NCBI RefSeq assembly: GCF_001510645.1
Contig: NZ_LMVB01000001.1
Span: forward strand, 62,001 to 126,000
Source: Paenibacillus sp. FJAT-29882
GTDB lineage: Bacteria; Bacillota; Bacilli; Bacillales; DSM-1321
Length of the DNA: 64,000 nt
Direction: 5' to 3'
Within the stretch, counting starts at the first letter, position 1; each line of letters begins with the position of its first letter. Position numbers and translations under genes: made by a program. Positions 1 to 64,000 of the stretch are shown one piece after another. The notes beneath the pieces are model-generated. The model saw only the letters and a program-made list of their open reading frames with translations. It did not search any database and was not told where the DNA came from.

Positions 1-953
1 GTGCGAAATTCGGCTTTGATGCTGAGACATGCGCTGTTTTAAGTTCAATTGATGAGCAATCAGCAGATATCGCTTTAGGTGTTGATCAAGCACTTGAATC
101 GCGTGAAGGTACGATGAGCGATGCTGAAATCGAAGCAATCGGTGCAGGGGACCAAGGTTTAATGTTCGGATTTGCTTGTAATGAAACAGAAGAGCTTATG
201 CCACTTCCGATTTCATTGGCGCATAAACTTTCCCACCGTTTGACTGCTGTTCGTAAAGACGGCACATTAGCTTACTTGCGCCCAGATGGAAAAACGCAAG
301 TAACGATCGAATATGATGAGAACAATCAACCGGCTCGTGTTGATACAATTGTTATCTCTACACAGCATGACGAAGACACTACGCTAGAGCAAATTCAAGC
401 TGACCTGAAAGAACACGTGATTAAAGCGGTTGTTCCAGCTGAATTGATCGATGCTGAAACAAAGTACTTCATTAATCCAACAGGCCGCTTCGTTATTGGT
501 GGACCTCAAGGAGATGCGGGTCTTACAGGACGTAAGATTATCGTTGACACATACGGCGGTTACGCTCGTCACGGTGGTGGCGCATTCTCAGGTAAGGATG
601 CAACGAAGGTGGACCGCTCTGCAGCCTATGCCGCTCGTTATGTTGCGAAAAACATCGTAGCAGCTGGTCTTGCTGATAAAGCAGAAGTTCAATTGGCTTA
701 TGCAATCGGTGTAGCGAAACCAGTGTCAATTGCGATCGATACATTCGGAACAGGAACAGTATCTGAAGATGTATTAGTAGACTTAGTTCGTGCTAACTTC
801 GACCTTCGTCCTGCTGGTATTATCAAAATGCTTGACCTGCGCCGCCCAATTTACAAGCAAACAGCAGCATACGGACATTTCGGCCGTACAGACGTTGATC
901 TTCCTTGGGAACGTACAGATAAAGCAGCAACATTGAAAGAACAAGCTCAATAA
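1..953 (+). CDS. metK: S-adenosylmethionine synthetase, 5' end outside window
   Basis: Makes S-adenosylmethionine from methionine and ATP in the cytoplasm. The reading frame is open from base 3, so the gene enters from the left edge; about 316 residues are visible and roughly the first 80 of a normal ~400-residue enzyme are missing. An internal ATG at 114 is not the real start because conserved sequence precedes it. Visible family signatures are the GAGDQG hexapeptide (about base 141) and the glycine-rich GGGAFSGKD loop (about base 571), which contact ATP and phosphate. The frame ends with TAA and a terminator follows. In B. subtilis metK also lies close to ytoA/ytpA, so gene order supports the call. 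No oddity seen. Confidence 0.97.
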
Positions 954-965
954 TAGTAAAAAGAG

Positions 966-991
966 GAATCCACATTGTGGGTTTCTTTTTT
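966..991 (+). terminator. Rho-independent terminator of metK
   Basis: A short stem (GAATCCAC pairing with GTGGGTTT, allowing G-U) with a 3-nt loop is followed by a run of T. It lies 13 bp after the metK stop. Confidence 0.8.
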
Positions 992-1117
992 TGTGTGGGA
1001 AATCTGAAACACAATTCCTGAGATTGGTGGGTAAATGGGAAGGAGAACCCCGAGAGCTGTTGGACCATAGACTAATTCTAGAGAAGCAACTTTGCTTGGA
1101 CATGAATATAAAATAAA

Positions 1118-1157
1118 AACGACTCCAGTGCTTAGAGTCGTTGAAATAAGATTTTTT
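1118..1157 (+). terminator. Hairpin with T-run, possible second terminator
   Basis: AACGACTC (1118-1125) pairs perfectly with GAGTCGTT (1135-1142); a T-run at 1152-1157 follows after ten bases. Its T-run is the left flank of repeat A copy 1. Apart from this hairpin and the repeat, the 350-bp gap between metK and ytoA holds nothing recognisable. Confidence 0.4.
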
Positions 1158-1308
1158 ATCCCGCATTAACGGGCAGTAAAACCCCGACCTCAAGGCTTAG
1201 AGGAGTCGAGGAAGCGTAGGTGGGGGATAACTGCGTAAAAGCCCGATTGGTTCAACTAACAATCAGTGGGGGATGAAGACCCCCTCACTGATTGAAGTTT
1301 CACTTTAT
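1155..1308 (+). repeat. Repeat family A, copy 1 (full length)
   Basis: Left flank TTTAT (1155-1159), then CCCGCATTAACGGG at the left end, a nested hairpin (ACGGGCAGT with a damaged partner; inner CCCC-GACCT with AGGTGGGGG), then a second hairpin (CAATCAGTGGGGG and ..CACTGATTG), ending AGTTTCACTTTAT. The final TTTAT supplies the TAA stop of ytoA on the other strand. Related copies occur near 18.5, 26.9, 30.9, 43.4, 46.1, 54.9 and (reverse) 57.6 kb. Confidence 0.85.
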
Positions 1309-1829
1309 TCTTCAATCCGTTTCTCATTCTTGTAGTACTGTCCTTTTTCAGCATATTCACGGACGATGCGTTTCATGTCTTCCCGATCTGCGTCGTTCAG
1401 CTCCCGCACGACTTTGGCGGGACGTCCGAAAGCGAGTGTATTTGGTGGAATCACTTTCCCTTGCGACACGAGACTACCAGCACCGATGAAAGCTCCTTCG
1501 CCGATTTCCGCTTCATCTAGAATAATTGATCCCATCCCAATGAGTGCTCTTTTGCGGATTTTGCAGCTATGTAGCGTGACTTGATGACCGACTGTGACTT
1601 CATCTTCAATGATAAGCGGGTTGTTCGGGCTTTGGTGAAGAACACTGTTGTCTTGAATATTTACTTTGTTTCCAATGATCGTTGGCGCTACGTCCCCGCG
1701 AATCACAGAATTGAACCAGATGGTTGACTCTTCACCGATTTTTACATCGCCCGTTACAACAGCGTTATCGGCGAGGTAGGCACTGGCTGATATTTCCGGC
1801 TTTTTTCCTTTATAAGTGTAAAGAATCAT
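1305..1829 (-). CDS. ytoA: Gamma-carbonic-anhydrase-like left-handed beta-helix protein
   Basis: A 174-residue hexapeptide-repeat protein of the YtoA/YrdA/PaaY group, structurally related to gamma-class carbonic anhydrase. Repeating [LIV]-G-x-x triplets run through most of the chain. Three histidines suited to bind metal are present: H65 (VLHQ), H82 and H87 (GHQVTLH). Whether it hydrates CO2 is not known; family members often bind zinc and have uncertain substrates. It lies head to head with ytpA, as in B. subtilis. The stop codon overlaps the right end of a repeat A element. Confident of family, not of reaction. Confidence 0.92.
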   Translation of the reverse strand: MILYTYKGKKPEISASAYLADNAVVTGDVKIGEESTIWFNSVIRGDVAPTIIGNKVNIQDNSVLHQSPNNPLIIEDEVTVGHQVTLHSCKIRKRALIGMGSIILDEAEIGEGAFIGAGSLVSQGKVIPPNTLAFGRPAKVVRELNDADREDMKRIVREYAEKGQYYKNEKRIEE

Positions 1830-2064
1830 CTTTGAACCATATCCTTTCCGTTTAGATGTTTTTTAGGTATTATTTTTACTATACAATAATATGCGATAAT
1901 TCGTTATAATAAGGTTCACTGATCATGCCAGAAGACTTGATAATTGTTCGCACATTTAATTTAAGATGAAGGTATGATAGTCTGTTGATCCGGGATAAAA
2001 TAAAGAATAGCAAAGTGTAAATGAAGATTTAGCAACTAGAGATATAGTAGGAGGAGATTTTCAT

Positions 2065-2868
2065 ATGTGGAAATGGGAGGCAGACGTTACCCCAAAAGGA
2101 GTCATCGTCATCGTTCATGGTGCCATGGAGCATCACGGGCGTTATAAATGGCTATCGCAAATGTGGCGGTCCGCCGGTTACCATGTGATTATGGGAGATC
2201 TTCCAGGACAGGGTATGACAACCCGTGCATTTAGAGGACATATTGAATCCTTTGATCAATATTTAATAGAAGTAAAAAGCTGGATTGAGGAAGCGTATCA
2301 ATATTCACTGCCCGTTTTTTTACTCGGACATAGTATGGGCGGATTAATCGCGATTAGATTACTTCAGCAGGATGAAGTGGACTTGGCGGGGGTCATTCTC
2401 TCGTCCCCTTGTTTAGGTTTAGTTAAACACCCATCCAAGCTAATGACTGCAATTTCGTTAGGGTTGAATGTTACGTATCCGACCTTCCGAGTGGAATCTG
2501 GCTTATCACCTGAGCTTGCCACTAGAAATGAGGAAGTAAGGGAGTCAGACTTAAACGATTCGTTATACGTGACGAAAGTTTCGGTCAGATGGTACCGCGA
2601 ACTTACGAAAAACATGAAAGAAGCCTTTGAAGATATCCCTGACTTTCAGGATATTCCGCTTTTGCTCATGCAGGGCGGCGATGACCGAGTCGTCGATAAA
2701 CGCCCAGTTCGTGAATGGTTTAATTATAATCTTGGCAGTGAAAAACAATACAAAGAATGGCCGCATTTATATCATGAAATATTTAATGAACCGGAGCGCG
2801 ATGATGTATTTCAATATGCGCTAGGTTTTGTGGAAACGAGATTAAAGACGCTCGGGTATGTCCTTTAA
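2065..2868 (+). CDS. ytpA: Alpha/beta hydrolase, lysophospholipase family (YtpA-like)
   Basis: A 267-residue serine hydrolase of the monoacylglycerol lipase/lysophospholipase group. The nucleophile elbow GHSMGG places Ser90; the acid is likely D206 or D207 (GGDDRVVD) and the base H237 (HLYHEIFNE); the oxyanion region HGAMEHHGRY is near residue 19. The ATG follows AGGAGGAG at good spacing. In B. subtilis YtpA is reported as a phospholipase linked to bacilysocin production; that product is not implied here. No signal peptide is seen, so it is cytoplasmic. Divergent from ytoA; a 235-bp AT-rich gap holds the promoters. Confidence 0.9.
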   Translation: MWKWEADVTPKGVIVIVHGAMEHHGRYKWLSQMWRSAGYHVIMGDLPGQGMTTRAFRGHIESFDQYLIEVKSWIEEAYQYSLPVFLLGHSMGGLIAIRLLQQDEVDLAGVILSSPCLGLVKHPSKLMTAISLGLNVTYPTFRVESGLSPELATRNEEVRESDLNDSLYVTKVSVRWYRELTKNMKEAFEDIPDFQDIPLLLMQGGDDRVVDKRPVREWFNYNLGSEKQYKEWPHLYHEIFNEPERDDVFQYALGFVETRLKTLGYVL

Positions 2869-2879
2869 TCTATGGAAAA

Positions 2880-2990
2880 AGAAAGGGGCCTCCTAAACAT
2901 CGTTTATCTGATGCATACATGACCTATTAAACGATATTTCGAATGTGAGATCAGACCGTTTGGGATAACCTTCTTGTCTTGTTTGTTTTG
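2880..2990. repeat. Degraded imperfect inverted repeat
   Basis: The segment contains AACGATATTTCGAATGTGAG followed by a GTC-type motif and TTTGGGATAACC, resembling the right half of the large inverted repeat at 57222-57338. No gene is visible. Probably a worn copy of the same intergenic palindrome; low confidence. Confidence 0.3.
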
Positions 2991-3023
2991 GAAGAATACA
3001 AAGAATTAGGAGTTTGAGTAACT

Positions 3024-3524
3024 ATGAAAAACGCTGAATATTGGATCGGAAACTTAGCGATGACCCCTCATAAAGAAGGAGGATATTTTAAAGAAATGCT
3101 CATGGCAGAGGGAGAACTGGTTACTGAACATACTACAAAAAGACCGTATTATACAAGTATTTATTTCTTACTCCGTAGTGGAAACCCTTCTCATTTTCAT
3201 CGCTTGAAGTCTGATGAAGTATGGTATTTTCATACTGGAGATCCCTTGAATATACATATCATCCATCCGAATGGAGAGTACGAAATAGTGAGGCTAGGTC
3301 TTAATGTGGAACAGGGGGAAGTTTTGCAAGCCGTTGTTCCAAAGGGAGCTATATTTGGGTCAGACGTAGCTGAGACTGCAGATTATTCACTAGTAAGTTG
3401 CATGGTTTCCCCTGGGTTTGATTATCAAGATTTCGAGTTATTTACGCAGCGTGAGTTACTCGAAGAATACCCTAGCCATGAGCAAATCATAAAGAAACTT
3501 GCTTATGAAGAGTTACCAGAATAA
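3024..3524 (+). CDS. DUF985 (cupin_5) family protein
   Basis: A 166-residue single cupin domain protein of the DUF985 family, related to yeast YML079w. Seen are the N-terminal PHKEGGYFKE motif typical of the family, the FHRLKSDEVWYFHTGDPL segment carrying the cupin metal/ligand residues, and QAVVPKGAIFGSDV of the second cupin motif. The family fold is known but the substrate is not; a sugar epimerase-like pocket has been suggested. Start chosen because ATG follows TTAGGAG by ten bases. It appears to be a single-gene unit with its own terminator. Confidence 0.85.
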   Translation: MKNAEYWIGNLAMTPHKEGGYFKEMLMAEGELVTEHTTKRPYYTSIYFLLRSGNPSHFHRLKSDEVWYFHTGDPLNIHIIHPNGEYEIVRLGLNVEQGEVLQAVVPKGAIFGSDVAETADYSLVSCMVSPGFDYQDFELFTQRELLEEYPSHEQIIKKLAYEELPE

Positions 3525-3530
3525 GATGTA

Positions 3531-3567
3531 AACGAGGTTGGTTTTAATCGAGCCAACCTCGTTTTTT
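3531..3567 (+). terminator. Rho-independent terminator
   Basis: AACGAGGTTGG (3531-3541) pairs perfectly with CCAACCTCGTT (3553-3563), followed by a T-run. Immediately after the cupin stop codon. Confidence 0.9.
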
Positions 3568-3599
3568 ATCCCGTTTGTACTGATCCCATCCATCTAGTT

Positions 3600-3959
3600 T
3601 TACCTGATTCGTGTAAACCCAAGATACCTTGTGCCTTGAAATTGCAAATCACCAATGTCGCCCTCTATCAGCTGACCATATTCAAGGTCCTTCACATAGA
3701 ATTCCATTCGATCTCCACTATCAACTTCAAATGTGATGTAGTAATGATTATATGCGCGCGTTTCTCCTCCACCATGTATGCTTGTTCTTTTTGTAACAAC
3801 CTTAGCTCGGACCGTTAATTTAGGGGCATCGTTATTGCTGCTCCAAGTCGAAATCCCTTTAATCACTGCAAAAATTATAATTCCGAAAATAATAACAAAA
3901 GCAACTATAAATAAAATTGGTCCGATTCGAAATATAATGTCACCTGGTGCTTCATACAT
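3600..3959 (-). CDS. DUF2500 membrane-anchored protein
   Basis: A 119-residue protein with one N-terminal membrane helix (about residues 9-33) and a C-terminal beta-rich DUF2500 domain (about residues 45-119), an OB-like fold also found in YhhM-type proteins. Function unknown. The start has a clear ribosome site, AAGGAGAG, seven bases upstream of ATG. It lies downstream of mnmM on the same strand but a strong hairpin separates them, so it is probably transcribed alone. Confidence 0.8.
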   Translation of the reverse strand: MYEAPGDIIFRIGPILFIVAFVIIFGIIIFAVIKGISTWSSNNDAPKLTVRAKVVTKRTSIHGGGETRAYNHYYITFEVDSGDRMEFYVKDLEYGQLIEGDIGDLQFQGTRYLGFTRIR

Positions 3960-4041
3960 GTTGATCTCTCCTTTTGGTATTATTTTTTATATACGATGGC
4001 GGGTGATGGAAGTTTCGGAAATATGGAAATCTCCCATAAAT

Positions 4042-4088
4042 AAAGTGCCAGACCTTACACAATATTAGAGTGTGGGGTCTGGCACTTT
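4042..4088 (-). terminator. Strong hairpin, probable terminator of mnmM
   Basis: AAAGTGCCAGACC (from 4042) pairs with GGTCTGGCACTTT (to 4088); together with TTACAC/GTGTGG the stem is about 19 bp. It lies 3' of mnmM and upstream of the DUF2500 gene. The T-tract is short, so it could also be a folded intergenic repeat. Confidence 0.65.
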
Positions 4089-4113
4089 AGGGGGACTCTC
4101 ATCCTTTAAGATT

Positions 4114-4680
4114 TTACTTTATTTTTTCAATCGCAACAATAAACGGCGGCTGATTCACCTGATTGATGAATCCGTATTGTAGAACATGAGCTTTGTCCTG
4201 GGGGAGCGACGTGGCATAATCTAGTACGGCGTCTCGTTCAATCGCTCCGCCTATGTGTCCGTGATAGATAACTAGGACGATGACTCCTTTAGGTGCCATG
4301 ATTTCAAGTAGTTGTTCAATCGCAGCAATGGTCGACTCGGCAGCGGTGACAATTGATTTGTCGCCACCTGGAAGATACCCCAAATTAAAGATAGCGGCTT
4401 TAATTTGGCCATACTGTTGCTCTGACACATATGCTTTTACATGCTCATGCCCTGTTTGGATAAGCGTGCACTGTTGCAGTAGATCTTCTTCTCGTAATTT
4501 CTCAGTCGTATTCACAATCGCTTCCTTTTGAATATCGAATCCGTACACATGTCCGGTTTTACCAACGATATTAGCCAGAAAAGCTGTATCATGTCCGTTG
4601 CCACAAGTCCCATCGATTGCAATATCCCCTGGTTCAAGTGCCGTCTGAAGCAGAAACCGAGCGAAGGGAAGAATCTTCAT
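4114..4680 (-). CDS. mnmM: tRNA wobble-uridine (mnm5) methyltransferase MnmM/YtqB
   Basis: A class I SAM-dependent methyltransferase of about 188 residues. Motif I is DGTCGNGHDTAFLA near the N-terminus, and the family hallmark NLGYLPGGDK lies in the middle. B. subtilis YtqB is described as MnmM, which methylates nm5s2U to mnm5s2U at tRNA position 34. The ATG at 4680 is preceded by GGTGA; an in-frame GTG at 4689 would add three residues (MKL). Its partner ytqA lies upstream on the same strand, as in B. subtilis, with a 114-bp gap, so cotranscription is likely. Confidence 0.9.
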   Translation of the reverse strand: MKILPFARFLLQTALEPGDIAIDGTCGNGHDTAFLANIVGKTGHVYGFDIQKEAIVNTTEKLREEDLLQQCTLIQTGHEHVKAYVSEQQYGQIKAAIFNLGYLPGGDKSIVTAAESTIAAIEQLLEIMAPKGVIVLVIYHGHIGGAIERDAVLDYATSLPQDKAHVLQYGFINQVNQPPFIVAIEKIK

Positions 4681-4794
4681 AAGTTTCACCGTTTTTCACT
4701 TCCATTATCATAGTAAAATTTATCCGACTCTTAACAGGTGATAAACCCCCATTATGCGTCGAATTTAGGATTTACGCGTCAAATCCAAAATACT

Positions 4795-5754
4795 TCATTC
4801 CTTTTCAATTATTTGATAAAGTTTCCCTTGCCAGCTATCCCGGCGTTTTAGCTCTGCATCAATCGAGTTTAATACATCCCATTTATTCACGCTCCACATT
4901 GGCCCAATCATCAAATCGATCGGACCGTCACCAGTAATTCTGTGAACGATCATTTCCGGAGGGAGTATCTCCAACTGATCGACAACAAGGTTCACATAAT
5001 CTTCTTGTGTTAAAAATTCGAGCATCCCTTTTTCATATTGTTTGACCATTGGTGTTCCTTTAAGTAGATGAAGTAAGTGTATCTTGATGCCTTGAACGTC
5101 CAATTTCGCTACTTCGCGAGCTGTTTCCATCATCATGTCATAGCTTTCAAGTGGTAGTCCGTTAATGATGTGCGAACAAACGCGAATCCCATGTTTTCTA
5201 AGCTTAGCGACGCCCTCTTGATACATTTTGTAATCATGGGCTCGGTTAATGAGTAACGCTGTTCGTTCATGAACAGTTTGTAGCCCAAGCTCGACCCATA
5301 AATAGGTTCGTTCGTTCAGCTCGGCTAAATAGTCGACAACATCATCAGGAAGGCAATCAGGTCTGGTCGCGATGGATAATCCGACGACACCCTCCTGATT
5401 CAGCACGCTTTCGTATTTTTCTCGTAATTCACTAACTGGGGCGTGGGTGTTTGTATAAGCCTGGAAATAGGCCATGTATTTGCCATCTTTCCATTTTTGA
5501 TGCATTTTTCCACTGATTTTCTTAAATTGAACATCGAGCGGCTCAACCCGATCTCCGGCGAAATCACCTGAACCCGCTGCACTACAAAATGTGCAACCGC
5601 CATATGCAACTGTACCATCACGGTTTGGGCAGTCAAAACCGCCATCAAGTGCTACTTTAAAAACTTTATGACCAAAATGCTTTCGCAAATGATAATTCCA
5701 AGTATGATATCGTTTATTGTCCATAGCATACATAAACGGCTTTGTTTGATTCAA
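4795..5754 (-). CDS. ytqA: Radical SAM protein, YtqA/TIGR01212 family
   Basis: A 319-residue radical SAM enzyme. The iron-sulfur cysteines are C42, C54 and C57 in the family pattern CPNRDG...GGCTFC, where the first spacing is longer than the usual CxxxCxxC. The C-terminal part carries GDGPIDLMIGPMWS, typical of this Elp3-like subgroup. Substrate is not established; the conserved pairing with mnmM suggests a tRNA-related role (inference). Start: TTG at 5754, eight bases after GGAGG; the first ATG (codon 8) lacks such a site. Confidence 0.88.
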   Translation of the reverse strand: MNQTKPFMYAMDNKRYHTWNYHLRKHFGHKVFKVALDGGFDCPNRDGTVAYGGCTFCSAAGSGDFAGDRVEPLDVQFKKISGKMHQKWKDGKYMAYFQAYTNTHAPVSELREKYESVLNQEGVVGLSIATRPDCLPDDVVDYLAELNERTYLWVELGLQTVHERTALLINRAHDYKMYQEGVAKLRKHGIRVCSHIINGLPLESYDMMMETAREVAKLDVQGIKIHLLHLLKGTPMVKQYEKGMLEFLTQEDYVNLVVDQLEILPPEMIVHRITGDGPIDLMIGPMWSVNKWDVLNSIDAELKRRDSWQGKLYQIIEKE

Positions 5755-5931
5755 ATCAAAAACCTCCTAAAGCTAAGCTTTGCTTATTATACTACAGACG
5801 AGCGCTTCGAAAAGGGGAAACGGAGTAGTGATATAGTTTTGTAGCCAAATTGCTTAGAAAATAGTGAGGTTCTTGGCTCTTCTCAATAGTGCGCCATTTC
5901 CTGCCATTCATCTCTCCATTTGTTTTTAGCG

Positions 5932-5960
5932 GGATATCTTTTTCCTACAGCGCATATATT
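5932..5960 (+). promoter_or_regulatory. SigE-like promoter of the cotJ operon
   Basis: GGATATC (5932-5938), 14-bp spacer, CATATATT (5953-5960), close to the SigE pattern (KMATATT / CATACAMT). cotJ is SigE-dependent in B. subtilis. Confidence 0.7.
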
Positions 5961-5989
5961 CAATAGAGAAAATAATGTGAGGTGTAGAA

Positions 5990-6238
5990 ATGGATCAACA
6001 ACGAGAGAGGTTTACGCCGATAAAATCGTATGTTCCTTTTCGCGGTTTATTCGATCCTTGTCCGCCAATCGGAGAAAAGTATTACAGTACGCCACCTAAT
6101 TTGTATTTAGGTTTTCAACCACCAAATCTTGAACAGTTCACACCGCAAGAGGCATTGAGAAAGGGGACGCTATGGAAGGTCTTCTACGATTATTATGACA
6201 ATCCTTATAAGCGGGGAGGAGATAGCAGTCATGGCTAA
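5990..6238 (+). CDS. cotJA: Spore coat-associated protein CotJA
   Basis: An 82-residue protein, first gene of the cotJ operon. It has the CotJA features: proline- and tyrosine-rich sequence, YVPFRGLFDPCPP near residue 15, and a C-terminal KVFYDYYDNPY. CotJA is incorporated into the inner spore coat together with CotJC. The start is the ATG following GTGAGGTG. Its last eight bases overlap cotJB, which implies translational coupling. A SigE-like promoter lies 30 bp upstream, fitting mother-cell expression. Confidence 0.93.
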   Translation: MDQQRERFTPIKSYVPFRGLFDPCPPIGEKYYSTPPNLYLGFQPPNLEQFTPQEALRKGTLWKVFYDYYDNPYKRGGDSSHG

Positions 6239-6491
6239 TACGATGCCGATTGAGTATTATCAGCAATTAGAGGAGATTCAAGCCATCGATTTTGTCATTG
6301 ATGAATTGGTGCTATACCTAGATACACATCCCACTGATCAGAATGCGATTCAACAATATAATCACTTTGCCTTGTACAGCAAACAAATTAAACAGAAATT
6401 CGAAGAGTCCTTTGGTCCTTTACAGAAAGGAAGTGTGAATCATCAGCAGGATTACTGGGCATGGAGCGGACCTTGGCCATGGCAAGTTTAA
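6231..6491 (+). CDS. cotJB: Spore coat protein CotJB
   Basis: About 86 residues. The ATG at 6231 is chosen over an upstream in-frame start at 6195 because GGAGGA lies ten bases before it and the product then matches normal CotJB size. The C-terminus SGPWPWQV is typical of the family. The protein joins CotJA and CotJC in spore coat assembly. Overlaps cotJA by eight bases. Downstream, a 125-bp repeat (family B) separates it from cotJC, although these genes are normally almost adjacent. Confidence 0.93.
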   Translation: MANTMPIEYYQQLEEIQAIDFVIDELVLYLDTHPTDQNAIQQYNHFALYSKQIKQKFEESFGPLQKGSVNHQQDYWAWSGPWPWQV

Positions 6492-6495
6492 GCAG

Positions 6496-6620
6496 AAAAC
6501 ATATATAAGCATCTGTTTCAAAGTTCTACGATGGAAAAAGTTCAAGTACTAGAATTGCATTACCTAATGAAGGTGGCGGTGCGGAGCTGATCGTGGAAGG
6601 CCCCGTCCCTTTTCCACAGA
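6496..6620 (+). repeat. Repeat family B, copy 1, inside the cotJ operon
   Basis: The segment runs from AAAACAT through ATAAGCATCTG, GGAAAAAGTTCA, AAGGTGGCGGTGCGGAGC and GGCCCCGTCCC to TTTTCCACAGA. It matches 39304-39430 and 54313-54436 along the whole length. It fills the cotJB-cotJC gap and ends beside the cotJC ribosome site, and gives the false in-frame ATG at 6593. Confidence 0.85.
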
Positions 6621-6634
6621 GAGGTGAGGAAATC

Positions 6635-7204
6635 GTGTGGATTTATGAAAAAAAACTGCAATATCCAGTGAAAGTAAGTACGTGTAATCCAACACTCGCT
6701 AAATATTTAGTGGAGCAATATGGCGGGGCAGATGGTGAGCTTGCTGCTGCCCTCCGCTACTTAAATCAGCGATATACGATTCCTGATAAAGTCATTGGAC
6801 TGTTAACAGACATTGGTACAGAGGAATTTGCCCATCTGGAAATGATTGCAACCATGATTTATAAACTCACGAAGGACGCGAAACCTCAAGCATTAAAGGA
6901 AGCGGGTCTTGGGGAGCATTATGTCCAACATGATAGCGCGCTATTCTACAATAACGCAGCAGGGGTTCCTTTCTCTGCTACATATTTCCAAGCAAAAGGA
7001 GACCCGATTGCGGATCTCTATGAGGATATAGCAGCTGAAGAGAAGGCAAGAGCCACCTATCAATGGATCATTGATATGTCTGATGATACAGATTTAAATG
7101 ACTCCTTACGTTATTTGCGAGAAAGAGAAATCGTTCATTCCCAGCGGTTTAGAGAAGCGGTAGAAATACTAAAAGATGAAAGAGATCGCCAGAAGATTTT
7201 TTAA
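6635..7204 (+). CDS. cotJC: CotJC, manganese catalase-like spore coat protein
   Basis: About 189 residues with the ferritin-like four-helix fold of dimanganese catalases; metal-ligand glutamates are in GTEEFAHLEM, AAEEKARATY and EREIVHSQRF. It becomes part of the spore coat and probably removes hydrogen peroxide. The GTG at 6635 (protein begins VWIYEKKLQYPV) is chosen because GAGGTGAGG lies directly upstream and conservation starts here; an ORF start at 6593 would read through repeat B. Third gene of the SigE-type cotJ operon. A terminator follows. Confidence 0.94.
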   Translation: MWIYEKKLQYPVKVSTCNPTLAKYLVEQYGGADGELAAALRYLNQRYTIPDKVIGLLTDIGTEEFAHLEMIATMIYKLTKDAKPQALKEAGLGEHYVQHDSALFYNNAAGVPFSATYFQAKGDPIADLYEDIAAEEKARATYQWIIDMSDDTDLNDSLRYLREREIVHSQRFREAVEILKDERDRQKIF

Positions 7205-7208
7205 GAAA

Positions 7209-7244
7209 AAAAGACGAATCTTCTATATGAAGGGTCGTCTTTTT
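7209..7244 (+). terminator. Terminator of the cotJ operon
   Basis: AAAAGACGA (7209-7217) pairs with TCGTCTTTT (from 7235), ending in a T-run. Confidence 0.85.
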
Positions 7245-7385
7245 AATTTTATAGTACCTATATATATCAGTGAAGAGTATTTCTATGGTGTTCATATGAT
7301 AAGGTTCAGAAACGTTTTAAATGGCTCTGGCCCTTTTATTATCGACTAACCTCTAAGTGAAACAAACAGACTTTTGAGAATTTAA

Positions 7386-7414
7386 TTGACATTTTAAATA
7401 TTAAGTTATATAGT
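7386..7414 (+). promoter_or_regulatory. SigA promoter of metNPQ
   Basis: TTGACA (7386-7391), 17-bp spacer, TATAGT (7409-7414): near-consensus vegetative promoter 28 bp upstream of the riboswitch. Confidence 0.85.
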
Positions 7415-7442
7415 ATAGAAAATAAAATTATATATGGATAAA

Positions 7443-7554
7443 TTCTTATCAAGAGATGTGGAGGGACTTGGCCCTATGATACCTCGGCAACAGGTTTTTA
7501 CTTTTGTAAAAACACTGTGCTAATTCCAACGGACGAAAGTTTGATAGATAAGAA
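7443..7554 (+). ncRNA. SAM-I riboswitch (S-box) aptamer
   Basis: P1 is TTCTTATC (7443-7450) with GATAAGAA (7547-7554). Between them lie the S-box landmarks AGAGATGTGGAGGGAC, TGGCCCTATGA, ACCTCGGCAACAG and CTGTGCTAATTCCAAC. High SAM should favour the downstream terminator and switch off methionine import. Confidence 0.97.
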
Positions 7555-7605
7555 GAAGCCTTTGCTAGATAATTCATAGAAGTGTAATCTTTTATTTGTC
7601 TAAGT

Positions 7606-7640
7606 AAGCCTCTTCTGTCTAATGATGGAAGAGGCTTTTT
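7606..7640 (+). terminator. Riboswitch-controlled terminator
   Basis: AAGCCTCTTC (7606-7615) pairs with GAAGAGGCTT (7628-7637), then Ts. AGAAGA at 7551-7556, in the 3' side of P1, can pair with TCTTCT at 7611-7616 as the antiterminator. Confidence 0.92.
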
Positions 7641-7681
7641 CGTGTTACAACTTATAATAGGAACAACATGGGGGAGAGCAG

Positions 7682-8701
7682 ATGATTGAATTTCAAAATG
7701 TGAAAAAGATGTATGAATCGAAGAAACAAACCGTTGAAGCTTTGAAAGGGATCGATTTAGTCGTTGAGAAAGGCGATATTTTCGGTGTTGTCGGCTACAG
7801 TGGTGCTGGTAAAAGTACGCTGATCCGATTAGTCAATTTACTAGAACGTCCGTCAGAAGGGCGAATTTTGGTAAATGGCAAAGCATTGACCTCGTTAAAG
7901 CCGAAAGATTTACGAGCGGAGAAGAAGAAAATCGGGATGATTTTCCAACATTTTAATTTGCTTAATTCGAAGACGGTTTTTGATAATGTTGCGATGCCGC
8001 TTATCTTATCGGGTACCCCTGCAAAAGAAATTCATACCCGGGTAAATGAATTATTGGAATTCGTCGGCCTTTTGGGAAAAGCCAAAAATTATCCAGAGCA
8101 ATTGTCTGGTGGGCAAAAGCAGCGAATCGGTATTGCACGTGCCCTAGCAACCAATCCTTCGATTCTCCTATGCGATGAAGCGACATCAGCGCTCGATCCA
8201 CAAACGACAAGTGCTGTTTTGCAACTGTTAAAGAAAGTAAATCGGGAATACAACATCACGATCTTGCTGATTACCCATGAAATGTCGGTCATTCGCGAAA
8301 TTTGTAATAAAGTGGCAGTCATGGAAGGTGGCAGAATTGTTGAGCAAGGTTCTGTGTTTGACGTATTTGCTAAGCCGCAAACAGAGATTGCCCAAAACTT
8401 TGTCCGAACAGTGATTCATGACGAAATTCCGCAGAGTTTTAAAAAACAGTCGGAAGGGAATCCGATTATCTGGAAAATTAATTTTATTGGGGCGAATTCA
8501 AGCAAACCATTATTATCAACAATTGCCAAAAAATTTGATATCGATTTAAATGTTTTATCGGCAAATATTTCGGAAATCCAGGAAACACCGTTTGGTAATT
8601 TGATTATGGAAGTGACAGGAGAAGAAAGCGAGATTAAGAAAGCATACGATTATATTCAAGCCGAAAATATTCTCGTGCAGGAGGTAAGTGTACATGAATA
8701 A
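7682..8701 (+). CDS. metN: Methionine ABC transporter ATPase MetN
   Basis: A 339-residue ATP-binding subunit that powers import of methionine. Walker A is GYSGAGKST (residues 38-46), the signature LSGGQKQR is near residue 140, Walker B is LLCDEATSAL, and the C-terminal NIL domain (about residues 260-339) is the methionine-sensing regulatory domain. It is the first gene of metNPQ under a SAM riboswitch. The ATG follows GGGGGAGAG. It overlaps metP by eight bases, indicating translational coupling. Confidence 0.97.
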   Translation: MIEFQNVKKMYESKKQTVEALKGIDLVVEKGDIFGVVGYSGAGKSTLIRLVNLLERPSEGRILVNGKALTSLKPKDLRAEKKKIGMIFQHFNLLNSKTVFDNVAMPLILSGTPAKEIHTRVNELLEFVGLLGKAKNYPEQLSGGQKQRIGIARALATNPSILLCDEATSALDPQTTSAVLQLLKKVNREYNITILLITHEMSVIREICNKVAVMEGGRIVEQGSVFDVFAKPQTEIAQNFVRTVIHDEIPQSFKKQSEGNPIIWKINFIGANSSKPLLSTIAKKFDIDLNVLSANISEIQETPFGNLIMEVTGEESEIKKAYDYIQAENILVQEVSVHE

Positions 8702-9365
8702 CACATTATGGGGCATGGAAATTACGGCAGATCAACTGTTAACTGGATTTGGTGATACGCTTTATATGGTTGCCTTCTCTCTCTTATTTTCAGTTGTGAT
8801 AGGACTTCCACTGGGAATCTTACTCGTCATAACTAGGAATGGTCATATTTTGGAGAATAAGTGGGTATTCAATGTATTGAACCCAGTTATTAATATATTA
8901 AGGTCTATTCCGTTTATTATTTTACTAGTTGCTCTGATTCCGTTTACTAGATTCGTAGTCGGTACGGCAATTGGGACAAATGCAGCGATTGTCCCCTTGA
9001 TATTTTATGCGGCGCCTTATATTGCGCGACTAGTGGAAAATTCCCTTTTGGAAGTAGACAAAGGAATTATCGAAGCGGCAGAAGCAATGGGAGCGACGAC
9101 ATGGCAAATTATTTTTCGCTTTTTAATTCCAGAAGGACTTAGCTCATTGGTCCTTACGTTTACAACAGCAACAATCGGTCTTGTCGGTGCTTCAGCAATG
9201 GCCGGAGCAGTTGGAGCAGGGGGAGTGGGTGACCTTGCTTTAAGTTATGGGTATCAAAGGTTCGATACGATGACGATGATTGTTACGGTTTTTGCGCTTG
9301 TGGTTATCGTTCAATTACTGCAATCAACTGGAAATATCGTTTCAAAAAAAATCAGAAGAAGATAA
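8694..9365 (+). CDS. metP: Methionine ABC transporter permease MetP/MetI
   Basis: A 223-residue integral membrane permease with five or six predicted helices and the ABC permease EAA loop (EAAEAMGATTWQIIFRFLIP) that contacts MetN. The ATG at 8694 is preferred over GTG at 8688 because AGGAGGT ends nine bases before it. Middle gene of metNPQ. MetP/MetI carries L- and D-methionine delivered by MetQ. Confidence 0.96.
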   Translation: MNNTLWGMEITADQLLTGFGDTLYMVAFSLLFSVVIGLPLGILLVITRNGHILENKWVFNVLNPVINILRSIPFIILLVALIPFTRFVVGTAIGTNAAIVPLIFYAAPYIARLVENSLLEVDKGIIEAAEAMGATTWQIIFRFLIPEGLSSLVLTFTTATIGLVGASAMAGAVGAGGVGDLALSYGYQRFDTMTMIVTVFALVVIVQLLQSTGNIVSKKIRRR

Positions 9366-9380
9366 TTGGGGGAATAAAAA

Positions 9381-10244
9381 ATGAAAAAATTATTAATAGC
9401 GATCTTAATTCTAACGCTTGCTGTTTTGTCAGCATGTGGAAAAAACGATGTAAAAGGCAATGCAGACGGCGAAAAAACAGTGAAAGTTGGTGTTAGTAGC
9501 GGGGATACACGAACATGGGATTATATCGTTGGTATCGCTAAAGAAGAAGGGTTGAAGATCGAGCTCGTTAAATTTAATGATTATATCCAGCCGAATCTAG
9601 CATTAGCAGAAGGGGAGATTGATGCCAATTCCTTTCAAACGGTTTCTTATTTTGACGAAACTATTAAAAAGCAAAAGTTGGATTTAGAAGCAATCGGTGC
9701 GACAGTTATTGCTCCAATGGGGTTGTATTCAAAAGAATATAAGAAGCTTGAGGAACTGCCAGAAGGTGCAACAATTGCTGTACCAAATGAAGGAACGAAC
9801 TTTGGACGTGCCTTATTACTTTTACAAGAAGCGGGTTTGATTACGTTAGTTGAGGATTTTGATGGAAACGGTGCATTAAATAAAATTGCAACCAATCCGA
9901 AGAACTTAAAGTTTGAAGCAGTGGCTGCTGGCAATACACCGCGATTCTTAGATGATGTGGATGCGTCTGTTATTAATAATAACTTTGCCGTGGAGGCAGG
10001 CTTAAAATTAGAGGATTCTTTATTCCATGAAAATGCTACAGCTAAACCATATATTAATATTATTGCTGTGAAAAAAGGGGATGCAGACCGTCCGGAATTA
10101 CAGAAATTAGTTGAGCTTTATCAATCTAAAAAGGTAGAACAATTCATAGATGATACGTTTAAAGGAAGCCAGATTCCGGCATACGTTTCAGTAGACGAGC
10201 TAGTCAATTATAAAGATGCATGGACGAAACCTGCTGCTAAATAA
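9381..10244 (+). CDS. metQ: Methionine-binding lipoprotein MetQ
   Basis: A 287-residue substrate-binding protein of the NlpA/MetQ family. The signal peptide ends with lipobox LSAC, so Cys19 is the lipidated residue anchoring the mature protein outside the membrane. Family features include DANSFQTVSYFDE, ATIAVPNEGTNFGRALLLLQ and a SVINNNFAVEAGL stretch that lines the methionine site. Third gene of the operon, 15 bp after metP. A hairpin with a T-run follows. Confidence 0.96.
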   Translation: MKKLLIAILILTLAVLSACGKNDVKGNADGEKTVKVGVSSGDTRTWDYIVGIAKEEGLKIELVKFNDYIQPNLALAEGEIDANSFQTVSYFDETIKKQKLDLEAIGATVIAPMGLYSKEYKKLEELPEGATIAVPNEGTNFGRALLLLQEAGLITLVEDFDGNGALNKIATNPKNLKFEAVAAGNTPRFLDDVDASVINNNFAVEAGLKLEDSLFHENATAKPYINIIAVKKGDADRPELQKLVELYQSKKVEQFIDDTFKGSQIPAYVSVDELVNYKDAWTKPAAK

Positions 10245-10263
10245 ATTGATACAAAATAAAGTG

Positions 10264-10304
10264 GAAGTCAGATAGAGATAACGAAACTTTGTCTGGCTTC
10301 TTTC
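10264..10304 (+). terminator. Hairpin between metQ and the M20 hydrolase
   Basis: GAAGTCAGA (10264-10272) pairs with TCTGGCTTC (10292-10300), then TTTC. The T-run is short, so read-through into the next gene is possible. Confidence 0.55.
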
Positions 10305-10327
10305 TAATTAGAAGGAGGCAAGAAACT

Positions 10328-11533
10328 GTGACTATTGTTAAAGAAGTTCACTTACAGATCATTGAAGAAGATCTTGTACTACATGCAAATACGTATGTTG
10401 AAGCAAGTCAAAAAATTCATGCAAATCCGGAAATTGGTAACCAAGAATATTTTGCTTCTAATACGCTTACAGCTTTACTTATTAAAGCGGGCTTTGATGT
10501 GGAGCGCGATATTGCTGGGCATGAGACAGGTTTTATTGCGAGAAAAAAATCTGCCAAAGAAGGTCCAGTAATTGCTTTTCTAGCTGAGTATGATGCATTG
10601 CCAGGGCTAGGTCATGCTTGCGGTCACAATATCATTGGCACAACAAGTGTGGCAGCTGGAATTTCACTTGCAAAGGTTCTCGAAGAAACAGGTGGGGAAG
10701 TGATTGTATTTGGCACCCCTGCCGAGGAAGGTGGGCCAAATGGAAGTGCAAAAGGAAGCTATGTCAAACAAGGATTGTTTGATGGTGTCGATGCAGCTAT
10801 CATGATCCATCCGTCAGGACAAACGGGCGTGACAAACCCTTTTCTTGCTGTCGATCCGCTTGAATTTCATTTTTACGGAAAAGCAGCCCATGCAGCGGCT
10901 TCACCGGATCAAGGGATCAATGCGCTCGATAGCGTCATTCAATTATTTAATGGCATTGGTGCCCTCAGGCAGCAATTGCCCTCCGATGTAAAAATTCATG
11001 GCATTATTACAAACGGTGGCGATGCCCCTAATATTATCCCTGAATATGCATCAGCCCGCTTCTTTATTCGCGCTGAAACGTGGAAAAAGTGTCAGAACGT
11101 ATCTGAAAAAATTCAAAATATCGCTAAAGGTGCAGCCCTTTCGACTGGCAGTACTGTCAAAATTGAACGTTTTCAAAATGAAATTTTTAATTTTATCATC
11201 AACCCGGTTTTAGATGATTTATTGGCAGAAGAGTTGACCCAATTGGGAGAGTCGATAATCCCTCGGAAAACAACTGGGTATGGCTCATCGGACGCTGGAA
11301 ATGTCAGTCATGTTGTGCCGACTGCTCATCCGTTTATTAAAATCGGCCCGGATGATTTAATTGCTCACACCAATGAATTCCGTGAATGTGCGAAGTCAGA
11401 TCAGGGGAATCGTGCCATCCTTACCGGTGCTAAAGCTTTGGCACATGCCGGATACAAGTTACTTACTGATCAAGAATTACTGAACAAAGTAAAAATCGCT
11501 TTTCTTGAAGCGAAGCAACAAGAGCAAGTATAA
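10328..11533 (+). CDS. M20 family amidohydrolase (AbgB/aminoacylase-like)
   Basis: A 401-residue zinc amidohydrolase of the M20D type. Metal ligands are in LAEYDALPGLGHACGHN (Asp, His, Cys) and in the TPAEEGG motif with the catalytic Glu; the dimerisation lid is inserted in the middle (KAAHAAASPDQGINALDS). Enzymes of this group cut N-acyl amino acids or small amides. Its place right after metNPQ suggests it releases methionine or another sulfur amino acid from an imported N-acyl form (inference). GTG at 10328 is chosen because AAGGAGG lies nine bases upstream; the longer ORF starts inside the metQ terminator. Confidence 0.88.
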   Translation: MTIVKEVHLQIIEEDLVLHANTYVEASQKIHANPEIGNQEYFASNTLTALLIKAGFDVERDIAGHETGFIARKKSAKEGPVIAFLAEYDALPGLGHACGHNIIGTTSVAAGISLAKVLEETGGEVIVFGTPAEEGGPNGSAKGSYVKQGLFDGVDAAIMIHPSGQTGVTNPFLAVDPLEFHFYGKAAHAAASPDQGINALDSVIQLFNGIGALRQQLPSDVKIHGIITNGGDAPNIIPEYASARFFIRAETWKKCQNVSEKIQNIAKGAALSTGSTVKIERFQNEIFNFIINPVLDDLLAEELTQLGESIIPRKTTGYGSSDAGNVSHVVPTAHPFIKIGPDDLIAHTNEFRECAKSDQGNRAILTGAKALAHAGYKLLTDQELLNKVKIAFLEAKQQEQV

Positions 11534-12046
11534 ATCTGAAACGGAAAGGAAGTTCCACTTTATAAGATAATAATTGGTTTTAAATTCAAACTTGATTAAT
11601 TGGTTTAATCGGAATAATATAAATGCAAGTAGACTTTTTATTTGTGTTTACTACTAGACCACTAGAGACTTTGCCCCTTAGCTGTATATATGCAAGGAGT
11701 CAAAGTCTTTTATCATTTCAGGCGAGAAGACTCTCACTTCAAGTTTCGTATGAAATTAAGTGGTGGATAGTTCAAGTGTAGAGGATAGTTGGATATTCAA
11801 TCGCTGTTTGCATAGATAAACGGGTATATTTACTAAAAAGCTAGGATACGAGGATTTTAGTAAATTATATGTCTAGACAAGAACAGACGATTTGGATAGG
11901 AATGCAAAAAAGGAAGGGGTAATACGTAATATGGCCATTTTACCCAACCTCACTTCACCAAAATGATGAATCCGCATTGGCTTTTCTAAACGCTATAAGA
12001 GTATGGCATCTTTTTTGTCTGTACTTCGGGGAAAGGAGCTTAGAAA
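11534..12046 (+). other. 513-bp intergenic gap between M20 gene and lysR
   Basis: No convincing ORF. It contains one terminator-like hairpin: AGACTTTG (11666-11673) pairs with CAAAGTCT (11701-11708) followed by TTTT, with CCTT/AAGG pairing inside. The rest is AT-rich and probably holds the lysR promoter; nothing else recognised. Confidence 0.5.
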
Positions 12047-12952
12047 ATGAACATTGATCACATTGAATCTTTCATGTATGTTGTCCATTTCAGTAGTATT
12101 CATAAAGCAGCAGAGGCGTTGTTTTTATCACAGCCAACGGTTACGGCACGGATTAAAACACTGGAGCGGGAATTAGACATCGAATTATTTGAACGACAAG
12201 GGCGAGGGATTGTCTTGACGGAAAAAGGGAAAGAATTCGTTCCGTTCGCCGAGCAGATTATCCATACACTTCAACAAGGGAAGAAGAAATTGAAAAAAGA
12301 AACGGATCAGGATGAGGTCGTTATTGGCGCTAATCTTATTACGTCCCAATATTTTATTCCATTTGCACTGCCACTCTGGAAAAAGGCTAATCCCGGTATT
12401 CGCTTTAAATTCATTTCAGCGTCTAATGATGCTTTGATGGATCAGCTGCTCCGGAAACAAATTGATGTGGCGTTTATGAAAGAAATCGCACACAATGCGC
12501 TACAGCAAGAACCCCTTCTTGATAATTCCGTAAGACTCGTTGTAAAACCAGGCCATCCGCTTCAATCGTCTTCGAAATTGACCGTACAGCAATTAGCAGG
12601 TGAACCAATGGTATTTTTTGAATGTGGTGCGTTTAACTGGAACCTTGTTCACAAAATGTTTGAAGTGGCGAATATTGAACCGCGCATCGAATTTCAGGTC
12701 GATCATCTTGAGGTAGCGAAATCACTGATTCAATCTGGCAATGGGATTGGTTTTTTACCTTATTTATGTATGAAAAAGGAGTTGGAGTCCGGTCAACTTG
12801 TAGAAATTAATGTGGATCACTTGCTGATACTAAAACAACATATTCACGGAACATACTATGGGGCAGAAATTCCTTTTTTATGGGAAGACATTCTTTTATC
12901 TATCAAAAAGTTCAAAGAGAACGAATCTACACGAGTACTTCAACCAGATTGA
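12047..12952 (+). CDS. LysR-family transcriptional regulator
   Basis: A 301-residue regulator. The N-terminal winged helix-turn-helix (residues 1-60; AAEALFLSQPTVTARIKTLE is the recognition helix region) is followed by a type 2 periplasmic-binding fold effector domain (about residues 90-295). It lies in the same direction as, and just upstream of, the monooxygenase/transport genes, and in B. subtilis the similar ytm operon is led by a LysR gene (ytmI). It is therefore the likely activator of the sulfur block; the effector is unknown. ATG follows AAAGGAG. Confidence 0.88.
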   Translation: MNIDHIESFMYVVHFSSIHKAAEALFLSQPTVTARIKTLERELDIELFERQGRGIVLTEKGKEFVPFAEQIIHTLQQGKKKLKKETDQDEVVIGANLITSQYFIPFALPLWKKANPGIRFKFISASNDALMDQLLRKQIDVAFMKEIAHNALQQEPLLDNSVRLVVKPGHPLQSSSKLTVQQLAGEPMVFFECGAFNWNLVHKMFEVANIEPRIEFQVDHLEVAKSLIQSGNGIGFLPYLCMKKELESGQLVEINVDHLLILKQHIHGTYYGAEIPFLWEDILLSIKKFKENESTRVLQPD

Positions 12953-13096
12953 TAGATTTTTTGAATGAATCGAATAAATCTTTCTATCACTGGAGGTATT
13001 GCCTTTTGGCTGTTGGGGGTGGTAGGATATAGTTTAGAACCTGAATTTATTATTCCTACCTGAAAAATAGGGATTAGAAATAGGAGGAAAGCGCAT

Positions 13097-14116
13097 ATGG
13101 GGTATAAGCTTGGTTTGCTAGATCAAAGTCCAATCCAAAAAGGAGCATCACCGTTTGAAGCTCTCCAGCAAACTGTACATCTTGCTCAAAAAGCGGAAGA
13201 ATGGGGCTACTCACGTTTTTGGGTATCGGAGCATCATCACACGGAACAGTTGGCAGGTTCATCACCGGAAGTATTAATCTCCTATCTTCTTGCTCGAACA
13301 AATGCGATCCGTATTGGGTCAGGAGGAGTTATGCTTCAGCATTACAGCTCGTATAAAGTAGCTGAAAACTTTCATGTCCTTTCTACACTAGCTCCAGGAC
13401 GGGTAGATCTAGGAATCGGAAAAGGACCAGGCGGCCTGCCGTTATCGTCAAAGGCACTTCAGTTTGGAACCGTGAATGATGGCGAAGATTTTGAAGAACG
13501 GCTTTCTTTTTTGAATCAATTGATTGAAAATTCGGTCGACGAAAACCATTCACTTGCTGGCATTCAAGCTTTACCGGTTCCTCCGGAGAAAACGGAAAAT
13601 TATTTGCTTGGTGCAAGTGTAGAGAGCGCTAAATTAGCCGCTAAATATGGCTGGAATTTTGTGTTTGCTCGCTTCATTAACAGCGACATTTCCGTTCTTG
13701 AAGAAGCAGCCAATGCGTTTCATGCTAGAAACAAACGAGGGCGTCTTCTAGTATCGGTTGCCGTTATAGCTGCCCCTTCCAAGCCGGAAGCCGAACAGCT
13801 TGCTTTGGATCACAAACTGTTTAAAGTTCATCTCAAAAGCGGTCGCACGGTAACCGTTCAGTCGGCAAAACAAGCGGAGACGTTTGGTAGTCAAGCAGGT
13901 GAGCCATATGAAGTGTCTGAACAAGAGGCTAATATCATTGCCGGAACACCGGTATTTATTAAAGAAGAGTTAGCACATCTTCATAACACATATCAAGTGG
14001 ATGAGTTTATTTTGCATTCACCGGTTCAAACAAAAGAAGAACGATTCCGGACGTTTCAATTATTAAGTCCGACATATTCTGAAGAGAAAAAGAATGAAGA
14101 AGAGTATATTTTGTAA
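13097..14116 (+). CDS. Luciferase-like flavin monooxygenase (MsnO8/YtmO type)
   Basis: A 339-residue bacterial-luciferase-fold (TIM barrel) enzyme using reduced FMN. Seen are GLLDQSPI near the N-terminus, the WVSEHHH motif, the RIGSGGVMLQHYSSYKVAENF strand-loop region and LAPGRVDLGIGKGPGG, all typical of the MsnO8-like subfamily that includes YtmO, YwcH and YceB. The neighbours (glutaredoxin, YtnJ type) match the B. subtilis ytmO-ytnI-ytnJ order, so a role in opening S-alkylated cysteine-like compounds is likely but inferred. Start: ATG after TAGGAGGAAAG. Confidence 0.88.
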   Translation: MGYKLGLLDQSPIQKGASPFEALQQTVHLAQKAEEWGYSRFWVSEHHHTEQLAGSSPEVLISYLLARTNAIRIGSGGVMLQHYSSYKVAENFHVLSTLAPGRVDLGIGKGPGGLPLSSKALQFGTVNDGEDFEERLSFLNQLIENSVDENHSLAGIQALPVPPEKTENYLLGASVESAKLAAKYGWNFVFARFINSDISVLEEAANAFHARNKRGRLLVSVAVIAAPSKPEAEQLALDHKLFKVHLKSGRTVTVQSAKQAETFGSQAGEPYEVSEQEANIIAGTPVFIKEELAHLHNTYQVDEFILHSPVQTKEERFRTFQLLSPTYSEEKKNEEEYIL

Positions 14117-14185
14117 CAAAGCTGTTTGATAGCCCGAACGCTCATTTAAGAAATCAAGAATTTAAAGTTAGAGGAGGAATTTATT

Positions 14186-14455
14186 ATGTCAAAATCATTA
14201 ACTGTAGTTGTATGGTCAAAAGAAGGATGTCACTATTGTGCAGAGGTAAAACAATTTTTAGAAGAAAAACAGGTGGATTATCAAACCATTGATGTGACAA
14301 ATCACGATGAACGACGCGATATTTTAGAAGCTAAATATGGTATTCGTCATGTGCCTGTAGTTGAAATTGGTCAGAACGGTATGTATGAAGGGGTTACAGA
14401 AATTGGAATCAATCATCTTGAAAAGGTGCTCGCTCCATATTTACAGACTAACTGA
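14186..14455 (+). CDS. ytnI: Glutaredoxin-family protein (YtnI-like)
   Basis: An 89-residue thioredoxin-fold protein with active site CHYC (C15, C18), a cis-proline segment RHVPVVEIG and no signal peptide. In B. subtilis ytnI lies between ytmO and ytnJ, the same order as here. Family and position suggest a thiol reductant or sulfur-handling partner of the two flanking flavin monooxygenases. ATG follows AGAGGAGGAA. It lies 70 bp after the upstream gene in the same apparent operon. Confidence 0.85.
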   Translation: MSKSLTVVVWSKEGCHYCAEVKQFLEEKQVDYQTIDVTNHDERRDILEAKYGIRHVPVVEIGQNGMYEGVTEIGINHLEKVLAPYLQTN

Positions 14456-14521
14456 TTTTTTTACGATTAAAACTGACTAATTTTATATGAATAATTATAA
14501 TTAGTGAGAGGGGAAATGAAA

Positions 14522-15856
14522 ATGTCCGAACAAAGAAAATTGAGATTTGGAACGATTATCCATGGCGTTGGTGGCAATATTTCAGGATGGAGACATCCAG
14601 AAGTTCAAGGAGATGCGAGTGTAAATTTTGAATTTTATAAGTATCAAGCACAAAAGTCAGAAGAAGCGAAATTTGATTTTGTTTTTATTGCAGATGGTTT
14701 GCATATTAATGAGCAATCGATTCCCCATTTCTTAAATCGTTTTGAACCGATTTCGATTCTATCGGCTCTTGCTTCTGTTACTTCACGAATTGGTCTTGCC
14801 GGAACCCTGTCTACATCATATAGCGAACCGTTCAATGTTGCGCGGCAATTTTCTTCACTTGATCATATTAGTAAGGGACGTGCGGGATGGAATGTCGTGA
14901 CATCGCCTCTGGAGAAAACGGCATTAAACTTCAGTAAAACGATTGAAGAACATCCAGATCACGCAAAACGGTACAAAATCGCTGCTGAATATATCCAAGT
15001 CACGAAAGGCTTATGGGATTCATGGGAAGATGATGCATTTGTCAGAGATAAAGAAACCGGTGTATTTTTTGATCCTGAAAAGCTCCATCAATTGAATCAT
15101 AAAGGAGAATTCTTCTCTGTGGAGGGTCCACTTAATAGTGCCCGTTCACAACAAGGGCGCCCAATCATTTTTCAAGCAGGTTCTTCGGAAGATGGTAAAA
15201 ATCTTGCAGCAAAAGAAGCAGATGCCATATTTACAGGTCATCCTTCATTAAAAGAGGCACAGAAATTTTATCAAGATGTCAAAAGCAGGGCTGCTGCTTT
15301 CGGACGGAATCCAGATGAGATTCTCATTTTACCAGGGATCGGACCGATCGTCGGTAAAACGGAGGAAGAAGCGGAACAAAAATACCAAGAAATTGCGAAC
15401 TTGATGACAATCGATAAGGCACTCGCCTATTTGGGAAGATATTTTGAACATCATGATTTCTCTCAATATCCATTAGATGAACCGTTCCCTGAATTGGGTG
15501 CATTAGGACAAAATAGCTTTAAAAGTGGTACAGATCGAATTAAACAAGAGGCGAAAGAGCAGAATCTGACACTTCGTCAAGTTGCACTAAGGGAAGCGAC
15601 GCCGCGTACTCCGTTTATCGGAACCCCGTCCAAGGTAGCGGATCTTATTCAAGAGTGGTTTGAAGCCGGAGGAGCGGATGGATTTATTATTTCTTCTAGC
15701 ATTCCAAGCAATCTGACAGATTTTACTGATCATGTTGTGCCTATTCTGCAAAAACGAGGACTGTTCCGGACGGAATATGAGGCCGATACATTACGAGGTA
15801 ATCTCGGTTTACCATTCCCGATCAATAGGTATGTACAAGAATCAGTAAAAAAATGA
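14522..15856 (+). CDS. ytnJ: FMN-dependent monooxygenase, NtaA/SnaA/DmoA family (YtnJ-like)
   Basis: About 444 residues. The sequence shows the luciferase-like fold in its NtaA/SnaA/SoxA variant: GWRHP near the N-terminus, [40 protein letters not shown] and the C-terminal [18 protein letters not shown]. subtilis YtnJ (CmoJ) is described as a cysteine-S-conjugate dealkylating monooxygenase. ATG at 14522 lies eight bases after GAGAGGGG; earlier in-frame starts at 14504 and 14516 sit on or too near this site. It is followed closely by the peptide-type ABC transporter. Confidence 0.9.
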
Positions 15857-15871
15857 TGGGGGTGGATTTAA

Positions 15872-17515
15872 GTGAAGAAATGGCCTACTTGGACAAAAAC
15901 ATTAACGGTTGCCACAGCTTTTTTGCTTCTTTTAGCGGGATGTTCCAATGGAGCAAGCACGAGTAACAGTGAAGATACAAGCGGGAAGGCTGGAACTAAA
16001 GAATCAACAGGTGGTGAGCTAACCTATGCATTGGCTACATCACCGGATACATTGGATCCACATCGAAGCGGACTCGCGGTGTCTGTCCGCGCATTTAGAA
16101 CGATTTTCGATAGTCTCGTTGTGCAGAAAGCCGATAATACGATTCAACCTTGGCTTGCGACAGAATGGACAGTTTCAGAAGATGGAAAAAGTTATACCTT
16201 CAAATTACGTGAAGATGTAACCTTCCACGATGGGACACCATTTAATGCGGAAGCAGTGAAATATAACTATGACCGAATTATAGATCCGGAAACGAAAGCA
16301 GCAAACGCCTTGGCACTTATTCGTCCGTATAAATCGTCAGAAGTCATTGATGAATACACGATCAAAATTAATCTTGAAACACCTTCTGCTGCGTTTCTGA
16401 GCAATTTGAGTCAGGCGTTGCTTGGAATTGTGTCACCGACAGCAGCAAAGAAGGATGGAGATCAGTTCGGCAAACATCCAGTAGGCACGGGACCGTATAA
16501 GTTTGTCAGCTGGATAGAAAATGCAGATATTCAAGTCGAAAAAAATAATGATTACAAATGGGCACCTTCCATTGTAGAAAATGATGGAGCTCCATATCTA
16601 GATAAAATTACATTTAAAATCATTCCAGAAGAAGCAACGCGAATCGGCAGTGTACAAAGCGGCCAGGTCCTTGCAGTGGAAACAGTCCCACCACAAAATA
16701 TTGTGTCTTTAAAAGATGATCCCAAAACTCAATTGCTTCAAGTAAATACACTTGGCTTACCGTATACACTCTTTTTTAATCAAAGAAATAAACCATGGAA
16801 TGATGTAAACGTTCGAAAAGCAGTCCAGCTTGCAATCGATGTTGATTCGATTGTTAAAACATTGTATATGGGCACTTACGAACGAGCGTGGTCGCCTCTT
16901 TCACCGGGCATGTTAGGATACGATGAATCACTTGAAAATAGTGTGAAGCCGGACCTAGATAAAGCAAATAAACTGCTGGATGAACTCGGTTATGAAAAAG
17001 GGTCGGATGGCATTCGTGAAAAAGATGGCAAAAAGCTTACTTTAAATTATGTTGATGGTTCTCCTAACCGTGAAAAAAGGAATGATATAGCCGTTATCAT
17101 TCAGCAACAGTTAAAAGAGATCGGAATCGCAGTGGACATTAATATTACGAAAGATACAGCTACGGTTATCTATCAGAATGCGGATTACGATTTGTATGGA
17201 AACAGTCAAGTAAATAGTGATCCAAATTCGCTGCGTGCTATATACCATACAGAGGATCCAGAAGCGACGATGAAAATGTTGGGCGGAGGCTCTGATCCAG
17301 AATTAGATAAATTTCTAGAGCAAGGCACAATCGAACATGATCCGGCAAAACGTGAAGAAATTTATAAAAAGGTGCAACAAATCATCATTGAAAAAGCAGT
17401 GATCATCCCCATTTACGTATTTCCATATACGGTAGCAGCATCTAAAAAGGTAAATGGCATAACATTCGATTCATTAGGCTATCCGCTATTCAATGATGTA
17501 CGTATTGGACAATAA
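15872..17515 (+). CDS. ABC transporter substrate-binding lipoprotein, family 5 (Opp/Dpp type)
   Basis: A 547-residue extracellular binding protein with a lipoprotein signal: hydrophobic TAFLLLLAGC, lipidated Cys24, then a low-complexity linker. The mature part has family 5 hallmarks such as WTVSEDGKSYTFKLREDVTF and PVGTGPYKFVSW. Such proteins bind peptides, glutathione, nickel chelates or other small molecules. The neighbours suggest a sulfur-containing ligand, which the sequence alone cannot prove. GTG start 15 bp after ytnJ, preceded by GGGGGTGG. Heads a four-gene transport set. Confidence 0.92.
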   Translation: MKKWPTWTKTLTVATAFLLLLAGCSNGASTSNSEDTSGKAGTKESTGGELTYALATSPDTLDPHRSGLAVSVRAFRTIFDSLVVQKADNTIQPWLATEWTVSEDGKSYTFKLREDVTFHDGTPFNAEAVKYNYDRIIDPETKAANALALIRPYKSSEVIDEYTIKINLETPSAAFLSNLSQALLGIVSPTAAKKDGDQFGKHPVGTGPYKFVSWIENADIQVEKNNDYKWAPSIVENDGAPYLDKITFKIIPEEATRIGSVQSGQVLAVETVPPQNIVSLKDDPKTQLLQVNTLGLPYTLFFNQRNKPWNDVNVRKAVQLAIDVDSIVKTLYMGTYERAWSPLSPGMLGYDESLENSVKPDLDKANKLLDELGYEKGSDGIREKDGKKLTLNYVDGSPNREKRNDIAVIIQQQLKEIGIAVDINITKDTATVIYQNADYDLYGNSQVNSDPNSLRAIYHTEDPEATMKMLGGGSDPELDKFLEQGTIEHDPAKREEIYKKVQQIIIEKAVIIPIYVFPYTVAASKKVNGITFDSLGYPLFNDVRIGQ

Positions 17516-17539
17516 AAGAATGAAAAGGAGCTGGTATGT

Positions 17540-18472
17540 ATGACATTAATCAGCAAAGCGCTGGTGAGAATTGCAAATTCATTCGTATCGGTTTTAGGCT
17601 CCTTAATCCTTGTATTTTGCATCATCTATTTGCTTCCGGGGGATCCAGTACTTTCAATGATAGATCCCTCTGTCGCAACACCTGAAATGATCGAAAATTT
17701 GCGTAGGGAATTGGGGCTAGATCAACCGTTTTATGTGCAATTTGCTGAATACTTCACTGCCATTTTACATGGAGACTTTGGTCAATCCTTAATCAATAGT
17801 GATCCAGTCTTACCTAAAATTTTAATGCATTTTCCCGCTACACTTATTTTGACACTGACAAGTACCGTTTTTTCGATAGTGATTGGGGTAACATTAGGTG
17901 TTCTATCCGCCATTTATCGCAATAAATGGATTGATATCTTGGCTCGTTTAGTTGGGTTGTTTGGTATTTCAATGCCAACATTTTGGTCCGGAATTTTACT
18001 TATTCTGATTTTTTCAGTGAATTTGAACTGGCTTCCCGCGATGGGATCTGACGGCTGGAAAACCCTTGTTTTGCCTTCTCTTGCTCTTGGTTTTGTTGGT
18101 GCGGGTTTAATAATCCGGATGGTACGAACGAGTATGCTAGAAGTGGTGAATGAGCAGTTTATCGTTACTCTTCGTGCCAAAGGACTGTCGGAACGGGTGG
18201 TCATGTATCGTCATGCACTCCGAAATGCGCTCATTCCAGCCATTACGATTATTGGCATGAATATTGGCGAGATGATGGCTGGTACAGTCGTAATCGAAAC
18301 GGTCTTTTCGAGACAGGGAATTGGGCGAATTATCGCGGATGCGATTATGGCAAAAGATTTACCTGTTATTCAAGGGGTGATATTTTTCAGTGCGATTGTC
18401 TACGTCATTATTAATCTTTTAGTTGATTTATCGTACTCAGTCATTGATCCAAGGGTACGAAGATCTCATTAA
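17540..18472 (+). CDS. Opp/Dpp-type ABC permease 1 (DppB-like)
   Basis: A 310-residue permease with six predicted membrane helices. The N-terminal signature YLLPGDPV and the EAA loop region VNEQFIVTLRAKGLSERVVM followed by HALRNALIPAITIIGMNIGEM are typical of DppB/OppB. With permease 2 it forms the membrane channel for the binding protein at 15872. ATG follows AAAAGGAGC. An 86-bp gap to the next gene contains a 48-bp repeat A derivative. Confidence 0.94.
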   Translation: MTLISKALVRIANSFVSVLGSLILVFCIIYLLPGDPVLSMIDPSVATPEMIENLRRELGLDQPFYVQFAEYFTAILHGDFGQSLINSDPVLPKILMHFPATLILTLTSTVFSIVIGVTLGVLSAIYRNKWIDILARLVGLFGISMPTFWSGILLILIFSVNLNWLPAMGSDGWKTLVLPSLALGFVGAGLIIRMVRTSMLEVVNEQFIVTLRAKGLSERVVMYRHALRNALIPAITIIGMNIGEMMAGTVVIETVFSRQGIGRIIADAIMAKDLPVIQGVIFFSAIVYVIINLLVDLSYSVIDPRVRRSH

Positions 18473-18489
18473 ATCCTTGAAAGTGCGTG

Positions 18490-18542
18490 TTTATCCCGCA
18501 TTAACGGGCAGTAAACCCCCACTGATGGGAGTTTTACTTTAT
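18490..18542 (+). repeat. Repeat family A, copy 2 (48-bp deletion derivative)
   Basis: TTTAT (18490-18494), CCCGCATTAACGGGCAGTAAA, then directly the right end (CCCCCACTGATGGGAGTTTTACTTTAT, given here to 18542). The middle of the element is missing. It lies inside the permease operon, ending beside the next ribosome site. Confidence 0.8.
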
Positions 18543-18558
18543 AAAGGAGTGGCATTGG

Positions 18559-19440
18559 ATGAAAGAGGCAGTTAATTCCAAAACGATATGGAACGCCCCG
18601 AAATGGAATTTAATCAAGCTTAAAATAAACTTGTCGGCTTCGAATTTATTCGTTTATGTAGCAGGAATGATTGTGCTGTTTATCGTGGCGTGCGCGCTAT
18701 TTCCGCAGTGGATCGCACCATATTCGCCTACGTATATGCATACAGAATTTATTTTAAGTCCTCCTAGTACATTACACTTACTAGGGACGGATTATTTTGG
18801 CAGAGATGTGCTTAGTCTTGTTGTGTATGGAAGCCGAGATTCTTTAATTATTGGCGTTGTGTCCGTTTTGATTGGAGGGGGGATTGGCGGAGGACTGGGC
18901 GCGTTAGCCGGTTATGTTGGAGGCGTGGTGGATATGATCTTCATGCGCTTTACTGACATATTGATGACGATTCCGGGTATCCTGCTCGCCTTAGCCATTG
19001 CGGCTGCTCTTGGACCGAGTTTAATGAACGTTGTCTTAGCGGTTGCTGTCTCTTCGATTCCGGGATATACGCGGGTAATGCGGGGGCAAATGATGAGTAT
19101 AAAAAAACGGCAATTTGTGGCGGCATCCCGTTCCATTGGTACTCCCAATTGGCGCATTCTAATCTGGCATATCCTGCCGAATTCCTGGTCCCCGCTGCTT
19201 GTCATGGCAACGATTGGCCTAGGCACTTCCATATTGGTTGGTTCAGGTTTAAGCTTTCTTGGATTGGGTGTGATTAAGGAAATTCCAGACTGGGGAGCCT
19301 TGCTCGCTCAAGGAAGAGGGTATTTAACAACAGGATGGTGGATTTCGACATTTCCTGGTCTGGCTATTACACTTTTTGTCCTTTCCGTAAATATAATTGG
19401 TGACAAACTTCGGGATATGTATGACCCGAAAACGAAGTAG
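18559..19440 (+). CDS. Opp/Dpp-type ABC permease 2 (DppC-like)
   Basis: A 293-residue permease, six predicted helices, with the OppC N-terminal leader helix, HLLGTDYFGRDVLS motif, and the EAA loop (KRQFVAASRSIGTPNWRILI then HILPNSW). Partner of the DppB-like permease. The start has AAAGGAG nine bases upstream, immediately after the repeat A derivative, so translation is still served. A long palindrome lies between this gene and the ATPase gene. Confidence 0.94.
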   Translation: MKEAVNSKTIWNAPKWNLIKLKINLSASNLFVYVAGMIVLFIVACALFPQWIAPYSPTYMHTEFILSPPSTLHLLGTDYFGRDVLSLVVYGSRDSLIIGVVSVLIGGGIGGGLGALAGYVGGVVDMIFMRFTDILMTIPGILLALAIAAALGPSLMNVVLAVAVSSIPGYTRVMRGQMMSIKKRQFVAASRSIGTPNWRILIWHILPNSWSPLLVMATIGLGTSILVGSGLSFLGLGVIKEIPDWGALLAQGRGYLTTGWWISTFPGLAITLFVLSVNIIGDKLRDMYDPKTK

Positions 19441-19454
19441 AGTAGATTGATGAA

Positions 19455-19510
19455 GTGTAACGAACCATCAGTAAGGGTTTTCTTTATCCCTCGCTGATGG
19501 TTCGTTACAC
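19455..19510. repeat. Perfect 17-bp palindrome between permease and ATPase genes
   Basis: GTGTAACGAACCATCAG (19455-19471) is the exact reverse complement of 19494-19510; an inner AGGG/CCCT pair can extend the stem across the 22-nt loop. No T-run follows, so it is not a classical terminator; it could trim or stabilise mRNA, or be a small mobile repeat. Confidence 0.8.
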
Positions 19511-19531
19511 TGGGATAAAGGAGGGATGCAG

Positions 19532-21544
19532 ATGTCACAATTGCTAGACATACAGCAGCTGAAAGTCGACTTTACAACAAAAGACGGCTATTTAACAGCT
19601 ATCCGGGATGTTTCTTTTCAAATGAAAGCTGGGGAAACGGTCTGCATTGTCGGAGAATCTGGAAGTGGAAAAACGGTCGCATCCAAATCAATTATGCGAT
19701 TGATTGATTATGAAAATGGGAAAATAGCAGATGGGAATATTAGACTGAATAATGTGGACTTGACGCAACTTTCTCAAAGAGAGCTGCGTGCCATACGTGG
19801 TAAAAAGATGGCGATGATTTTTCAAGAACCGATGGCGGCTTTTGATCCAGTGTTTACGATTGGTAGCCAAATTATTGAAACAATCCTAGCACACAAACAA
19901 TCGAACAAGGAAAAAGCCAGAGAACGTGCCATTTATTTACTACAGCGTGTCGGTATATCGGACGCAGAATTACGGTTAAAGCAATATCCGAATGAGTTAT
20001 CTGGAGGCATGCTACAACGTGCAATGATTGCGATGGCACTTGCTTTGGGACCTGATTTACTGATTGCGGATGAGCCAACAACCGCATTAGATGTTACGAT
20101 TCAATCCCAAATCTTACAATTACTTCAAGAATTAAAAACGGAGTTTGGCATGTCGATCTTATTGATTACCCATGATATGGGAATTGCAGCTGAGGTGGCA
20201 GACCGAATTATTGTGATGTATGCAGGTGGTATTGTTGAACAGGCAACGACATTACAACTATTTGAATTGCCACATCATCCATATACACATGGACTGCTTC
20301 AGTCTGTTACCACAATCGACAGTGATCGGAGTAAAGAGCTCTTTTCAATTAAAGGCTCGATTCCAGGGTTATCGGATTTGCCATCCGGATGCCGGTTCCA
20401 TCCTCGCTGCCCGTATGCGACAGAGCGTTGCTTAAACGAAGCACCTCCCTTGTTAGATGTAAATAATCGGAAGTCAGCTTGCTGGTATTCAGAGGAATTA
20501 GTAAAGTCTGACAGTTGGAAGAAGCCTACTTTACAGACTACATCTGGCTCACAGCGTCCTCAGAAAAAGGAGCAGTCTCGTGAAAAGTTGTTTACGGTTC
20601 AAGAACTTAGTAAATTTTATCCACTAGGTAATCGTACATTCTCAGGGACTTCATCCTTCGTTAGAGCAGTGGACAACGTGTCTTTTACAATTGAAAAAGG
20701 GGAAACATTTGGCCTTGTGGGGGAATCTGGAAGTGGGAAATCGACATTAGGACGTGTTCTTTTACAGTTAGAGAAAGCGTCTGGTGGGAAAGTCTTATTT
20801 CAGGATCAAGATCTTTCGAAGTTAAGTAATAAAGACTTGCGAGAGACACGAAAGCATATGCAAATGATTTATCAGGATCCATATGGTTCTGTCAATCCTC
20901 GCTGGAAAGTTGGCGACATTATTGGCGAACCACTGCAAGTTCATCAATCGTTAAATAAAAAGGAAAAACGAATTAGAGTGCAAGAGCTCCTAGAGGCTGT
21001 TGGATTAAATAAAAACAGCTCGGAGCGCTATCCACATGAGTTTTCAGGCGGTCAGCGACAGCGGGTTGCGATTGCCAGGGCAATTGCGCTCAATCCTCAA
21101 TTTATTTTAGCGGATGAAGCTGTTTCTGCACTAGACGTATCTGTTCAGGCACAAATTGTAAACTTGATGCAGGAGTTACAAGATGACCTTGATTTGACCT
21201 ATTTATTTATTGCGCATGGCTTAAATATTGTCCGTCATATTTCAGATCGTATTGGGGTGATGTATTTAGGTCAGTTGGTTGAAATTGCTCCGAGCGAAGA
21301 GTTATTTAAACATCCTGCTCATCATTATACGAAGGGGCTTATCGGTTCAATCCCGATTGCTGATCCAAGGCATCAAAGAGAGCTAATTTCGATACATGGG
21401 GAAATTCCATCCCCTGCAAACCCTCCGTCAGGCTGCCGTTTTCATACGCGTTGTCCTGCAGCAACTGCTCGTTGTCGGGAAGAACAGCCCTTATTCCGTG
21501 AAATAGATAGTGGGCATTGGGCAGCCTGTCATCATCCTGCGTAA
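19532..21544 (+). CDS. Fused tandem ABC ATPase (DppD-DppF type)
   Basis: About 670 residues containing two complete ABC ATPase domains. Domain 1 has GESGSGKT, LSGGMLQR and LIADEPTTALD; domain 2 has GESGSGKST, FSGGQRQR and ILADEAVSALD. Each is followed by the oligopeptide-transporter C-terminal cysteine motif (GCRFHPRCPYATERC and GCRFHTRCPAATARC). Normally DppD and DppF are separate; the fusion lets one polypeptide power the two permeases. ATG at 19532 is chosen because AAGGAGGG ends seven bases before it, while ATG at 19526 is too close. Confidence 0.93.
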   Translation: MSQLLDIQQLKVDFTTKDGYLTAIRDVSFQMKAGETVCIVGESGSGKTVASKSIMRLIDYENGKIADGNIRLNNVDLTQLSQRELRAIRGKKMAMIFQEPMAAFDPVFTIGSQIIETILAHKQSNKEKARERAIYLLQRVGISDAELRLKQYPNELSGGMLQRAMIAMALALGPDLLIADEPTTALDVTIQSQILQLLQELKTEFGMSILLITHDMGIAAEVADRIIVMYAGGIVEQATTLQLFELPHHPYTHGLLQSVTTIDSDRSKELFSIKGSIPGLSDLPSGCRFHPRCPYATERCLNEAPPLLDVNNRKSACWYSEELVKSDSWKKPTLQTTSGSQRPQKKEQSREKLFTVQELSKFYPLGNRTFSGTSSFVRAVDNVSFTIEKGETFGLVGESGSGKSTLGRVLLQLEKASGGKVLFQDQDLSKLSNKDLRETRKHMQMIYQDPYGSVNPRWKVGDIIGEPLQVHQSLNKKEKRIRVQELLEAVGLNKNSSERYPHEFSGGQRQRVAIARAIALNPQFILADEAVSALDVSVQAQIVNLMQELQDDLDLTYLFIAHGLNIVRHISDRIGVMYLGQLVEIAPSEELFKHPAHHYTKGLIGSIPIADPRHQRELISIHGEIPSPANPPSGCRFHTRCPAATARCREEQPLFREIDSGHWAACHHPA

Positions 21545-21595
21545 TCAATATACAGGGACGATTGGAAAATAGGGAGCTTTTCCAGATAAAGTGCG

Positions 21596-21736
21596 TGTTC
21601 AAAAAGGAGGATAAAAAGAGCCGAGAAGTTCGAGGAGCGCATCTCGAGAACCTTTCGCGTATGTAGTAATACGTGAGGACCGGAGATACAGAGCTTTGAT
21701 GCAATTCGCAAGCTTTTTTACGGGACTTTTTGAACA
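21596..21736. mobile_element. 141-bp element with 11-bp terminal inverted repeats
   Basis: TGTTCAAAAAG (21596-21606) is the exact reverse complement of CTTTTTGAACA (21726-21736). Inside are further stems, e.g. GTTCGAG/CTCGAGAAC and GCGTAT/ATACGT. No ORF. Consistent with a MITE-like or structured intergenic element between the ATPase gene and the next monooxygenase. Confidence 0.65.
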
Positions 21737-21801
21737 TCCACTTAAAGTTGGAAAGTTCTTTTTTACAATTAAGTCTTTATGATATGTGGAGGTCTTTGTA
21801 G

Positions 21802-22842
21802 ATGAAATTTGTTTTGTTTAACCTTGTGAGTAATCACCCAAACGGTGTAACTGGAGAAATATTGACTACACAGCAAAAATTTCAACAAATATTAAATCAA
21901 GCGATTTTAGCTGAAGAGCTGGGCTTTGATGGGTATGGTGTGGGAGAGCGGCATGGTGCGCCATTCCTTTCCTCATCACCAGTAGTAATTCTTACTGCGA
22001 TCGCAGCCAAGACTTCAAGAATTCGCTTGTTGACTACGGTAACAGTTCTAAGCGTGCTTGATCCAGTGCGCGTTGCTGAGGACTATGCCACACTTGATCA
22101 TCTCTCAGGTGGACGACTAGATATGATCATCGGTAAAGGCAATGACCCGCGGCATTACCCGCTCTTTGGCATTACCGAAGAGGAGCAATGGGAATCCCTT
22201 GCTGAACGATATGAACTTCTTAAGCGCTTGTGGAATGAGGAGAATGTCACTTGGAAAGGGAAATATCGCCCACCATTAAACAACGTAACTACACAGCCGA
22301 GACCGTTTCAACAGCATATCCCGGTATGGCATGGTAGCGCGTCAAGCAAGGTCTCTACAGAGCTTGCAGCGAAATATGGTGAACCCATATTCTCATCGAA
22401 CACCTTTCATCCAAGGGCCAAGTACAAAGAGCTGATTGATCATTATCGCGATCGCTTTGCTTATTATGGTCATGATCCTAAAGACGCAGTTGTCGGATCT
22501 GGTGCTGGAGGTTTGTATTTGGCAAATACAATGGAAGAAGCAATGAAACGTTATCGTCCATATTATGACGTTTTTAATGGCACTGATGCAGCGAAGTTCA
22601 ATCAATCACCCTTTAAAGATCTTGAAGACAATGTTAAGAACGGTCCTGCTCTAGTAGGGAGCGCTGATCAAGTAATTGAGAAGATCTTAAATTACCATGA
22701 GGCTTATGGACATCAAGTGCAAAGTATCAGTATAGATGGGTTAAGTGAAGAAGAGCAAAGAGAGCAGCTCGAGCGATTCACCACTGACGTTATGCCAGTG
22801 CTAAAACGCGAGATACCTAGCATTATATGGGCAGAAAAATAG
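21802..22842 (+). CDS. Luciferase-like flavin-dependent monooxygenase
   Basis: A 346-residue LLM-class (TIM barrel) flavoprotein distinct from the two upstream. Motifs: LGFDGYGVGERHG, TSRIRLLTTVTVLSVLDPVR, DYATLDHLSGGRLDMIIGKG and PVWHGSAS. The last gene in the same direction of the sulfur block; it may work on the compound imported by the Opp-type transporter (inference). ATG follows TGGAGG. No clear terminator is seen, and the downstream DNA is degraded. Confidence 0.88.
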   Translation: MKFVLFNLVSNHPNGVTGEILTTQQKFQQILNQAILAEELGFDGYGVGERHGAPFLSSSPVVILTAIAAKTSRIRLLTTVTVLSVLDPVRVAEDYATLDHLSGGRLDMIIGKGNDPRHYPLFGITEEEQWESLAERYELLKRLWNEENVTWKGKYRPPLNNVTTQPRPFQQHIPVWHGSASSKVSTELAAKYGEPIFSSNTFHPRAKYKELIDHYRDRFAYYGHDPKDAVVGSGAGGLYLANTMEEAMKRYRPYYDVFNGTDAAKFNQSPFKDLEDNVKNGPALVGSADQVIEKILNYHEAYGHQVQSISIDGLSEEEQREQLERFTTDVMPVLKREIPSIIWAEK

Positions 22843-23461
22843 AGCGGGGTGAGAATTTCCCTCTAATGAACTTTTTATACAACAAATTTAGGGGGAATTC
22901 ATCGTGAAAAATAAAAATTTAAACGCAATGGGACTTTTATCTGATGATAGAAAAGAGCGAGTATCTTAATTTACCTGAATTGCTTTTTTTCAATGGTGCT
23001 ATCACCAGTACGGAGTAAATAAAGGTATTTATAATACGATTGATAACTGTTTATATGAATTTGGAGTTATCCATATACTTTCAAGAAGAGTACATCTCTT
23101 GGCATTCCTAAGATTCGTCAAAGAAGCAGGAGCAAGCATTGATCAACATAAAGCTATTCGATTTGGAAATGGGGGACTTATGAGTAAGCTCCAAGAATTT
23201 GTAAGTATAGAAGTAAAAAGCGGTATCTCCTGATAATCATCAAATATGGAACCAATTGATCGGGGTATGAGCAGAGTAACGAAACAACGCATTTACATTC
23301 CATTTCTGTTTGGTGAATCTTTCGAATGCGCTTTCTCCTCAGAAAAGGGGAGATAAAAATGTTTACTCTTATATATTTTCTGCCTTAATATTTTAAAGAG
23401 TTACTAGAAATAGATTATGATGGAATAGTTAGTAAATTATTTAGGGAAATGAGGTTATGTA
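22843..23461 (+). pseudogene. Decayed region with unrecognised ORF remnants
   Basis: No intact gene. Short open fragments occur in one strand, e.g. GVNKGIYNTIDNCLYEFG and KEAGASIDQHKAIRFGNGG (about 23005-23233), ending in TGA, and a 21-codon frame after GGGGGAATTCATC at 22904. The amino-acid pattern looks like former coding sequence but I cannot name the family. Confidence 0.35.
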
Positions 23462-24076
23462 ATGAGTTTAACTGTTAATCCTGTTGAGAATCTCACAACT
23501 GAAGTTGAAGAACACCGTAAAGCAGAACATTCTGTTAGTCCCTTATTCTTAAATCGTTGGTCACCAAGATCATATTCTGAACGTAAAGTTTCAGATGAGG
23601 ATTTGACAAGTATTCTTGAGGCAGCACGTTGGGCACCATCCGCCTTTAACGATCAGCCTTGGCGTTTTTTTGTAGCGAAAACGGAATCACAATTGAAAGT
23701 CTTTCATGAATTTTTATCACCATTCAATCGCATCTGGGCAGAAAAGGCTCCGGTACTTATATTGATTGCATCAATGAAAAATAGAGACAACGGCGATCCA
23801 AATGGATCTCATGCATTCGATACAGGTGCAGCTTGGGGGAATTTAGCAATCCAAGCAACAATGCTTGGATTGAGCACACATGCAATGACAGGGTTTGATA
23901 AAGAAAAAGCTCGGCAATTATTAAATGTTCCAGAAGAATTAGATATTCAAGCCGTCATTTCAGTAGGCTATCGTGGCGAAAAAGAAGCGCTTGATGAGAA
24001 ATTACAAGAACGTGAAAACCCTAGTAGTAGAAAACCATTACAAGAGGTTATTTTTGAAGGAACTAAAAATGCATAA
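23462..24076 (+). CDS. Nitroreductase-family flavoprotein
   Basis: A 204-residue FMN-dependent nitroreductase-fold protein. RWSPRSYSERKVSDEDL and EAARWAPSAFNDQPWRFFVA form the N-terminal FMN-binding region; AAWGNLAIQATMLGLSTHAM is the dimer-interface helix; SVGYRGE closes the site. The family reduces nitro compounds, quinones or flavins with NAD(P)H; the substrate here is unknown. It could supply reduced flavin to neighbouring monooxygenases, but decayed DNA separates them. ATG follows AATGAGGTTATGTA. Confidence 0.88.
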   Translation: MSLTVNPVENLTTEVEEHRKAEHSVSPLFLNRWSPRSYSERKVSDEDLTSILEAARWAPSAFNDQPWRFFVAKTESQLKVFHEFLSPFNRIWAEKAPVLILIASMKNRDNGDPNGSHAFDTGAAWGNLAIQATMLGLSTHAMTGFDKEKARQLLNVPEELDIQAVISVGYRGEKEALDEKLQERENPSSRKPLQEVIFEGTKNA

Positions 24077-24199
24077 CCGGAAGATGATTTCAAAATAAAG
24101 GCTATCATTGTCGGATAAAATAAGCTACTTGGTGTATAGATTTATTAAAGTATGTACACGTAAGAGGTGGAGGAGAGTGTCTCAAAAGGGTCAGAACCC

Positions 24200-24574
24200 A
24201 ATGAGTCGCCCTCCTCATTTTCATTCATAAATGCGTTATTTCACGGTGAAGAATCAAAGTTGAGTTCACTAGCTACAGAAGCGGTATATAAACAAAGCCC
24301 AGAAAGTTATTGGACATTTCATAAAGAGCTATTTAAAGCACAACCTAGTGAAAACCACGATGCATTGTGGATAACAAATGAGAGAATTTTGGACATAGCA
24401 AAAAATACTATTCCTGATATTGGTGTACAACAATTACAAGGAGAGCCAAACGGAGCTGGAAGAAGTAGAGAAAGACTCAAATTTAGTAAAAGAGCTTAAA
24501 GTACAATTTATACCTAGTATCATGGTGAATGGTACTATGGATCCTTTGAACTATGAAAAATTAAAATCCTTATA
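24200..24574 (+). pseudogene. DsbA-type thiol-disulfide oxidoreductase, truncated and frameshifted
   Basis: The frame encodes FSFINALFHGEESKLSSLA and YWTFHKELFKAQPSENHDAL, matching the helical middle of DsbA/BdbD proteins. A frameshift near 24455 moves the rest (ELEEVEKDSNLVKELKVQF then IPSIMVNGTMDP) to another frame, ending at TAG 24574. The N-terminal part with signal peptide and CxxC active site is missing; before it lies GTGTCTCAAAAGGGTCAGA, like the terminator-type repeats elsewhere in the window. Not functional. Confidence 0.75.
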
Positions 24575-24934
24575 GACCAAGAATTAGAGGAGAGTAAATG
24601 ATGAAAGAAGCAGCAAAAGGTTTAATTAATAAACAGTAATTTCTTATTGCGATAAGAACAAGGCTAATGTTATTTCGGAGTATCACCTAAATAGAGATTT
24701 TTATTATGATAAATATTTAGAATCTATGGCTAATGTGTTCATTTTAAAGTATAGTCTGTCGGTCGCCGTGCTAGACATTCCAATCGTGTTCTGGCTCCTT
24801 CCCTTGTGCTGGAAGAACAAGTACAAGGGAAAGGATAGTCGTAATGTCCCCGTGTTTGCTCTCTGCAAATTATTAGTGCTGCAAAACCCACCTCGGCAAT
24901 GGTCTGAAGTGGATTTTTAGCAGTTCAATATTTT
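24575..24934. other. 360-bp stretch without a supported gene
   Basis: An ATGATGAAAGAAGC start after GGAGAG (24599) stops after 13 codons. At the right edge AAAACCCAC pairs with GTGGATTTTT (about 24884-24918) as a possible terminator. A 64-codon frame at 24726 has no ribosome site and no recognisable motif. Confidence 0.3.
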
Positions 24935-25135
24935 TCATTTATCTGGTTTTGGGTCCACACGATCAACATCATGTTTCGAAAGAAAATAGGTCAGGACTCC
25001 TGATAAGATTGCCCCGCCTGCGATAATCAGTATACGCGTTTGAAGCTGTATCGTTGAATAATCCTTTCCAAGTTTCCAAGTCGCTAAGATCGTAACACCA
25101 ATCATAACCAGTATAACGATGTTGAATCGTTTCAT
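24935..25135 (-). CDS. Small hypothetical membrane protein
   Basis: A 66-residue protein with two predicted helices (residues 5-21 and 33-51) and a charged C-terminus (SKHDVDRVDPKPDK). AGAGGTGGC lies five bases before the ATG, which supports translation. I do not recognise the family. Neighbours give no clue, as it sits in a decayed region. Confidence 0.5.
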   Translation of the reverse strand: MKRFNIVILVMIGVTILATWKLGKDYSTIQLQTRILIIAGGAILSGVLTYFLSKHDVDRVDPKPDK

Positions 25136-25804
25136 AATGCCACCTCTTTTATCCAGTATTGTATCACATTCCTCCTTGTCCGTAGCTACCTTCGATGTCG
25201 GTTATTTTGCCAGTGACACTGACTGGGTAACTGAATAACGGTCCCCCTCAACGCTACTGGCATTTGATTGAGTTCGCTTAATGTCAGATATGCCAATGAT
25301 TTTATAACTATCCCATTTTTAGCTTGAACGTAATTAGTGTGTGTATGGTTCTTGTAAAAAAATTTAATAATGAAAAAGGGCAATTTCGATTTGAATTGTT
25401 TTTTTCTTATAGAAGATAGGGTTATGTATGTGTTTAATAATATAAAAAAGTTTCAATAATCGGGCGCATATCCTGTCTAAGGATTAGCGTCCTTTTTTGC
25501 ATGAAAGGACCATTTAATAGAATAAGACTCTCGAACAAAATTAGAAATTTATATTAATGTTAGAATGGCGTTTGAGGGTTTGTCCTTCAATTATAGTGGC
25601 TGGATAGTGTGGTATTAGATAAATTGACAGTACAGACTAGTAAGTATTAAATCGTTCTAATAAGGTAAATTAGTAGAAAGTTTTTTCCTTATGCAACTTA
25701 CTTGTATAGTGCTTACTTGTATAAAACTATACAAAAAGATTGCTCTAGACCCACCCATATTTTAGTTGTTATCATAGTCAGGTGCTTAATGGGGGGCAAT
25801 CAGA
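25136..25804. other. Intergenic region upstream of the CDF exporter
   Basis: No supported ORF. GGGCGCATATCC (25462-25473) pairs with GGATTAGCGTCC (25481-25492) followed by six Ts, an orphan terminator. Near 25706-25735 TTACTTGTATA occurs twice as a direct repeat and TTGTATA/TATACAA form a short dyad, a possible operator for the metal exporter gene. Confidence 0.4.
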
Positions 25805-26674
25805 ATGGAAGAACAAAAGTATAATGATCTTAAATTAGGCGAACGTGGAGCAATCATTAGTATTATTGCGTACATATGTCTTTCTATCATAAAATTAGTT
25901 ATTGGATATATGAGTGACTCGGCTGCTTTGAAAGCAGATGGTCTAAACAATACAACCGATATCATTGCATCTATTGCTGTACTCATCGGACTCAGACTTT
26001 CACAAAGACCACCTGATAAAGATCACGGGTATGGACATTGGAAAAGTGAAACCATTGCATCAATGGTCGCTTCTTTTATTATGGTAGCAGTGGGTCTACA
26101 AGTGTTGATTGATGCTATCACCTCTATGTTTCAAGGAGTAAAGGAGTCACCTGATATTATGGCAGCTTATGTAGGTGTTTTTTCTGCACTAGCCATGTAT
26201 TTTGTATATCGTTACAACAAAAAATTAGCTATTAAAATTAATAGCAAAGCAGTTATGGCAGCGGCAAAAGATAACATTTCAGATGCTTGGGTGAGTATAG
26301 GAACAGCAGTAGGTATATTCGGTTCTCAATTAAATATGCCTTGGCTTGATACGATAACTGCCATTATTGTAGGACTAATAATATGTAAAACAGCTTGGGA
26401 TATCTTTAAACAAGCTTCTCATGAACTTTCAGATGGATTTGATGAAAATAAGATTCAACTTTATCAGGATGTAATCACAAAAGTGGATGGAGTTAAAGGC
26501 ATAAAAGAAATTAAAGGGAGAAATTACGGGAATAATGAAGTAATAGATGTTGTGATCCTTGTTAATTCTACGTTAGATATTAAAGAGGCTCATGATATAG
26601 CTACCCACGTTGAAAAAGTCATGATAAAAGATTATGGAGTATACGATGTGCATGTCCATGTAGAGCCAAATTAG
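25805..26674 (+). CDS. Cation diffusion facilitator (metal/H+ antiporter)
   Basis: A 289-residue CDF protein with six predicted helices and a cytoplasmic ferredoxin-like C-terminal domain. The metal site residues are in ALKADGLNNTTD (helix 2) and KDNISDAWVS (helix 5); HGYGHWKSET follows helix 2. The C-terminal DVHVHVEPN ends the regulatory domain. It resembles the manganese/iron/zinc branch (YdfM/YeaB, MamM-like); which metal is exported cannot be read with certainty. ATG follows GGGGGGC. Confidence 0.92.
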   Translation: MEEQKYNDLKLGERGAIISIIAYICLSIIKLVIGYMSDSAALKADGLNNTTDIIASIAVLIGLRLSQRPPDKDHGYGHWKSETIASMVASFIMVAVGLQVLIDAITSMFQGVKESPDIMAAYVGVFSALAMYFVYRYNKKLAIKINSKAVMAAAKDNISDAWVSIGTAVGIFGSQLNMPWLDTITAIIVGLIICKTAWDIFKQASHELSDGFDENKIQLYQDVITKVDGVKGIKEIKGRNYGNNEVIDVVILVNSTLDIKEAHDIATHVEKVMIKDYGVYDVHVHVEPN

Positions 26675-26737
26675 CTAACAATTTAATGTTAGCTTGTTTT
26701 ACTTCTAATTATAGCTTTTTCCTTGTTCAACTATCGA

Positions 26738-26770
26738 GCGCGATTCTTCAATAAAGAAGGTCGCTTTTTT
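26738..26770 (+). terminator. Terminator of the CDF gene
   Basis: GCGCGATTCTT (26738-26748) pairs with AAGAAGGTCGCT (from 26754), then six Ts. Confidence 0.8.
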
Positions 26771-26849
26771 CTTATTCAGTAACCTGCCCTTCGTTGAACC
26801 TTAGTCCGTGCTGTCGATTGATCGAAGCGTTTGCTGCGATCTTAGCGAC

Positions 26850-26913
26850 AGTAGAACGGGACTAACAATCAGTGGGGGATGAAGAACCCCCACTGATTGA
26901 GGTTTCACTTTAT
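26850..26913 (+). repeat. Repeat family A, copy 3 (right half)
   Basis: AGTAGAACGGGACTAAC is followed by the right hairpin (CAATCAGTGGGGG with CCCCCACTGATTG) and the TTTCACTTTAT end. The left half is absent or replaced by sequence not shared with full copies; copy 5 at 43.4 kb has the same AGTAGAACGGGAC variant. Confidence 0.75.
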
Positions 26914-26921
26914 TCTTATAT

Positions 26922-26955
26922 CTCACATTTCGCCTCAAAGGGTGCGAAATGTGAG
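26922..26955. repeat. Perfect 12-bp palindrome
   Basis: CTCACATTTCGC (26922-26933) is the reverse complement of GCGAAATGTGAG (26944-26955), loop 10 nt, nine bases after repeat A copy 3. No T-run directly follows. Confidence 0.7.
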
Positions 26956-27018
26956 TTCTTAGGAGTCTGCAATGCAGGCTCTTTTGTTTTTGTCTTAAAG
27001 AAATAGAGTGGCAATTCT

Positions 27019-27044
27019 TCAATTTAATTGGAATGAACCGATAA
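27019..27044 (+). promoter_or_regulatory. Possible SigD (motility sigma) promoter
   Basis: TCAA (27019-27022), 14-bp spacer, ACCGATAA (27037-27044), close to the SigD pattern TAAA / GCCGATAA, 130 bp upstream of a chemoreceptor gene. Confidence 0.5.
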
Positions 27045-27174
27045 ATATACTAGTGATAAATTAGGTGAACATTCGTTCATTCAAATATTTTGTAAAAGTA
27101 TCGACTTCAGATTCTTGTAAATAGATACTATATCCAGACATCGTTACAAAAAATGAGTAGAAAGAGGCCATGCA

Positions 27175-29142
27175 ATGCGTAATTTGTTTAGGAATTTTAA
27201 GACTAGGTTATTCTTTTTCTTTGCTGTTATTTTAATCATACCGGCTTTAATTGTGGGATCATTAGCTTATTTATCGGCTAGCAAAGCACTTCAAGAAAAT
27301 ATTATAAACAGTGCTGCCGAGAATATTAATCTATTGGATTCAATCATCGATAGTACCATTAATCCAAAAATACATGATGTAACTTCTTTTTCAGAATCCG
27401 TTACGTCCAGTTTATTTGAGGGGAAAAGCAGCCCAAAATTAAGAGAACAATTTACTCAATATACTAACTTACATCCGGAAGTTTTAAGTATTTATATTGG
27501 GAAAAAAGATGGATTGTTTATTCAGGAACCACAAATAACGACGGCCTCGGATTATGATCCCCGAGCAAGAGATTGGTATAAAGATGCCATAGAACGCAAA
27601 GGGGAAGTTCTTATTACCGAGCCATATATGGATGCTGGCACAAATGATCCGATAGTAACCGTTGCTAAGGAGCTAAAAGATGGTTCCGGAGTTGCGGCAA
27701 TCGACATTAAAATCACCTATTTACAAAAGGTAACGAATGAAATCAAAATCGGGAAAGAAGGGTATGCTTTTCTGCTAGATGGGAATAAGCATTATATTGC
27801 ACACCCTACGAAAGAAAGTGGATCAGAAACAAAAGAAAGTTTCTTTGATACCATGTATAAAAGTGAAACGGGTACTTTTGAATATCAATTCGACGGTCAT
27901 GACAAACAAATGGCCTTTACCACCAATAAAGTGACAGGTTGGAAACTGGGCGGTACGATGTTTGTATCAGCGGTGGATGAGTCAGCTTCGCCAATTTTTA
28001 AATCTACCTTAACCGTTTTAATGATTGCGATTATTATAGGAGCAGTAGTTGTTTATTTTGTCGTGCAATCGATCATCAAACCCATTAAAAAATTAAAGGA
28101 AAGCGCGATAACTGTAAGTAAAGGGGATTTAACGGAGCAGATTGAAATAAAGTCCGATGATGAAATAGGGCAATTAGGAACCGCCTTTAATGATATGCGG
28201 GAAAGCCTTCGAACCCTCATTCAAAAAGTCGAGCTTAGTTCAGAACAGCTTGCTGCATCAGCAGAAGAATTAACAGCAAATGCGGAACAAACCGGGGCTG
28301 CTACCGAACAAGTCGCCATTTCGATTCAAGAAGTCTCAAGCAGTGCAGAGAAACAAACAAGTGGCGTGGATCGAAATGCCGAATCCTTGAATGAGCTTAC
28401 GCAAGGAATAGCAAATATTGCCGAAAGCTCATCCAATGTTGCCGAACTGTCCTTACAAACAACCATGCAAGCGGAGGAAGGCGGAAAGGCTGTTCAAAAC
28501 ACGAAGGCACAAATGAATTCGATTCATCAATCAGTTACGGAATCAAACGCCATGATAGAATCCCTGTATGAACGCTCTCAAGAAATTTCGTCTATTTTGG
28601 ATGTAATTACAGAGATTGCCGATCAGACAAATCTTCTTTCTTTAAATGCAGCTATTGAATCAGCGAGAGCCGGGGAACATGGCAAAGGATTTGCGGTGGT
28701 AGCTGATGAAGTGAAGAAGCTTGCTAATCAATCTCAAAGCTCTGCGAAACAAATATCTGACTTAATCCAAGATATTCAAATGGATACATTGGATTCGGTT
28801 CACAAGATGGCTCAGGTTACAAATGATGTAGGAAATGGATTAACGATATCAGACGAAGCTTTTGAGAAATTCGAAGTCATTTTAAATAGTATGAAAGAAA
28901 TAACTCCCCATATGGAGGAAGTTTCCGCTACGGCAGAGCAGATGTCTGCTGGAGTTCAAGAGGTTAGCTCGATAGCGAATGAACTTGCTTTCTTAGCAAA
29001 AGGAAATGCGGCAACATCAGAAGAAGTAGCAGCCTCAACAGAGGAACAGCTAGCTTCCATGGAAGAGATTTCTGCATCGGCGAAATCACTTTCTCTGATG
29101 GCTGAGGAGTTAAAAGAGTTAATAGCGGTGTTTAAGTATTAA
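27175..29142 (+). CDS. Methyl-accepting chemotaxis protein with dCache sensor
   Basis: A 655-residue chemoreceptor: TM1 (about residues 11-33), extracellular double Cache domain (about 35-275; [20 protein letters not shown] is typical), TM2 (about 280-300), HAMP (about 301-353) and a long cytoplasmic signalling coil. The hairpin tip is [20 protein letters not shown], which binds CheA and CheW. No C-terminal CheR-tether pentapeptide is seen. A SigD-like promoter lies upstream. Cache receptors of this shape sense amino acids or small acids; the ligand is not predictable here. Confidence 0.94.
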
Positions 29143-29199
29143 ATGGAATGAATAGGACCAATGACGGTTTTTCGAATGTGCTAATGATGGGTTCATTGA

Positions 29200-29236
29200 A
29201 AAAACGATTTCTACATTGTGTAGGAATCGTTTTTTT
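29200..29236 (+). terminator. Terminator of the first chemoreceptor gene
   Basis: AAAACGATTTCTACA pairs with TGTAGGAATCGTTTT, loop of three bases, long T-run. Confidence 0.92.
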
Positions 29237-29367
29237 TCTTTCTATTAGGCTCTGTTATCGTTTATTGTTGACTTTACGACCCAATAATCCACGCCTATTT
29301 CTTTCTACTATTTGGTAGACAACTAACCGGTGTCTACACTAAACCTGTCAGACCGCTACAATATCCG

Positions 29368-30522
29368 TTAGAAGAAGTCAGAGAAAAATGGAGGTCGATT
29401 CGGAATGAGCGCTTCAAGCTGTTCAATACACGTTTCACTGCCTGCAATTAGCCCTGCTAAAACGAGTTCACGAGGGCGTTGATAGCCGAATAATACAGCT
29501 GTTAATGTATTAATGGATAAATGAATCCCAGCATCCGTATCATGGGCGTTCAGGATTTGCCCTGCATGTAGCTGAACCGACTTTTGATTATCTAACAACA
29601 AATCGTCCTCGATATGCAAAACAACGCCTTGATCAATACGATTCCACTGGAAATCATATTGGGCTAAAAAGGAATCTACATCAACAATTCGAGCCATGAA
29701 ATAAGGGGTCAGCTCGGCTTTGATTCGCGGTTCTTTTAGCATAAAATGCAGCGGATCTCGTTCGAAAATTGTCATTTCAACTTGCTCGACCATAGAATCA
29801 TGCTGGCAAATAAAGTTCCAAAGACTTATTCTGGCATTGCTAGTAAGTGCGATAAATTCCGTTACAGTCATTTTCCTATTATGGACACTATACATGAAAT
29901 ACCCGCTAGCATTATTGTTATCATCATAATAAACCGCAATGAACTGATCTCCATATACATTCTTTTGCCACCATGATGTTTCCCTAACAAGCATGCCGTT
30001 AAATTGTTTGGCGTATTGTTCGTAAATACTTTCTAGTACAGCAGAATGATCCTCTTTCTTTAGTCGCTTTATCGTACCGCTAGGGTGATGTTTCATAATA
30101 AGGTCAGATTTATTCAATATGTATTTCATCCGGTTAGTGAATAGCTCCCAGCCGAATTTTCGATAAAAGGGAACGGAAAAAGGGTGAAGGAAGGAAACAC
30201 TCATGCCTTGGTCCTTGATTTGAAATAAAGCCTCTTTTAACAGTTCCTTTACGAAACCTTTGCGACGATATTCTGGATAAGTAGCCACGCCGGCGATCCC
30301 ACCCATTTTCAGTTGATTCTTACCTAGATAAATGGAAAAGGGCAGAAGATGCAATTTTGCAGCAAGCTGATCATTTTCGTTAATCCCATAAATTTGATGA
30401 TGCTGTTTCATCGTTTCGATTCGGTCTTCTATTTGATCCTCCGCTAATTGAAATTGAAAAGCATACTCTGAAAGCTTCATTGCTTCTTTCAATTGGTTTT
30501 CGTGGACTTTGAAAACTGTCAC
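29368..30522 (-). CDS. Eis-like GNAT acetyltransferase
   Basis: About 384 residues, with an N-terminal GNAT domain (acetyl-CoA loop in GVATYPEYRRKGFVKELL), a second GNAT-like domain and a C-terminal SCP2-like domain (from about residue 290), the layout of the Eis (enhanced intracellular survival) family. Family members acetylate amines on aminoglycosides or proteins; the substrate here is unknown. GTG at 30522 is preferred because AAGGGGG lies seven bases upstream; the ATG at 30540 overlaps that site. Confidence 0.85.
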   Translation of the reverse strand: MTVFKVHENQLKEAMKLSEYAFQFQLAEDQIEDRIETMKQHHQIYGINENDQLAAKLHLLPFSIYLGKNQLKMGGIAGVATYPEYRRKGFVKELLKEALFQIKDQGMSVSFLHPFSVPFYRKFGWELFTNRMKYILNKSDLIMKHHPSGTIKRLKKEDHSAVLESIYEQYAKQFNGMLVRETSWWQKNVYGDQFIAVYYDDNNNASGYFMYSVHNRKMTVTEFIALTSNARISLWNFICQHDSMVEQVEMTIFERDPLHFMLKEPRIKAELTPYFMARIVDVDSFLAQYDFQWNRIDQGVVLHIEDDLLLDNQKSVQLHAGQILNAHDTDAGIHLSINTLTAVLFGYQRPRELVLAGLIAGSETCIEQLEALIPNRPPFFSDFF

Positions 30523-30664
30523 ATTTAAAACCCCCTTCATATTACTTTCTATACCTTCAGAATAACATGAACAGTTTAAGTCTAAAAATAAAATCCTTTA
30601 ACTTATTAAAATAATGAATTAAATAAACGATATAAGTAAAGGAGCTGATTTTTTCAGTCCTTTT

Positions 30665-30855
30665 TGTATGAAGGACATGGGGCGGGGCTTTGCGACTTAC
30701 TAATATAGCTAATCTACTTGGCAGGTATACTGATTTTATCAAAAAATATCCAATATTCCGGCTCCGCACCGCCACCATTGTGATTAGGTGAATGTAGCGT
30801 GCTATAGGATTAATCCTTCATGGTAAATGGTGGCGTTTTAACGCCATATTCGTTT
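30665..30855. repeat. Repeat family C, copy 1
   Basis: From TGTATGAAGGACATGGGGCG through GACTTACTAATA, CAGGTATACTGATTTTATC, CTCCGCACCGCCACCATTGT and AATCCTTCATGGTAAA to TGGTGGCGTTTTAACGCC. A second copy begins at 30856, 191 bp on, as a tandem pair; a third is at 40108-40297. On the reverse strand its middle matches the core of family B. Confidence 0.85.
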
Positions 30856-31197
30856 TGTATGAAGGACATGGGGACGGGGCTTCACGACTTACTAAAATAG
30901 TCAATCTACTTATCAGGTATACGTAGTTTATCCCGGTTTAACAGGCTGTAATACCCCCATCTCAATTTTTGCGAGAGAATCAAGAAGTAAATAGGTGGGG
31001 GATAAACAGCCTGTAAATCCCCGATTGGTTCAACTAACCCTCAGTGGGGGATGAAAAACCCCCCACTGAGGGAAGTTTCACTTTATCGGAAAGCATCCAA
31101 AATTCTGGTTCCGCATCGCCACCATTGTGATTAGGCGAGTGCATGCTAAATGATATATTCTTCATAGTAACTGGTGGCGTTTTAACGTCATTCAGTT
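30856..31197. repeat. Repeat family C, copy 2, split by repeat A copy 4
   Basis: The left part (30856 to about 30931) and right part (about 31087-31197) align to copies 1 and 3; between them lies a complete repeat A. Without the insert the unit is about the same length as copy 1. Confidence 0.85.
30927..31086 (+). mobile_element. Repeat family A, copy 4 (full length, nested in repeat C)
   Basis: TTTAT flanks the left end (30927-30931) and ends the right end (31082-31086). Outer arms AACAGGCTGT and ACAGCCTGT, inner CCCCCATCT/AGGTGGGGG, right hairpin CCCTCAGTGGGGG/CCCCCACTGAGGG. The host repeat continues exactly on either side, which proves insertion. Confidence 0.88.
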
Positions 31198-31237
31198 TTT
31201 TTTACAGCTAATGAGATACTCAAAAAGGAGAACAAAT

Positions 31238-32923
31238 ATGAAAATCAAAAGTAAATTAATTCTTATTCTATTAATACTTGTATCATCTATTATAACAGTC
31301 GGGGGAATCTCTAGTTCGATTACGAATCGAACAATAGAGAAAAATGAAGAAATTAGAAATAAAATGGAAATGCAAAAGACGATCATACATATCCAATATC
31401 GGATAACAGGTATGTCAAATGATGAACGGGCATTTCTGTTATCGGGAGAGAATGATTATTACGAAGGTATGAAGGTGAAAGCAGAAGATATCGAGAAGAA
31501 AATAAAAAAGTTAACGGGTTTGGATACTGATCAAAAGTATCAGCAATCAATCGAGAATTTAGCAAAAAGTTTCACTCAATACTGGACACTGAATCAGAAA
31601 GTCATCCAGTCTTATGCGCATCATGCACAAGCAGCAAAAGAAACCCATTTTGGTGAAGAAAGAACGCTAAGGAAAAACGTATTAGACCCATCGATTAATC
31701 AATATGTCGATCAATTAGAAACAGAAGTTGCTTATTTAACCGAAGAATATGATAGCACTTCACAAATTGCCAAAAGGGTTATTTTAGTGATTACAATCCT
31801 TTCATCCGTCGCTGGGTCTACACTTGGAATTATCCTATTAGTTTCGATTATAAAACCATTAACGATCTTAAATGAACAGATGCGAGACATTGCTCAAGGT
31901 GAAGCAGATTTAACAAAGGCAATCATAATTAAAAATAAAGATGAGTTTGGTGAGTTTGCCGCAACATTTAATCAATTTATTGCATCACTTCGCGAAATCA
32001 TCCAACAAATTGGCAGGTCTTCTGAGCAAGTGGCCGCTTCATCTCATGAGTTCACTGCCAATGCAGAAGAATCCAAAGCTACATCAGAAATCGTTTCGAC
32101 TGCGATGCAGGAAATCTCAGATAGTAGCAATCATCAATCGAGTATGACTGAAAAAGGTTTGGGCTCCGTTAAATCAGCCCTTTTAGGAATTGAAACGATT
32201 AGTTCGAATACGAATGCGGTAGCAGAAGCATCATTAGTCATGAAAAAACAAGCAGAAAAAGGTTCTCAGTCGATACAACAGGTAGGAGAACAAATGGAAA
32301 ATATTCATGTATCTGTTGATTTAGCAGACGAAGGCGTTCACTCACTTGCAAATCGTGCCTTGGAAATTAACAATTTCACCTCGATCATTAATGACATTGC
32401 CAATCAAACGAACTTGCTTGCGTTAAATGCTGCTATTGAAGCTGCAAGGGCAGGTGAGTCTGGTAAAGGATTTGCAGTGGTCGCACAGGAGGTACGAAAA
32501 CTAGCTGAACAATCCAATGACTCAGCGAATCAAATTAATGAGGTTGTTCAAAGTATTCAGCAGGAAACTAGCGAAACGGTTACTAATATCAAGATCGTCA
32601 AAGAAAATGTTTTATCGGGCTTGGAATTATCCACTGAAGCTGAAAGCCAATTTAAAAAGATCATTGACTTCATTGATCAAGTGTCTTCGCAAATTCAAGA
32701 AATTGCATCGGCTTCACAACAGTTAAGTTCTGGCTTTGGGATTGTTTCACGTTCAATCGAAGAAATTTCTAATACAACAAAGGAATCCGCAGGCCATACA
32801 GATGAAATTGCACAAGCGACAGAAGAACAGTTAGCGGCGATGGAGGAAATTTTAGTTGCTGCATTATCTTTATCCTCTTTATCCGAAGAACTCCAGGAGC
32901 TGACCTCGAGATTTAAAGTATAA
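31238..32923 (+). CDS. Methyl-accepting chemotaxis protein, four-helix-bundle type
   Basis: About 561 residues: TM1 near the N-terminus ([19 protein letters not shown]), a short helical extracellular domain rather than Cache, TM2 (about residues 185-205), HAMP, and a cytoplasmic MCP domain with tip [23 protein letters not shown] at 31238 is chosen because AAAGGAG is eight bases upstream; an earlier in-frame start at 31211 lacks a site. It lies directly after repeat C/A DNA, so its promoter may lie within the repeats. Paralogue of the receptor at 27.2 kb; ligand unknown. Confidence 0.92.
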
Positions 32924-32967
32924 TCTCACGGTTCATCTAGATTGTTAACCATTCTGTTTAAAATCTG

Positions 32968-32998
32968 TTGACTCTAACGTTACGTAATACCTTATAGT
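32968..32998 (+). promoter_or_regulatory. MerR-type promoter with 19-bp spacer
   Basis: TTGACT (32968-32973), 19-bp spacer containing CTAACGTTACGTAAT, TATAGT (32993-32998). The over-long spacer is typical of promoters activated by MerR-family proteins, suggesting autoregulation of the next gene. Confidence 0.75.
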
Positions 32999-33022
32999 CA
33001 AGATCAGAGGGGCGGAAAACAA

Positions 33023-33763
33023 ATGATGAAAGTAAAAGAGGTAGCTGATTTAGTTGGAATTAGTGTGCGCACACTACATCATTATGATGAAATTGGGTTA
33101 TTATCCCCGGATGCGATAACAGAATCGGGGTATCGATTGTATTCCAATAATAATCTAGAAACACTGCAGCAAATTTTGTTTTTCAAAGAGCTCGACTTCC
33201 CTTTAAAGAAAATTAAAGAAATTATCAAAAGTCCCACGTTTAATCGAGAAGAGGCACTTTTCATGCATCGGAAACTGTTGCTCGAGAAGAGAAATCGGCT
33301 GGATGTGATGATCAGGACGATTGATAAAACTATTTCTTATACAAAAGGAGAAATTCAAATGTCTAATCAAGAAAAATTCGAAGGCTTTGATTTTAGTCAA
33401 AATCCGTATGAACAAGAAGCGCGTGAACGTTGGGGCGATGAAGCCATTGATCAATCCAAGGCGAAAGTAGGGAAAATGTCAAAAGATGAACAAGCAGCGA
33501 TGGGGGAAAAAATGAACGAAATCTATCGCAATCTGGCTGCACTTAGACATGAATCACCAGCATCACCAGAGTCACAAGCAGCCATTAAAAAGTGGTATGA
33601 TATTCTAAACAAGATGGGTAACTACTCGCTTGAAGCTTTCAAAGGACTTGGTCAGATGTATGTTGATGATGAGCGGTTCACAAAAAATATTGACCAATTT
33701 GGCGAAGGCTTAGCCGCATTCATGCGTGATGCCATGGCTGTTTATGCAGATACGAATCAATAA
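33023..33763 (+). CDS. MerR-family regulator with TipAS effector domain (Mta-like)
   Basis: A 246-residue protein. The N-terminal MerR winged helix (VKEVADLVGISVRTLHHYDE, residues 3-22, plus wing) and a dimerising coiled coil (about 75-115) are followed by a TipAS domain (about 125-240), which in TipA and Mta binds hydrophobic drugs. B. subtilis Mta activates multidrug exporter genes. The target here may be only its own promoter, as no exporter is adjacent. Starts MM at 33023; the second ATG is equally possible. A strong terminator follows. Confidence 0.9.
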   Translation: MMKVKEVADLVGISVRTLHHYDEIGLLSPDAITESGYRLYSNNNLETLQQILFFKELDFPLKKIKEIIKSPTFNREEALFMHRKLLLEKRNRLDVMIRTIDKTISYTKGEIQMSNQEKFEGFDFSQNPYEQEARERWGDEAIDQSKAKVGKMSKDEQAAMGEKMNEIYRNLAALRHESPASPESQAAIKKWYDILNKMGNYSLEAFKGLGQMYVDDERFTKNIDQFGEGLAAFMRDAMAVYADTNQ

Positions 33764-33770
33764 TAAAATG

Positions 33771-33799
33771 AAGGACTCTTCGATATGGAGAGTCCTTTT
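33771..33799 (+). terminator. Terminator of the merR-type gene
   Basis: AAGGACTCTT (33771-33780) pairs with GGAGAGTCCTT (33787-33797), followed by Ts. Confidence 0.88.
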
Positions 33800-33948
33800 A
33801 ATCTGCTCCTTAAAGAAATTATTTGATATTCCTTATCCATTTATTCATTGTGTAAATTCCTTTTCTTACCGATGATAATCATTGGTGAGAAGGTCCAAAA
33901 TATAAAGGATGGTGAAAGTCATCAAATTGGTTGTGTAGGGGGAAAAAA

Positions 33949-34212
33949 ATGGCGACGAGACAATCGGTAGAAAATTGCCTACAGCAATGTGAGGAGGTTC
34001 TTCGCATTGCTTCTGACGAGTACACACAAGGTGCAAAGCAAGAGCATTATAATAATGAGTCGTATATAGAAGCTCAAGGTTTACTACAGACTGCTGCTAA
34101 TGAAATTGAAACTCTTGTTGCTAGTGGCAATCTTCAGCAAAGAGAGCAATTGAAACTCATGAGAAACCAAATTCAACAAATGCAGCACAATATGATTGTG
34201 TTGAATCACTAA
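33949..34212 (+). CDS. ytzC: DUF2524 family protein (YtzC)
   Basis: An 87-residue helical protein (MATRQSVENCLQQCEEVLRI...) of the DUF2524/YtzC family found in Bacillales; function unknown. ATG at 33949 follows AGGGGGAAAAAA; an upstream frame start at 33931 overlaps this site. Rich in Gln and Glu with heptad-like leucines, so a small coiled-coil protein is likely. In B. subtilis ytzC also lies in the ytq-leuS region. Confidence 0.82.
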   Translation: MATRQSVENCLQQCEEVLRIASDEYTQGAKQEHYNNESYIEAQGLLQTAANEIETLVASGNLQQREQLKLMRNQIQQMQHNMIVLNH

Positions 34213-34237
34213 AATATGAGACAAGGTTGACCCTAAA

Positions 34238-34297
34238 CTAAAGAGGGAGCGGCTCAAAAGCAAAGGGGCAAACCCTATGAGACACTCCCTCTTTAGT
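34238..34297. terminator. Bidirectional terminator between ytzC and aroK
   Basis: CTAAAGAGGGAG (from 34238) pairs with CTCCCTCTTTAG (to 34296), with further pairing of GGCTCA/TGAGAC and AAGG/CCCT inside. Serves convergent genes. Confidence 0.82.
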
Positions 34298-34303
34298 CAG
34301 CTT

Positions 34304-34858
34304 TTAGCGTGGTTCATGAAGATCCCAAGCTAATTTTAATGATTCGACAATATAATCGGCAACTTCGCATGCCTCGAGATTATCCGTTTCTACCTTCGAA
34401 TTATGAAGCGAATAAATCGGTTTTCTAGAATTGAAAAGCTCTTCAATTTCTTCAATGGAACGCCCTTGCAATACCGGCCGGCTATCAATAATCAGGCTGA
34501 TTCTTTCCTTCCACGATTCCCAAGAGAGGTCTAGATAAATGACAATGCAATGTTCTAAACAAACTTTTCGTATCTCTTCTTGTAAAAAAGCCCCTCCACC
34601 TACAGAGATGATTTTCAGCCTTTGTTTACTGAATGCGCTGATTACACTTTTCTCCTTTTCACGAAATGCCTTTTCGCCAATATTTTTGAAAATTTCAGAA
34701 GTTGCCATATTGTATTCTTTTTCAATTTCTTGATCGATATCAACAAAATCTCGATACAATTTCTTGGCAACCATTTCACCAATCGTTGTTTTACCCACAC
34801 CCATAAATCCAATCAACACAATGCTTTTTTCCCTAAGTCTACTATTGTTATAATTCAT
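34304..34858 (-). CDS. aroK: Shikimate kinase
   Basis: A 184-residue P-loop kinase that phosphorylates shikimate in the chorismate pathway (cytoplasmic). Walker A is GFMGVGKTT (residues 17-25); VDIDQEIEKEY carries the shikimate-binding Asp; GGGAF is the Walker B-like shikimate-binding motif; the lid Arg is in DSRPVLQGRS. Family length is normal (about 170-190). Convergent with ytzC; the ribosome site GAGG is somewhat far (about 11 bases) from the ATG. Confidence 0.92.
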   Translation of the reverse strand: MNYNNSRLREKSIVLIGFMGVGKTTIGEMVAKKLYRDFVDIDQEIEKEYNMATSEIFKNIGEKAFREKEKSVISAFSKQRLKIISVGGGAFLQEEIRKVCLEHCIVIYLDLSWESWKERISLIIDSRPVLQGRSIEEIEELFNSRKPIYSLHNSKVETDNLEACEVADYIVESLKLAWDLHEPR

Positions 34859-35155
34859 TCCGCTGGCCTCATTTCAACTATTCTTTTTTTCAGTTCATTG
34901 TTCGACAAAAACTACATGTCACTATTGTAAAGGATTTGTTTAATGGATAACACTGTATTTTTGGAATGTTGAATAATTTTAATGTGTTGTTAGGAGATAG
35001 ATGAGTGCCCGTACATTGAAGAACGAAGGAGCAAACTTAGCCGAATTAACAGCCAATTTTGTAAATATTCTCCCACCTAAAAAAGTATTGCGCCTCCCGA
35101 AGAAAACCTCTAAACTAGGATAGTTGTTGAAATATATATAGAAATCAGGTGCATA
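34859..35155. other. Intergenic region between aroK and yttB
   Basis: Holds the divergent promoters of aroK and yttB and one possible 40-codon ORF (35001-35123). Nothing else recognised. Confidence 0.4.
35001..35123 (+). CDS. Possible 40-residue peptide
   Basis: ATG preceded by TAGGAG (four bases), reading 40 codons to TAG. The product starts MSARTLKNEGANLAELTANF and has a basic tail (PPKKVLRLPKKTSKLG). No family recognised; it could be a small protein, a leader peptide for yttB, or chance. Confidence 0.3.
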   Translation: MSARTLKNEGANLAELTANFVNILPPKKVLRLPKKTSKLG

Positions 35156-36358
35156 ATGATGCCGCGTGCTTTATGGGTTTTAATTATTGGAATGACCCTG
35201 AATGTGACTGCTTCTTCGTTTTTATGGCCTTTAAATACAATCTATCTTCATGACCATTTAGGAAAAACGCTATCGATGGCAGGGCTTGTGTTGCTTGCCA
35301 ATGCCCTTGCAAGTGTTGTCGGCAATCTTTGTGGTGGTGGATTGTTTGATAAACTTGGCGGATACCGGACTGCGATGGCTGGCGTGATTATAACGTTATT
35401 ATCTTCAGTTGGGATGGCTTGGAATCATGAATTTCTGCCATATGTGATCTTTTTAACGATTTCAGGATTTGGGACAGGTATCGTGTTCCCTGCTATTTTT
35501 GCAATGGCTGGTACTGTTTGGAAGGAAGGCGGCAGAAAATCGTATAATGCGGTCTACGTTGCCCAAAACTTTGGTGTTGCAGTAGGCTCAGCTCTTGGCG
35601 GTGTGATCGCGTCTTATTCGTTTGAATATGTGTTTCTTGCCAATACAGTGATGTACGTCTTATTTTTCTTTGTTGCTTTGGTTGGATTTAGAGGGATTCA
35701 AGGGGATGCAGCGGCACAAGCGTCCATCCTTCAGGAAAAACAATCGACTACACCTTCTAATAAAATGCTATATCCGCTGCTTGTTTTATGTATTGGCTAT
35801 TTCTTGTGTTGGATTGGCTATGTTCAATGGCAGTCAACAATCGCTGCATATACACAGGAAATAGGGATTTCACTTAAGCAGTACAGCTTGCTATGGACAG
35901 TCAATGGTGCGTTTATCGTTCTGGCTCAACCACTATTGGCACTTGTTATTAAATGGTTTGCGAAAACTTTGAAAATCCAGCTAATCGTTGGCATGATCAT
36001 TTTCATTCTCTCGTTTGCAGTGGCCGCGACGTCAAGTAGCTTTGCTGGATTTATGACGGCTATGGTGATCTTAACGATTGGTGAAATGTTCGTTTGGCCC
36101 GCGGTTCCAGCTGTGGCAGGAGAGATTGCGACAAAAGGGAAAGTGGGCCTTTATCAAGGGATCGTCAATAGTACGGCTACAGGTGGCCGAATGATTGGAC
36201 CGCTGCTAGGAGGATTCCTAGTTGATACAAGAGGAATGGATATGATGTTCGCTGTATTAACAATCTTTGTTGTATTAGGCATCGGAACTGTCTTCATTTT
36301 CGATAAAATGCAAAAGCGTGTAAACGAAGGTAAAAGCATAGTCTATCCGGTAAAATAA
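35156..36358 (+). CDS. yttB: MFS transporter (YttB-like)
   Basis: A 400-residue major facilitator with 12 predicted helices in two six-helix halves. The cytoplasmic loop 2-3 motif reads GGGLFDKLGGYRTAMAGV, a variant of the MFS signature GxLaDrxGrr. Substrate unknown; the subgroup is usually described as drug or sugar efflux. YttB also sits next to leuS in B. subtilis. The first two codons are both ATG with AGGTG upstream. Confidence 0.88.
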   Translation: MMPRALWVLIIGMTLNVTASSFLWPLNTIYLHDHLGKTLSMAGLVLLANALASVVGNLCGGGLFDKLGGYRTAMAGVIITLLSSVGMAWNHEFLPYVIFLTISGFGTGIVFPAIFAMAGTVWKEGGRKSYNAVYVAQNFGVAVGSALGGVIASYSFEYVFLANTVMYVLFFFVALVGFRGIQGDAAAQASILQEKQSTTPSNKMLYPLLVLCIGYFLCWIGYVQWQSTIAAYTQEIGISLKQYSLLWTVNGAFIVLAQPLLALVIKWFAKTLKIQLIVGMIIFILSFAVAATSSSFAGFMTAMVILTIGEMFVWPAVPAVAGEIATKGKVGLYQGIVNSTATGGRMIGPLLGGFLVDTRGMDMMFAVLTIFVVLGIGTVFIFDKMQKRVNEGKSIVYPVK

Positions 36359-36361
36359 GGA

Positions 36362-36428
36362 ACTCTTTCCCAACATCATGCATATATAAAGAAAAACATG
36401 ATCAGAATAGGAAAGAGCCCTTGCTTTT
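36362..36428 (+). terminator. Probable terminator of yttB
   Basis: ACTCTTTCC (36362-36370) pairs with GGAAAGAGC (36410-36418), long loop, then CCTTGCTTTT. Weak T-run. Confidence 0.5.
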
Positions 36429-36431
36429 CCT

Positions 36432-36460
36432 GTGAAAATTCACTAGAATGACTATATAAT
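36432..36460 (+). promoter_or_regulatory. Promoter of the leuS T-box transcript
   Basis: GTGAAA (36432-36437, weak -35), 17-bp spacer, perfect TATAAT (36455-36460), just upstream of the T-box leader. Confidence 0.6.
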
Positions 36461-36473
36461 TAAATATTCTAAT

Positions 36474-36724
36474 ATAGACAGTGATAAGGAGTAGTACCGA
36501 TTAGAACCTGTGTAGAGAGTTGACGGATGGTGCAAGTCAACCAGGAATGATCGCGAACTCGCCTTTTGAGTTTCAGGCATGAAGGATTAGTAGTGCCTGA
36601 CGTTCATCCACGTTACGGATTTGGAGCGGGGCGATGGTTAAAGTCGCCAATTTGGGTGGTACCGCGGGTTGATTATATACATAATCCTCTCGTCCCTTTT
36701 TATAGGGATGAGGGGTTTTTTTAT
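36474..36724 (+). ncRNA. T-box leader (leucyl-tRNA sensing)
   Basis: A stem I region with the motif AGAGAGTTGACGG..., a likely specifier loop with CTC (Leu) in GCGAACTCGCC (about 36553-36563), the T-box GGGTGGTACCGCGG (36654-36667) and a terminator (CCTCTCGTCCCT 36686-36697 with AGGGATGAGGGG from 36704, then Ts). Uncharged tRNA-Leu should pair with TGGT of the T-box and prevent termination. Confidence 0.95.
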
Positions 36725-36787
36725 GGACTTTTATTATGGAAATAAAGACCGATGACGGTTTTTATTAAAAATGAGGAGGAAACTAAG

Positions 36788-39202
36788 ATGAGTTTTAAAC
36801 ATAGGTCGATTGAGAAGAAATGGCAACAGTTTTGGGAAGGAAATAAAACGTTTAAAACGGGTGAAGAATCCGGCAAACGGAAATTTTACTCGCTTGATAT
36901 GTTCCCGTATCCATCTGGGTCAGGACTTCACGTTGGTCACCCAGAAGGATATACAGCGAGCGATATTTTGGCACGGATGAAACGAATGCAAGGTTATAAT
37001 GTGCTTCATCCAATCGGTTGGGATGCTTTTGGACTTCCGGCAGAGCAGTATGCACTGGACACAGGAAATGACCCAGCGGAATTCACGCAGCATAACATCA
37101 ACACATTCCGTCGCCAAATTAAAGCATTAGGTTTTTCTTATGATTGGGATCGTGAAATTGATACAACAGATCCAGACTATTATAAATGGACACAATGGAT
37201 TTTCACGAAGCTTTTTGAAAAAGGATTAGCGTACATTGATGAAGTAGCGGTAAACTGGTGTCCGGCGCTTGGCACGGTATTGGCAAACGAAGAAGTCATT
37301 GACGGTTTAAGTGAACGTGGAGGACATCCGGTTGAACGCCGTCCGATGAGACAATGGGTGTTAAAAATCACTGCCTATGCGGACCGTTTACTTGATGATC
37401 TTGAAACAGTCGATTGGCCAGAAAATATTAAAGATATGCAACGTAACTGGATCGGCCGTTCTGAAGGTGCTGAAGTGACATTCAATATTGAAGGTCATGA
37501 TGATACGTTTACAGTCTTCACGACTCGTCCGGATACACTTTTCGGTGCAACCTATGCGGTGTTATCACCGGAACATCCGTTTGTTGACAAAATTACAACG
37601 CCTGAGCAAAAAGCTGCAGTTGAACAATATATCTCAGAAGTGAAAAATAAAACCGACCTTGAACGTACTGAGTTAGCAAAAGACAAAACAGGTGCCTTTA
37701 CAGGTGCTTATGCAATTAACCCAGTTAATGGTGAAAAAATGCCAATCTGGATTGCTGATTATGTACTGATGAGCTATGGAACAGGTGCTATTATGGCAGT
37801 GCCGGCTCATGATGAGCGTGACTACGAATTCGCAGTTAAATTTGACTTGCCAATTAAAGAAGTCGTAGCGGGTGGGGACGTGACGCAAGAACCATACACG
37901 GGCGATGGTCTTCATGTGAATTCTGAATTCCTAAACGGCTTGAATAAAGAAGACGGTATTTCCACGATGATTAAGTGGTTGGAGGATAAAGAAATCGGTA
38001 CGAAGAAAGTAACATTCCGTCTTCGTGACTGGTTATTTAGCCGTCAACGTTACTGGGGAGAACCGATTCCGATCATTCATTGGGAAGATGGTACAACAGA
38101 AGCAGTTAAAGAATCTGAGCTTCCGGTTCTGTTACCGAAAACGACAGACATTAAGCCATCCGGTACAGGTGAATCACCACTTGCAAACATCCATGATTGG
38201 GTGAATGTAACCGACGGAAATGGCAGAAAAGGGCGTCGTGAGACAAACACAATGCCACAATGGGCAGGTAGTAGCTGGTACTTCCTACGTTATATCGATC
38301 CGAACAATACAGAAGCGATTGCTGATCCGGAAAAGTTAAAAGAATGGATGCCAGTCGATATGTATATCGGTGGAGCTGAGCATGCGGTCCTTCATTTATT
38401 GTACGCCCGCTTCTGGCATAAATTCTTGTACGACATTGGCGTTGTTCCAACATCTGAACCATTCCAAAACCTTTTCAACCAAGGAATGATTCTTGGAGAA
38501 AATAATGAAAAAATGAGTAAATCAAAAGGGAACGTAGTAAACCCAGATGATATCGTTGATAGCCATGGTGCTGATACTCTACGTCTATATGAAATGTTTA
38601 TGGGACCTTTGGAATCATCGATTGCTTGGTCTGAAAATGGACTTGATGGCGCCCGTCGTTTCCTTGACCGTGTTTGGCGTTTGCTTGTTAATGATGACGA
38701 CACAATCACTAACAAAATTGTCGATACAGATGACAGCGGCAAGCTTGAGAAAGTGTATCATCAAACGGTGAAGAAAGTTACAGAAAACTACGAGACTTTG
38801 AAATTCAACACAGCTATTTCACAATTAATGGTCTTCATCAATGAGGCATACAAAGCGGACACACTTCCGAGACCGTATATTGAAGGTTTCGTGAAAATGT
38901 TATCACCGGTTGCCCCACATATTGCTGAAGAACTTTGGGAAAGACTCGGGGCTACAGAAACAGTCACATATGAAACATGGCCTGCTTATGACGAAGCAAA
39001 AATGATCGACAATGAAGTCGAAATTGTGATCCAAATTAACGGCAAAGTGAAAGCAAAACTAATGGTACCAACAGACACAACGAAAGAAAAGTTAGAAGAA
39101 ATCGCTATGGACGACGACGCAATTAAAGAACAAATCGACGGCAAAACCGTTCGAAAAGTCATTGCAGTACCGGGTAAACTAGTTAATATCGTTGCGAATT
39201 AA
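36788..39202 (+). CDS. leuS: Leucyl-tRNA synthetase
   Basis: An 804-residue class Ia synthetase that charges tRNA-Leu. The HIGH motif is HVGH (residues 48-51), KMSKS is at residues 575-579, and the CP1 editing domain (about 225-420) contains the [11 protein letters not shown] motif that removes mischarged amino acids. The C-terminal domain ends [20 protein letters not shown] at 36788 follows GAGGAGGAA; an upstream frame start at 36752 has no site. Controlled by the T-box leader just upstream. Length is normal for bacteria. Confidence 0.98.
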
Positions 39203-39210
39203 GTAAAAAC

Positions 39211-39257
39211 TGACTCACTTTCAGACTGTATTTAGTCTGGGTGGGTCGTTTTTTTGT
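39211..39257 (+). terminator. Terminator of leuS
   Basis: GACTCAC...CAGACT pairs with AGTCTG...GTGGGTC (G-U allowed), followed by seven Ts. Confidence 0.85.
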
Positions 39258-39303
39258 TTTTATATGATTAAATCATCGATGATGGTTTTTCTTAAGGGGG
39301 CAT

Positions 39304-39430
39304 AAAAACATCGATGAGCATCTGCTCTAAAACTAAAACAATGAAAAAAGTTCAGGTTCTCACATTGTATCACCTTATGAAGGTGGCGGCGGGAAGCTGA
39401 TTTTGCGAAGCCCCGCCCCTTTTCCACAGA
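39304..39430 (+). repeat. Repeat family B, copy 2
   Basis: AAACATCGATGAGCATCTG through AAAAGTTCAGGTTCT, AAGGTGGCGG and GCGAAGCCCCGCCCC to TTTTCCACAGA. Directly followed by a hairpin (AAAAAGCAT and ATGCTTTTT, about 39432-39470) that may terminate transcripts. Confidence 0.85.
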
Positions 39431-39618
39431 AAAAAGCATCCCGTAATAGACGTGAATGGAATGCTTTTTAAATGAATGTTTTAAGCGCTTCTTCGTAAAG
39501 TGATAACCTTGAATTTAAAGTGTGAAGGGAATCATCTGGTAGCTAATGAAGATTGAAGATATAAATAAGATGAGATTTTTATCTTATAGGGCGTATCGGT
39601 TTCATAAAATTGACAAGA

Positions 39619-40035
39619 CTACTCAATCGGCATCCAAACCTCAATCACATCTTCTGTTGCTCCTACTGGATAAATATACTTCTCAAAGTTTGGTGAAAAT
39701 CTAAATTGGATATCTGATCTCTCATGCAAAGCTTGGAATGTGGGTTTGATTCCTGGAATGCCGCCCTCCACTGTAGCAACGATATAGCGTCCCGCCTCTA
39801 TTTTCACCTTTTCCCTATTGGAATCTTCTGCTAAATCTTGAATGCCTGCAAGATAGTGTAGTTTCCCTTCACGATCAAAATCGATGCAGACACCGTAAAA
39901 CGTATCAACTGGAATGTTATCTGTTTTTAAGGTTGCATTTAACTTGTCCCATATTTGCGGGATTTCAGCGGTAGTACCTACGTGTTTATAGCCTATTACC
40001 CAAAAACTTTCAATCGTTTCAATCCTCGTTTTCAT
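39619..40035 (-). CDS. GyrI-like / AraC effector-binding domain protein
   Basis: A 138-residue stand-alone GyrI-like domain (also called AraC_E_bind or SHS2 double-repeat fold), beginning MKTRIETIESFWVIGYKHVG and ending IEVWMPIE, the normal end of the family. Such proteins bind small amphipathic ligands, sequester toxins, or hydrolyse esters. ATG at 40035 has AAGGAGGAGATT upstream; the in-frame start at 40071 lies before that site. Single-gene unit, partner unknown. Confidence 0.85.
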   Translation of the reverse strand: MKTRIETIESFWVIGYKHVGTTAEIPQIWDKLNATLKTDNIPVDTFYGVCIDFDREGKLHYLAGIQDLAEDSNREKVKIEAGRYIVATVEGGIPGIKPTFQALHERSDIQFRFSPNFEKYIYPVGATEDVIEVWMPIE

Positions 40036-40107
40036 CACAATCTCCTCCTTATTCCTTATGCAACTTTCCAATCTCTATGGTATACTTCCCATTTTAGCAT
40101 AACAAAA

Positions 40108-40297
40108 AGCTGAGGACATGGGGACTTGGTCTTCGCGACTTATTAATAAAATCAGTCTACTTAAACAGGTATACTGATAAAGCATCTAAAATTCTAGCTC
40201 CGCACCGCCACTATTGTGATTAAGCGAGTGTAGCGTGCTACAGGGTGGATCCTTCATAGTAAATGGTGGCGTTTTAACGCCATATTCGTTTTGTAGG
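40108..40297. repeat. Repeat family C, copy 3 (uninterrupted)
   Basis: From GAGGACATGGGGAC through CAGGTATACTGATAAAGCAT, CTCCGCACCGCCACTATTGT and GTAGCGTGCTACAGG to TGGTGGCGTTTTAACGCC and TTCGTTTTGTA. It shows the intact site at which repeat A entered copy 2. Confidence 0.82.
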
Positions 40298-40449
40298 AAA
40301 TGTCCGTCAGGTAAGTTTTGGAAGTTCATTTAACTTGTCATACGACAAATAATAAATCAGGATTCATTATGAAATACTAAAAATCAAAGGTGATAAAATG
40401 TATGGTTTTCCTTTTCATCTTACGAACCTTTGAGAGCAGGAGGATACCA

Positions 40450-41139
40450 ATGAGTAAAGGGAAAATATTGATCGTCGAAGATGAAAGCAAAATTGCCCGT
40501 CTCATTCAATTAGAACTCGAGTATGAAGGATATGAAACAGGAACTGCGTATACAGGGTTAGATGGGTTCAACATGTTTCAACAAGGACAATGGGATCTTC
40601 TTTTATTAGATGTAATGTTACCTGAATTAAATGGACTTGAAGTGTTAAGGCGCATTCGAGCAACCGATGACCAAACGCCCATTATTATCTTAACGGCACG
40701 TGATGCACTGCCTGATAAAGTAAGCGGATTAGATTTAGGCGCCAACGATTACATTACAAAGCCGTTTGAAATTGAAGAATTACTTGCACGTATTCGCGTC
40801 TGGCTGCGTCTTCCATCGGCATCACCAGAAGACATGACTCCTTCTTCTCTTAAAATTGGCGATTTAACGATTGACCCAAAAACACGTGAAGTACGACGAG
40901 AGAATCAGTCGATTGAGCTAACGCCAAAAGAATATGATTTACTTATCTATTTAATGGAAAATAAAAATCAAGTCTTAACGTTTGACCAATTGTTAACGAA
41001 TGTATGGGGATTTGATTATTTCGGTGATTCCAATGTTGTCTATGTATACATTCGATATTTACGAAAAAAGATTGACACACCATTTCCAACTCCTTATATT
41101 CACACAGTTCGTGGTGTTGGATATATGTTAAAGGAATAA
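40450..41139 (+). CDS. OmpR-family response regulator
   Basis: A 229-residue regulator: receiver domain (residues 1-120; acidic pocket E10/D11, phospho-acceptor D54 in LLLDVMLPE, Lys in TKPFE) and an OmpR-type winged-helix DNA-binding domain (about 130-229). ATG at 40450 follows AGGAGG by six bases; the longer frame from 40390 is not supported. Three bases separate it from the sensor kinase. The gene arrangement RR-HK-PepSY-PepSY resembles B. subtilis ykoGHIJ, so it may respond to envelope conditions (inference). Confidence 0.93.
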   Translation: MSKGKILIVEDESKIARLIQLELEYEGYETGTAYTGLDGFNMFQQGQWDLLLLDVMLPELNGLEVLRRIRATDDQTPIIILTARDALPDKVSGLDLGANDYITKPFEIEELLARIRVWLRLPSASPEDMTPSSLKIGDLTIDPKTREVRRENQSIELTPKEYDLLIYLMENKNQVLTFDQLLTNVWGFDYFGDSNVVYVYIRYLRKKIDTPFPTPYIHTVRGVGYMLKE

Positions 41140-41142
41140 TAT

Positions 41143-42492
41143 ATGAAGCTGCAAACTAAAATCATTCTCACATCAACCCTTTTAATATTTATTCTTTTGG
41201 TCGTTGCTAATAGCTCGGTTTATTTTATTTTTAAAAAAACGATGACTGATAACGCCATTGAACGGCTTCGAGTGGAAAGTAAAAATATTGTAGAAGGATT
41301 AAAACCAGCAAGTAATCCAGCGAGTAATCCAGCCACTTTATTACGAGCGTATTTACCTCCTAATGGAATGGTTCGTATACTTCCGCCAAAAGGTAAACCG
41401 TTGCTTATCGTTATTAGAGACCAAACTGAACTTAATGTTCTGCCCTATTCATACAAGTCATTTGAACAAACAACCGTAGAAAACATTGAAAATCATTTAT
41501 ACGCCATTTCACACTCACCGATTATTTGGACAAATGGTGATGTCGTGACGCTTGAAGTGACGGAACCATTAGAAGATGTTGAGGATTCTTTACAAATTTT
41601 AAAATTCATTTTATTTGTCGCTTCCCTTGTTATTTTAATCCCAACTATCTTGGGCGGTCGTGTATTAAGTCAAGTCATCTTACGGCCGATTAAATCACTT
41701 ATTCAGACAATGGAAGAGATTCAGGCATCACGGACTTTCAAAAAAATCAGACGTGATACAAAATCAAATGACGAACTAGATAAAATGGCGAATACATTTA
41801 ACAATATGATGGATTTATTGGAGGAAAATTATAAAAAACAGGAGCAATTCGTATCAGATGCTTCCCATGAATTAAAAACGCCACTTACCGTTGTAGAAAG
41901 TTACGCCAATATGTTAAAGCGTTGGGGAATGAAGCGCCCTGATATTTTGGAAGAAGCAATCGAAGCCATTCATTCCGAGGCCATTCGAATGAAGCAGCTA
42001 ACGGAACAAATGTTACTCCTTGCTAAAGGCGATGAACAATGGGAGATGCATATAGAGGAAGTGGATGTAAGTTTAGTCTGTAGGGATACAGCAAAGCATC
42101 TACAGTTTGCCTTTAAGAGAACGATTTCGATTGATGTACAAACAAATAATCCGATCATTCGTGCAGATGAAAAAAAGGTCAAACAGTTACTCTATATTTT
42201 AGTAGATAATGCAATTAAATATAGCGAAAAATCCATTGACATTACAATTACTAGCCGTGTTTCTTCCTTATTCATCGCTATTAGGGATTATGGTATTGGG
42301 ATTCCGAAAGAAGATCTAGCACATGTATATGAACGATTTTTCCGAGTAGATAAAGCAAGGACGAGAGAAACAGGTGGAACAGGATTGGGATTGCCTATTG
42401 CAACAAGAATTGTCGCTGCTCATAACGGGAAGATTCATATGGATAGTGAAGAAGGAAAAGGTACAACAGTCACAATTGAATTACCACTTTAA
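41143..42492 (+). CDS. Sensor histidine kinase
   Basis: A 449-residue membrane kinase: TM1 (about residues 8-30), an extracytoplasmic sensor of about 110 residues, TM2 (about 153-175), HAMP (about 175-228), HisKA with H-box SDASHELKTPL (H242) and a HATPase domain with N box VDNAIKYS, DYGIGIPKEDL and GTGLGLPIA. The sensor contains a short tandem PASNPASNPA. Partner of the response regulator just upstream, probably cotranscribed. Confidence 0.93.
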   Translation: MKLQTKIILTSTLLIFILLVVANSSVYFIFKKTMTDNAIERLRVESKNIVEGLKPASNPASNPATLLRAYLPPNGMVRILPPKGKPLLIVIRDQTELNVLPYSYKSFEQTTVENIENHLYAISHSPIIWTNGDVVTLEVTEPLEDVEDSLQILKFILFVASLVILIPTILGGRVLSQVILRPIKSLIQTMEEIQASRTFKKIRRDTKSNDELDKMANTFNNMMDLLEENYKKQEQFVSDASHELKTPLTVVESYANMLKRWGMKRPDILEEAIEAIHSEAIRMKQLTEQMLLLAKGDEQWEMHIEEVDVSLVCRDTAKHLQFAFKRTISIDVQTNNPIIRADEKKVKQLLYILVDNAIKYSEKSIDITITSRVSSLFIAIRDYGIGIPKEDLAHVYERFFRVDKARTRETGGTGLGLPIATRIVAAHNGKIHMDSEEGKGTTVTIELPL

Positions 42493-42569
42493 ATTTTTTA
42501 AGGGGATTCTCAGACTTCTCTAAGAATGCTATGTTACACTATGTTTCAATAACATTTGGAGGTGAAAGA

Positions 42570-43214
42570 ATGAAGAAGAGCGCATTGATAATATCCTTCA
42601 TTCTAATCATTGGTTTAGGTGGCTGGTACGGTGTTAAAGAAGCATTTACTACTCCGAGTTCTATCCTTCCAGAAGAGAATGTCAGTCAGATGATCCAACA
42701 GAAATATGGAGGAACAATTGAGAATATTAGTGTTTTTCAAGAAAAGGATAAGCTCAATTATTCCATTAAATTGCTAAAAGATCAGATTCCATATCAGGTA
42801 ATTGTCAATGGACAGACAGGTGAAGTACTTGCAATGGTAAAACAATCGACTTCACAAAAGCCTGCGAAGCAAATTCCTACAGAGCAAACGCCTGTAGCGC
42901 AAAACCCTGCAACACCAAAAATAAATCAGCAGGCACCGATCGCTAAATCAAATAAAAACAATCAAACAAGTCCTTTTTCAAGCGATGCTGTTCAAATTAC
43001 AATAGATCAAGCGATAGAGATTGCTTTAAACAAATTTCATGGAACGATTCATGAAGTCGAATTAGAGGAAGAAGATGGCCAGCTTGTTTACGAAGTTGAA
43101 ATCAAGCAATCGGAGAACAAGAAAGTAGAAGTTATAATTAATCCTTACTCTGGGAAAATTGAGTCCATTTCAGTTGATACGCACAATGACAATGACAAGG
43201 AAAAGGATGATTAA
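42570..43214 (+). CDS. Membrane-anchored PepSY-domain protein
   Basis: A 214-residue protein with an N-terminal hydrophobic anchor (residues 4-20), one weaker PepSY-like segment (about 30-85), a Gln/Pro/Lys-rich linker (KQIPTEQTPVAQNPATPK) and a clear C-terminal PepSY domain (about 145-205; ITIDQAIEIALNKFHG...). PepSY domains bind or inhibit proteases outside the membrane. ATG at 42570 lies after GGAGGTG. It follows the kinase by 77 bp and resembles YkoI/YkoJ. Confidence 0.85.
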   Translation: MKKSALIISFILIIGLGGWYGVKEAFTTPSSILPEENVSQMIQQKYGGTIENISVFQEKDKLNYSIKLLKDQIPYQVIVNGQTGEVLAMVKQSTSQKPAKQIPTEQTPVAQNPATPKINQQAPIAKSNKNNQTSPFSSDAVQITIDQAIEIALNKFHGTIHEVELEEEDGQLVYEVEIKQSENKKVEVIINPYSGKIESISVDTHNDNDKEKDD

Positions 43215-43243
43215 AAGTGTAGCGTTCTGCTACACTTTTTTTG
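43213..43243 (+). terminator. Terminator after the first PepSY gene
   Basis: AAAAGTGTAGC pairs with GCTACACTTTT, followed by Ts; overlaps the stop codon. Confidence 0.9.
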
Positions 43244-43401
43244 CGATAAAGAAAAATACTCTTTCTGCTAAATTCTTTTGTTTTAAGGGTCTGAAGATGG
43301 TATGGTTTCTAACTCTATAACTTCATTGATTTTATATAAAGATGTTCTTCAGTAGCAGTTTGGCAACTATTAGACCATTGATAATAAAAACTATGAATGA
43401 T

Positions 43402-43540
43402 AGATGGGGGATAACTGCACGTAAAAGCCCGATTGGTGAGATACAGTGAAACTTGCCGATACATGAGCAGAGGTTTAGTAGAACGGGACTAACAATCAGT
43501 GGAGATGAAGAAACCCCTACTGATTGAAGTTTCACTTTAT
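43402..43540 (+). repeat. Repeat family A, copy 5 (left end lost, variant middle)
   Basis: Begins in the inner arm (AGATGGGGGATAACTGCACG), has an extra middle segment with AGTAGAACGGGAC as in copy 3, then the right hairpin CAATCAGT.../..ACTGATTG and TTTCACTTTAT. Confidence 0.8.
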
Positions 43541-43553
43541 AAAAAAAATTCTT

Positions 43554-43609
43554 TTCTAAGGGAATTCTAAGATTCTCTTTCATAATCTTTAAACTTGAGA
43601 CGTTATGAT
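43554..43609 (+). promoter_or_regulatory. Probable activated promoter of the second PepSY gene
   Basis: TTCTAAGGGAATTCTAAGATT (43554-43574) has two direct TTCTAAG repeats 11 bp apart, one DNA turn, the usual layout for an OmpR-type dimer. A TATGAT -10 (43604-43609) lies downstream with no good -35, fitting an activated promoter. Confidence 0.5.
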
Positions 43610-43641
43610 ATAACTAACAAATAAACAGGAGGTTTTAAACG

Positions 43642-44415
43642 ATGAAATTAGTAACCCCAATATTAACAGGCGTTTTAGTTGTAGGTGGATTAGTAGGAGG
43701 AGCTTATGCAATGGCAGCAAACCAACCGTCAACTGAAAATATGAATATCGTATCGAAAACAATTAGTGTAGATAGAGCAAAAGAAATCGCTTTAGGCGTA
43801 TCTAAAGGAGGTCAAGTAACGCAGATTCATTTAGATCCAGATAACGGAAGAAAAGAATACGAAGTAGAGATTCTCAATCAAGATACAGAATATGACGTGG
43901 ATATTGATGCATTAACAGGAAAAGTATTAAAAGTCGAACAAGACGTTCGGGATAAAGCTGATATTGATGACGAAGATATAAGAGCACTTCAAAATGTATC
44001 GGCAACAATTTCAGAAGAAAGTGCAAGGAAAACAGCGTTACAAAGCGTGAAGGGGACTGTAACTAAAACAGAATTGGATAACGATCACAATCGCTTAGTC
44101 TACGAATTTGAACTTATGACAGACGGCAACAATGAAGCAGAGGTTAAAGTAGATGCAACTACTGGAAAAGTAATAAAAGTTGAAATTGATGAAGATATAA
44201 GCGCACTTCAAAACGTATCGCCAACAATTTCAGTAGAAGATGCAAAAAAAACAGCGTTACAAAAAGTGAAGGGGACTGTAACTAAAACAGAATTGGATGG
44301 CGATGACCATCGCATAGTTTACGAATTTGAAATAATTACAGACAATAGCCGTAAAGCAGAAGTTAAAGTAGATGCAACTAGTGGACAAATTTTAAAAGTT
44401 GAATTTGATGATTAA
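43642..44415 (+). CDS. Secreted protein with three PepSY domains
   Basis: A 257-residue protein with a signal peptide (cleavage probably after AYA, about residue 27) and three PepSY units (about 36-95, 112-180, 185-257). Units 2 and 3 are a 219-bp (73-codon) tandem duplication; both contain KGTVTKTELD, then VYEFE and EVKVDAT. Strongly acidic. Probably exported and acting at the cell surface; YkoI/YkoJ-like. ATG follows CAGGAGG. It has its own promoter with possible boxes for the adjacent response regulator. Confidence 0.87.
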   Translation: MKLVTPILTGVLVVGGLVGGAYAMAANQPSTENMNIVSKTISVDRAKEIALGVSKGGQVTQIHLDPDNGRKEYEVEILNQDTEYDVDIDALTGKVLKVEQDVRDKADIDDEDIRALQNVSATISEESARKTALQSVKGTVTKTELDNDHNRLVYEFELMTDGNNEAEVKVDATTGKVIKVEIDEDISALQNVSPTISVEDAKKTALQKVKGTVTKTELDGDDHRIVYEFEIITDNSRKAEVKVDATSGQILKVEFDD

Positions 44416-44621
44416 GTGATCAATGTGTATCCTAAACAAAATCATATAGGGAATTATTAAAGAGAGGAAATATTGAGGGGCTTCATATGCTGGGGACAAA
44501 ATGCATGAATGACATTTGTTTTCTCGAACTATACTAGGAGATATTTGTTGGAGACATCACCTTCCTAAAAGAAATAAGAGGGAGATACCAATAGAATAGA
44601 TAAGAATTTATCCTCAAAAAA

Positions 44622-44672
44622 AAGGGTGTCTCAAAGTGGAAAGGCAGACCCTTTTGAGACACCCTCTTTTTA
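44622..44672. terminator. Bidirectional terminator (GTGTCTC-type hairpin)
   Basis: AGGGTGTCTCAAAG pairs with CTTTTGAGACACCCT, with A- and T-runs on either side. Serves the PepSY gene and the convergent urea channel gene. Confidence 0.88.
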
Positions 44673-44714
44673 GAGGAAATGAATTAGTTATTTTAGTAAC
44701 AGGATTCTTCTTTA

Positions 44715-45659
44715 TTACAATTTAGGGAGAACTTTCTTTGCCCCTAAGAACATCCAAGTAGTGAGAACGAAAGGCATTGTCAGTGCTGGAAGTCCATAAG
44801 GTAATAGCCAAGTCGTTACACTTGCTGTAATAGGTACGGTTAAACAAGCTGCGCATATACCTGATATGGATGCAACATGTTTACCATCATGTTTAAATAC
44901 AATCGCTACGGCTAAACTAGTTAAAATGGCATTATAGCCATAAAGACCCATGAAAATTAAGGAATGTTCTCCACCTAGCCAATATGATGTGAGCAAAGCA
45001 ACGGCATTACCTAAAATGGCAAAGAGACCAAATTTCCAACCAGCCCAAAATACGGCAATAAATAATAGGGCACCACAATAGGGATTATCCAGGAAAAACA
45101 CTTGTCCAATTCCAGTAAAAGTCCCTTCCAACCAATTTACCTTTCCTGCTATATTTAGTTCCCAGTGTGCTAAATCTTGAGGCACTAATGCGGTACTTAA
45201 TTGGATCGCCTCAAATCGATAAGAAACAAGGAGTGTAAACCAAGTCACTATTATAAAAGGGAACGTAAGAATTGGAATCCCTGTATTTTTCATAAAATGC
45301 ATCATGGCAGCTGTTAAAATCGCCGCTACAGCAGCACCAATTAAAACGATAATCCATTGATTGGCTCCTGTTAAAAACAATGTTAGTGCAAGCCCCGTTA
45401 GTACAGAATTATATCCAAATAAACCTTGATTCACACTATCCTCATCGGCTCCTCCAAATTTGCCAATCAGGGTACCAATCATGGCGGATATTAGAGCAAT
45501 CAACCCCAAATAATACGAATAAAGTGTAAGGGATAGTAGAATGATTAATCCAGTAATAACATTCTCAATCAAGATAACTTGAGAAATTCCTTTCAATGAT
45601 GCCGAAATCAACGAAAGAAACGTTCCCTCTGTTAATGTAGCATTGTTGTTCTTTTGCAT
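44715..45659 (-). CDS. Urea channel/transporter, UT (SLC14) family
   Basis: A 314-residue membrane protein with two homologous halves, each with the conserved loop GLFGYNSVLTGLAL or GLYGYNAILTSLAV, typical of UT-family urea channels. It probably lets urea in for the urease encoded next door on the other strand. ATG at 45659 has GAGGTGAG five bases upstream; an in-frame GTG at 45668 lies on that site. Divergent from ureA with an about 900-bp gap. Confidence 0.92.
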   Translation of the reverse strand: MQKNNNATLTEGTFLSLISASLKGISQVILIENVITGLIILLSLTLYSYYLGLIALISAMIGTLIGKFGGADEDSVNQGLFGYNSVLTGLALTLFLTGANQWIIVLIGAAVAAILTAAMMHFMKNTGIPILTFPFIIVTWFTLLVSYRFEAIQLSTALVPQDLAHWELNIAGKVNWLEGTFTGIGQVFFLDNPYCGALLFIAVFWAGWKFGLFAILGNAVALLTSYWLGGEHSLIFMGLYGYNAILTSLAVAIVFKHDGKHVASISGICAACLTVPITASVTTWLLPYGLPALTMPFVLTTWMFLGAKKVLPKL

Positions 45660-46058
45660 AATACTCACCTCTCGCTGGAATTTTTGATCGTTTTAAATCC
45701 ACTTGAATCTTTTTCATAAACTTTAAGAAAAACCATTATCCTCTGACACATAACATGTTTCTGTCATGTATCAATATCGATTCAAAGAGAGGGCTAATGT
45801 AAAAAAGTACGAACCTACATAAAAACGATTGATAAATCTCATTTTTTAAAAAGATTTTCTAAGATTTTATCATTATATCAGAAAAACAATCTAACGATCT
45901 TCCATTTGAAAAGTTTTCGAGTTAAAAAATCTTCCATTTTTCTTCAATTCCTTCTTTTTTCTTCAATACCTCCTAACCAAAGTCCATGATTTTTTCATAT
46001 GAATAATCAATAAAAGAGCAAGCGTCTAAGAATGACTAAGTTCCTTACTTGTCTAGTA

Positions 46059-46153
46059 TTTATCCCGCAATAACGGGCAGTCAAGACCCCCACCTCAAGG
46101 TTTAGAGGAATCGTAGGTGGGGGACAACTGCCCGTAAAACCCTTTCCCTTTAT
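46059..46153 (+). repeat. Repeat family A, copy 6 (right hairpin deleted)
   Basis: TTTAT (46059-46063), CCCGCAATAACGGGCAGT, inner CCCCCACCT/AGGTGGGGG and a perfect ACTGCCCGT partner arm, then AAACCCTTTCCCTTTAT. The right hairpin is missing. Confidence 0.82.
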
Positions 46154-46303
46154 TTGCCCGTTCTTCCCTCTCAGTCTAATGAGTGGTTGCTAGTGTGAGA
46201 AATTAAAAATAAATAAAAAAAATATATGAAACTTGATATATATATAAATTATGATATATGATTGCATCAAGGGAATCAAACATTTATCGACAACAAACGA
46301 CAA

Positions 46304-46318
46304 AATAATCAGATAATT
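46304..46318. promoter_or_regulatory. Possible CodY box upstream of ureA
   Basis: AATAATCAGATAATT matches the CodY consensus AATTTTCWGAAAATT at 12 of 15 positions. CodY regulates urease in B. subtilis. In such AT-rich DNA chance matches are common. Confidence 0.35.
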
Positions 46319-46558
46319 TCCGAATGTTTTACTTTTTTTTAACGAAAAATGTATGGTATTTGGTTTTTTATTACATTTGAAAATATAGTAAAAAAGATGG
46401 AAAATCTAAGGGTTTCAACAACGAGAACACAGAATTATCGGACAACATTATTAAGAATGTTCGATTCCCTTTTTTTGCATCAGAACAAAAGTGGGTCTTT
46501 ATTAAGGGGGAGCTTTGCCCTCGGATGAGTCACTACATAATATCAAGGAGGTTTTACT

Positions 46559-46861
46559 ATGAAATTATTACCACGTGAGATAGACAAGCTCATGATTGTG
46601 GTGGCTGGTGATCTTGCTAAGAAACGAAAAGATAGAGGATTAAAATTAAATCATCCGGAATCAGTAGCTCTTATCACGTACGAAGTGTTAGAGGGAGCAA
46701 GAGATGGAAAAACGGTGGCTGAATTGATGGAATATGGAGCAACGATTTTGTCACGCGAAGATGTGATGGAAGGTATCCCTGAGATGATTCACGATATTCA
46801 AGTAGAAGCGACTTTTCCAGATGGAACAAAATTAGTAACGGTTCATAATCCTATTAGATAA
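46559..46861 (+). CDS. ureA: Urease gamma subunit
   Basis: A 100-residue structural subunit, the normal length. Starts [20 protein letters not shown] and contains [22 protein letters not shown], both diagnostic. It packs around UreC in the (abc)3 urease that splits urea to ammonia and CO2. ATG follows AAGGAGG. First gene of ureABCEFGD; the ureA-ureB gap is 85 bp. Confidence 0.97.
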
Positions 46862-46946
46862 AGTGAAGCCTCCATCCGTGAGGTTTTTTCATCGCCGACT
46901 GATGATCAGTTTAACTAGGATAGAATGCGACAGGAGGAATCATAGA

Positions 46947-47267
46947 ATGATACCAGGACAATACATTTTAAAAGAAGAAGACATTATGATCAATGAAGGT
47001 AAAACATTAAATACACTTTCAGTCATCAACACAGGCGATCGTCCAGTTCAAATTGGATCTCACTTTCATTTTTATGAAGTAAATGAGGCGCTTCAATTCA
47101 ATCGAGAAGAAGCATTCGGAAAACGTTTGAACATTCCTGCAGGTGCAGCGGTTCGTTTTGAACCAGGCGATGAAAAAGAAGTCGAATTGCTTAGTTTTGC
47201 TGGGGAACAACGTGTGTATGGATTTAATAATAAAGTGGATGGATCTGTTCGAGGAGGGCGTAAGTAA
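46947..47267 (+). CDS. ureB: Urease beta subunit
   Basis: A 106-residue structural subunit: [34 protein letters not shown] and [12 protein letters not shown] are family motifs. ATG at 46947 follows AGGAGG; the longer frame from 46863 is not supported. It is shorter than the roughly 126 residues of S. pasteurii UreB, lacking the C-terminal extension. The stop codon TAA overlaps the ureC ATG by one base. Confidence 0.96.
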
Positions 47268-48979
47268 TGAGTTACAAAATGTCTAGAAAGCAATATTCAC
47301 AAATGTACGGTCCGACTACAGGGGACTCTATTCGTTTAGCGGATACAGATATATTGATCCAAATTGAGAAAGATTATACAACGTATGGTGAAGAAGTTGT
47401 GTTTGGCGGCGGAAAAGTAATTCGTGATGGAATGGGACAACATCCACTTGCAACGAGAGCAGATGGTGTGCCAGATCTAGTGATTACAAATGCAGTAATC
47501 CTGGATTATACAGGGATTGTTAAAGCAGACATTGCTATTCGTGACGGGAAAATCGCTGGAATCGGGAAAGCGGGAAATCCTTTAGTACAAGATAATGTGG
47601 ATATTGTCATTGGTGCTTCGACTGAAATCATCGCTGGAGAAGGATTGATTGTTACGGCTGGTGCGATCGATACCCATGTTCACTTTATTAATCCAACGCA
47701 AATCGAAACGGCATTATCTTCTGGTACGACGACATTAATTGGTGGCGGAACAGGTCCGGCAGCAGGATCAAAAGCGACAACTGTTACTCCTGGAGAATGG
47801 AATATGCACCGTATGCTTCTTGCAGCGGAAGGAATGCCAATTAACGTTGGGTTCACAGGTAAAGGACAAGCAGCATCGGAAGAGCCTCTTATTGAGCAAG
47901 TTCGCGCTGGCGCAATTGGCTTAAAAGTGCACGAAGACTGGGGAGCAACAGCTTCAGCCCTTGACTATGCATTACGCGTAGCCGATAAATATGATGTTCA
48001 AGTAGCGGTTCATGCAGATACGTTGAATGAAGGTGGCTTCATGGAAACGACGATGGCTGCCATTAAAGATCGAGTGATTCATATGTACCATACGGAAGGT
48101 GCAGGTGGCGGACATGCTCCTGATTTAATCAAATCAGCAGGCTATGAAAATGTTCTTCCATCTTCTACAAATCCGACTTTACCATATACAGTTAATACGG
48201 TTGACGAGCATTTAGATATGTTAATGGTTTGCCATCATTTAAATCCATCAATTCCTGAAGATCTTGCATTTGCTGATTCACGGATTAGAAAAGAAACGAT
48301 TGCAGCAGAGGATATTCTTCATGACATGGGGATCATTAGTATGGTCAGCTCAGATGCACAAGCGATGGGACGAATTGGCGAGGTTGTTTTACGTACATGG
48401 CAAGTAGCAGACAAAATGAAAAAACAACGCGGAATCTTGGAAGGCGACAGTGAGTTTTCTGATAACAACCGTGCAAAACGTTATGTGGCTAAATATACGA
48501 TCAATCCTGCCATTACACACGGAATCTCTGAATATGTTGGTTCAATTGAAGTCGGAAAAATTGCCGATCTAGTTCTTTGGTCCCCAGCATTTTTCGGTGT
48601 GAAGCCTGAAATGATCCTGAAAAATGGCTTTGCTGTAGAGAGCTTAATGGGGGATGCGAATGCATCCATTCCAACACCGGAACCGGTGATTTACCGTCCG
48701 ATGTATGCACAGGTTGGAAAAGCATTAGCGAAAAGCTCGATCACATTCATTTCTCAAGCAGCATTTGATGATAAAGTGCATGAGAAACTTGGCTTGGAAA
48801 AAATGGTTCTTCCAGTTCATGGTATCCGAAATTTAACGAAAAAAGATATGAAACATAATTCTGAAACGCCTACTATCACTGTTGACCCACAAACATATGA
48901 GGTAACCGTAAACGGTGAACTTATTACTTGTGAACCAGTTGAAACTGTACCGATGGGGCAACGATATTTCCTATTCTGA
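47267..48979 (+). CDS. ureC: Urease alpha (catalytic) subunit
   Basis: A 570-residue amidohydrolase-fold subunit with the dinickel site. All known catalytic residues are present and numbered as in S. pasteurii: H137 and H139 (THVH), carbamylated K220 ([10 protein letters not shown]), C322/H323 on the mobile flap ([20 protein letters not shown]), plus the later His in VHADTLNE and HTEGAGGGH and Asp in SSDAQAMGR. Starts ATG overlapping the ureB stop. Cytoplasmic. Confidence 0.98.
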
Positions 48980-48989
48980 GGTGAAAGCA

Positions 48990-49448
48990 TTGATTATCGA
49001 AAAAATTGTGACCAATATTGAACAAATGGCAAAAGAAGATTTAGACAAGCGCCATAAAGAAAAGGTCTATCTTGAAAGTGCTCATTTAGTGAAAAGAATT
49101 CAAAGAGTGACAACAGATCATGGTACGGAAATTGGGATTCGTTTAAAAGACCCTCGTGATCTTGTTGCTGGTGATGTTTTATTTATGGATGATAAAAACA
49201 TGATTATCATCGACGTCTTATCGGATGATTTAATCATTATTAGTCCACGTTCATTGCAAGAAATGGGAACCATTGCTCATCAATTAGGGAATCGTCACTT
49301 ACCTGCTCAATTTGAAGAGGATGAGATGCTCGTACAATACGATTATCTTGTAGAAGAATTGCTACAAGAACTGAAAATTCCTTTCAGACGGGAAGACCGG
49401 AAAGTGAAACAGGCATTTCGTCATATTGGACATAGCCATGAATCCTAA
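48990..49448 (+). CDS. ureE: Urease accessory protein UreE (nickel chaperone)
   Basis: About 152 residues; delivers nickel to the UreDFG-apourease complex. TTG at 48990 is chosen because GAGGTG lies just upstream and the product then begins [11 protein letters not shown] as in the family. The C-terminus [10 protein letters not shown] has three histidines, a short nickel-binding tail. Stop of ureC is 10 bp upstream; its 3' end overlaps the ureF start. Confidence 0.94.
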
Positions 49449-50124
49449 TATTCTTTCCTTATTTCAATTATGCGATTCAAACCTTCCAACTGGTGGCTTT
49501 AGTCATTCATATGGTTTGGAGACGTATATTCAAGAAGGTAAAGTACATGATCAAGCAACGTTTGCAAAATGGCTTCATGTTTACTTGAACGAGCAGCTCA
49601 TCTATTCAGATGGGCTTGCTTCTCATCTCGTATATGAGGCTTTAGAGAACAATGACTTCCAAAAAATATGGAAGTTAGACCGAATGCTGACCGTTCAAAG
49701 TTTGCCGCGTGAAACTAGGGATGGTACCCAAAGAATGGGTGAACGTATGTTAAGTCTTGTGGAAGCTTTATATGATGTGCCTGTACTATCCGAATATAGA
49801 AATCGTATCAAGGAGAAGAAATCCTTTGGACATTCTAGCATTGTCTTTACGATCATCGGCCATCATCTTGGTGTTCCCAAGTCTACGACTACTCTCTATT
49901 ATTTATATTCTGCTATTTCAAGCTTGATTCAAAATGCGGTTCGAGCCATTCCGTTAGGTCAGACTGCAGGTCAGAAAACGATTCAAGAGTTTCAAAAAGA
50001 GTTAGTTAAGGCTACTGAAAAAATTAAGGACCTGGATGAAGCGGATTTTGGCATTACATCACCAGGTTTAGAATTAGCTCAAATGAAACATGAACGTGTA
50101 AATATTCGTATTTTTATGTCTTAA
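49438..50124 (+). CDS. ureF: Urease accessory protein UreF
   Basis: A 228-residue helical protein that links UreD and UreG and gates nickel delivery. [24 protein letters not shown] near the N-terminus is diagnostic, and the tail [13 protein letters not shown] is the usual end. ATG at 49438 overlaps ureE by 11 bases and has only a weak ribosome site, so translation is probably coupled. A TTG at 49426 would add four residues. Confidence 0.95.
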
Positions 50125-50151
50125 TTATTGAGAAAAAGGAAGTGTGTTTTA

Positions 50152-50763
50152 ATGGAACCCATTAAAATTGGCGTAGGCGGACCTGTTGGAGCAGGGAAAA
50201 CGATGTTAGTAGAAAAGCTGACTCGACATTTAGACGGTGAAATTAGCATGGCGGTTGTGACGAATGATATCTATACCAAAGAAGATGCAAAATTCTTAAT
50301 GAATAATGGAGTCCTGCCACAAGATCGTATCATTGGCGTTGAAACAGGCGGATGCCCGCATACAGCGATTCGTGAAGATGCGTCGATGAACTTTGCAGCG
50401 ATTGATGAATTAAAAGAGAAGCATCCAGATGTTGAACTTATTTTTGTTGAAAGTGGCGGCGATAATCTTGCAGCGACATTCAGTCCTGAACTGGTTGATT
50501 TCTCTATTTATATTATTGATGTGGCTCAAGGGGAAAAAATTCCGCGTAAAGGCGGACAAGGAATGATTAAATCTGATTTATTCATCATTAATAAAACAGA
50601 TTTAGCGCCGTACGTTGGTGCAAGTCTAGATGTTATGGCGTCAGACACGAAGGTTAATCGTGGGGATAAACCGTTTGTTTTCACCAATTTAAAAGATAAT
50701 TCGGGCCTTGATCAAGTGATCGATTGGATTAGGAAGAATGCACTTTTAAAAGGATTGGAATAA
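50152..50763 (+). CDS. ureG: Urease accessory GTPase UreG
   Basis: A 203-residue SIMIBI-class GTPase that drives nickel insertion. P-loop is [11 protein letters not shown] (residues 6-16), the nickel-binding CPH motif is in [13 protein letters not shown], and the guanine motif NKTD is present ([14 protein letters not shown]). ATG at 50152 lies nine bases after AAGGAAG. Followed directly by ureD. Confidence 0.97.
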
Positions 50764-51588
50764 ATGGAAAACTGGACAGGAACTTTGCGTTTAGATGTGG
50801 AAGAACGACAAGGTAAGACCGTTGCTAAAAATGTGTATTTCCAGGGCGCGTTGAAAGTCATGCGCCCGGTATACCATGATGATTCTGGACAAGCCTGTTA
50901 CTATATATTAAATCCGGGCGGCGGCTATTTAGATGGAGATCGCTATCAATTGCAATTTTCGTTGAAAGAACAAGCGAAACTAACCTTGACCACACAATCA
51001 GCTACAAAAGTTTATAAAACGCCTAATCAACATGCCTATCAGGAAACGGAATTTATTCTGAAAAAAGGCAGTTATCTAGAATATATTCCTGATCCACTTA
51101 TCATGTATCGTAATGCTCGATATAAACAAAAAAATGTGATTCGGATGGAGCAAGGTGCTACGCTCATTTATTCAGATATTATTACACCAGGATGGTCACC
51201 TGATGGCAAACAATTTAGCTATGATCAGCTTCAATTAATGAATGAAGTCTATATGGATGATGAGTTAGTGATGTATGATCATATTAAATTGAATCCAGCT
51301 GTTCAAGATATGAAGGAGATTGGCTTCATGGAAGGATACACCCATTTAGGTTCGATGATTGTAATTGGTGAACAAACAAACGCCGAATTACTTGACCGGC
51401 TGTATCAGTCAATGGACCATAACGAACAAGAATATAAGCTTGGACTATCCATGTTATCAGTAAAGGGCTTTACCATTCGTGTGCTAGCGAACAAAACGCA
51501 AACGATAGAAAGAATATTTACCGAATACCATCAACTGATTAGTGAAGAATGGTTTAACACGAAACCTTCTTTTTTAAGGAAGTATTGA
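50764..51588 (+). CDS. ureD: Urease accessory protein UreD (UreH)
   Basis: A 274-residue scaffold that binds apourease and, with UreF and UreG, forms the activation complex. Signature segments: NPGGGYLDGDRYQL, ATKVYKTPNQHAYQE and EYIPDPLIMYRNARYKQ. The ATG directly abuts the ureG stop, and the order ABCEFGD is that of Bacillus-type clusters. A terminator follows, ending the operon. No nickel transporter gene is in the window. Confidence 0.96.
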   Translation: MENWTGTLRLDVEERQGKTVAKNVYFQGALKVMRPVYHDDSGQACYYILNPGGGYLDGDRYQLQFSLKEQAKLTLTTQSATKVYKTPNQHAYQETEFILKKGSYLEYIPDPLIMYRNARYKQKNVIRMEQGATLIYSDIITPGWSPDGKQFSYDQLQLMNEVYMDDELVMYDHIKLNPAVQDMKEIGFMEGYTHLGSMIVIGEQTNAELLDRLYQSMDHNEQEYKLGLSMLSVKGFTIRVLANKTQTIERIFTEYHQLISEEWFNTKPSFLRKY

Positions 51589-51597
51589 TTATTAGGA

Positions 51598-51628
51598 CTC
51601 GGCAATCAAAAAGGTTGCCGAGCTTTTT
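51598..51628 (+). terminator. Terminator of the urease operon
   Basis: CTCGGCAATC (51598-51607) pairs with GGTTGCCGAG (51613-51622), five-A loop, then six Ts. Confidence 0.93.
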
Positions 51629-51774
51629 TAGGTAGATCAAAGGATTTTAAATGGTAGAATATTAACGCCATGTGATTAGTCGTTGGTAAGTTTGGTAGTC
51701 ACGATTCGTGTATGAACGAAAGAATGTACCGAAGGCTTACATGAACTGCGGGTGTCATAAGTAAATTATTTGGT

Positions 51775-51791
51775 ATATACTATATGTATAT
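51775..51791. promoter_or_regulatory. Possible PadR operator
   Basis: ATATAC (51775-51780) and GTATAT (51786-51791) form a perfect dyad with a 5-bp centre, about 100 bp upstream of a padR-type gene. PadR regulators often bind such palindromes in their own promoters. Confidence 0.4.
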
Positions 51792-51889
51792 TTTAGAGAA
51801 TAATGAAAGGGTTTTTAATCTCTGGATCAAACAAATAGTTTTAGTTGTGCAACATTAAGGTTGCTCCTATTTATGAATGGGGGGATATG

Positions 51890-52510
51890 ATGAATACTCT
51901 TGGATATGCAATACTCAGTGCACTCGGTAGAAAACCATGCTCGGGATATGAATTAGCGCAGTATTTAGATGCGGTATGGCCTGCAAAACATAGTCAAATT
52001 TATCCTCGTTTAACCAAAATGGAACAGAACGGGCTTCTTATATTTGAAGAAGTTATCCAAACTGGGAAACCGGATAAAAAAATATTTTCGATTACAGATA
52101 AAGGTAGAGAAACGTTAGAAAAATGGGTTACAGAATCTCCATCTGATCCAATTATGAGAGATGAGTTTCTGATTAAGGTAAATTCCATTTGGTTATCGGA
52201 TGAGGAAAATGCGAAAAAATTAATTCAGGATCGAATTTCAGATCTTGAACAAAAAGTTGCTTTTCGAACAGATACAATAACAGAGTTGGAACAAAAGCAT
52301 CGGGGAGATACGATGTCTAAGCATTTTGGTCGCTATCTACTATTTAATCGACGGAACATGATGGACAAAGAGGAGATTTCTTGGTGTCAATGGGTTTTAA
52401 ATCTAATTGAAAAATCAAATTTTAATATGAGCAAACTAACGTTATGGATGCTCGGTGCTGGCAAGCTTAATCTAATCATTCAAAACATGATTTTTGTCAG
52501 TGAAATCTAA
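51890..52510 (+). CDS. PadR-family transcriptional regulator
   Basis: About 206 residues. The N-terminal winged helix MNTLGYAILSALGRKPCSGY to SQIYPRLTKMEQNGLL is the PadR DNA-binding domain; the C-terminal coiled region with KHFGRYLLFNRRNMMDKEE is the Vir_act_alpha_C dimerisation domain. The very C-terminal end (NFNMSKLTLWMLGAGKLNLI) looks like an extension. ATG at 51890 is five bases after a G-run; ATG at 51887 and an upstream frame start at 51845 are less likely. Possible target: the neighbouring antiporter or itself. Confidence 0.87.
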   Translation: MNTLGYAILSALGRKPCSGYELAQYLDAVWPAKHSQIYPRLTKMEQNGLLIFEEVIQTGKPDKKIFSITDKGRETLEKWVTESPSDPIMRDEFLIKVNSIWLSDEENAKKLIQDRISDLEQKVAFRTDTITELEQKHRGDTMSKHFGRYLLFNRRNMMDKEEISWCQWVLNLIEKSNFNMSKLTLWMLGAGKLNLIIQNMIFVSEI

Positions 52511-52662
52511 ATGCCTCATGTAGGAAGTGTTCAAGTCATTTATGTAACCATTCATTTTAAATCTATTTGTTGAACTAACTGGTGCTTAATTTGAATAAGG
52601 TTTAAGCAATGATCTTCTACTAAATTACCTACACCTAATAGAAACTAATATGTTATTCCATT

Positions 52663-52700
52663 AAAGAGAGCAATTCCAGTATAGAAATTGCGCTCTTTTT
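52663..52700. terminator. Bidirectional terminator between padR-type and antiporter genes
   Basis: AAAGAGAGCAATT pairs with AATTGCGCTCTTT, followed by Ts; serves the two convergent genes. Confidence 0.88.
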
Positions 52701-52751
52701 TTATGTGTAGGATTAGATTCTTGATTAAGAATACCGTTTGTTACTAACTCT

Positions 52752-53972
52752 TTATACCTGAACCTTTGTTTTACGGTATAAAGACCATTTTACTAATGGG
52801 GAAGTAAGGGCAGTGGTAATAACCGCAATAAGGAACAAAATACTATAATCCGTATTAGAAATTAATTTACTACTTAAACCTATGTTGGCAAATATTAAGA
52901 TCATTAATCCCCGTGCATTCATTAAAGCCCCTATAGCACTGGATTCCCCCCAACTATAACCTATTATTTTTGCATAAATCATACATGCAAAATATTTGCT
53001 TATAAATGCCATCCCAATAAACATTAAAACGATGACTAAATGATTACTACGTGTAAAAGAGCTTAGGTCAACATTAAAACCAGAACTTACGAAGTAAATA
53101 GGAACCAAAAGTGTATTTACAAAATCTGAGATTTTAGTATCTAACTCTTTGGTGACTCTATCTAATCTAGGTACGATTAATCCTGCTATAAATCCTCCAA
53201 AAATAGCATGAAGTCCAATTTTTTCTGATACAAGACTGCTACATAAAAAAACAAAAATAAATAATGCAAAAAGTTCATTATTTAAGGTATTGTACTTATT
53301 TGAAACAATATATTTTAAAATTGGCCTGATAACAAAAAACATTACTAAAAGGTAAATAATCATATAAATGCTCATGCTCATACTGTTAACTGAAAAATTT
53401 AGGCTAGCAATGGAAAGGATAATTGGCAGCATGATCCATGCTAGACAATCATCTATACTTGCACCTAAGACAACAAATCTCCCTAACTTTGTTCTAATCA
53501 TCTTTTGTTGATCTAAAATCCGTACTAGTACGGGAAAGGCAGTTACAGAGATACTAGCTGACATAAACAAAGAATAGATTAATTGAGTGGTAAATGTTTG
53601 TTCTAAATAAGGATAAATATGCCAACCGATTACAAATGTCATAAAAAAAGTAGGAATGATCCCCACCAGTGCAAGTTGTACAGCGTTTTTTATTAGCTTA
53701 TCTTCTATCTTTTCTTTACCTACTTGAATTCCTATTATAAACATATATAAAGATATTCCGAGCTGACTTAATAGGAACAATTGTTCTTTTAATTCTTTAT
53801 TGAACAGCCACTCTTGGACCCCGGGGAACAAGGTACCTAAAAATGAAGGACCTACTAAAATACCGCCAATCATCTCCCCAACTACTTTGGGCTGGCCAAC
53901 CACTTTTGCTAGAGTACCAAATAACTGAGAAATAATTATTACAATCAATAAACTCAATAAGAATTGAAACAA
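52752..53972 (-). CDS. CPA2-type cation/proton antiporter (KefB-like)
   Basis: About 406 residues with 12-13 predicted helices. GEMIGGILVGPSFLG near the N-terminus, ASIDDCLAWI (the ion-binding Asp pair) in the middle, and GALMNARGLMILI near the C-terminus are typical of the KefB/NapA-like CPA2 family. It exchanges Na+ or K+ for H+. No TrkA-N domain follows. TTG at 53972 has AAGGAG eight bases upstream; the GTG at 53981 overlaps that site. Confidence 0.88.
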   Translation of the reverse strand: MFQFLLSLLIVIIISQLFGTLAKVVGQPKVVGEMIGGILVGPSFLGTLFPGVQEWLFNKELKEQLFLLSQLGISLYMFIIGIQVGKEKIEDKLIKNAVQLALVGIIPTFFMTFVIGWHIYPYLEQTFTTQLIYSLFMSASISVTAFPVLVRILDQQKMIRTKLGRFVVLGASIDDCLAWIMLPIILSIASLNFSVNSMSMSIYMIIYLLVMFFVIRPILKYIVSNKYNTLNNELFALFIFVFLCSSLVSEKIGLHAIFGGFIAGLIVPRLDRVTKELDTKISDFVNTLLVPIYFVSSGFNVDLSSFTRSNHLVIVLMFIGMAFISKYFACMIYAKIIGYSWGESSAIGALMNARGLMILIFANIGLSSKLISNTDYSILFLIAVITTALTSPLVKWSLYRKTKVQV

Positions 53973-54312
53973 AACAGACACTCCTTTTCCTTACTAATGA
54001 AAAAGTATATCTGGACTAGTCCAAAAAGTCTATCAAACTTGGGCATGCTCAAAAAGTGAGCATTTGGTAGAACTTTTCAATGGTCACAGAAAGCTCGATC
54101 TGTAAGGATACTTTCGAGAAAGTGCGTTTGGTCATAGCAAGAGCAATCGATTGTTCCCGCGATTTTCCTTATATGGCCACCACAAGGTATATGTGAACTT
54201 GGGTATATATCAAACGATTAAATCTTTTCTCATCAGATTACATATTGTAAAGCTGTATCGAAAATCATGTTAAAATAATGAAGTTGAGCTAGATTTTGTA
54301 ATAAGACAATAA
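53973..54312. other. Intergenic region with no supported gene
   Basis: AT-rich with CTCAAAAAGTGAGC and similar short inverted pieces near 54048-54062 and GGACTAGTCC-type palindrome near 54012. No ORF or known RNA recognised. Confidence 0.3.
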
Positions 54313-54436
54313 TAAAAAACATTCATGAGCATCTGATTTAAAGCTCAAAGATGAAAAAGGTTCAGGTTCTAAAACTTGCATCACCTAATGAAGGTGGCGG
54401 AGCTGATATTGCCAAGCCTCGCTCCTTTTCCACAAA
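54313..54436 (+). repeat. Repeat family B, copy 3
   Basis: AAACATTCATGAGCATCTG through AAAAGGTTCAGGTTCT, AAGGTGGCGGAGCTGAT and CCAAGCCTCGCTCC to TTTTCCACAAA. It ends just before the ribosome site of the ABM-domain gene. Confidence 0.85.
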
Positions 54437-54456
54437 AAAGAGGAGGCGTTAATAAA

Positions 54457-54744
54457 ATGATTAGAGTTGTATGTAAAGCCAAACTAAAACCAGGTGTAAA
54501 GGTTGAGGAATATTTAATAATGGCTAGTGAAGTTGTTTCAGAAACCAGAAAAGAAAAAGGCTGTATAACGTACACACTTCATGAAGATATCAATGATCCG
54601 ACCATCCTTACTATGATCGAAGAATGGGTGGATGAAGAAGCTATAAATCAACACAATAAAAGTGAACATGTTTTGAAAATTGTTCCAGAGCTTAGAAAAC
54701 TTCGAGAAAGTACAGAAATCAACCTTTATAGAGAAGTGAAATAA
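54457..54744 (+). CDS. ABM-domain protein (putative quinol monooxygenase family)
   Basis: A 95-residue dimeric ferredoxin-like-fold protein of the antibiotic biosynthesis monooxygenase (ABM) family, like YgiN. CKAKLKPGVKVEEYLIMASE and KGCITYTLHEDINDPTILTM, then EEWVDEEAINQHNKSEHVLK are typical. These small enzymes act on quinols or simply degrade reactive aromatics; substrate unknown. ATG at 54457 follows GAGGAGG by ten bases; the longer frame from 54376 runs through repeat B and is not real. Confidence 0.87.
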   Translation: MIRVVCKAKLKPGVKVEEYLIMASEVVSETRKEKGCITYTLHEDINDPTILTMIEEWVDEEAINQHNKSEHVLKIVPELRKLRESTEINLYREVK

Positions 54745-54879
54745 TTTTCATAATCATTTATTTTTAACTTTGGTCATAACAACTACTAGTTTACTCTATT
54801 AAAGGAGCTTGAATAGAACAAAGATCACAGAAATTATCAACTTTTTTATAAAAATCAAAACGTAAAGCTGCTAGACATG

Positions 54880-54922
54880 AATCCATTTTGATAAAAAGAT
54901 TTTTCAAAATGGATTGTTTTTA
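54880..54922 (+). terminator. Terminator-like hairpin interrupted at its T-run by repeat A
   Basis: AATCCATTTTGA (54880-54891) pairs perfectly with TCAAAATGGATT (54904-54915), then GTTTTTAT; the last five bases are the flank of repeat A copy 7. Confidence 0.8.
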
Positions 54923-55079
54923 TCCCGGTTTAACAGGCTGTAAAACCCCCACCTCAATTTTTGTGAGAGAATTAAGAAATAAATAGGTGGGGGATAAACA
55001 GCCTATAAATCCCCGATTGGTTCAACTAACCATCAGTGGGGGATGAAAAAAGCCCCCACTGATGGAAGTTTCACTTTAT
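54919..55079 (+). mobile_element. Repeat family A, copy 7 (full length)
   Basis: TTTAT flanks the left end (54919-54923) and closes the right end (55075-55079). Arms ACAGGCTGT and ACAGCCTAT, inner CCCCCACCT/AGGTGGGGG, right hairpin CCATCAGTGGGGG/CCCCCACTGATGG. Nearly identical to copy 4. Confidence 0.87.
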
Positions 55080-55318
55080 TCATCAAAAAATATGGGGTTG
55101 CAAGGTATTTTGGATCAAACTTTATTTTAAAGCAACAGCCGGCTTATAAATCAAATAGCGAGGACGATGCAGATGCAATTGTGTATATGGACCAAAGCCA
55201 AGTGCTTTATAATAGCCTTGGCTATTTGCAATTCTTTCATATTAGAAAAACTTTAAAAAAATTTTTAGACGATGCTACTTTTTTTGTTTTTGCCCTTATA
55301 AAGAGAGTGACAACATAA
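55080..55318 (+). pseudogene. ORF fragment truncated by repeat A
   Basis: About 79 codons are open from the right end of repeat A to TAA at 55316; the frame's ATG at 55043 lies inside the repeat. The peptide (KKYGVARYFGSNFILKQQ, then SEDDADAIVYMDQSQVLYN) looks protein-like but I recognise no family. It may be the 3' end of a gene whose front was lost when the element inserted, or chance. It ends 17 bp before the next gene. Confidence 0.35.
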
Positions 55319-55334
55319 AAAAGGGGCGAGAATA

Positions 55335-56186
55335 ATGGAGAGACTAAATTTTGAAACGATTAAACATTATCAATCATTCGAGACGATTGAAGAAATGGAT
55401 CAATCCGTTCGGGGGTTTTTGTATAAGCACAAAGCTGAATTATCAGAAGGCACTAACAACGTCTTAACCTTCATTTGGAGACATTCCGTGAAGGTTATTG
55501 GTGTAAGTTTTGCTAAATACGATTATATCGCAACAAACGTTGAGCTAAGTCGAAGAACAGTCATTCGCGCCGTTAACAAGTTAGAGCAATTAGGAATCAT
55601 TAAAAAAATTCCGACAGCGAAAATGAATGGTAAACAAGGCGTGAACATCATTGTCATTCAAGCTTTTCAACAACTAGATGATTTGAAAAATAATATGTCA
55701 CCCCAAGCTGTCACCGTATCTGTCACCCCTAATAAAACAGAGAATAAGCAAAGCTCACTCTGTGAGATTAAAACAAAACCTAATAACGTAACCGAACAAG
55801 GGAATCGATCACAGCAGGCTGAAGAATCTATCTCTCAAGAAAAAATAGATCCAAGCATCCAACAAGAGTTAGACGAAAGCTATTTACCTGAATCGGTTCA
55901 TAAGGAATTTGTCCAAGCTGCCAAGCCCTTTTTCAGTGCATCTGCCATCTATAAACTTTGGAACCGAGTGCTTATTGCCTATAAAAAAATCAATCTCGAT
56001 TGCCCGTTAGAAAATGTGATAGAAGAAGTCGTCAACGCCTTTAAACAAACAATTTTTGCGAAACAAATTGGGAAAATTCGCACCTCGTTTGAAGGGTATT
56101 TCTATGGGGTTCTCTATGCCAAATTGATTGTAGAAAAAAGACGTGAAAACAGACATCTGCTGCTTGATTTTATAGGGGAAGAATGA
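55335..56186 (+). CDS. Helix-turn-helix protein of phage/plasmid replication type
   Basis: A 283-residue protein with an N-terminal winged helix-turn-helix (residues 40-110; YIATNVELSRRTVIRAVNKL is the recognition region), a polar linker (about 120-185) and a C-terminal helical domain (about 185-283). The layout resembles replication-organiser-like or plasmid-control HTH proteins common in Bacillales; I cannot name a specific function. ATG follows AAAAGGGGCGAG. It stands beside repeat A and an ORF fragment, so it may belong to acquired DNA. Confidence 0.7.
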   Translation: MERLNFETIKHYQSFETIEEMDQSVRGFLYKHKAELSEGTNNVLTFIWRHSVKVIGVSFAKYDYIATNVELSRRTVIRAVNKLEQLGIIKKIPTAKMNGKQGVNIIVIQAFQQLDDLKNNMSPQAVTVSVTPNKTENKQSSLCEIKTKPNNVTEQGNRSQQAEESISQEKIDPSIQQELDESYLPESVHKEFVQAAKPFFSASAIYKLWNRVLIAYKKINLDCPLENVIEEVVNAFKQTIFAKQIGKIRTSFEGYFYGVLYAKLIVEKRRENRHLLLDFIGEE

Positions 56187-56494
56187 ATGAATAGAAATCA
56201 AATCTCCATACAACCTGAATATTTTTAGTAAGATAAAACGATTCCAACATCATGAACGAAGGGATTCTTTTCTGTGGAAAGCCTCATGTTTTTTTCATTA
56301 AAACTCGAAACAACTTATATAATTGTTGTATAATATAAGCTGGTAATAAGGCATAAACTTCTATTAGGATGGTTCGTCAGCAATAGGAAAGCGTAACGAA
56401 CATCTTATCGTTATTTTGTAAAAATGTTTTAAGCAGTCGCATAGTTCATATGTATAATTTAGTATAGATTCAAAGTAGAAAGAGAGTGGTCATC
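56187..56494. other. 308-bp intergenic region upstream of the YebC-family gene
   Basis: AT-rich with TTGTTGTATAATATAAGC near 56320, a possible promoter. CATCATG (56251-) and a CATGTTTTTTT near 56285 could form a weak terminator for the HTH gene. No ORF. Confidence 0.35.
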
Positions 56495-57214
56495 ATGGGC
56501 CGTAAATGGAACAATATTAAAGAGAAAAAAGCGTCAAAGGATGCAAATACGAGCCGTATTTATGCAAAGTTTGGGCGTGAAATTTATGTAGTAGCTAAGC
56601 AAGGTGAGCCAGATCCAGAATCGAATCAGGCTTTAAAAGTAGTACTTGAGCGTGCCAAAACGTACAACGTACCAAAAGCGATCATTGACCGTGCGATTGA
56701 AAAAGCCAAAGGTGGTTCAGAAGAAAACTATGACGAACTTCGTTATGAAGGCTTCGGACCTAACGGCTCAATGGTAATCGTCGATGCATTAACAAATAAC
56801 GTGAACCGTACTGCATCAGATGTTCGTGCGGCATTTGGTAAAAACGGTGGTAATATGGGAGTCAGTGGATCTGTAGCCTATATGTTTGATGCAACAGCTG
56901 TCTTTGGCCTTGAAGGGAAAACAGCAGATGAAGTGCTTGAACTATTAATGGAAGCAGATGTAGATGTACGTGACATCGTAGAAGAAGATGAAGCGGTTAT
57001 CATTTATGCTGAACCTGATCAGTTTCATGCTGTGCAAGAGGCGTTCAAGAATGTTGGAATCACTGAATTCACTGTTGCCGAACTAACGATGCTTGCGCAA
57101 AATGACCTAACGCTCGAAGCAGACGCACAAGAGCAATTTGAAAAAATGATTGATGCATTAGAAGATTTAGAAGACGTTCAGCAAGTCTACCATAATGTAG
57201 ATTTAGGTGAATGA
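56495..57214 (+). CDS. YebC/TACO1-family protein (YeeI-like)
   Basis: A 239-residue three-domain protein of the YebC family. It begins [20 protein letters not shown], the YebC2/YeeI version of the usual MAGHSKWANIKHRK, and contains [19 protein letters not shown] and [16 protein letters not shown]. The family was long called a transcription regulator; recent work on bacterial and mitochondrial members points to relief of ribosome stalling at proline stretches. ATG at 56495 follows AAAGAGAG. Full length. Confidence 0.92.
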
Positions 57215-57221
57215 TACATGA

Positions 57222-57338
57222 AAGCAGAGGCTGTCCCATCATAAAGGGTTCAGACCCCACATCTATTTTATATCGTTTAAATGAATGACAACGGTATATA
57301 GAATGTGAGGTCAAAACCTTTTTGGGCAGCCTCTGCTT
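57222..57338. repeat. Large inverted repeat downstream of the YebC-family gene
   Basis: AAGCAGAGGCTGTCCCA (57222-57238) pairs with TGGGCAGCCTCTGCTT (57323-57338, one bulge), with further pairing inside (AAGGGTTCAGACC and GGTCAAAACCTT). A weak match occurs at 2880-2990. Possibly a terminator-like mobile repeat. Confidence 0.75.
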
Positions 57339-57556
57339 ATTTAATTTGGATAGACCTCGTTTTTAATACAAGGTACATCATACAGAGTTATAACACTTTG
57401 AATATTAGAATAGCGTTAACATGTCTCTTTAGGAAATCCCTAACAATTAAAAATGGATAACACCGTTAATAATCTCCGAAATGAAAACTTGATTCGAAAT
57501 AAATTTTACACATACTTTACCTCATTTTAATGTTGTCAACTTGGTACCAAGTTAGG

Positions 57557-57583
57557 ATAAAGTGAAACTTCTATCAATGGAGT
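57557..57583 (-). repeat. Repeat family A remnant (reverse orientation), copy 8
   Basis: ATAAAGTGAAACTTCTATCA is the reverse complement of the right end of family A with small changes; the rest of the element is not recognisable. It lies about 65 bp upstream of the chimeric ORF. Confidence 0.5.
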
Positions 57584-57645
57584 CAGATTGCCCGTTAAGA
57601 GTGGGGGAACCCGAGTCAAGCAATTTGAATGGGGGAGAATTAGCA

Positions 57646-58398
57646 ATGAAGGTTGAATTACATTGTCACACGAATATTTCAGATGGGTCTTGTTCGTTTG
57701 AAGAGGTATTAGAATTTGCGGCAAATGAGGGAATTCTCCATTTAGCAATTACGAATCATGATACAACGTATGGTTTGCAGGAAATGGTGGAAAAGGGAAA
57801 AGAAACTGGGCTAGAAATCATCCCTAGTATCGAAGTTTCAGGTTATGATTTTGCAAGAGGTAGACGTGTGCCTCTATTAGGCTATTATGTGGATTATGAA
57901 CATAAGGCGCTTTTCGAGCTTTGTCAGCCATTGATCGAAAAGCGGCATGCAGCATCCGAAGAAATGGTTCGTTCCATGAATCGTGATCCTACAATATTTG
58001 CGATGGCTAACCCCACTCCTGAAATTATGCCGGATCGTGCAAAAGCTGCTGGAGCATTAGTCGTAGGTACAGGACGTTCGGATTTTTCGAATCAGGTGAA
58101 CAACGTACTCGCATTCCCTGGTATTTTCCGAGGTGCTTTAGATGTACGAGCTAAGGAAATTAACGAAGAAATGAGACTGGCAGCAGTTTTTGCAATTGCT
58201 GACCTAATAGGGGTTGATGATCTTCATACTGATTTTGTGATTCTTGATCCGTTTGCTCGCAGAGTGGCTGCCCATGTAGCTGTTGCCGTTGCTGACGCTG
58301 CAATGGAAACGGGTGTTTCACAAAAAAATATAGATGTAGCTGAAATTGAAAAGCGCCTATTAGTTTTAGTGGAAGAAAAACAAAATGTTTTTGTATAA
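57646..58398 (+). CDS. Chimeric ORF: N-terminal PHP domain joined to malic enzyme C-terminus
   Basis: A 250-residue frame. Residues 1-108 are the start of a PHP phosphoesterase: metal motif ELHCHTNISDGSCSFEE, then LAITNHDTTYGL and IIPSIEVSGY. Residues 111-250 are the C-terminal NAD-binding part of malic enzyme: RDPTIFAMANPTPEIMPDRA, VGTGRSDFSNQVNNVLAFPG, FRGALDVRAKEINEEMRLAA. The PHP part lacks its later metal ligands and the malic part lacks its catalytic N-terminal half, so neither activity is expected. The join (EEMVRSMN) is a sequence that both families can contain, suggesting deletion by recombination. ATG follows GGGGGAGAATTAGCA. Confidence 0.75.
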   Translation: MKVELHCHTNISDGSCSFEEVLEFAANEGILHLAITNHDTTYGLQEMVEKGKETGLEIIPSIEVSGYDFARGRRVPLLGYYVDYEHKALFELCQPLIEKRHAASEEMVRSMNRDPTIFAMANPTPEIMPDRAKAAGALVVGTGRSDFSNQVNNVLAFPGIFRGALDVRAKEINEEMRLAAVFAIADLIGVDDLHTDFVILDPFARRVAAHVAVAVADAAMETGVSQKNIDVAEIEKRLLVLVEEKQNVFV

Positions 58399-58512
58399 AA
58401 CTAGTAGAAATATAAACCTGATCTAATAACTTGGTTGTTTAGTAAATAAGGTGCTACACCGAGTAATGAATTGGATATACAGATTGTTACTTCGAAATGT
58501 GTTCCTCTTTTT

Positions 58513-58549
58513 AGACTGTTGAGAAAATTTTTCTCAACAGTCTATTTTG
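58513..58549 (+). terminator. Perfect 15-bp hairpin terminator
   Basis: AGACTGTTGAGAAAA (58513-58527) pairs exactly with TTTTCTCAACAGTCT (58529-58543), then ATTTTGT. Terminates the chimeric ORF; otherwise the 385-bp gap before gerA holds only promoter-type AT-rich DNA. Confidence 0.85.
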
Positions 58550-58783
58550 TGTTTATCGAACATTATAAGACAGAAATTCGGTGTTTCCAGTTTGTGTACT
58601 AAAGATAACAATAATGGCATTGTCCATTCTCACCTTATCGAGGCGTTCTTAAACGGTTCGCAGTGTTTTCCAACTGAAAGATAATTTATAAGAATGGTAA
58701 CAAAATTACAGTTACAGGGTCTTAATGTGTATATGTTGTCACTGATTGGGAAAATTACATTGTGAAGCAAGGGAGGTTAGAGA

Positions 58784-60346
58784 ATGAAAAAAATGGGGAA
58801 ATGGGAAAAAATACAAAAAAATAAAAAAATAGATTCTCTACCTTCCCATATTAACAAAGATATGTTAAGCTCAGAAATTTCAACAAACGAGAAAGTGTTA
58901 AAAGAAAGTTTTCAAAACTGTTCTGATTTTGTCATACGACCCATTTATATATCCGGAGAAACTAAAATCATTGTGATATATGTGGATGGATTAAGTGATG
59001 CAAAGACGCTTGATGAAGTATTTTTAAAACCAATGATGTTTGAAGGACTTCCGGAAGGAATGGGAGAAGTTCATCAAATTGGACAAATTTTGAAGCAACA
59101 CCTTGTCGCGATCTCTCAAGTTACCACTGTTTCGAAAATGAGTGAACTTGTTGATGGTGTGTTGAAGGCAAATGTCGGGATAATAGTTGATGGAGAAACA
59201 GATGCTTTACTGGCAGAATTGAAAGGATACGAAAAACGAGGTATTGAAGAACCATCGACCGAAGTCGTTATTCGTGGGCCGAGAGATGGATTTATTGAAA
59301 ATTTAAGGACTAATACAAGTCTTTTACGTAGAAGGATACGGAGTACAAGCCTAAAAACGGAACCAATCACGATTGGTGAATTCTCACAGACAGATGTAAT
59401 AATTGCTTATATTGATGGTATTGTTCAGGATTCCATTTTGGATGAAGTTCGTACGAGATTAAAGAGAATACAAATAGATGGGGTGTTGGAGTCGGAGTAT
59501 ATTGAGGAATTTATTGAAGATAATCCTTATTCTCCATTCCCACAAATCCAAAATACCGAAAGACCAGATATTGTAGCAGCGAGCTTGTTGGAAGGGAAAG
59601 TTGCCATACTCGTGGATAATACCCCATTTGCCTTGGTGCTACCGATGACATTTTGGAGTGGATTCCAAGCTGCGGGGGATTATTATGAACGGTTTGTGTA
59701 TGCGACTTTCATAAGGATTATTCGTTTTATATTATTAAGTGTATCCATATTTTTTCCATCAATCTATGTTGCCCTAACCACATATCATCCAAAGCTCATT
59801 CCGACCAGTCTACTTATCAGCATTGCTGCTTCCCGTGAATCTGTTCCGTTTCCAGCCGTAATTGAAGTACTTCTCATGGAATTTATGTTTGACGGTCTTC
59901 GCGAAGCAGGCATTAGGTTACCCAAACCCGTTGGTTCAGCTGTCAGTATTGTGGGAGCGCTCGTTATCGGTCAGGCAGCTGTACAAGCCGGGATTGTTTC
60001 TGCCCCGATGGTGATTGTTGTAGCCACGACTGGTATAGCTGCGTTTGGCATACCACGCTATAGTTTCGGAAATGCTTTTCAAATGATTCGGTACGTCATG
60101 CTGATTCTAGCAGGGTGTCTTGGCTTTTACGGAATTGTCATAGGTTTTATTGCTCTTACTATTCACCTTGTCAATCTTCGGTCGTATGGTGTTCCTTATT
60201 TCAGTCCTGTTGCTCCACTCATTCCAAGGGATTTAAAGGATATCGTGATAAGGGCACCTAGATGGGCATTCAATTATCGTCGTGAATTTTTTTCTGGTCG
60301 AAATAAAAAGCGCATTCCAAAAGGACAAAAGCCTAGTCCAAAATAG
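58784..60346 (+). CDS. Spore germinant receptor subunit A (GerAA family)
   Basis: A 520-residue inner spore membrane protein. N-terminal soluble domain (about residues 25-290) followed by about five membrane helices and a basic C-terminal tail (GRNKKRIPKGQKPSPK). Family motifs: RTNTSLLRRRIRS, SLLEGKVAILVDNTPFALVLP, ESVPFPAVIEVLLMEFMFD and KPVGSAVSIVGALVIGQAA. Together with B and C subunits it senses germinants such as amino acids. ATG follows GGGAGG. First gene of an A-C-B operon; normally expressed in the forespore under SigG, but I could not identify the promoter. Confidence 0.95.
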   Translation: MKKMGKWEKIQKNKKIDSLPSHINKDMLSSEISTNEKVLKESFQNCSDFVIRPIYISGETKIIVIYVDGLSDAKTLDEVFLKPMMFEGLPEGMGEVHQIGQILKQHLVAISQVTTVSKMSELVDGVLKANVGIIVDGETDALLAELKGYEKRGIEEPSTEVVIRGPRDGFIENLRTNTSLLRRRIRSTSLKTEPITIGEFSQTDVIIAYIDGIVQDSILDEVRTRLKRIQIDGVLESEYIEEFIEDNPYSPFPQIQNTERPDIVAASLLEGKVAILVDNTPFALVLPMTFWSGFQAAGDYYERFVYATFIRIIRFILLSVSIFFPSIYVALTTYHPKLIPTSLLISIAASRESVPFPAVIEVLLMEFMFDGLREAGIRLPKPVGSAVSIVGALVIGQAAVQAGIVSAPMVIVVATTGIAAFGIPRYSFGNAFQMIRYVMLILAGCLGFYGIVIGFIALTIHLVNLRSYGVPYFSPVAPLIPRDLKDIVIRAPRWAFNYRREFFSGRNKKRIPKGQKPSPK

Positions 60347-60361
60347 GGGGAGGAATAGTAA

Positions 60362-61531
60362 ATGAACAGACGACTGATTTGTTTTGTAATCTCCTCTTCC
60401 CTTTTGTTCACATCAGGTTGTTGGGATCGGGTTGAGATAAATAATCGTGCTATTTGGGTAGCAACAGGATTAGACGCTATAGAAAAAGAGGGCATTCAAT
60501 TGAGCGGTCAAATATTAATTCCCTCCAGTATGAATCCCCAAAATGGGGGAGGAGGTAATGGAGAAAAAAATTTTTTATTAATTTCAGCCATAGGGGAAAA
60601 TGTAACCGATGCAACACAGAATATACAGATGAAACTTTCAAGGAAAGCATTTTATGGACAACGTAGGGTTCTTTTATTTGGGGAGGAATTTGCGAAACTA
60701 GGCCTCAAAAATCAGCTTGACTTTACTATCAAGGACTCGAATGCCAGCTTGCGGACCGATGCATTTGTTGTGAAAAAAGGTACAGCAATAGACATGCTTA
60801 ACCTATCCTACCCATTAGAAAATATTCCTGCTGAAGCGCCATTAAAGGAACACGTTCAAGCTGGGGGGATGAATGATACTTCATATTTACATTTCCTCAA
60901 AGCAGCGAACAGTAAGGGGATACGCCCAAACCTACCTACGATTGAAATTGGGAATTTTCAAGATGGTGAAGGCGTAGGTAAAAAAGGTGAAAAGTCCTAC
61001 CAGTTGACAGGAAGTGCCATTTTTGATCAAGATCTTAAATTGTGTGGGTATTTAAACATGGATGAATATAGAGACCAGCTTTGGATCATGGAGATCCTGA
61101 AGAAACGTTCGCTTACTATTCTAATAGAGGATGGCAATGTCAGTTTGGATTTAGACAAAATGGGAAGCAAAGTCATACCAGAAATCAGCAGAAATAAAAA
61201 AATAAAATTTACCATTGTATTGACTGGAGAAGGAGCTGTGATCGAAAATAATACAAATTTAGACTTAACGCAACCCAAAAACCTTGAGTTCATACAAAAC
61301 GAATTTAATAAACAATATAAAAAGCAAGTTGTTCATACCATTACAAAAGTTCAAACGGAATACGGAACAGATATTTTTGGGTTTGGTGAGGTAATTCATA
61401 AACAGATACCGCACCAGTGGAGAGATTTAATGAATGATTGGGACAAAAAATTTTCAGATGCTGATGTCACTGTGAAAGTAAACTTGACCATTCGACGAGT
61501 AGGAATGTCAGGTCCATCCTTAAGAAAGTGA
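60362..61531 (+). CDS. Spore germinant receptor lipoprotein subunit C (GerAC family)
   Basis: A 389-residue lipoprotein. The lipobox LFTSGC makes Cys20 the lipidated residue, then WDRVEINNRA is the family N-terminus (Ger(x)C). Middle: QRRVLLFGEEFAKLGL; C-terminal domain around KKQVVHTITKVQTEYGTDIFGFGE. The subunit lies on the outer face of the inner spore membrane. ATG follows GGGGGAGGAATAGTAA, 15 bp after subunit A. Confidence 0.94.
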   Translation: MNRRLICFVISSSLLFTSGCWDRVEINNRAIWVATGLDAIEKEGIQLSGQILIPSSMNPQNGGGGNGEKNFLLISAIGENVTDATQNIQMKLSRKAFYGQRRVLLFGEEFAKLGLKNQLDFTIKDSNASLRTDAFVVKKGTAIDMLNLSYPLENIPAEAPLKEHVQAGGMNDTSYLHFLKAANSKGIRPNLPTIEIGNFQDGEGVGKKGEKSYQLTGSAIFDQDLKLCGYLNMDEYRDQLWIMEILKKRSLTILIEDGNVSLDLDKMGSKVIPEISRNKKIKFTIVLTGEGAVIENNTNLDLTQPKNLEFIQNEFNKQYKKQVVHTITKVQTEYGTDIFGFGEVIHKQIPHQWRDLMNDWDKKFSDADVTVKVNLTIRRVGMSGPSLRK

Positions 61532-61541
61532 GATCAAAAAA

Positions 61542-62627
61542 ATGAAGATCTCAGGAGTCCAAATATTTTGGATAATGTTCACTTTTGTTTCAGGAAATAT
61601 GCTTATAACAACCATGGGTACAGCAATTAGAGACGCGAAACAAGACGCCTGGATTTCCTATCTAATCGCCATTATTTTCGGGGTATTGATTGTCTTTGTC
61701 GCAACCAAAGTGAGCCTTTTGTATCCCAATCAAACCTTAATTGAATACAGTAAAACCATTTTAGGTAAGTGGATAGGAAACATTGTTGTGATTACATATC
61801 TTTTCCAATGGTACTCGGTGATTGGCTATAATTTAAGACAATTTGCTGATTTCACAATCACAATGTTGCTCCCAACAACACCTTTATGGGTGTTGATCTT
61901 GACAATGCTTTTGTTAGTTATCTATGTCACTGCAGGCGGAGGAATAGAAGGAATTGGACGATGTAGCGAAGTTTTCGGGATAATACTGGTTTTTTCAGGA
62001 GTAATAACATTCATCCTAGCTGTTCCAAATCTCGATTTTAGCAAAATCCTACCTTTATATTCAGATTCCGGCTTGCGTCCGATACTTAAAGGAACTTTGT
62101 ACCTTGATTCTTATTTGGGGGAGTCTGTTATGATGATGATGTTTGTTTCATTCATGGCTCAACCACAGCAAGGACCCTCAAGAGCAATATGGGGAGTTGC
62201 TCTTTCTGGATTGGCGCTATGTGCAAGTTCAATGGTTGTACTTATGACTTTAAGTCCTGAGGTAGCAGATAAACTAAAATATCCTGTTATAGATGCGATT
62301 GGATTTATCTCCGTAATGGGGTTTATCCAAAACGTAGATCTTTTAGTCCTATTAATCTGGATGCTAAGTAGTTTTATTATAAATTCATTGTATTTCTTTA
62401 TGGCCAGCTACGGAACAGCTCAATGGCTTAAAATCAAAGAATGGCGAAAAACTATTTGGTTTGTGGCTGCTTTTTCATTCGTATATGCCTTGATCTTTCC
62501 AAATGTCACAATAACTGAAGTGGAATATATAAATAAGTATTGGATTCCTTTTGTGTTTCCGGTCAATATTATCGGAATTCCTCTTTTATTATGGATTGTG
62601 GGAAGTATACGAAAAAAGAAACAGTAG
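61542..62627 (+). CDS. Spore germinant receptor permease subunit B (GerAB family)
   Basis: A 361-residue membrane protein with ten predicted helices of the APC superfamily, which in GerAB binds the germinant amino acid. Starts MKISGVQIFWIMFTFVSGNM; RDAKQDAWISYLIA and FLFQWYSVIGYNLRQFADF are typical. It starts 10 bp after subunit C with a weak ribosome site (AAGTGAG), so translation may be coupled. Last gene of the operon. A-C-B order is less common than A-B-C but is known. Confidence 0.94.
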   Translation: MKISGVQIFWIMFTFVSGNMLITTMGTAIRDAKQDAWISYLIAIIFGVLIVFVATKVSLLYPNQTLIEYSKTILGKWIGNIVVITYLFQWYSVIGYNLRQFADFTITMLLPTTPLWVLILTMLLLVIYVTAGGGIEGIGRCSEVFGIILVFSGVITFILAVPNLDFSKILPLYSDSGLRPILKGTLYLDSYLGESVMMMMFVSFMAQPQQGPSRAIWGVALSGLALCASSMVVLMTLSPEVADKLKYPVIDAIGFISVMGFIQNVDLLVLLIWMLSSFIINSLYFFMASYGTAQWLKIKEWRKTIWFVAAFSFVYALIFPNVTITEVEYINKYWIPFVFPVNIIGIPLLLWIVGSIRKKKQ

Positions 62628-63254
62628 ATTCCCTTAATTCATTCTTATAGATCAGATTAAAGTCTTTTTAAAAAGTCGAAGAAAGCACCTCTCACTTATG
62701 CGGGTCATGATGTGGAAGCGAGACTTTTTAGGATCATTCTTTAATAAGAATTTGCTTTTTGAAATGAAAGCTTAAATGACATTGACCATTCTCCAACAAT
62801 GGACTGTAACTACTAGTATCAAAGGGATAATTACAAGTTCCTATTACCTGAGGTGTGATCATTGGAATTACGTTCGGGGTACAGTGGATTATTAAGGTGG
62901 ATGAAAATATGTTAGGGTCCAAGGATTTTATAAAATTTTTGATAGAGGGAAAGACGTGTCTGATAGCAGAGAAATCGTTTATATGGACCCAGTTGATGGA
63001 GAATACGAAGGCACTATTTAACTAAACTATCCGAAAAGAGGATTACCTGTATACGGCATTCTCTATCGAATTTATAAGATACAAGTGGATTACGGAAATT
63101 CGATGTTCCAATTAAACAATTAATGTTTTATCTTTGAAGTATTCTCGCTGCTCCCTGTGGTTATATGATACTAAGACGAATGAGACAATGAGGATCCTTG
63201 CTTGTATATCACTGAAAGAAGATCCAAAATAAGTATGAGCTTCGACCCCTTTTG
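62628..63254. other. Region after the ger operon without a supported gene
   Basis: CTTTTTAAAAAGTC (about 62663) and GACTTTTTAGG (62722-62732) can pair as a long-loop terminator. Further right, short open pieces such as DVSDSREIVYMDPVDGEYEG (about 62954-63013) suggest decayed coding DNA of unknown origin. Confidence 0.35.
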
Positions 63255-63258
63255 AGTT

Positions 63259-63469
63259 ATATCATTAAGCGTATATCAAGTTGTGCAGGAATAAAAAAGA
63301 GTATTCATTTGCTCAATTACGACGTACAGATGCGACTGGCATGATCAAAAACGGTGCAACTATTGAAGTAATCCAGAGCTTACTTGGACATGAGAACAGT
63401 GAGACCACAAAAATATATGCGCAGCTAATCGGTAAATTGAGAAACGATTTTTATAGTAAATATTTTTGA
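63259..63469 (+). pseudogene. Tyrosine recombinase (integrase) C-terminal fragment, frameshifted
   Basis: The frame from about 63303 reads FAQLRRTDATGMIKNGATIE, VIQSLLGHENSETTKIYAQL and ends NDFYSKYF: the XerC/D-type catalytic end with Arg of LRRT, His of LLGH and the nucleophile Tyr (IYA). Upstream coding (IIKRISSCAGIKKSIH) lies in another frame, so there is a frameshift near 63305 and the rest of the gene is gone. A mobile-element scar. Confidence 0.8.
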
Positions 63470-63662
63470 AAGCTACTTAAATTAAACTAAATCGAAATCG
63501 AGGCGCCCGTATATATGCGCGTCTGGGTGTATTGGGCCATTTTCCATAAGAAGTGGTTGATAAACCTCCCTTTACCACTTAGCCATTAACCACGTTTGAG
63601 TGCGTCATAAACGAATTTGTTTCAACGATGAATAAAATCCTTCATAAAAAGAAACTTAAAGA

Positions 63663-64000
63663 TTAAAAAAACTCACAGATAAAGTTTTCAATTTCACTTT
63701 GTTTTTCATAAATTTCTATTAAAGCTTTCGCATTCATACTAAGATAACGTTTCCTGTTATATGTAAACACTAATGTACGAGTAGGATTTGAATCTAATTT
63801 CATATAAGCAAGGGAGGTTAGATAAGCACTCCAATGAACAATCATTTCAGGAACTACTGTTAGACGGATCCCATGCCCGACAAGAGACTGAGCTGTTTCA
63901 ATACTACTTGTTTCATAAGCAATCTATGGTTCAAATTTACCCCTCGCACATAATTCTAATACTGTACGACGAAAACCATATCCTTGTTTCAATAAAATAA
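63663..64000 (-). pseudogene. LysR-family regulator C-terminal part with in-frame stop; runs off window
   Basis: Reading on the minus strand from the right edge: LLKQGYGFRRTVLELCARGK, FEP, stop (TAG at 63924-63926), then IAYETSSIETAQSLVGHGIR and LTVVPEMIVHWSAYLTSLAY to the end at 63663. This is the effector-binding domain of a LysR regulator. The stop codon breaks the frame within the domain. The start is outside the window, so whether the N-terminal HTH survives cannot be seen. Confidence 0.75.

Follow-up and report, generated by a model that had tools for sequence, protein, structure and literature searches.

What kind of element is the 161-bp repeat at positions 54919 to 55079 of the window, the 64,000-nucleotide stretch of DNA analysed here, and by what means did it come to lie there? 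We propose that this repeat, in the following denoted as repeat A, is a high-copy insertion element without an open reading frame (ORF) that is fixed on the target TTTAT and moved as single-stranded DNA by a trans-acting transposase of an IS200/IS605-like type (HUH, Y1), likely in a PATE-like manner. We assign a probability of roughly 0.6 to this reading.

The window contains three standard copies, one derivative with the left stem only, one 53-bp copy and several fragments (Table 1). From left to right, repeat A consists of TTTAT, C(C/G)C(G/A), TAA, a bipartite left stem, a linker (for example CCCGATTGGTTCAA), CTAA, a right hairpin whose first pair is C-G, AAGTTTCAC, and a second TTTAT. A preliminary description had assigned a common layout to four copies. 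It holds for those at 1155, 30927 and 54919, which have TTTAT ends, the bipartite left stem and the right hairpin, but not for the copy at 46059, which is devoid of the right hairpin. The arms quoted there are correct (ACGGGCAGT/ACTGCCCGT at 46059 and ACAGGCTGT/ACAGCCTGT at 30927), as are the three quoted feet of the right hairpin, read directly in the window copies. TTTAT is likewise read at both ends of 1155-1308, 30927-31086 and 54919-55079, and terminal inverted repeats are indeed absent from the window copies, as one end, TTTATCCCG..., is no inverted copy of the other, ...GTTTCACTTTAT. In the focal copy, one pair of the left stem is broken (3' arm ACAGCCTAT). Of the 155 copies longer than 100 bp, 122 have xTAAC at the left foot and 110 have it at the right foot. 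Since the C of TAAC is paired in the right hairpin, the bases common to the outside of both feet are TAA only.

Table 1. Copies of repeat A in the window and constituent parts of the focal copy.
Feature	Position	Strand	Remarks
Focal standard copy	54919..55079	+	161 bp with both TTTAT; empty site in the relative G009
Left TTTAT (target; predicted left cleavage site)	54919..54923	+	single TTTAT at the empty site in G009
TAAC, start of left stem	54931..54934	+	TAA external to the stem, C may form the first pair; predicted guide region (putative role)
Left bipartite stem	54933..55006	+	outer ACAGGCTGT/ACAGCCTAT, inner CCCCCACCT/AGGTGGGGG; from sequence and outer-stem covariation
CTAAC, start of right hairpin	55026..55030	+	CTAA outside, C is the first pair; predicted guide region (putative role)
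Right hairpin CCATCAGTGGGGG / CCCCCACTGATGG	55030..55065	+	from sequence and covariation
Right TTTAT (predicted right cleavage site)	55075..55079	+	TTTAT in 165 of 178 scored copies
Standard copy	1155..1308	+	left 3' arm lacks two bases
Standard copy	30927..31086	+	empty site with one TTTAT in G009
Left-stem-only derivative between two TTTAT	46059..46153	+	empty site in G009
Minimal 53-bp copy	18490..18542	+	also present in G009
Long-form copy, right part	26842..26915	+	
Long-form copy, right part	43421..43540	+	
Right-end fragment	46858..46915	-	
Right-end fragment	57557..57580	-	

The genome that harbors the window (G000, 5.32 Mb) contains about 275 right ends with at most one mismatch, compared to 3 matches for the reversed pattern. 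Repeat A is a modular family. The 184 two-ended copies range in size from 51 to 519 bp, with 23 copies of at most 56 bp, 89 copies of 140-170 bp and 44 copies of 200-519 bp. In long copies, inserted extra hairpin modules separate the left stem from the right foot; in minimal copies, the left stem contributes its 5' arm and the right hairpin its 3' arm, the two being joined. Neighbours in tandem arrays have one TTTAT in common (locus L030). No copy bears an ORF: in the five stretches and 115 listed loci, no left and right end pair up within 6000 bp beyond the 184 short copies.

The base changes in the two hairpins had been read as a sign of maintained structure, and the covariation proves to be real across a larger set of copies. 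For the alignment, 88 copies were thinned to 28, resulting in a final set of 27 copies, 25 of which are less than about 85% alike. A fusion (L099) and two copies near-identical to the focal copy (L083 and L200) were excluded, and the window copies at 54919 and 1155 were added exempt from the identity filter. RNAalifold recovers the outer left stem and the right hairpin from these 27 copies. Paired cells amount to 94.2% (84.3% in shuffled alignments), pairs with double changes to 9 (4.6) and double-change cells to 41 (12.0), and none of 500 shuffles reaches the observed value in any of the three measures; the number of further pair types is a weaker signal (17 versus 14.4, with 39 of 500 shuffles as high). 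Examples are the column pairs 18-91 (GC 13, AU 6, CG 3, UA 3), 22-87 (AU 15, UA 7, CG 3) and 145-182 (AU 16, CG 9). Shifting the partner by 1-3 columns reduces the paired cells from 94% to 21-52%. The paired covariation therefore supports the view that the hairpins are maintained as structure. We suggest that a mutational cause, namely template switching that perfects palindromes, could give a similar pairing pattern.

The preliminary description had allowed for either a DNA hairpin or an RNA; the data lean to DNA. An RNA transcribed from the top strand should favour G-T over A-C mismatches, the reverse being expected for a bottom-strand RNA. The 178 right hairpins comprise 28 G-T, 33 A-C and 41 other non-Watson-Crick combinations in 1358 cells, and this lack of preference fits a DNA structure. 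The left ends (140 copies, six inner pairs) have 2 G-T, 8 A-C and 17 other combinations in 657 cells. The modules of the Rfam family RF01690 described below have 2 G-T, 10 A-C (six at one closing pair) and 4 others in 340 cells, counted in modules of 67 nt with at least 11 of 17 Watson-Crick pairs (20 distinct ones kept of 30 loci), a filter that favours pairing. Both sets lean to A-C, in small numbers. As judged from base composition at paired positions, the absence of a preference for G-T over A-C points to structure at the DNA level in the ends as well as in the RF01690 module, with the counts covering repeat A and these modules alone.

We consider it most improbable that repeat A is kept for an RNA function, as a small RNA or UTR element, with mobility being secondary. 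Paired covariation is what such a function would produce, the accessible part of PMC2864571 classes RF01690 as certainly RNA, and about half of the bcr-family copies are seen in transcripts according to the available text of PMC3446304. The excess of A-C in the RF01690 module might also result from an RNA on the other strand. However, G-T is as rare as A-C in the right hairpin, copies are polymorphic between genomes, and promoter matches near the focal copy number 2, compared to a shuffled mean of 3.1.

Repeat A is mobile. We compared 63 copies with G009, a close relative of the same genus: 47 own copies against a 400-kb stretch of G009 and 16 copies of G009 against four own stretches. For 12 of the 63 copies, the focal copy included, the other genome has a clean empty site; eight of these sites consist of one intact TTTAT and four have a changed 5-mer. 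The eight intact sites correspond to copies of, among others, 55, 157-161 and 328 bp. Six of them are gapless around the junction, and two have gaps of 1-3 bases in runs of T/A. At the focal site, one of the eight, AAATGGATTGTTTTTAT is followed by the element here, and AAATGGATTCTTTTTATG is unbroken in G009. Of the remaining copies, 23 are unmatched in the other genome's stretches, 12 match with a single flank and 11 with both flanks non-contiguous. The 12 sites are left from 11 + 6 flagged ones after removal of five rows, namely those filled in both genomes (own1 78490, G009 219655), those with poor alignment (own15 48360, G009 381822) and one whose counterpart in the other genome is occupied by a short copy (G009 366617). 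As a separate observation, one insertion site is occupied by copies of two sizes, a short copy in the own genome (C15:442538-442584) and a 270-bp copy in G009 (C1:4486617-4486885).

The terminal 5-mer is TTTAT at the left end of 151 and at the right end of 165 of the 178 scored copies, many of which had been located via their exact right end. A deviation from TTTAT is found in 38 copies, and an identical deviant at left and right occurs in none of the 178, which speaks for a fixed site and not for a free duplication. Insertion 3' of a fixed short site, as is characteristic of IS200/IS605 elements, is seen in eight of the 12 empty sites, with four differing. A DDE (cut-and-paste) transposase with TTTAT as its duplicated target could likewise have given rise to a MITE with TTTAT at both ends and a single TTTAT at most empty sites, as expected from a 5-bp duplication. 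We nevertheless regard a MITE of this kind as quite unlikely, as the terminal inverted repeats of DDE-element MITEs are absent, a matching non-TTTAT duplication occurs in 0 of 178 copies, and the copies in Peribacillus show a strand bias. The fixed 5-bp site and the precise junctions are compatible with movement by some site-specific recombinase, as reported for bcr elements in the accessible part of PMC6542083; the strand bias is not predicted by a recombinase alone, and we consider this alternative very unlikely.

The strand bias was determined in five fully read Peribacillus stretches (1.264 Mb), with tandem copies collapsed first. Of 59 copies, 49 are oriented with the top strand of repeat A on the leading (G-rich) strand (p = 2.7e-7), which is equivalent to insertion into the lagging-strand template; an orientation of this kind is stated for IS200/IS605 in the available text of PMC5371812. 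Leading-strand placement is observed in 6 of 6 copies between two lagging-strand genes, in 17 of 18 flanked by a convergent or divergent gene pair and in 26 of 35 between two leading-strand genes. Gene direction does not account for the bias, since 23 of 24 copies outside the both-leading contexts are on the leading strand. The 8-kb skew has the correct sign in 153 of 157 Peribacillus windows. An origin at about 355 kb of contig C12 was considered and rejected, as no inversion of the GC skew is seen at this position. The data do not establish the bias as general, since it is seen in the Peribacillus stretches and not significant elsewhere: the listed genome-contig loci have 65 of 115 copies on the leading strand (p = 0.19), and 60 of 106 when Peribacillus titles are removed (not significant). 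When both-leading and edge contexts are removed from the listed loci, the count is 29 of 44 (p = 0.049).

For transposition as a single strand, we envisage that the top strand would fold while single-stranded on the lagging-strand template, and that the transposase would bind both hairpins. The bases just outside the hairpins (TTAA on the left, CTAA on the right) would direct cleavage to the two TTTAT, and the released single strand would insert 3' of another TTTAT. A guide tetranucleotide immediately 5' of each hairpin foot is described in the accessible part of PMC6006769. In most copies of repeat A longer than 100 bp, TAA precedes each of the hairpins, at the predicted guide position. The sequence ATAAA, which faces TTTAT in the left internal loop, was rejected as a guide because it is unconserved in the copies read by eye.

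The search for the enzyme in the host covered the Y1 and TnpB families. It resulted in one Y1 match, a RAYT-type ORF of 188 aa (G000:C15:133492-133818; loci L001 and L038). This gene has GGGGTCAGACCCC-type palindromes on both sides (GGGGTCAGACCC(C/T)-ATTTCCC), not repeat A, and to regard it as the parent is therefore not the best reading; co-occurrence keeps it as a rival. The host TnpB genes (L039-L044) were rejected as parents, as they have no repeat-A end at E < 0.001 except L043, where the end (235-260) belongs to a distinct short copy. Among 25 Peribacillus genomes, the 12 with a Y1 gene have 1-275 right ends and the 13 without have 0-6 (Mann-Whitney p = 0.0003, kinship ignored). All ten genomes with at least 7 right ends harbor a Y1 gene or remnant, and two Y1-bearing genomes have merely 1 and 5 right ends. 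Among 49 other genomes with repeat A, Y1 is present in 41 and absent in 8.

These counts also bear on the possibility that repeat A is a REP-like substrate of a single-copy RAYT (TnpA-REP) gene and not of an IS transposase. A RAYT-type gene, called by score and ORF length, is found in eight of the 25 Peribacillus genomes (Mann-Whitney p = 0.006, kinship ignored), including the four richest ones with 275, 149, 71 and 41 right ends. The copies of 53-56 bp are REP-sized, and repeat A resembles REP/BIME sequences in its high copy number and in a hairpin with conserved foot bases. Unlike these, it has the foot TAA instead of a GTAG-type foot and two different hairpins, and the host RAYT gene is flanked by its own, different palindromes and not by copies of repeat A. 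Moreover, two genomes with RAYT have only 1 and 5 right ends, and we consider the RAYT gene rather unlikely to be the mover.

Turning to an IS200/IS605-like transposase, a profile of the left end matches 14 times with at least 10 bits in 79 loci around Y1 genes. Seven of these matches (L223, L254, L263, L281, L282, L283 and L295; 10-16 bits) are on the strand of the Y1 domain and precede it by 92-118 bp, at the usual place of an IS605 left end, and four of the seven have TTTATC just before a GACAGAAGAC-type sequence. The likenesses are individually weak (E 0.004-0.26), and the IS605 loci are mutually related. The other seven matches are in L266, L267, L289 and L294. The profile of the right end has strong matches in L267, L281 and L294, at copies of repeat A and not at IS605 right ends. 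No right-end match in the 79 loci pairs with a Y1 gene, hence neither a parent element nor a cognate transposase was found. Two candidates were rejected: in L281 the right end is 3 kb past the IS605 left end, beyond two unrelated ORFs and in a separate truncated copy, and in L267 (Natronobacillus) an IS200-type tnpA lies antisense between repeat-A ends (1247-2576), which we read as a nested insertion.

The anatomy, TTTAT as a fixed site, the Peribacillus strand bias and a weak resemblance to IS605 left ends agree with the likeness to IS200/IS605 elements noted in the preliminary description, but this likeness does not extend to an IS with both ends matching; we therefore infer, rather than observe, a derivation from IS200/IS605. 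A related Y1 or TnpB element with repeat-A ends, which that description had envisaged, did not emerge, as the Y1 gene of the host is a RAYT with its own palindromes and no copy bears an ORF. Features in common with IS200/IS605 elements and PATEs are subterminal hairpins without terminal inverted repeats, a fixed short target and common bases at the hairpin foot; a strand bias is seen in the Peribacillus stretches, and the likeness of the left end is weak. In contrast, repeat A has no ORF, and thus in the scanned loci no HUH Y1 transposase of its own, a different right end, TTTAT at both ends, a high copy number and a modular size of 51-519 bp.

With respect to distribution, the exact right-end pattern is found in at least 115 stretches of genome contigs. 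Nearly all titles among the matches listed name genera that we take to be members of the Bacillaceae and Planococcaceae; exceptions are a Modestobacter contig, a Gracilibacter MAG and a Paenibacillus genome. The contig titled Modestobacter (L092) is 4.6 kb long, carries a minimal copy and is possibly a contamination. The pattern also occurs in two stretches of viral contigs; phage records have no right-end match. Plasmid matches comprise five records, none from the B. cereus group. A further observation is the right part of repeat A on the Klebsiella grimontii plasmid pNY3A (CP079755.1; L331, 1501-1565), next to genes for a restriction endonuclease and a CPBP protease, which reflects either transfer or an assembly artefact.

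Among known repeats, bcr1 is described in the accessible parts of PMC6542083, PMC2267715 and PMC3446304 as a MITE-like element of 147-167 bp with many copies, conserved structure and a TTTAT motif. Compared by description only, and within these parts of the literature, repeat A has size, TTTAT and MITE-like behaviour in common with bcr1-bcr3 (group A B. cereus repeats). The latter are described there as restricted to the B. cereus group, whereas the host of repeat A is likely a Peribacillus. The matches listed include no B. cereus-group title (some titles are just 'Bacillus sp.'), and B. cereus-group plasmids have no match to either of two query copies. Plain identity with bcr1, again compared by description only, is weakened by this absence of B. 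cereus-group titles and plasmids among the matches listed. Repeat A may be a bcr homologue outside the B. cereus group or an independent family.

The internal modules of long copies relate repeat A to a curated RNA family. RF01690 (Bacillaceae-1 RNA) scores above the Rfam gathering threshold inside many long copies, in either orientation. With 150 candidates scored per genome, such that the highest counts may be lower bounds, there are 45 matches here, 29 in G009 and up to at least 146 elsewhere. Five of the 17 searched genomes have none, two of which have 71 and 41 right ends of repeat A, and RF01690 is found in the B. subtilis control, too. Of 30 sampled RF01690 loci, 20 lie between repeat-A ends (L312 and L322 overlap), two have a left end only and eight have neither. 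By eye, several of these eight are inside another interspersed repeat (CTCGAG / AAGCGGAAGCGCC type), which carries the RF01690 module in L302, L305, L307, L313, L316 and L325. RF01690 is thus an internal module of many long copies of repeat A, whereas Rfam treats it as an sRNA gene. This assignment is new here, and the available parts of the literature searched contain no link between Bacillaceae-1 and a mobile repeat. We note that the window also includes a T-box leader (36472-36700, +), a SAM riboswitch (7443-7554, +) and a match to RF02514 (5_ureB_sRNA) above the gathering score (47422-47711, -), the last possibly a mere antisense of a ureB-like gene.

A further-reaching and tentative reading, which we hold to be possible although somewhat doubtful, is that repeat A constitutes a set of interchangeable hairpin modules of single-stranded DNA, travelling on TTTAT ends across Bacillaceae, with a minimal unit of about 54 bp, and that the Bacillaceae-1 'RNA' would be a DNA part and not a functional RNA. 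The G-T/A-C ratio at covarying pairs provides a simple test of DNA versus RNA that is applicable to other repeat-borne 'RNA' families. If the proposed single-strand transposition is true, a common and unexplained class of repeats in Bacillaceae would become a testable transposition system, a mobile unit as small as about 54 bp would be defined, and the question would arise whether a curated RNA family is part of a mobile DNA.
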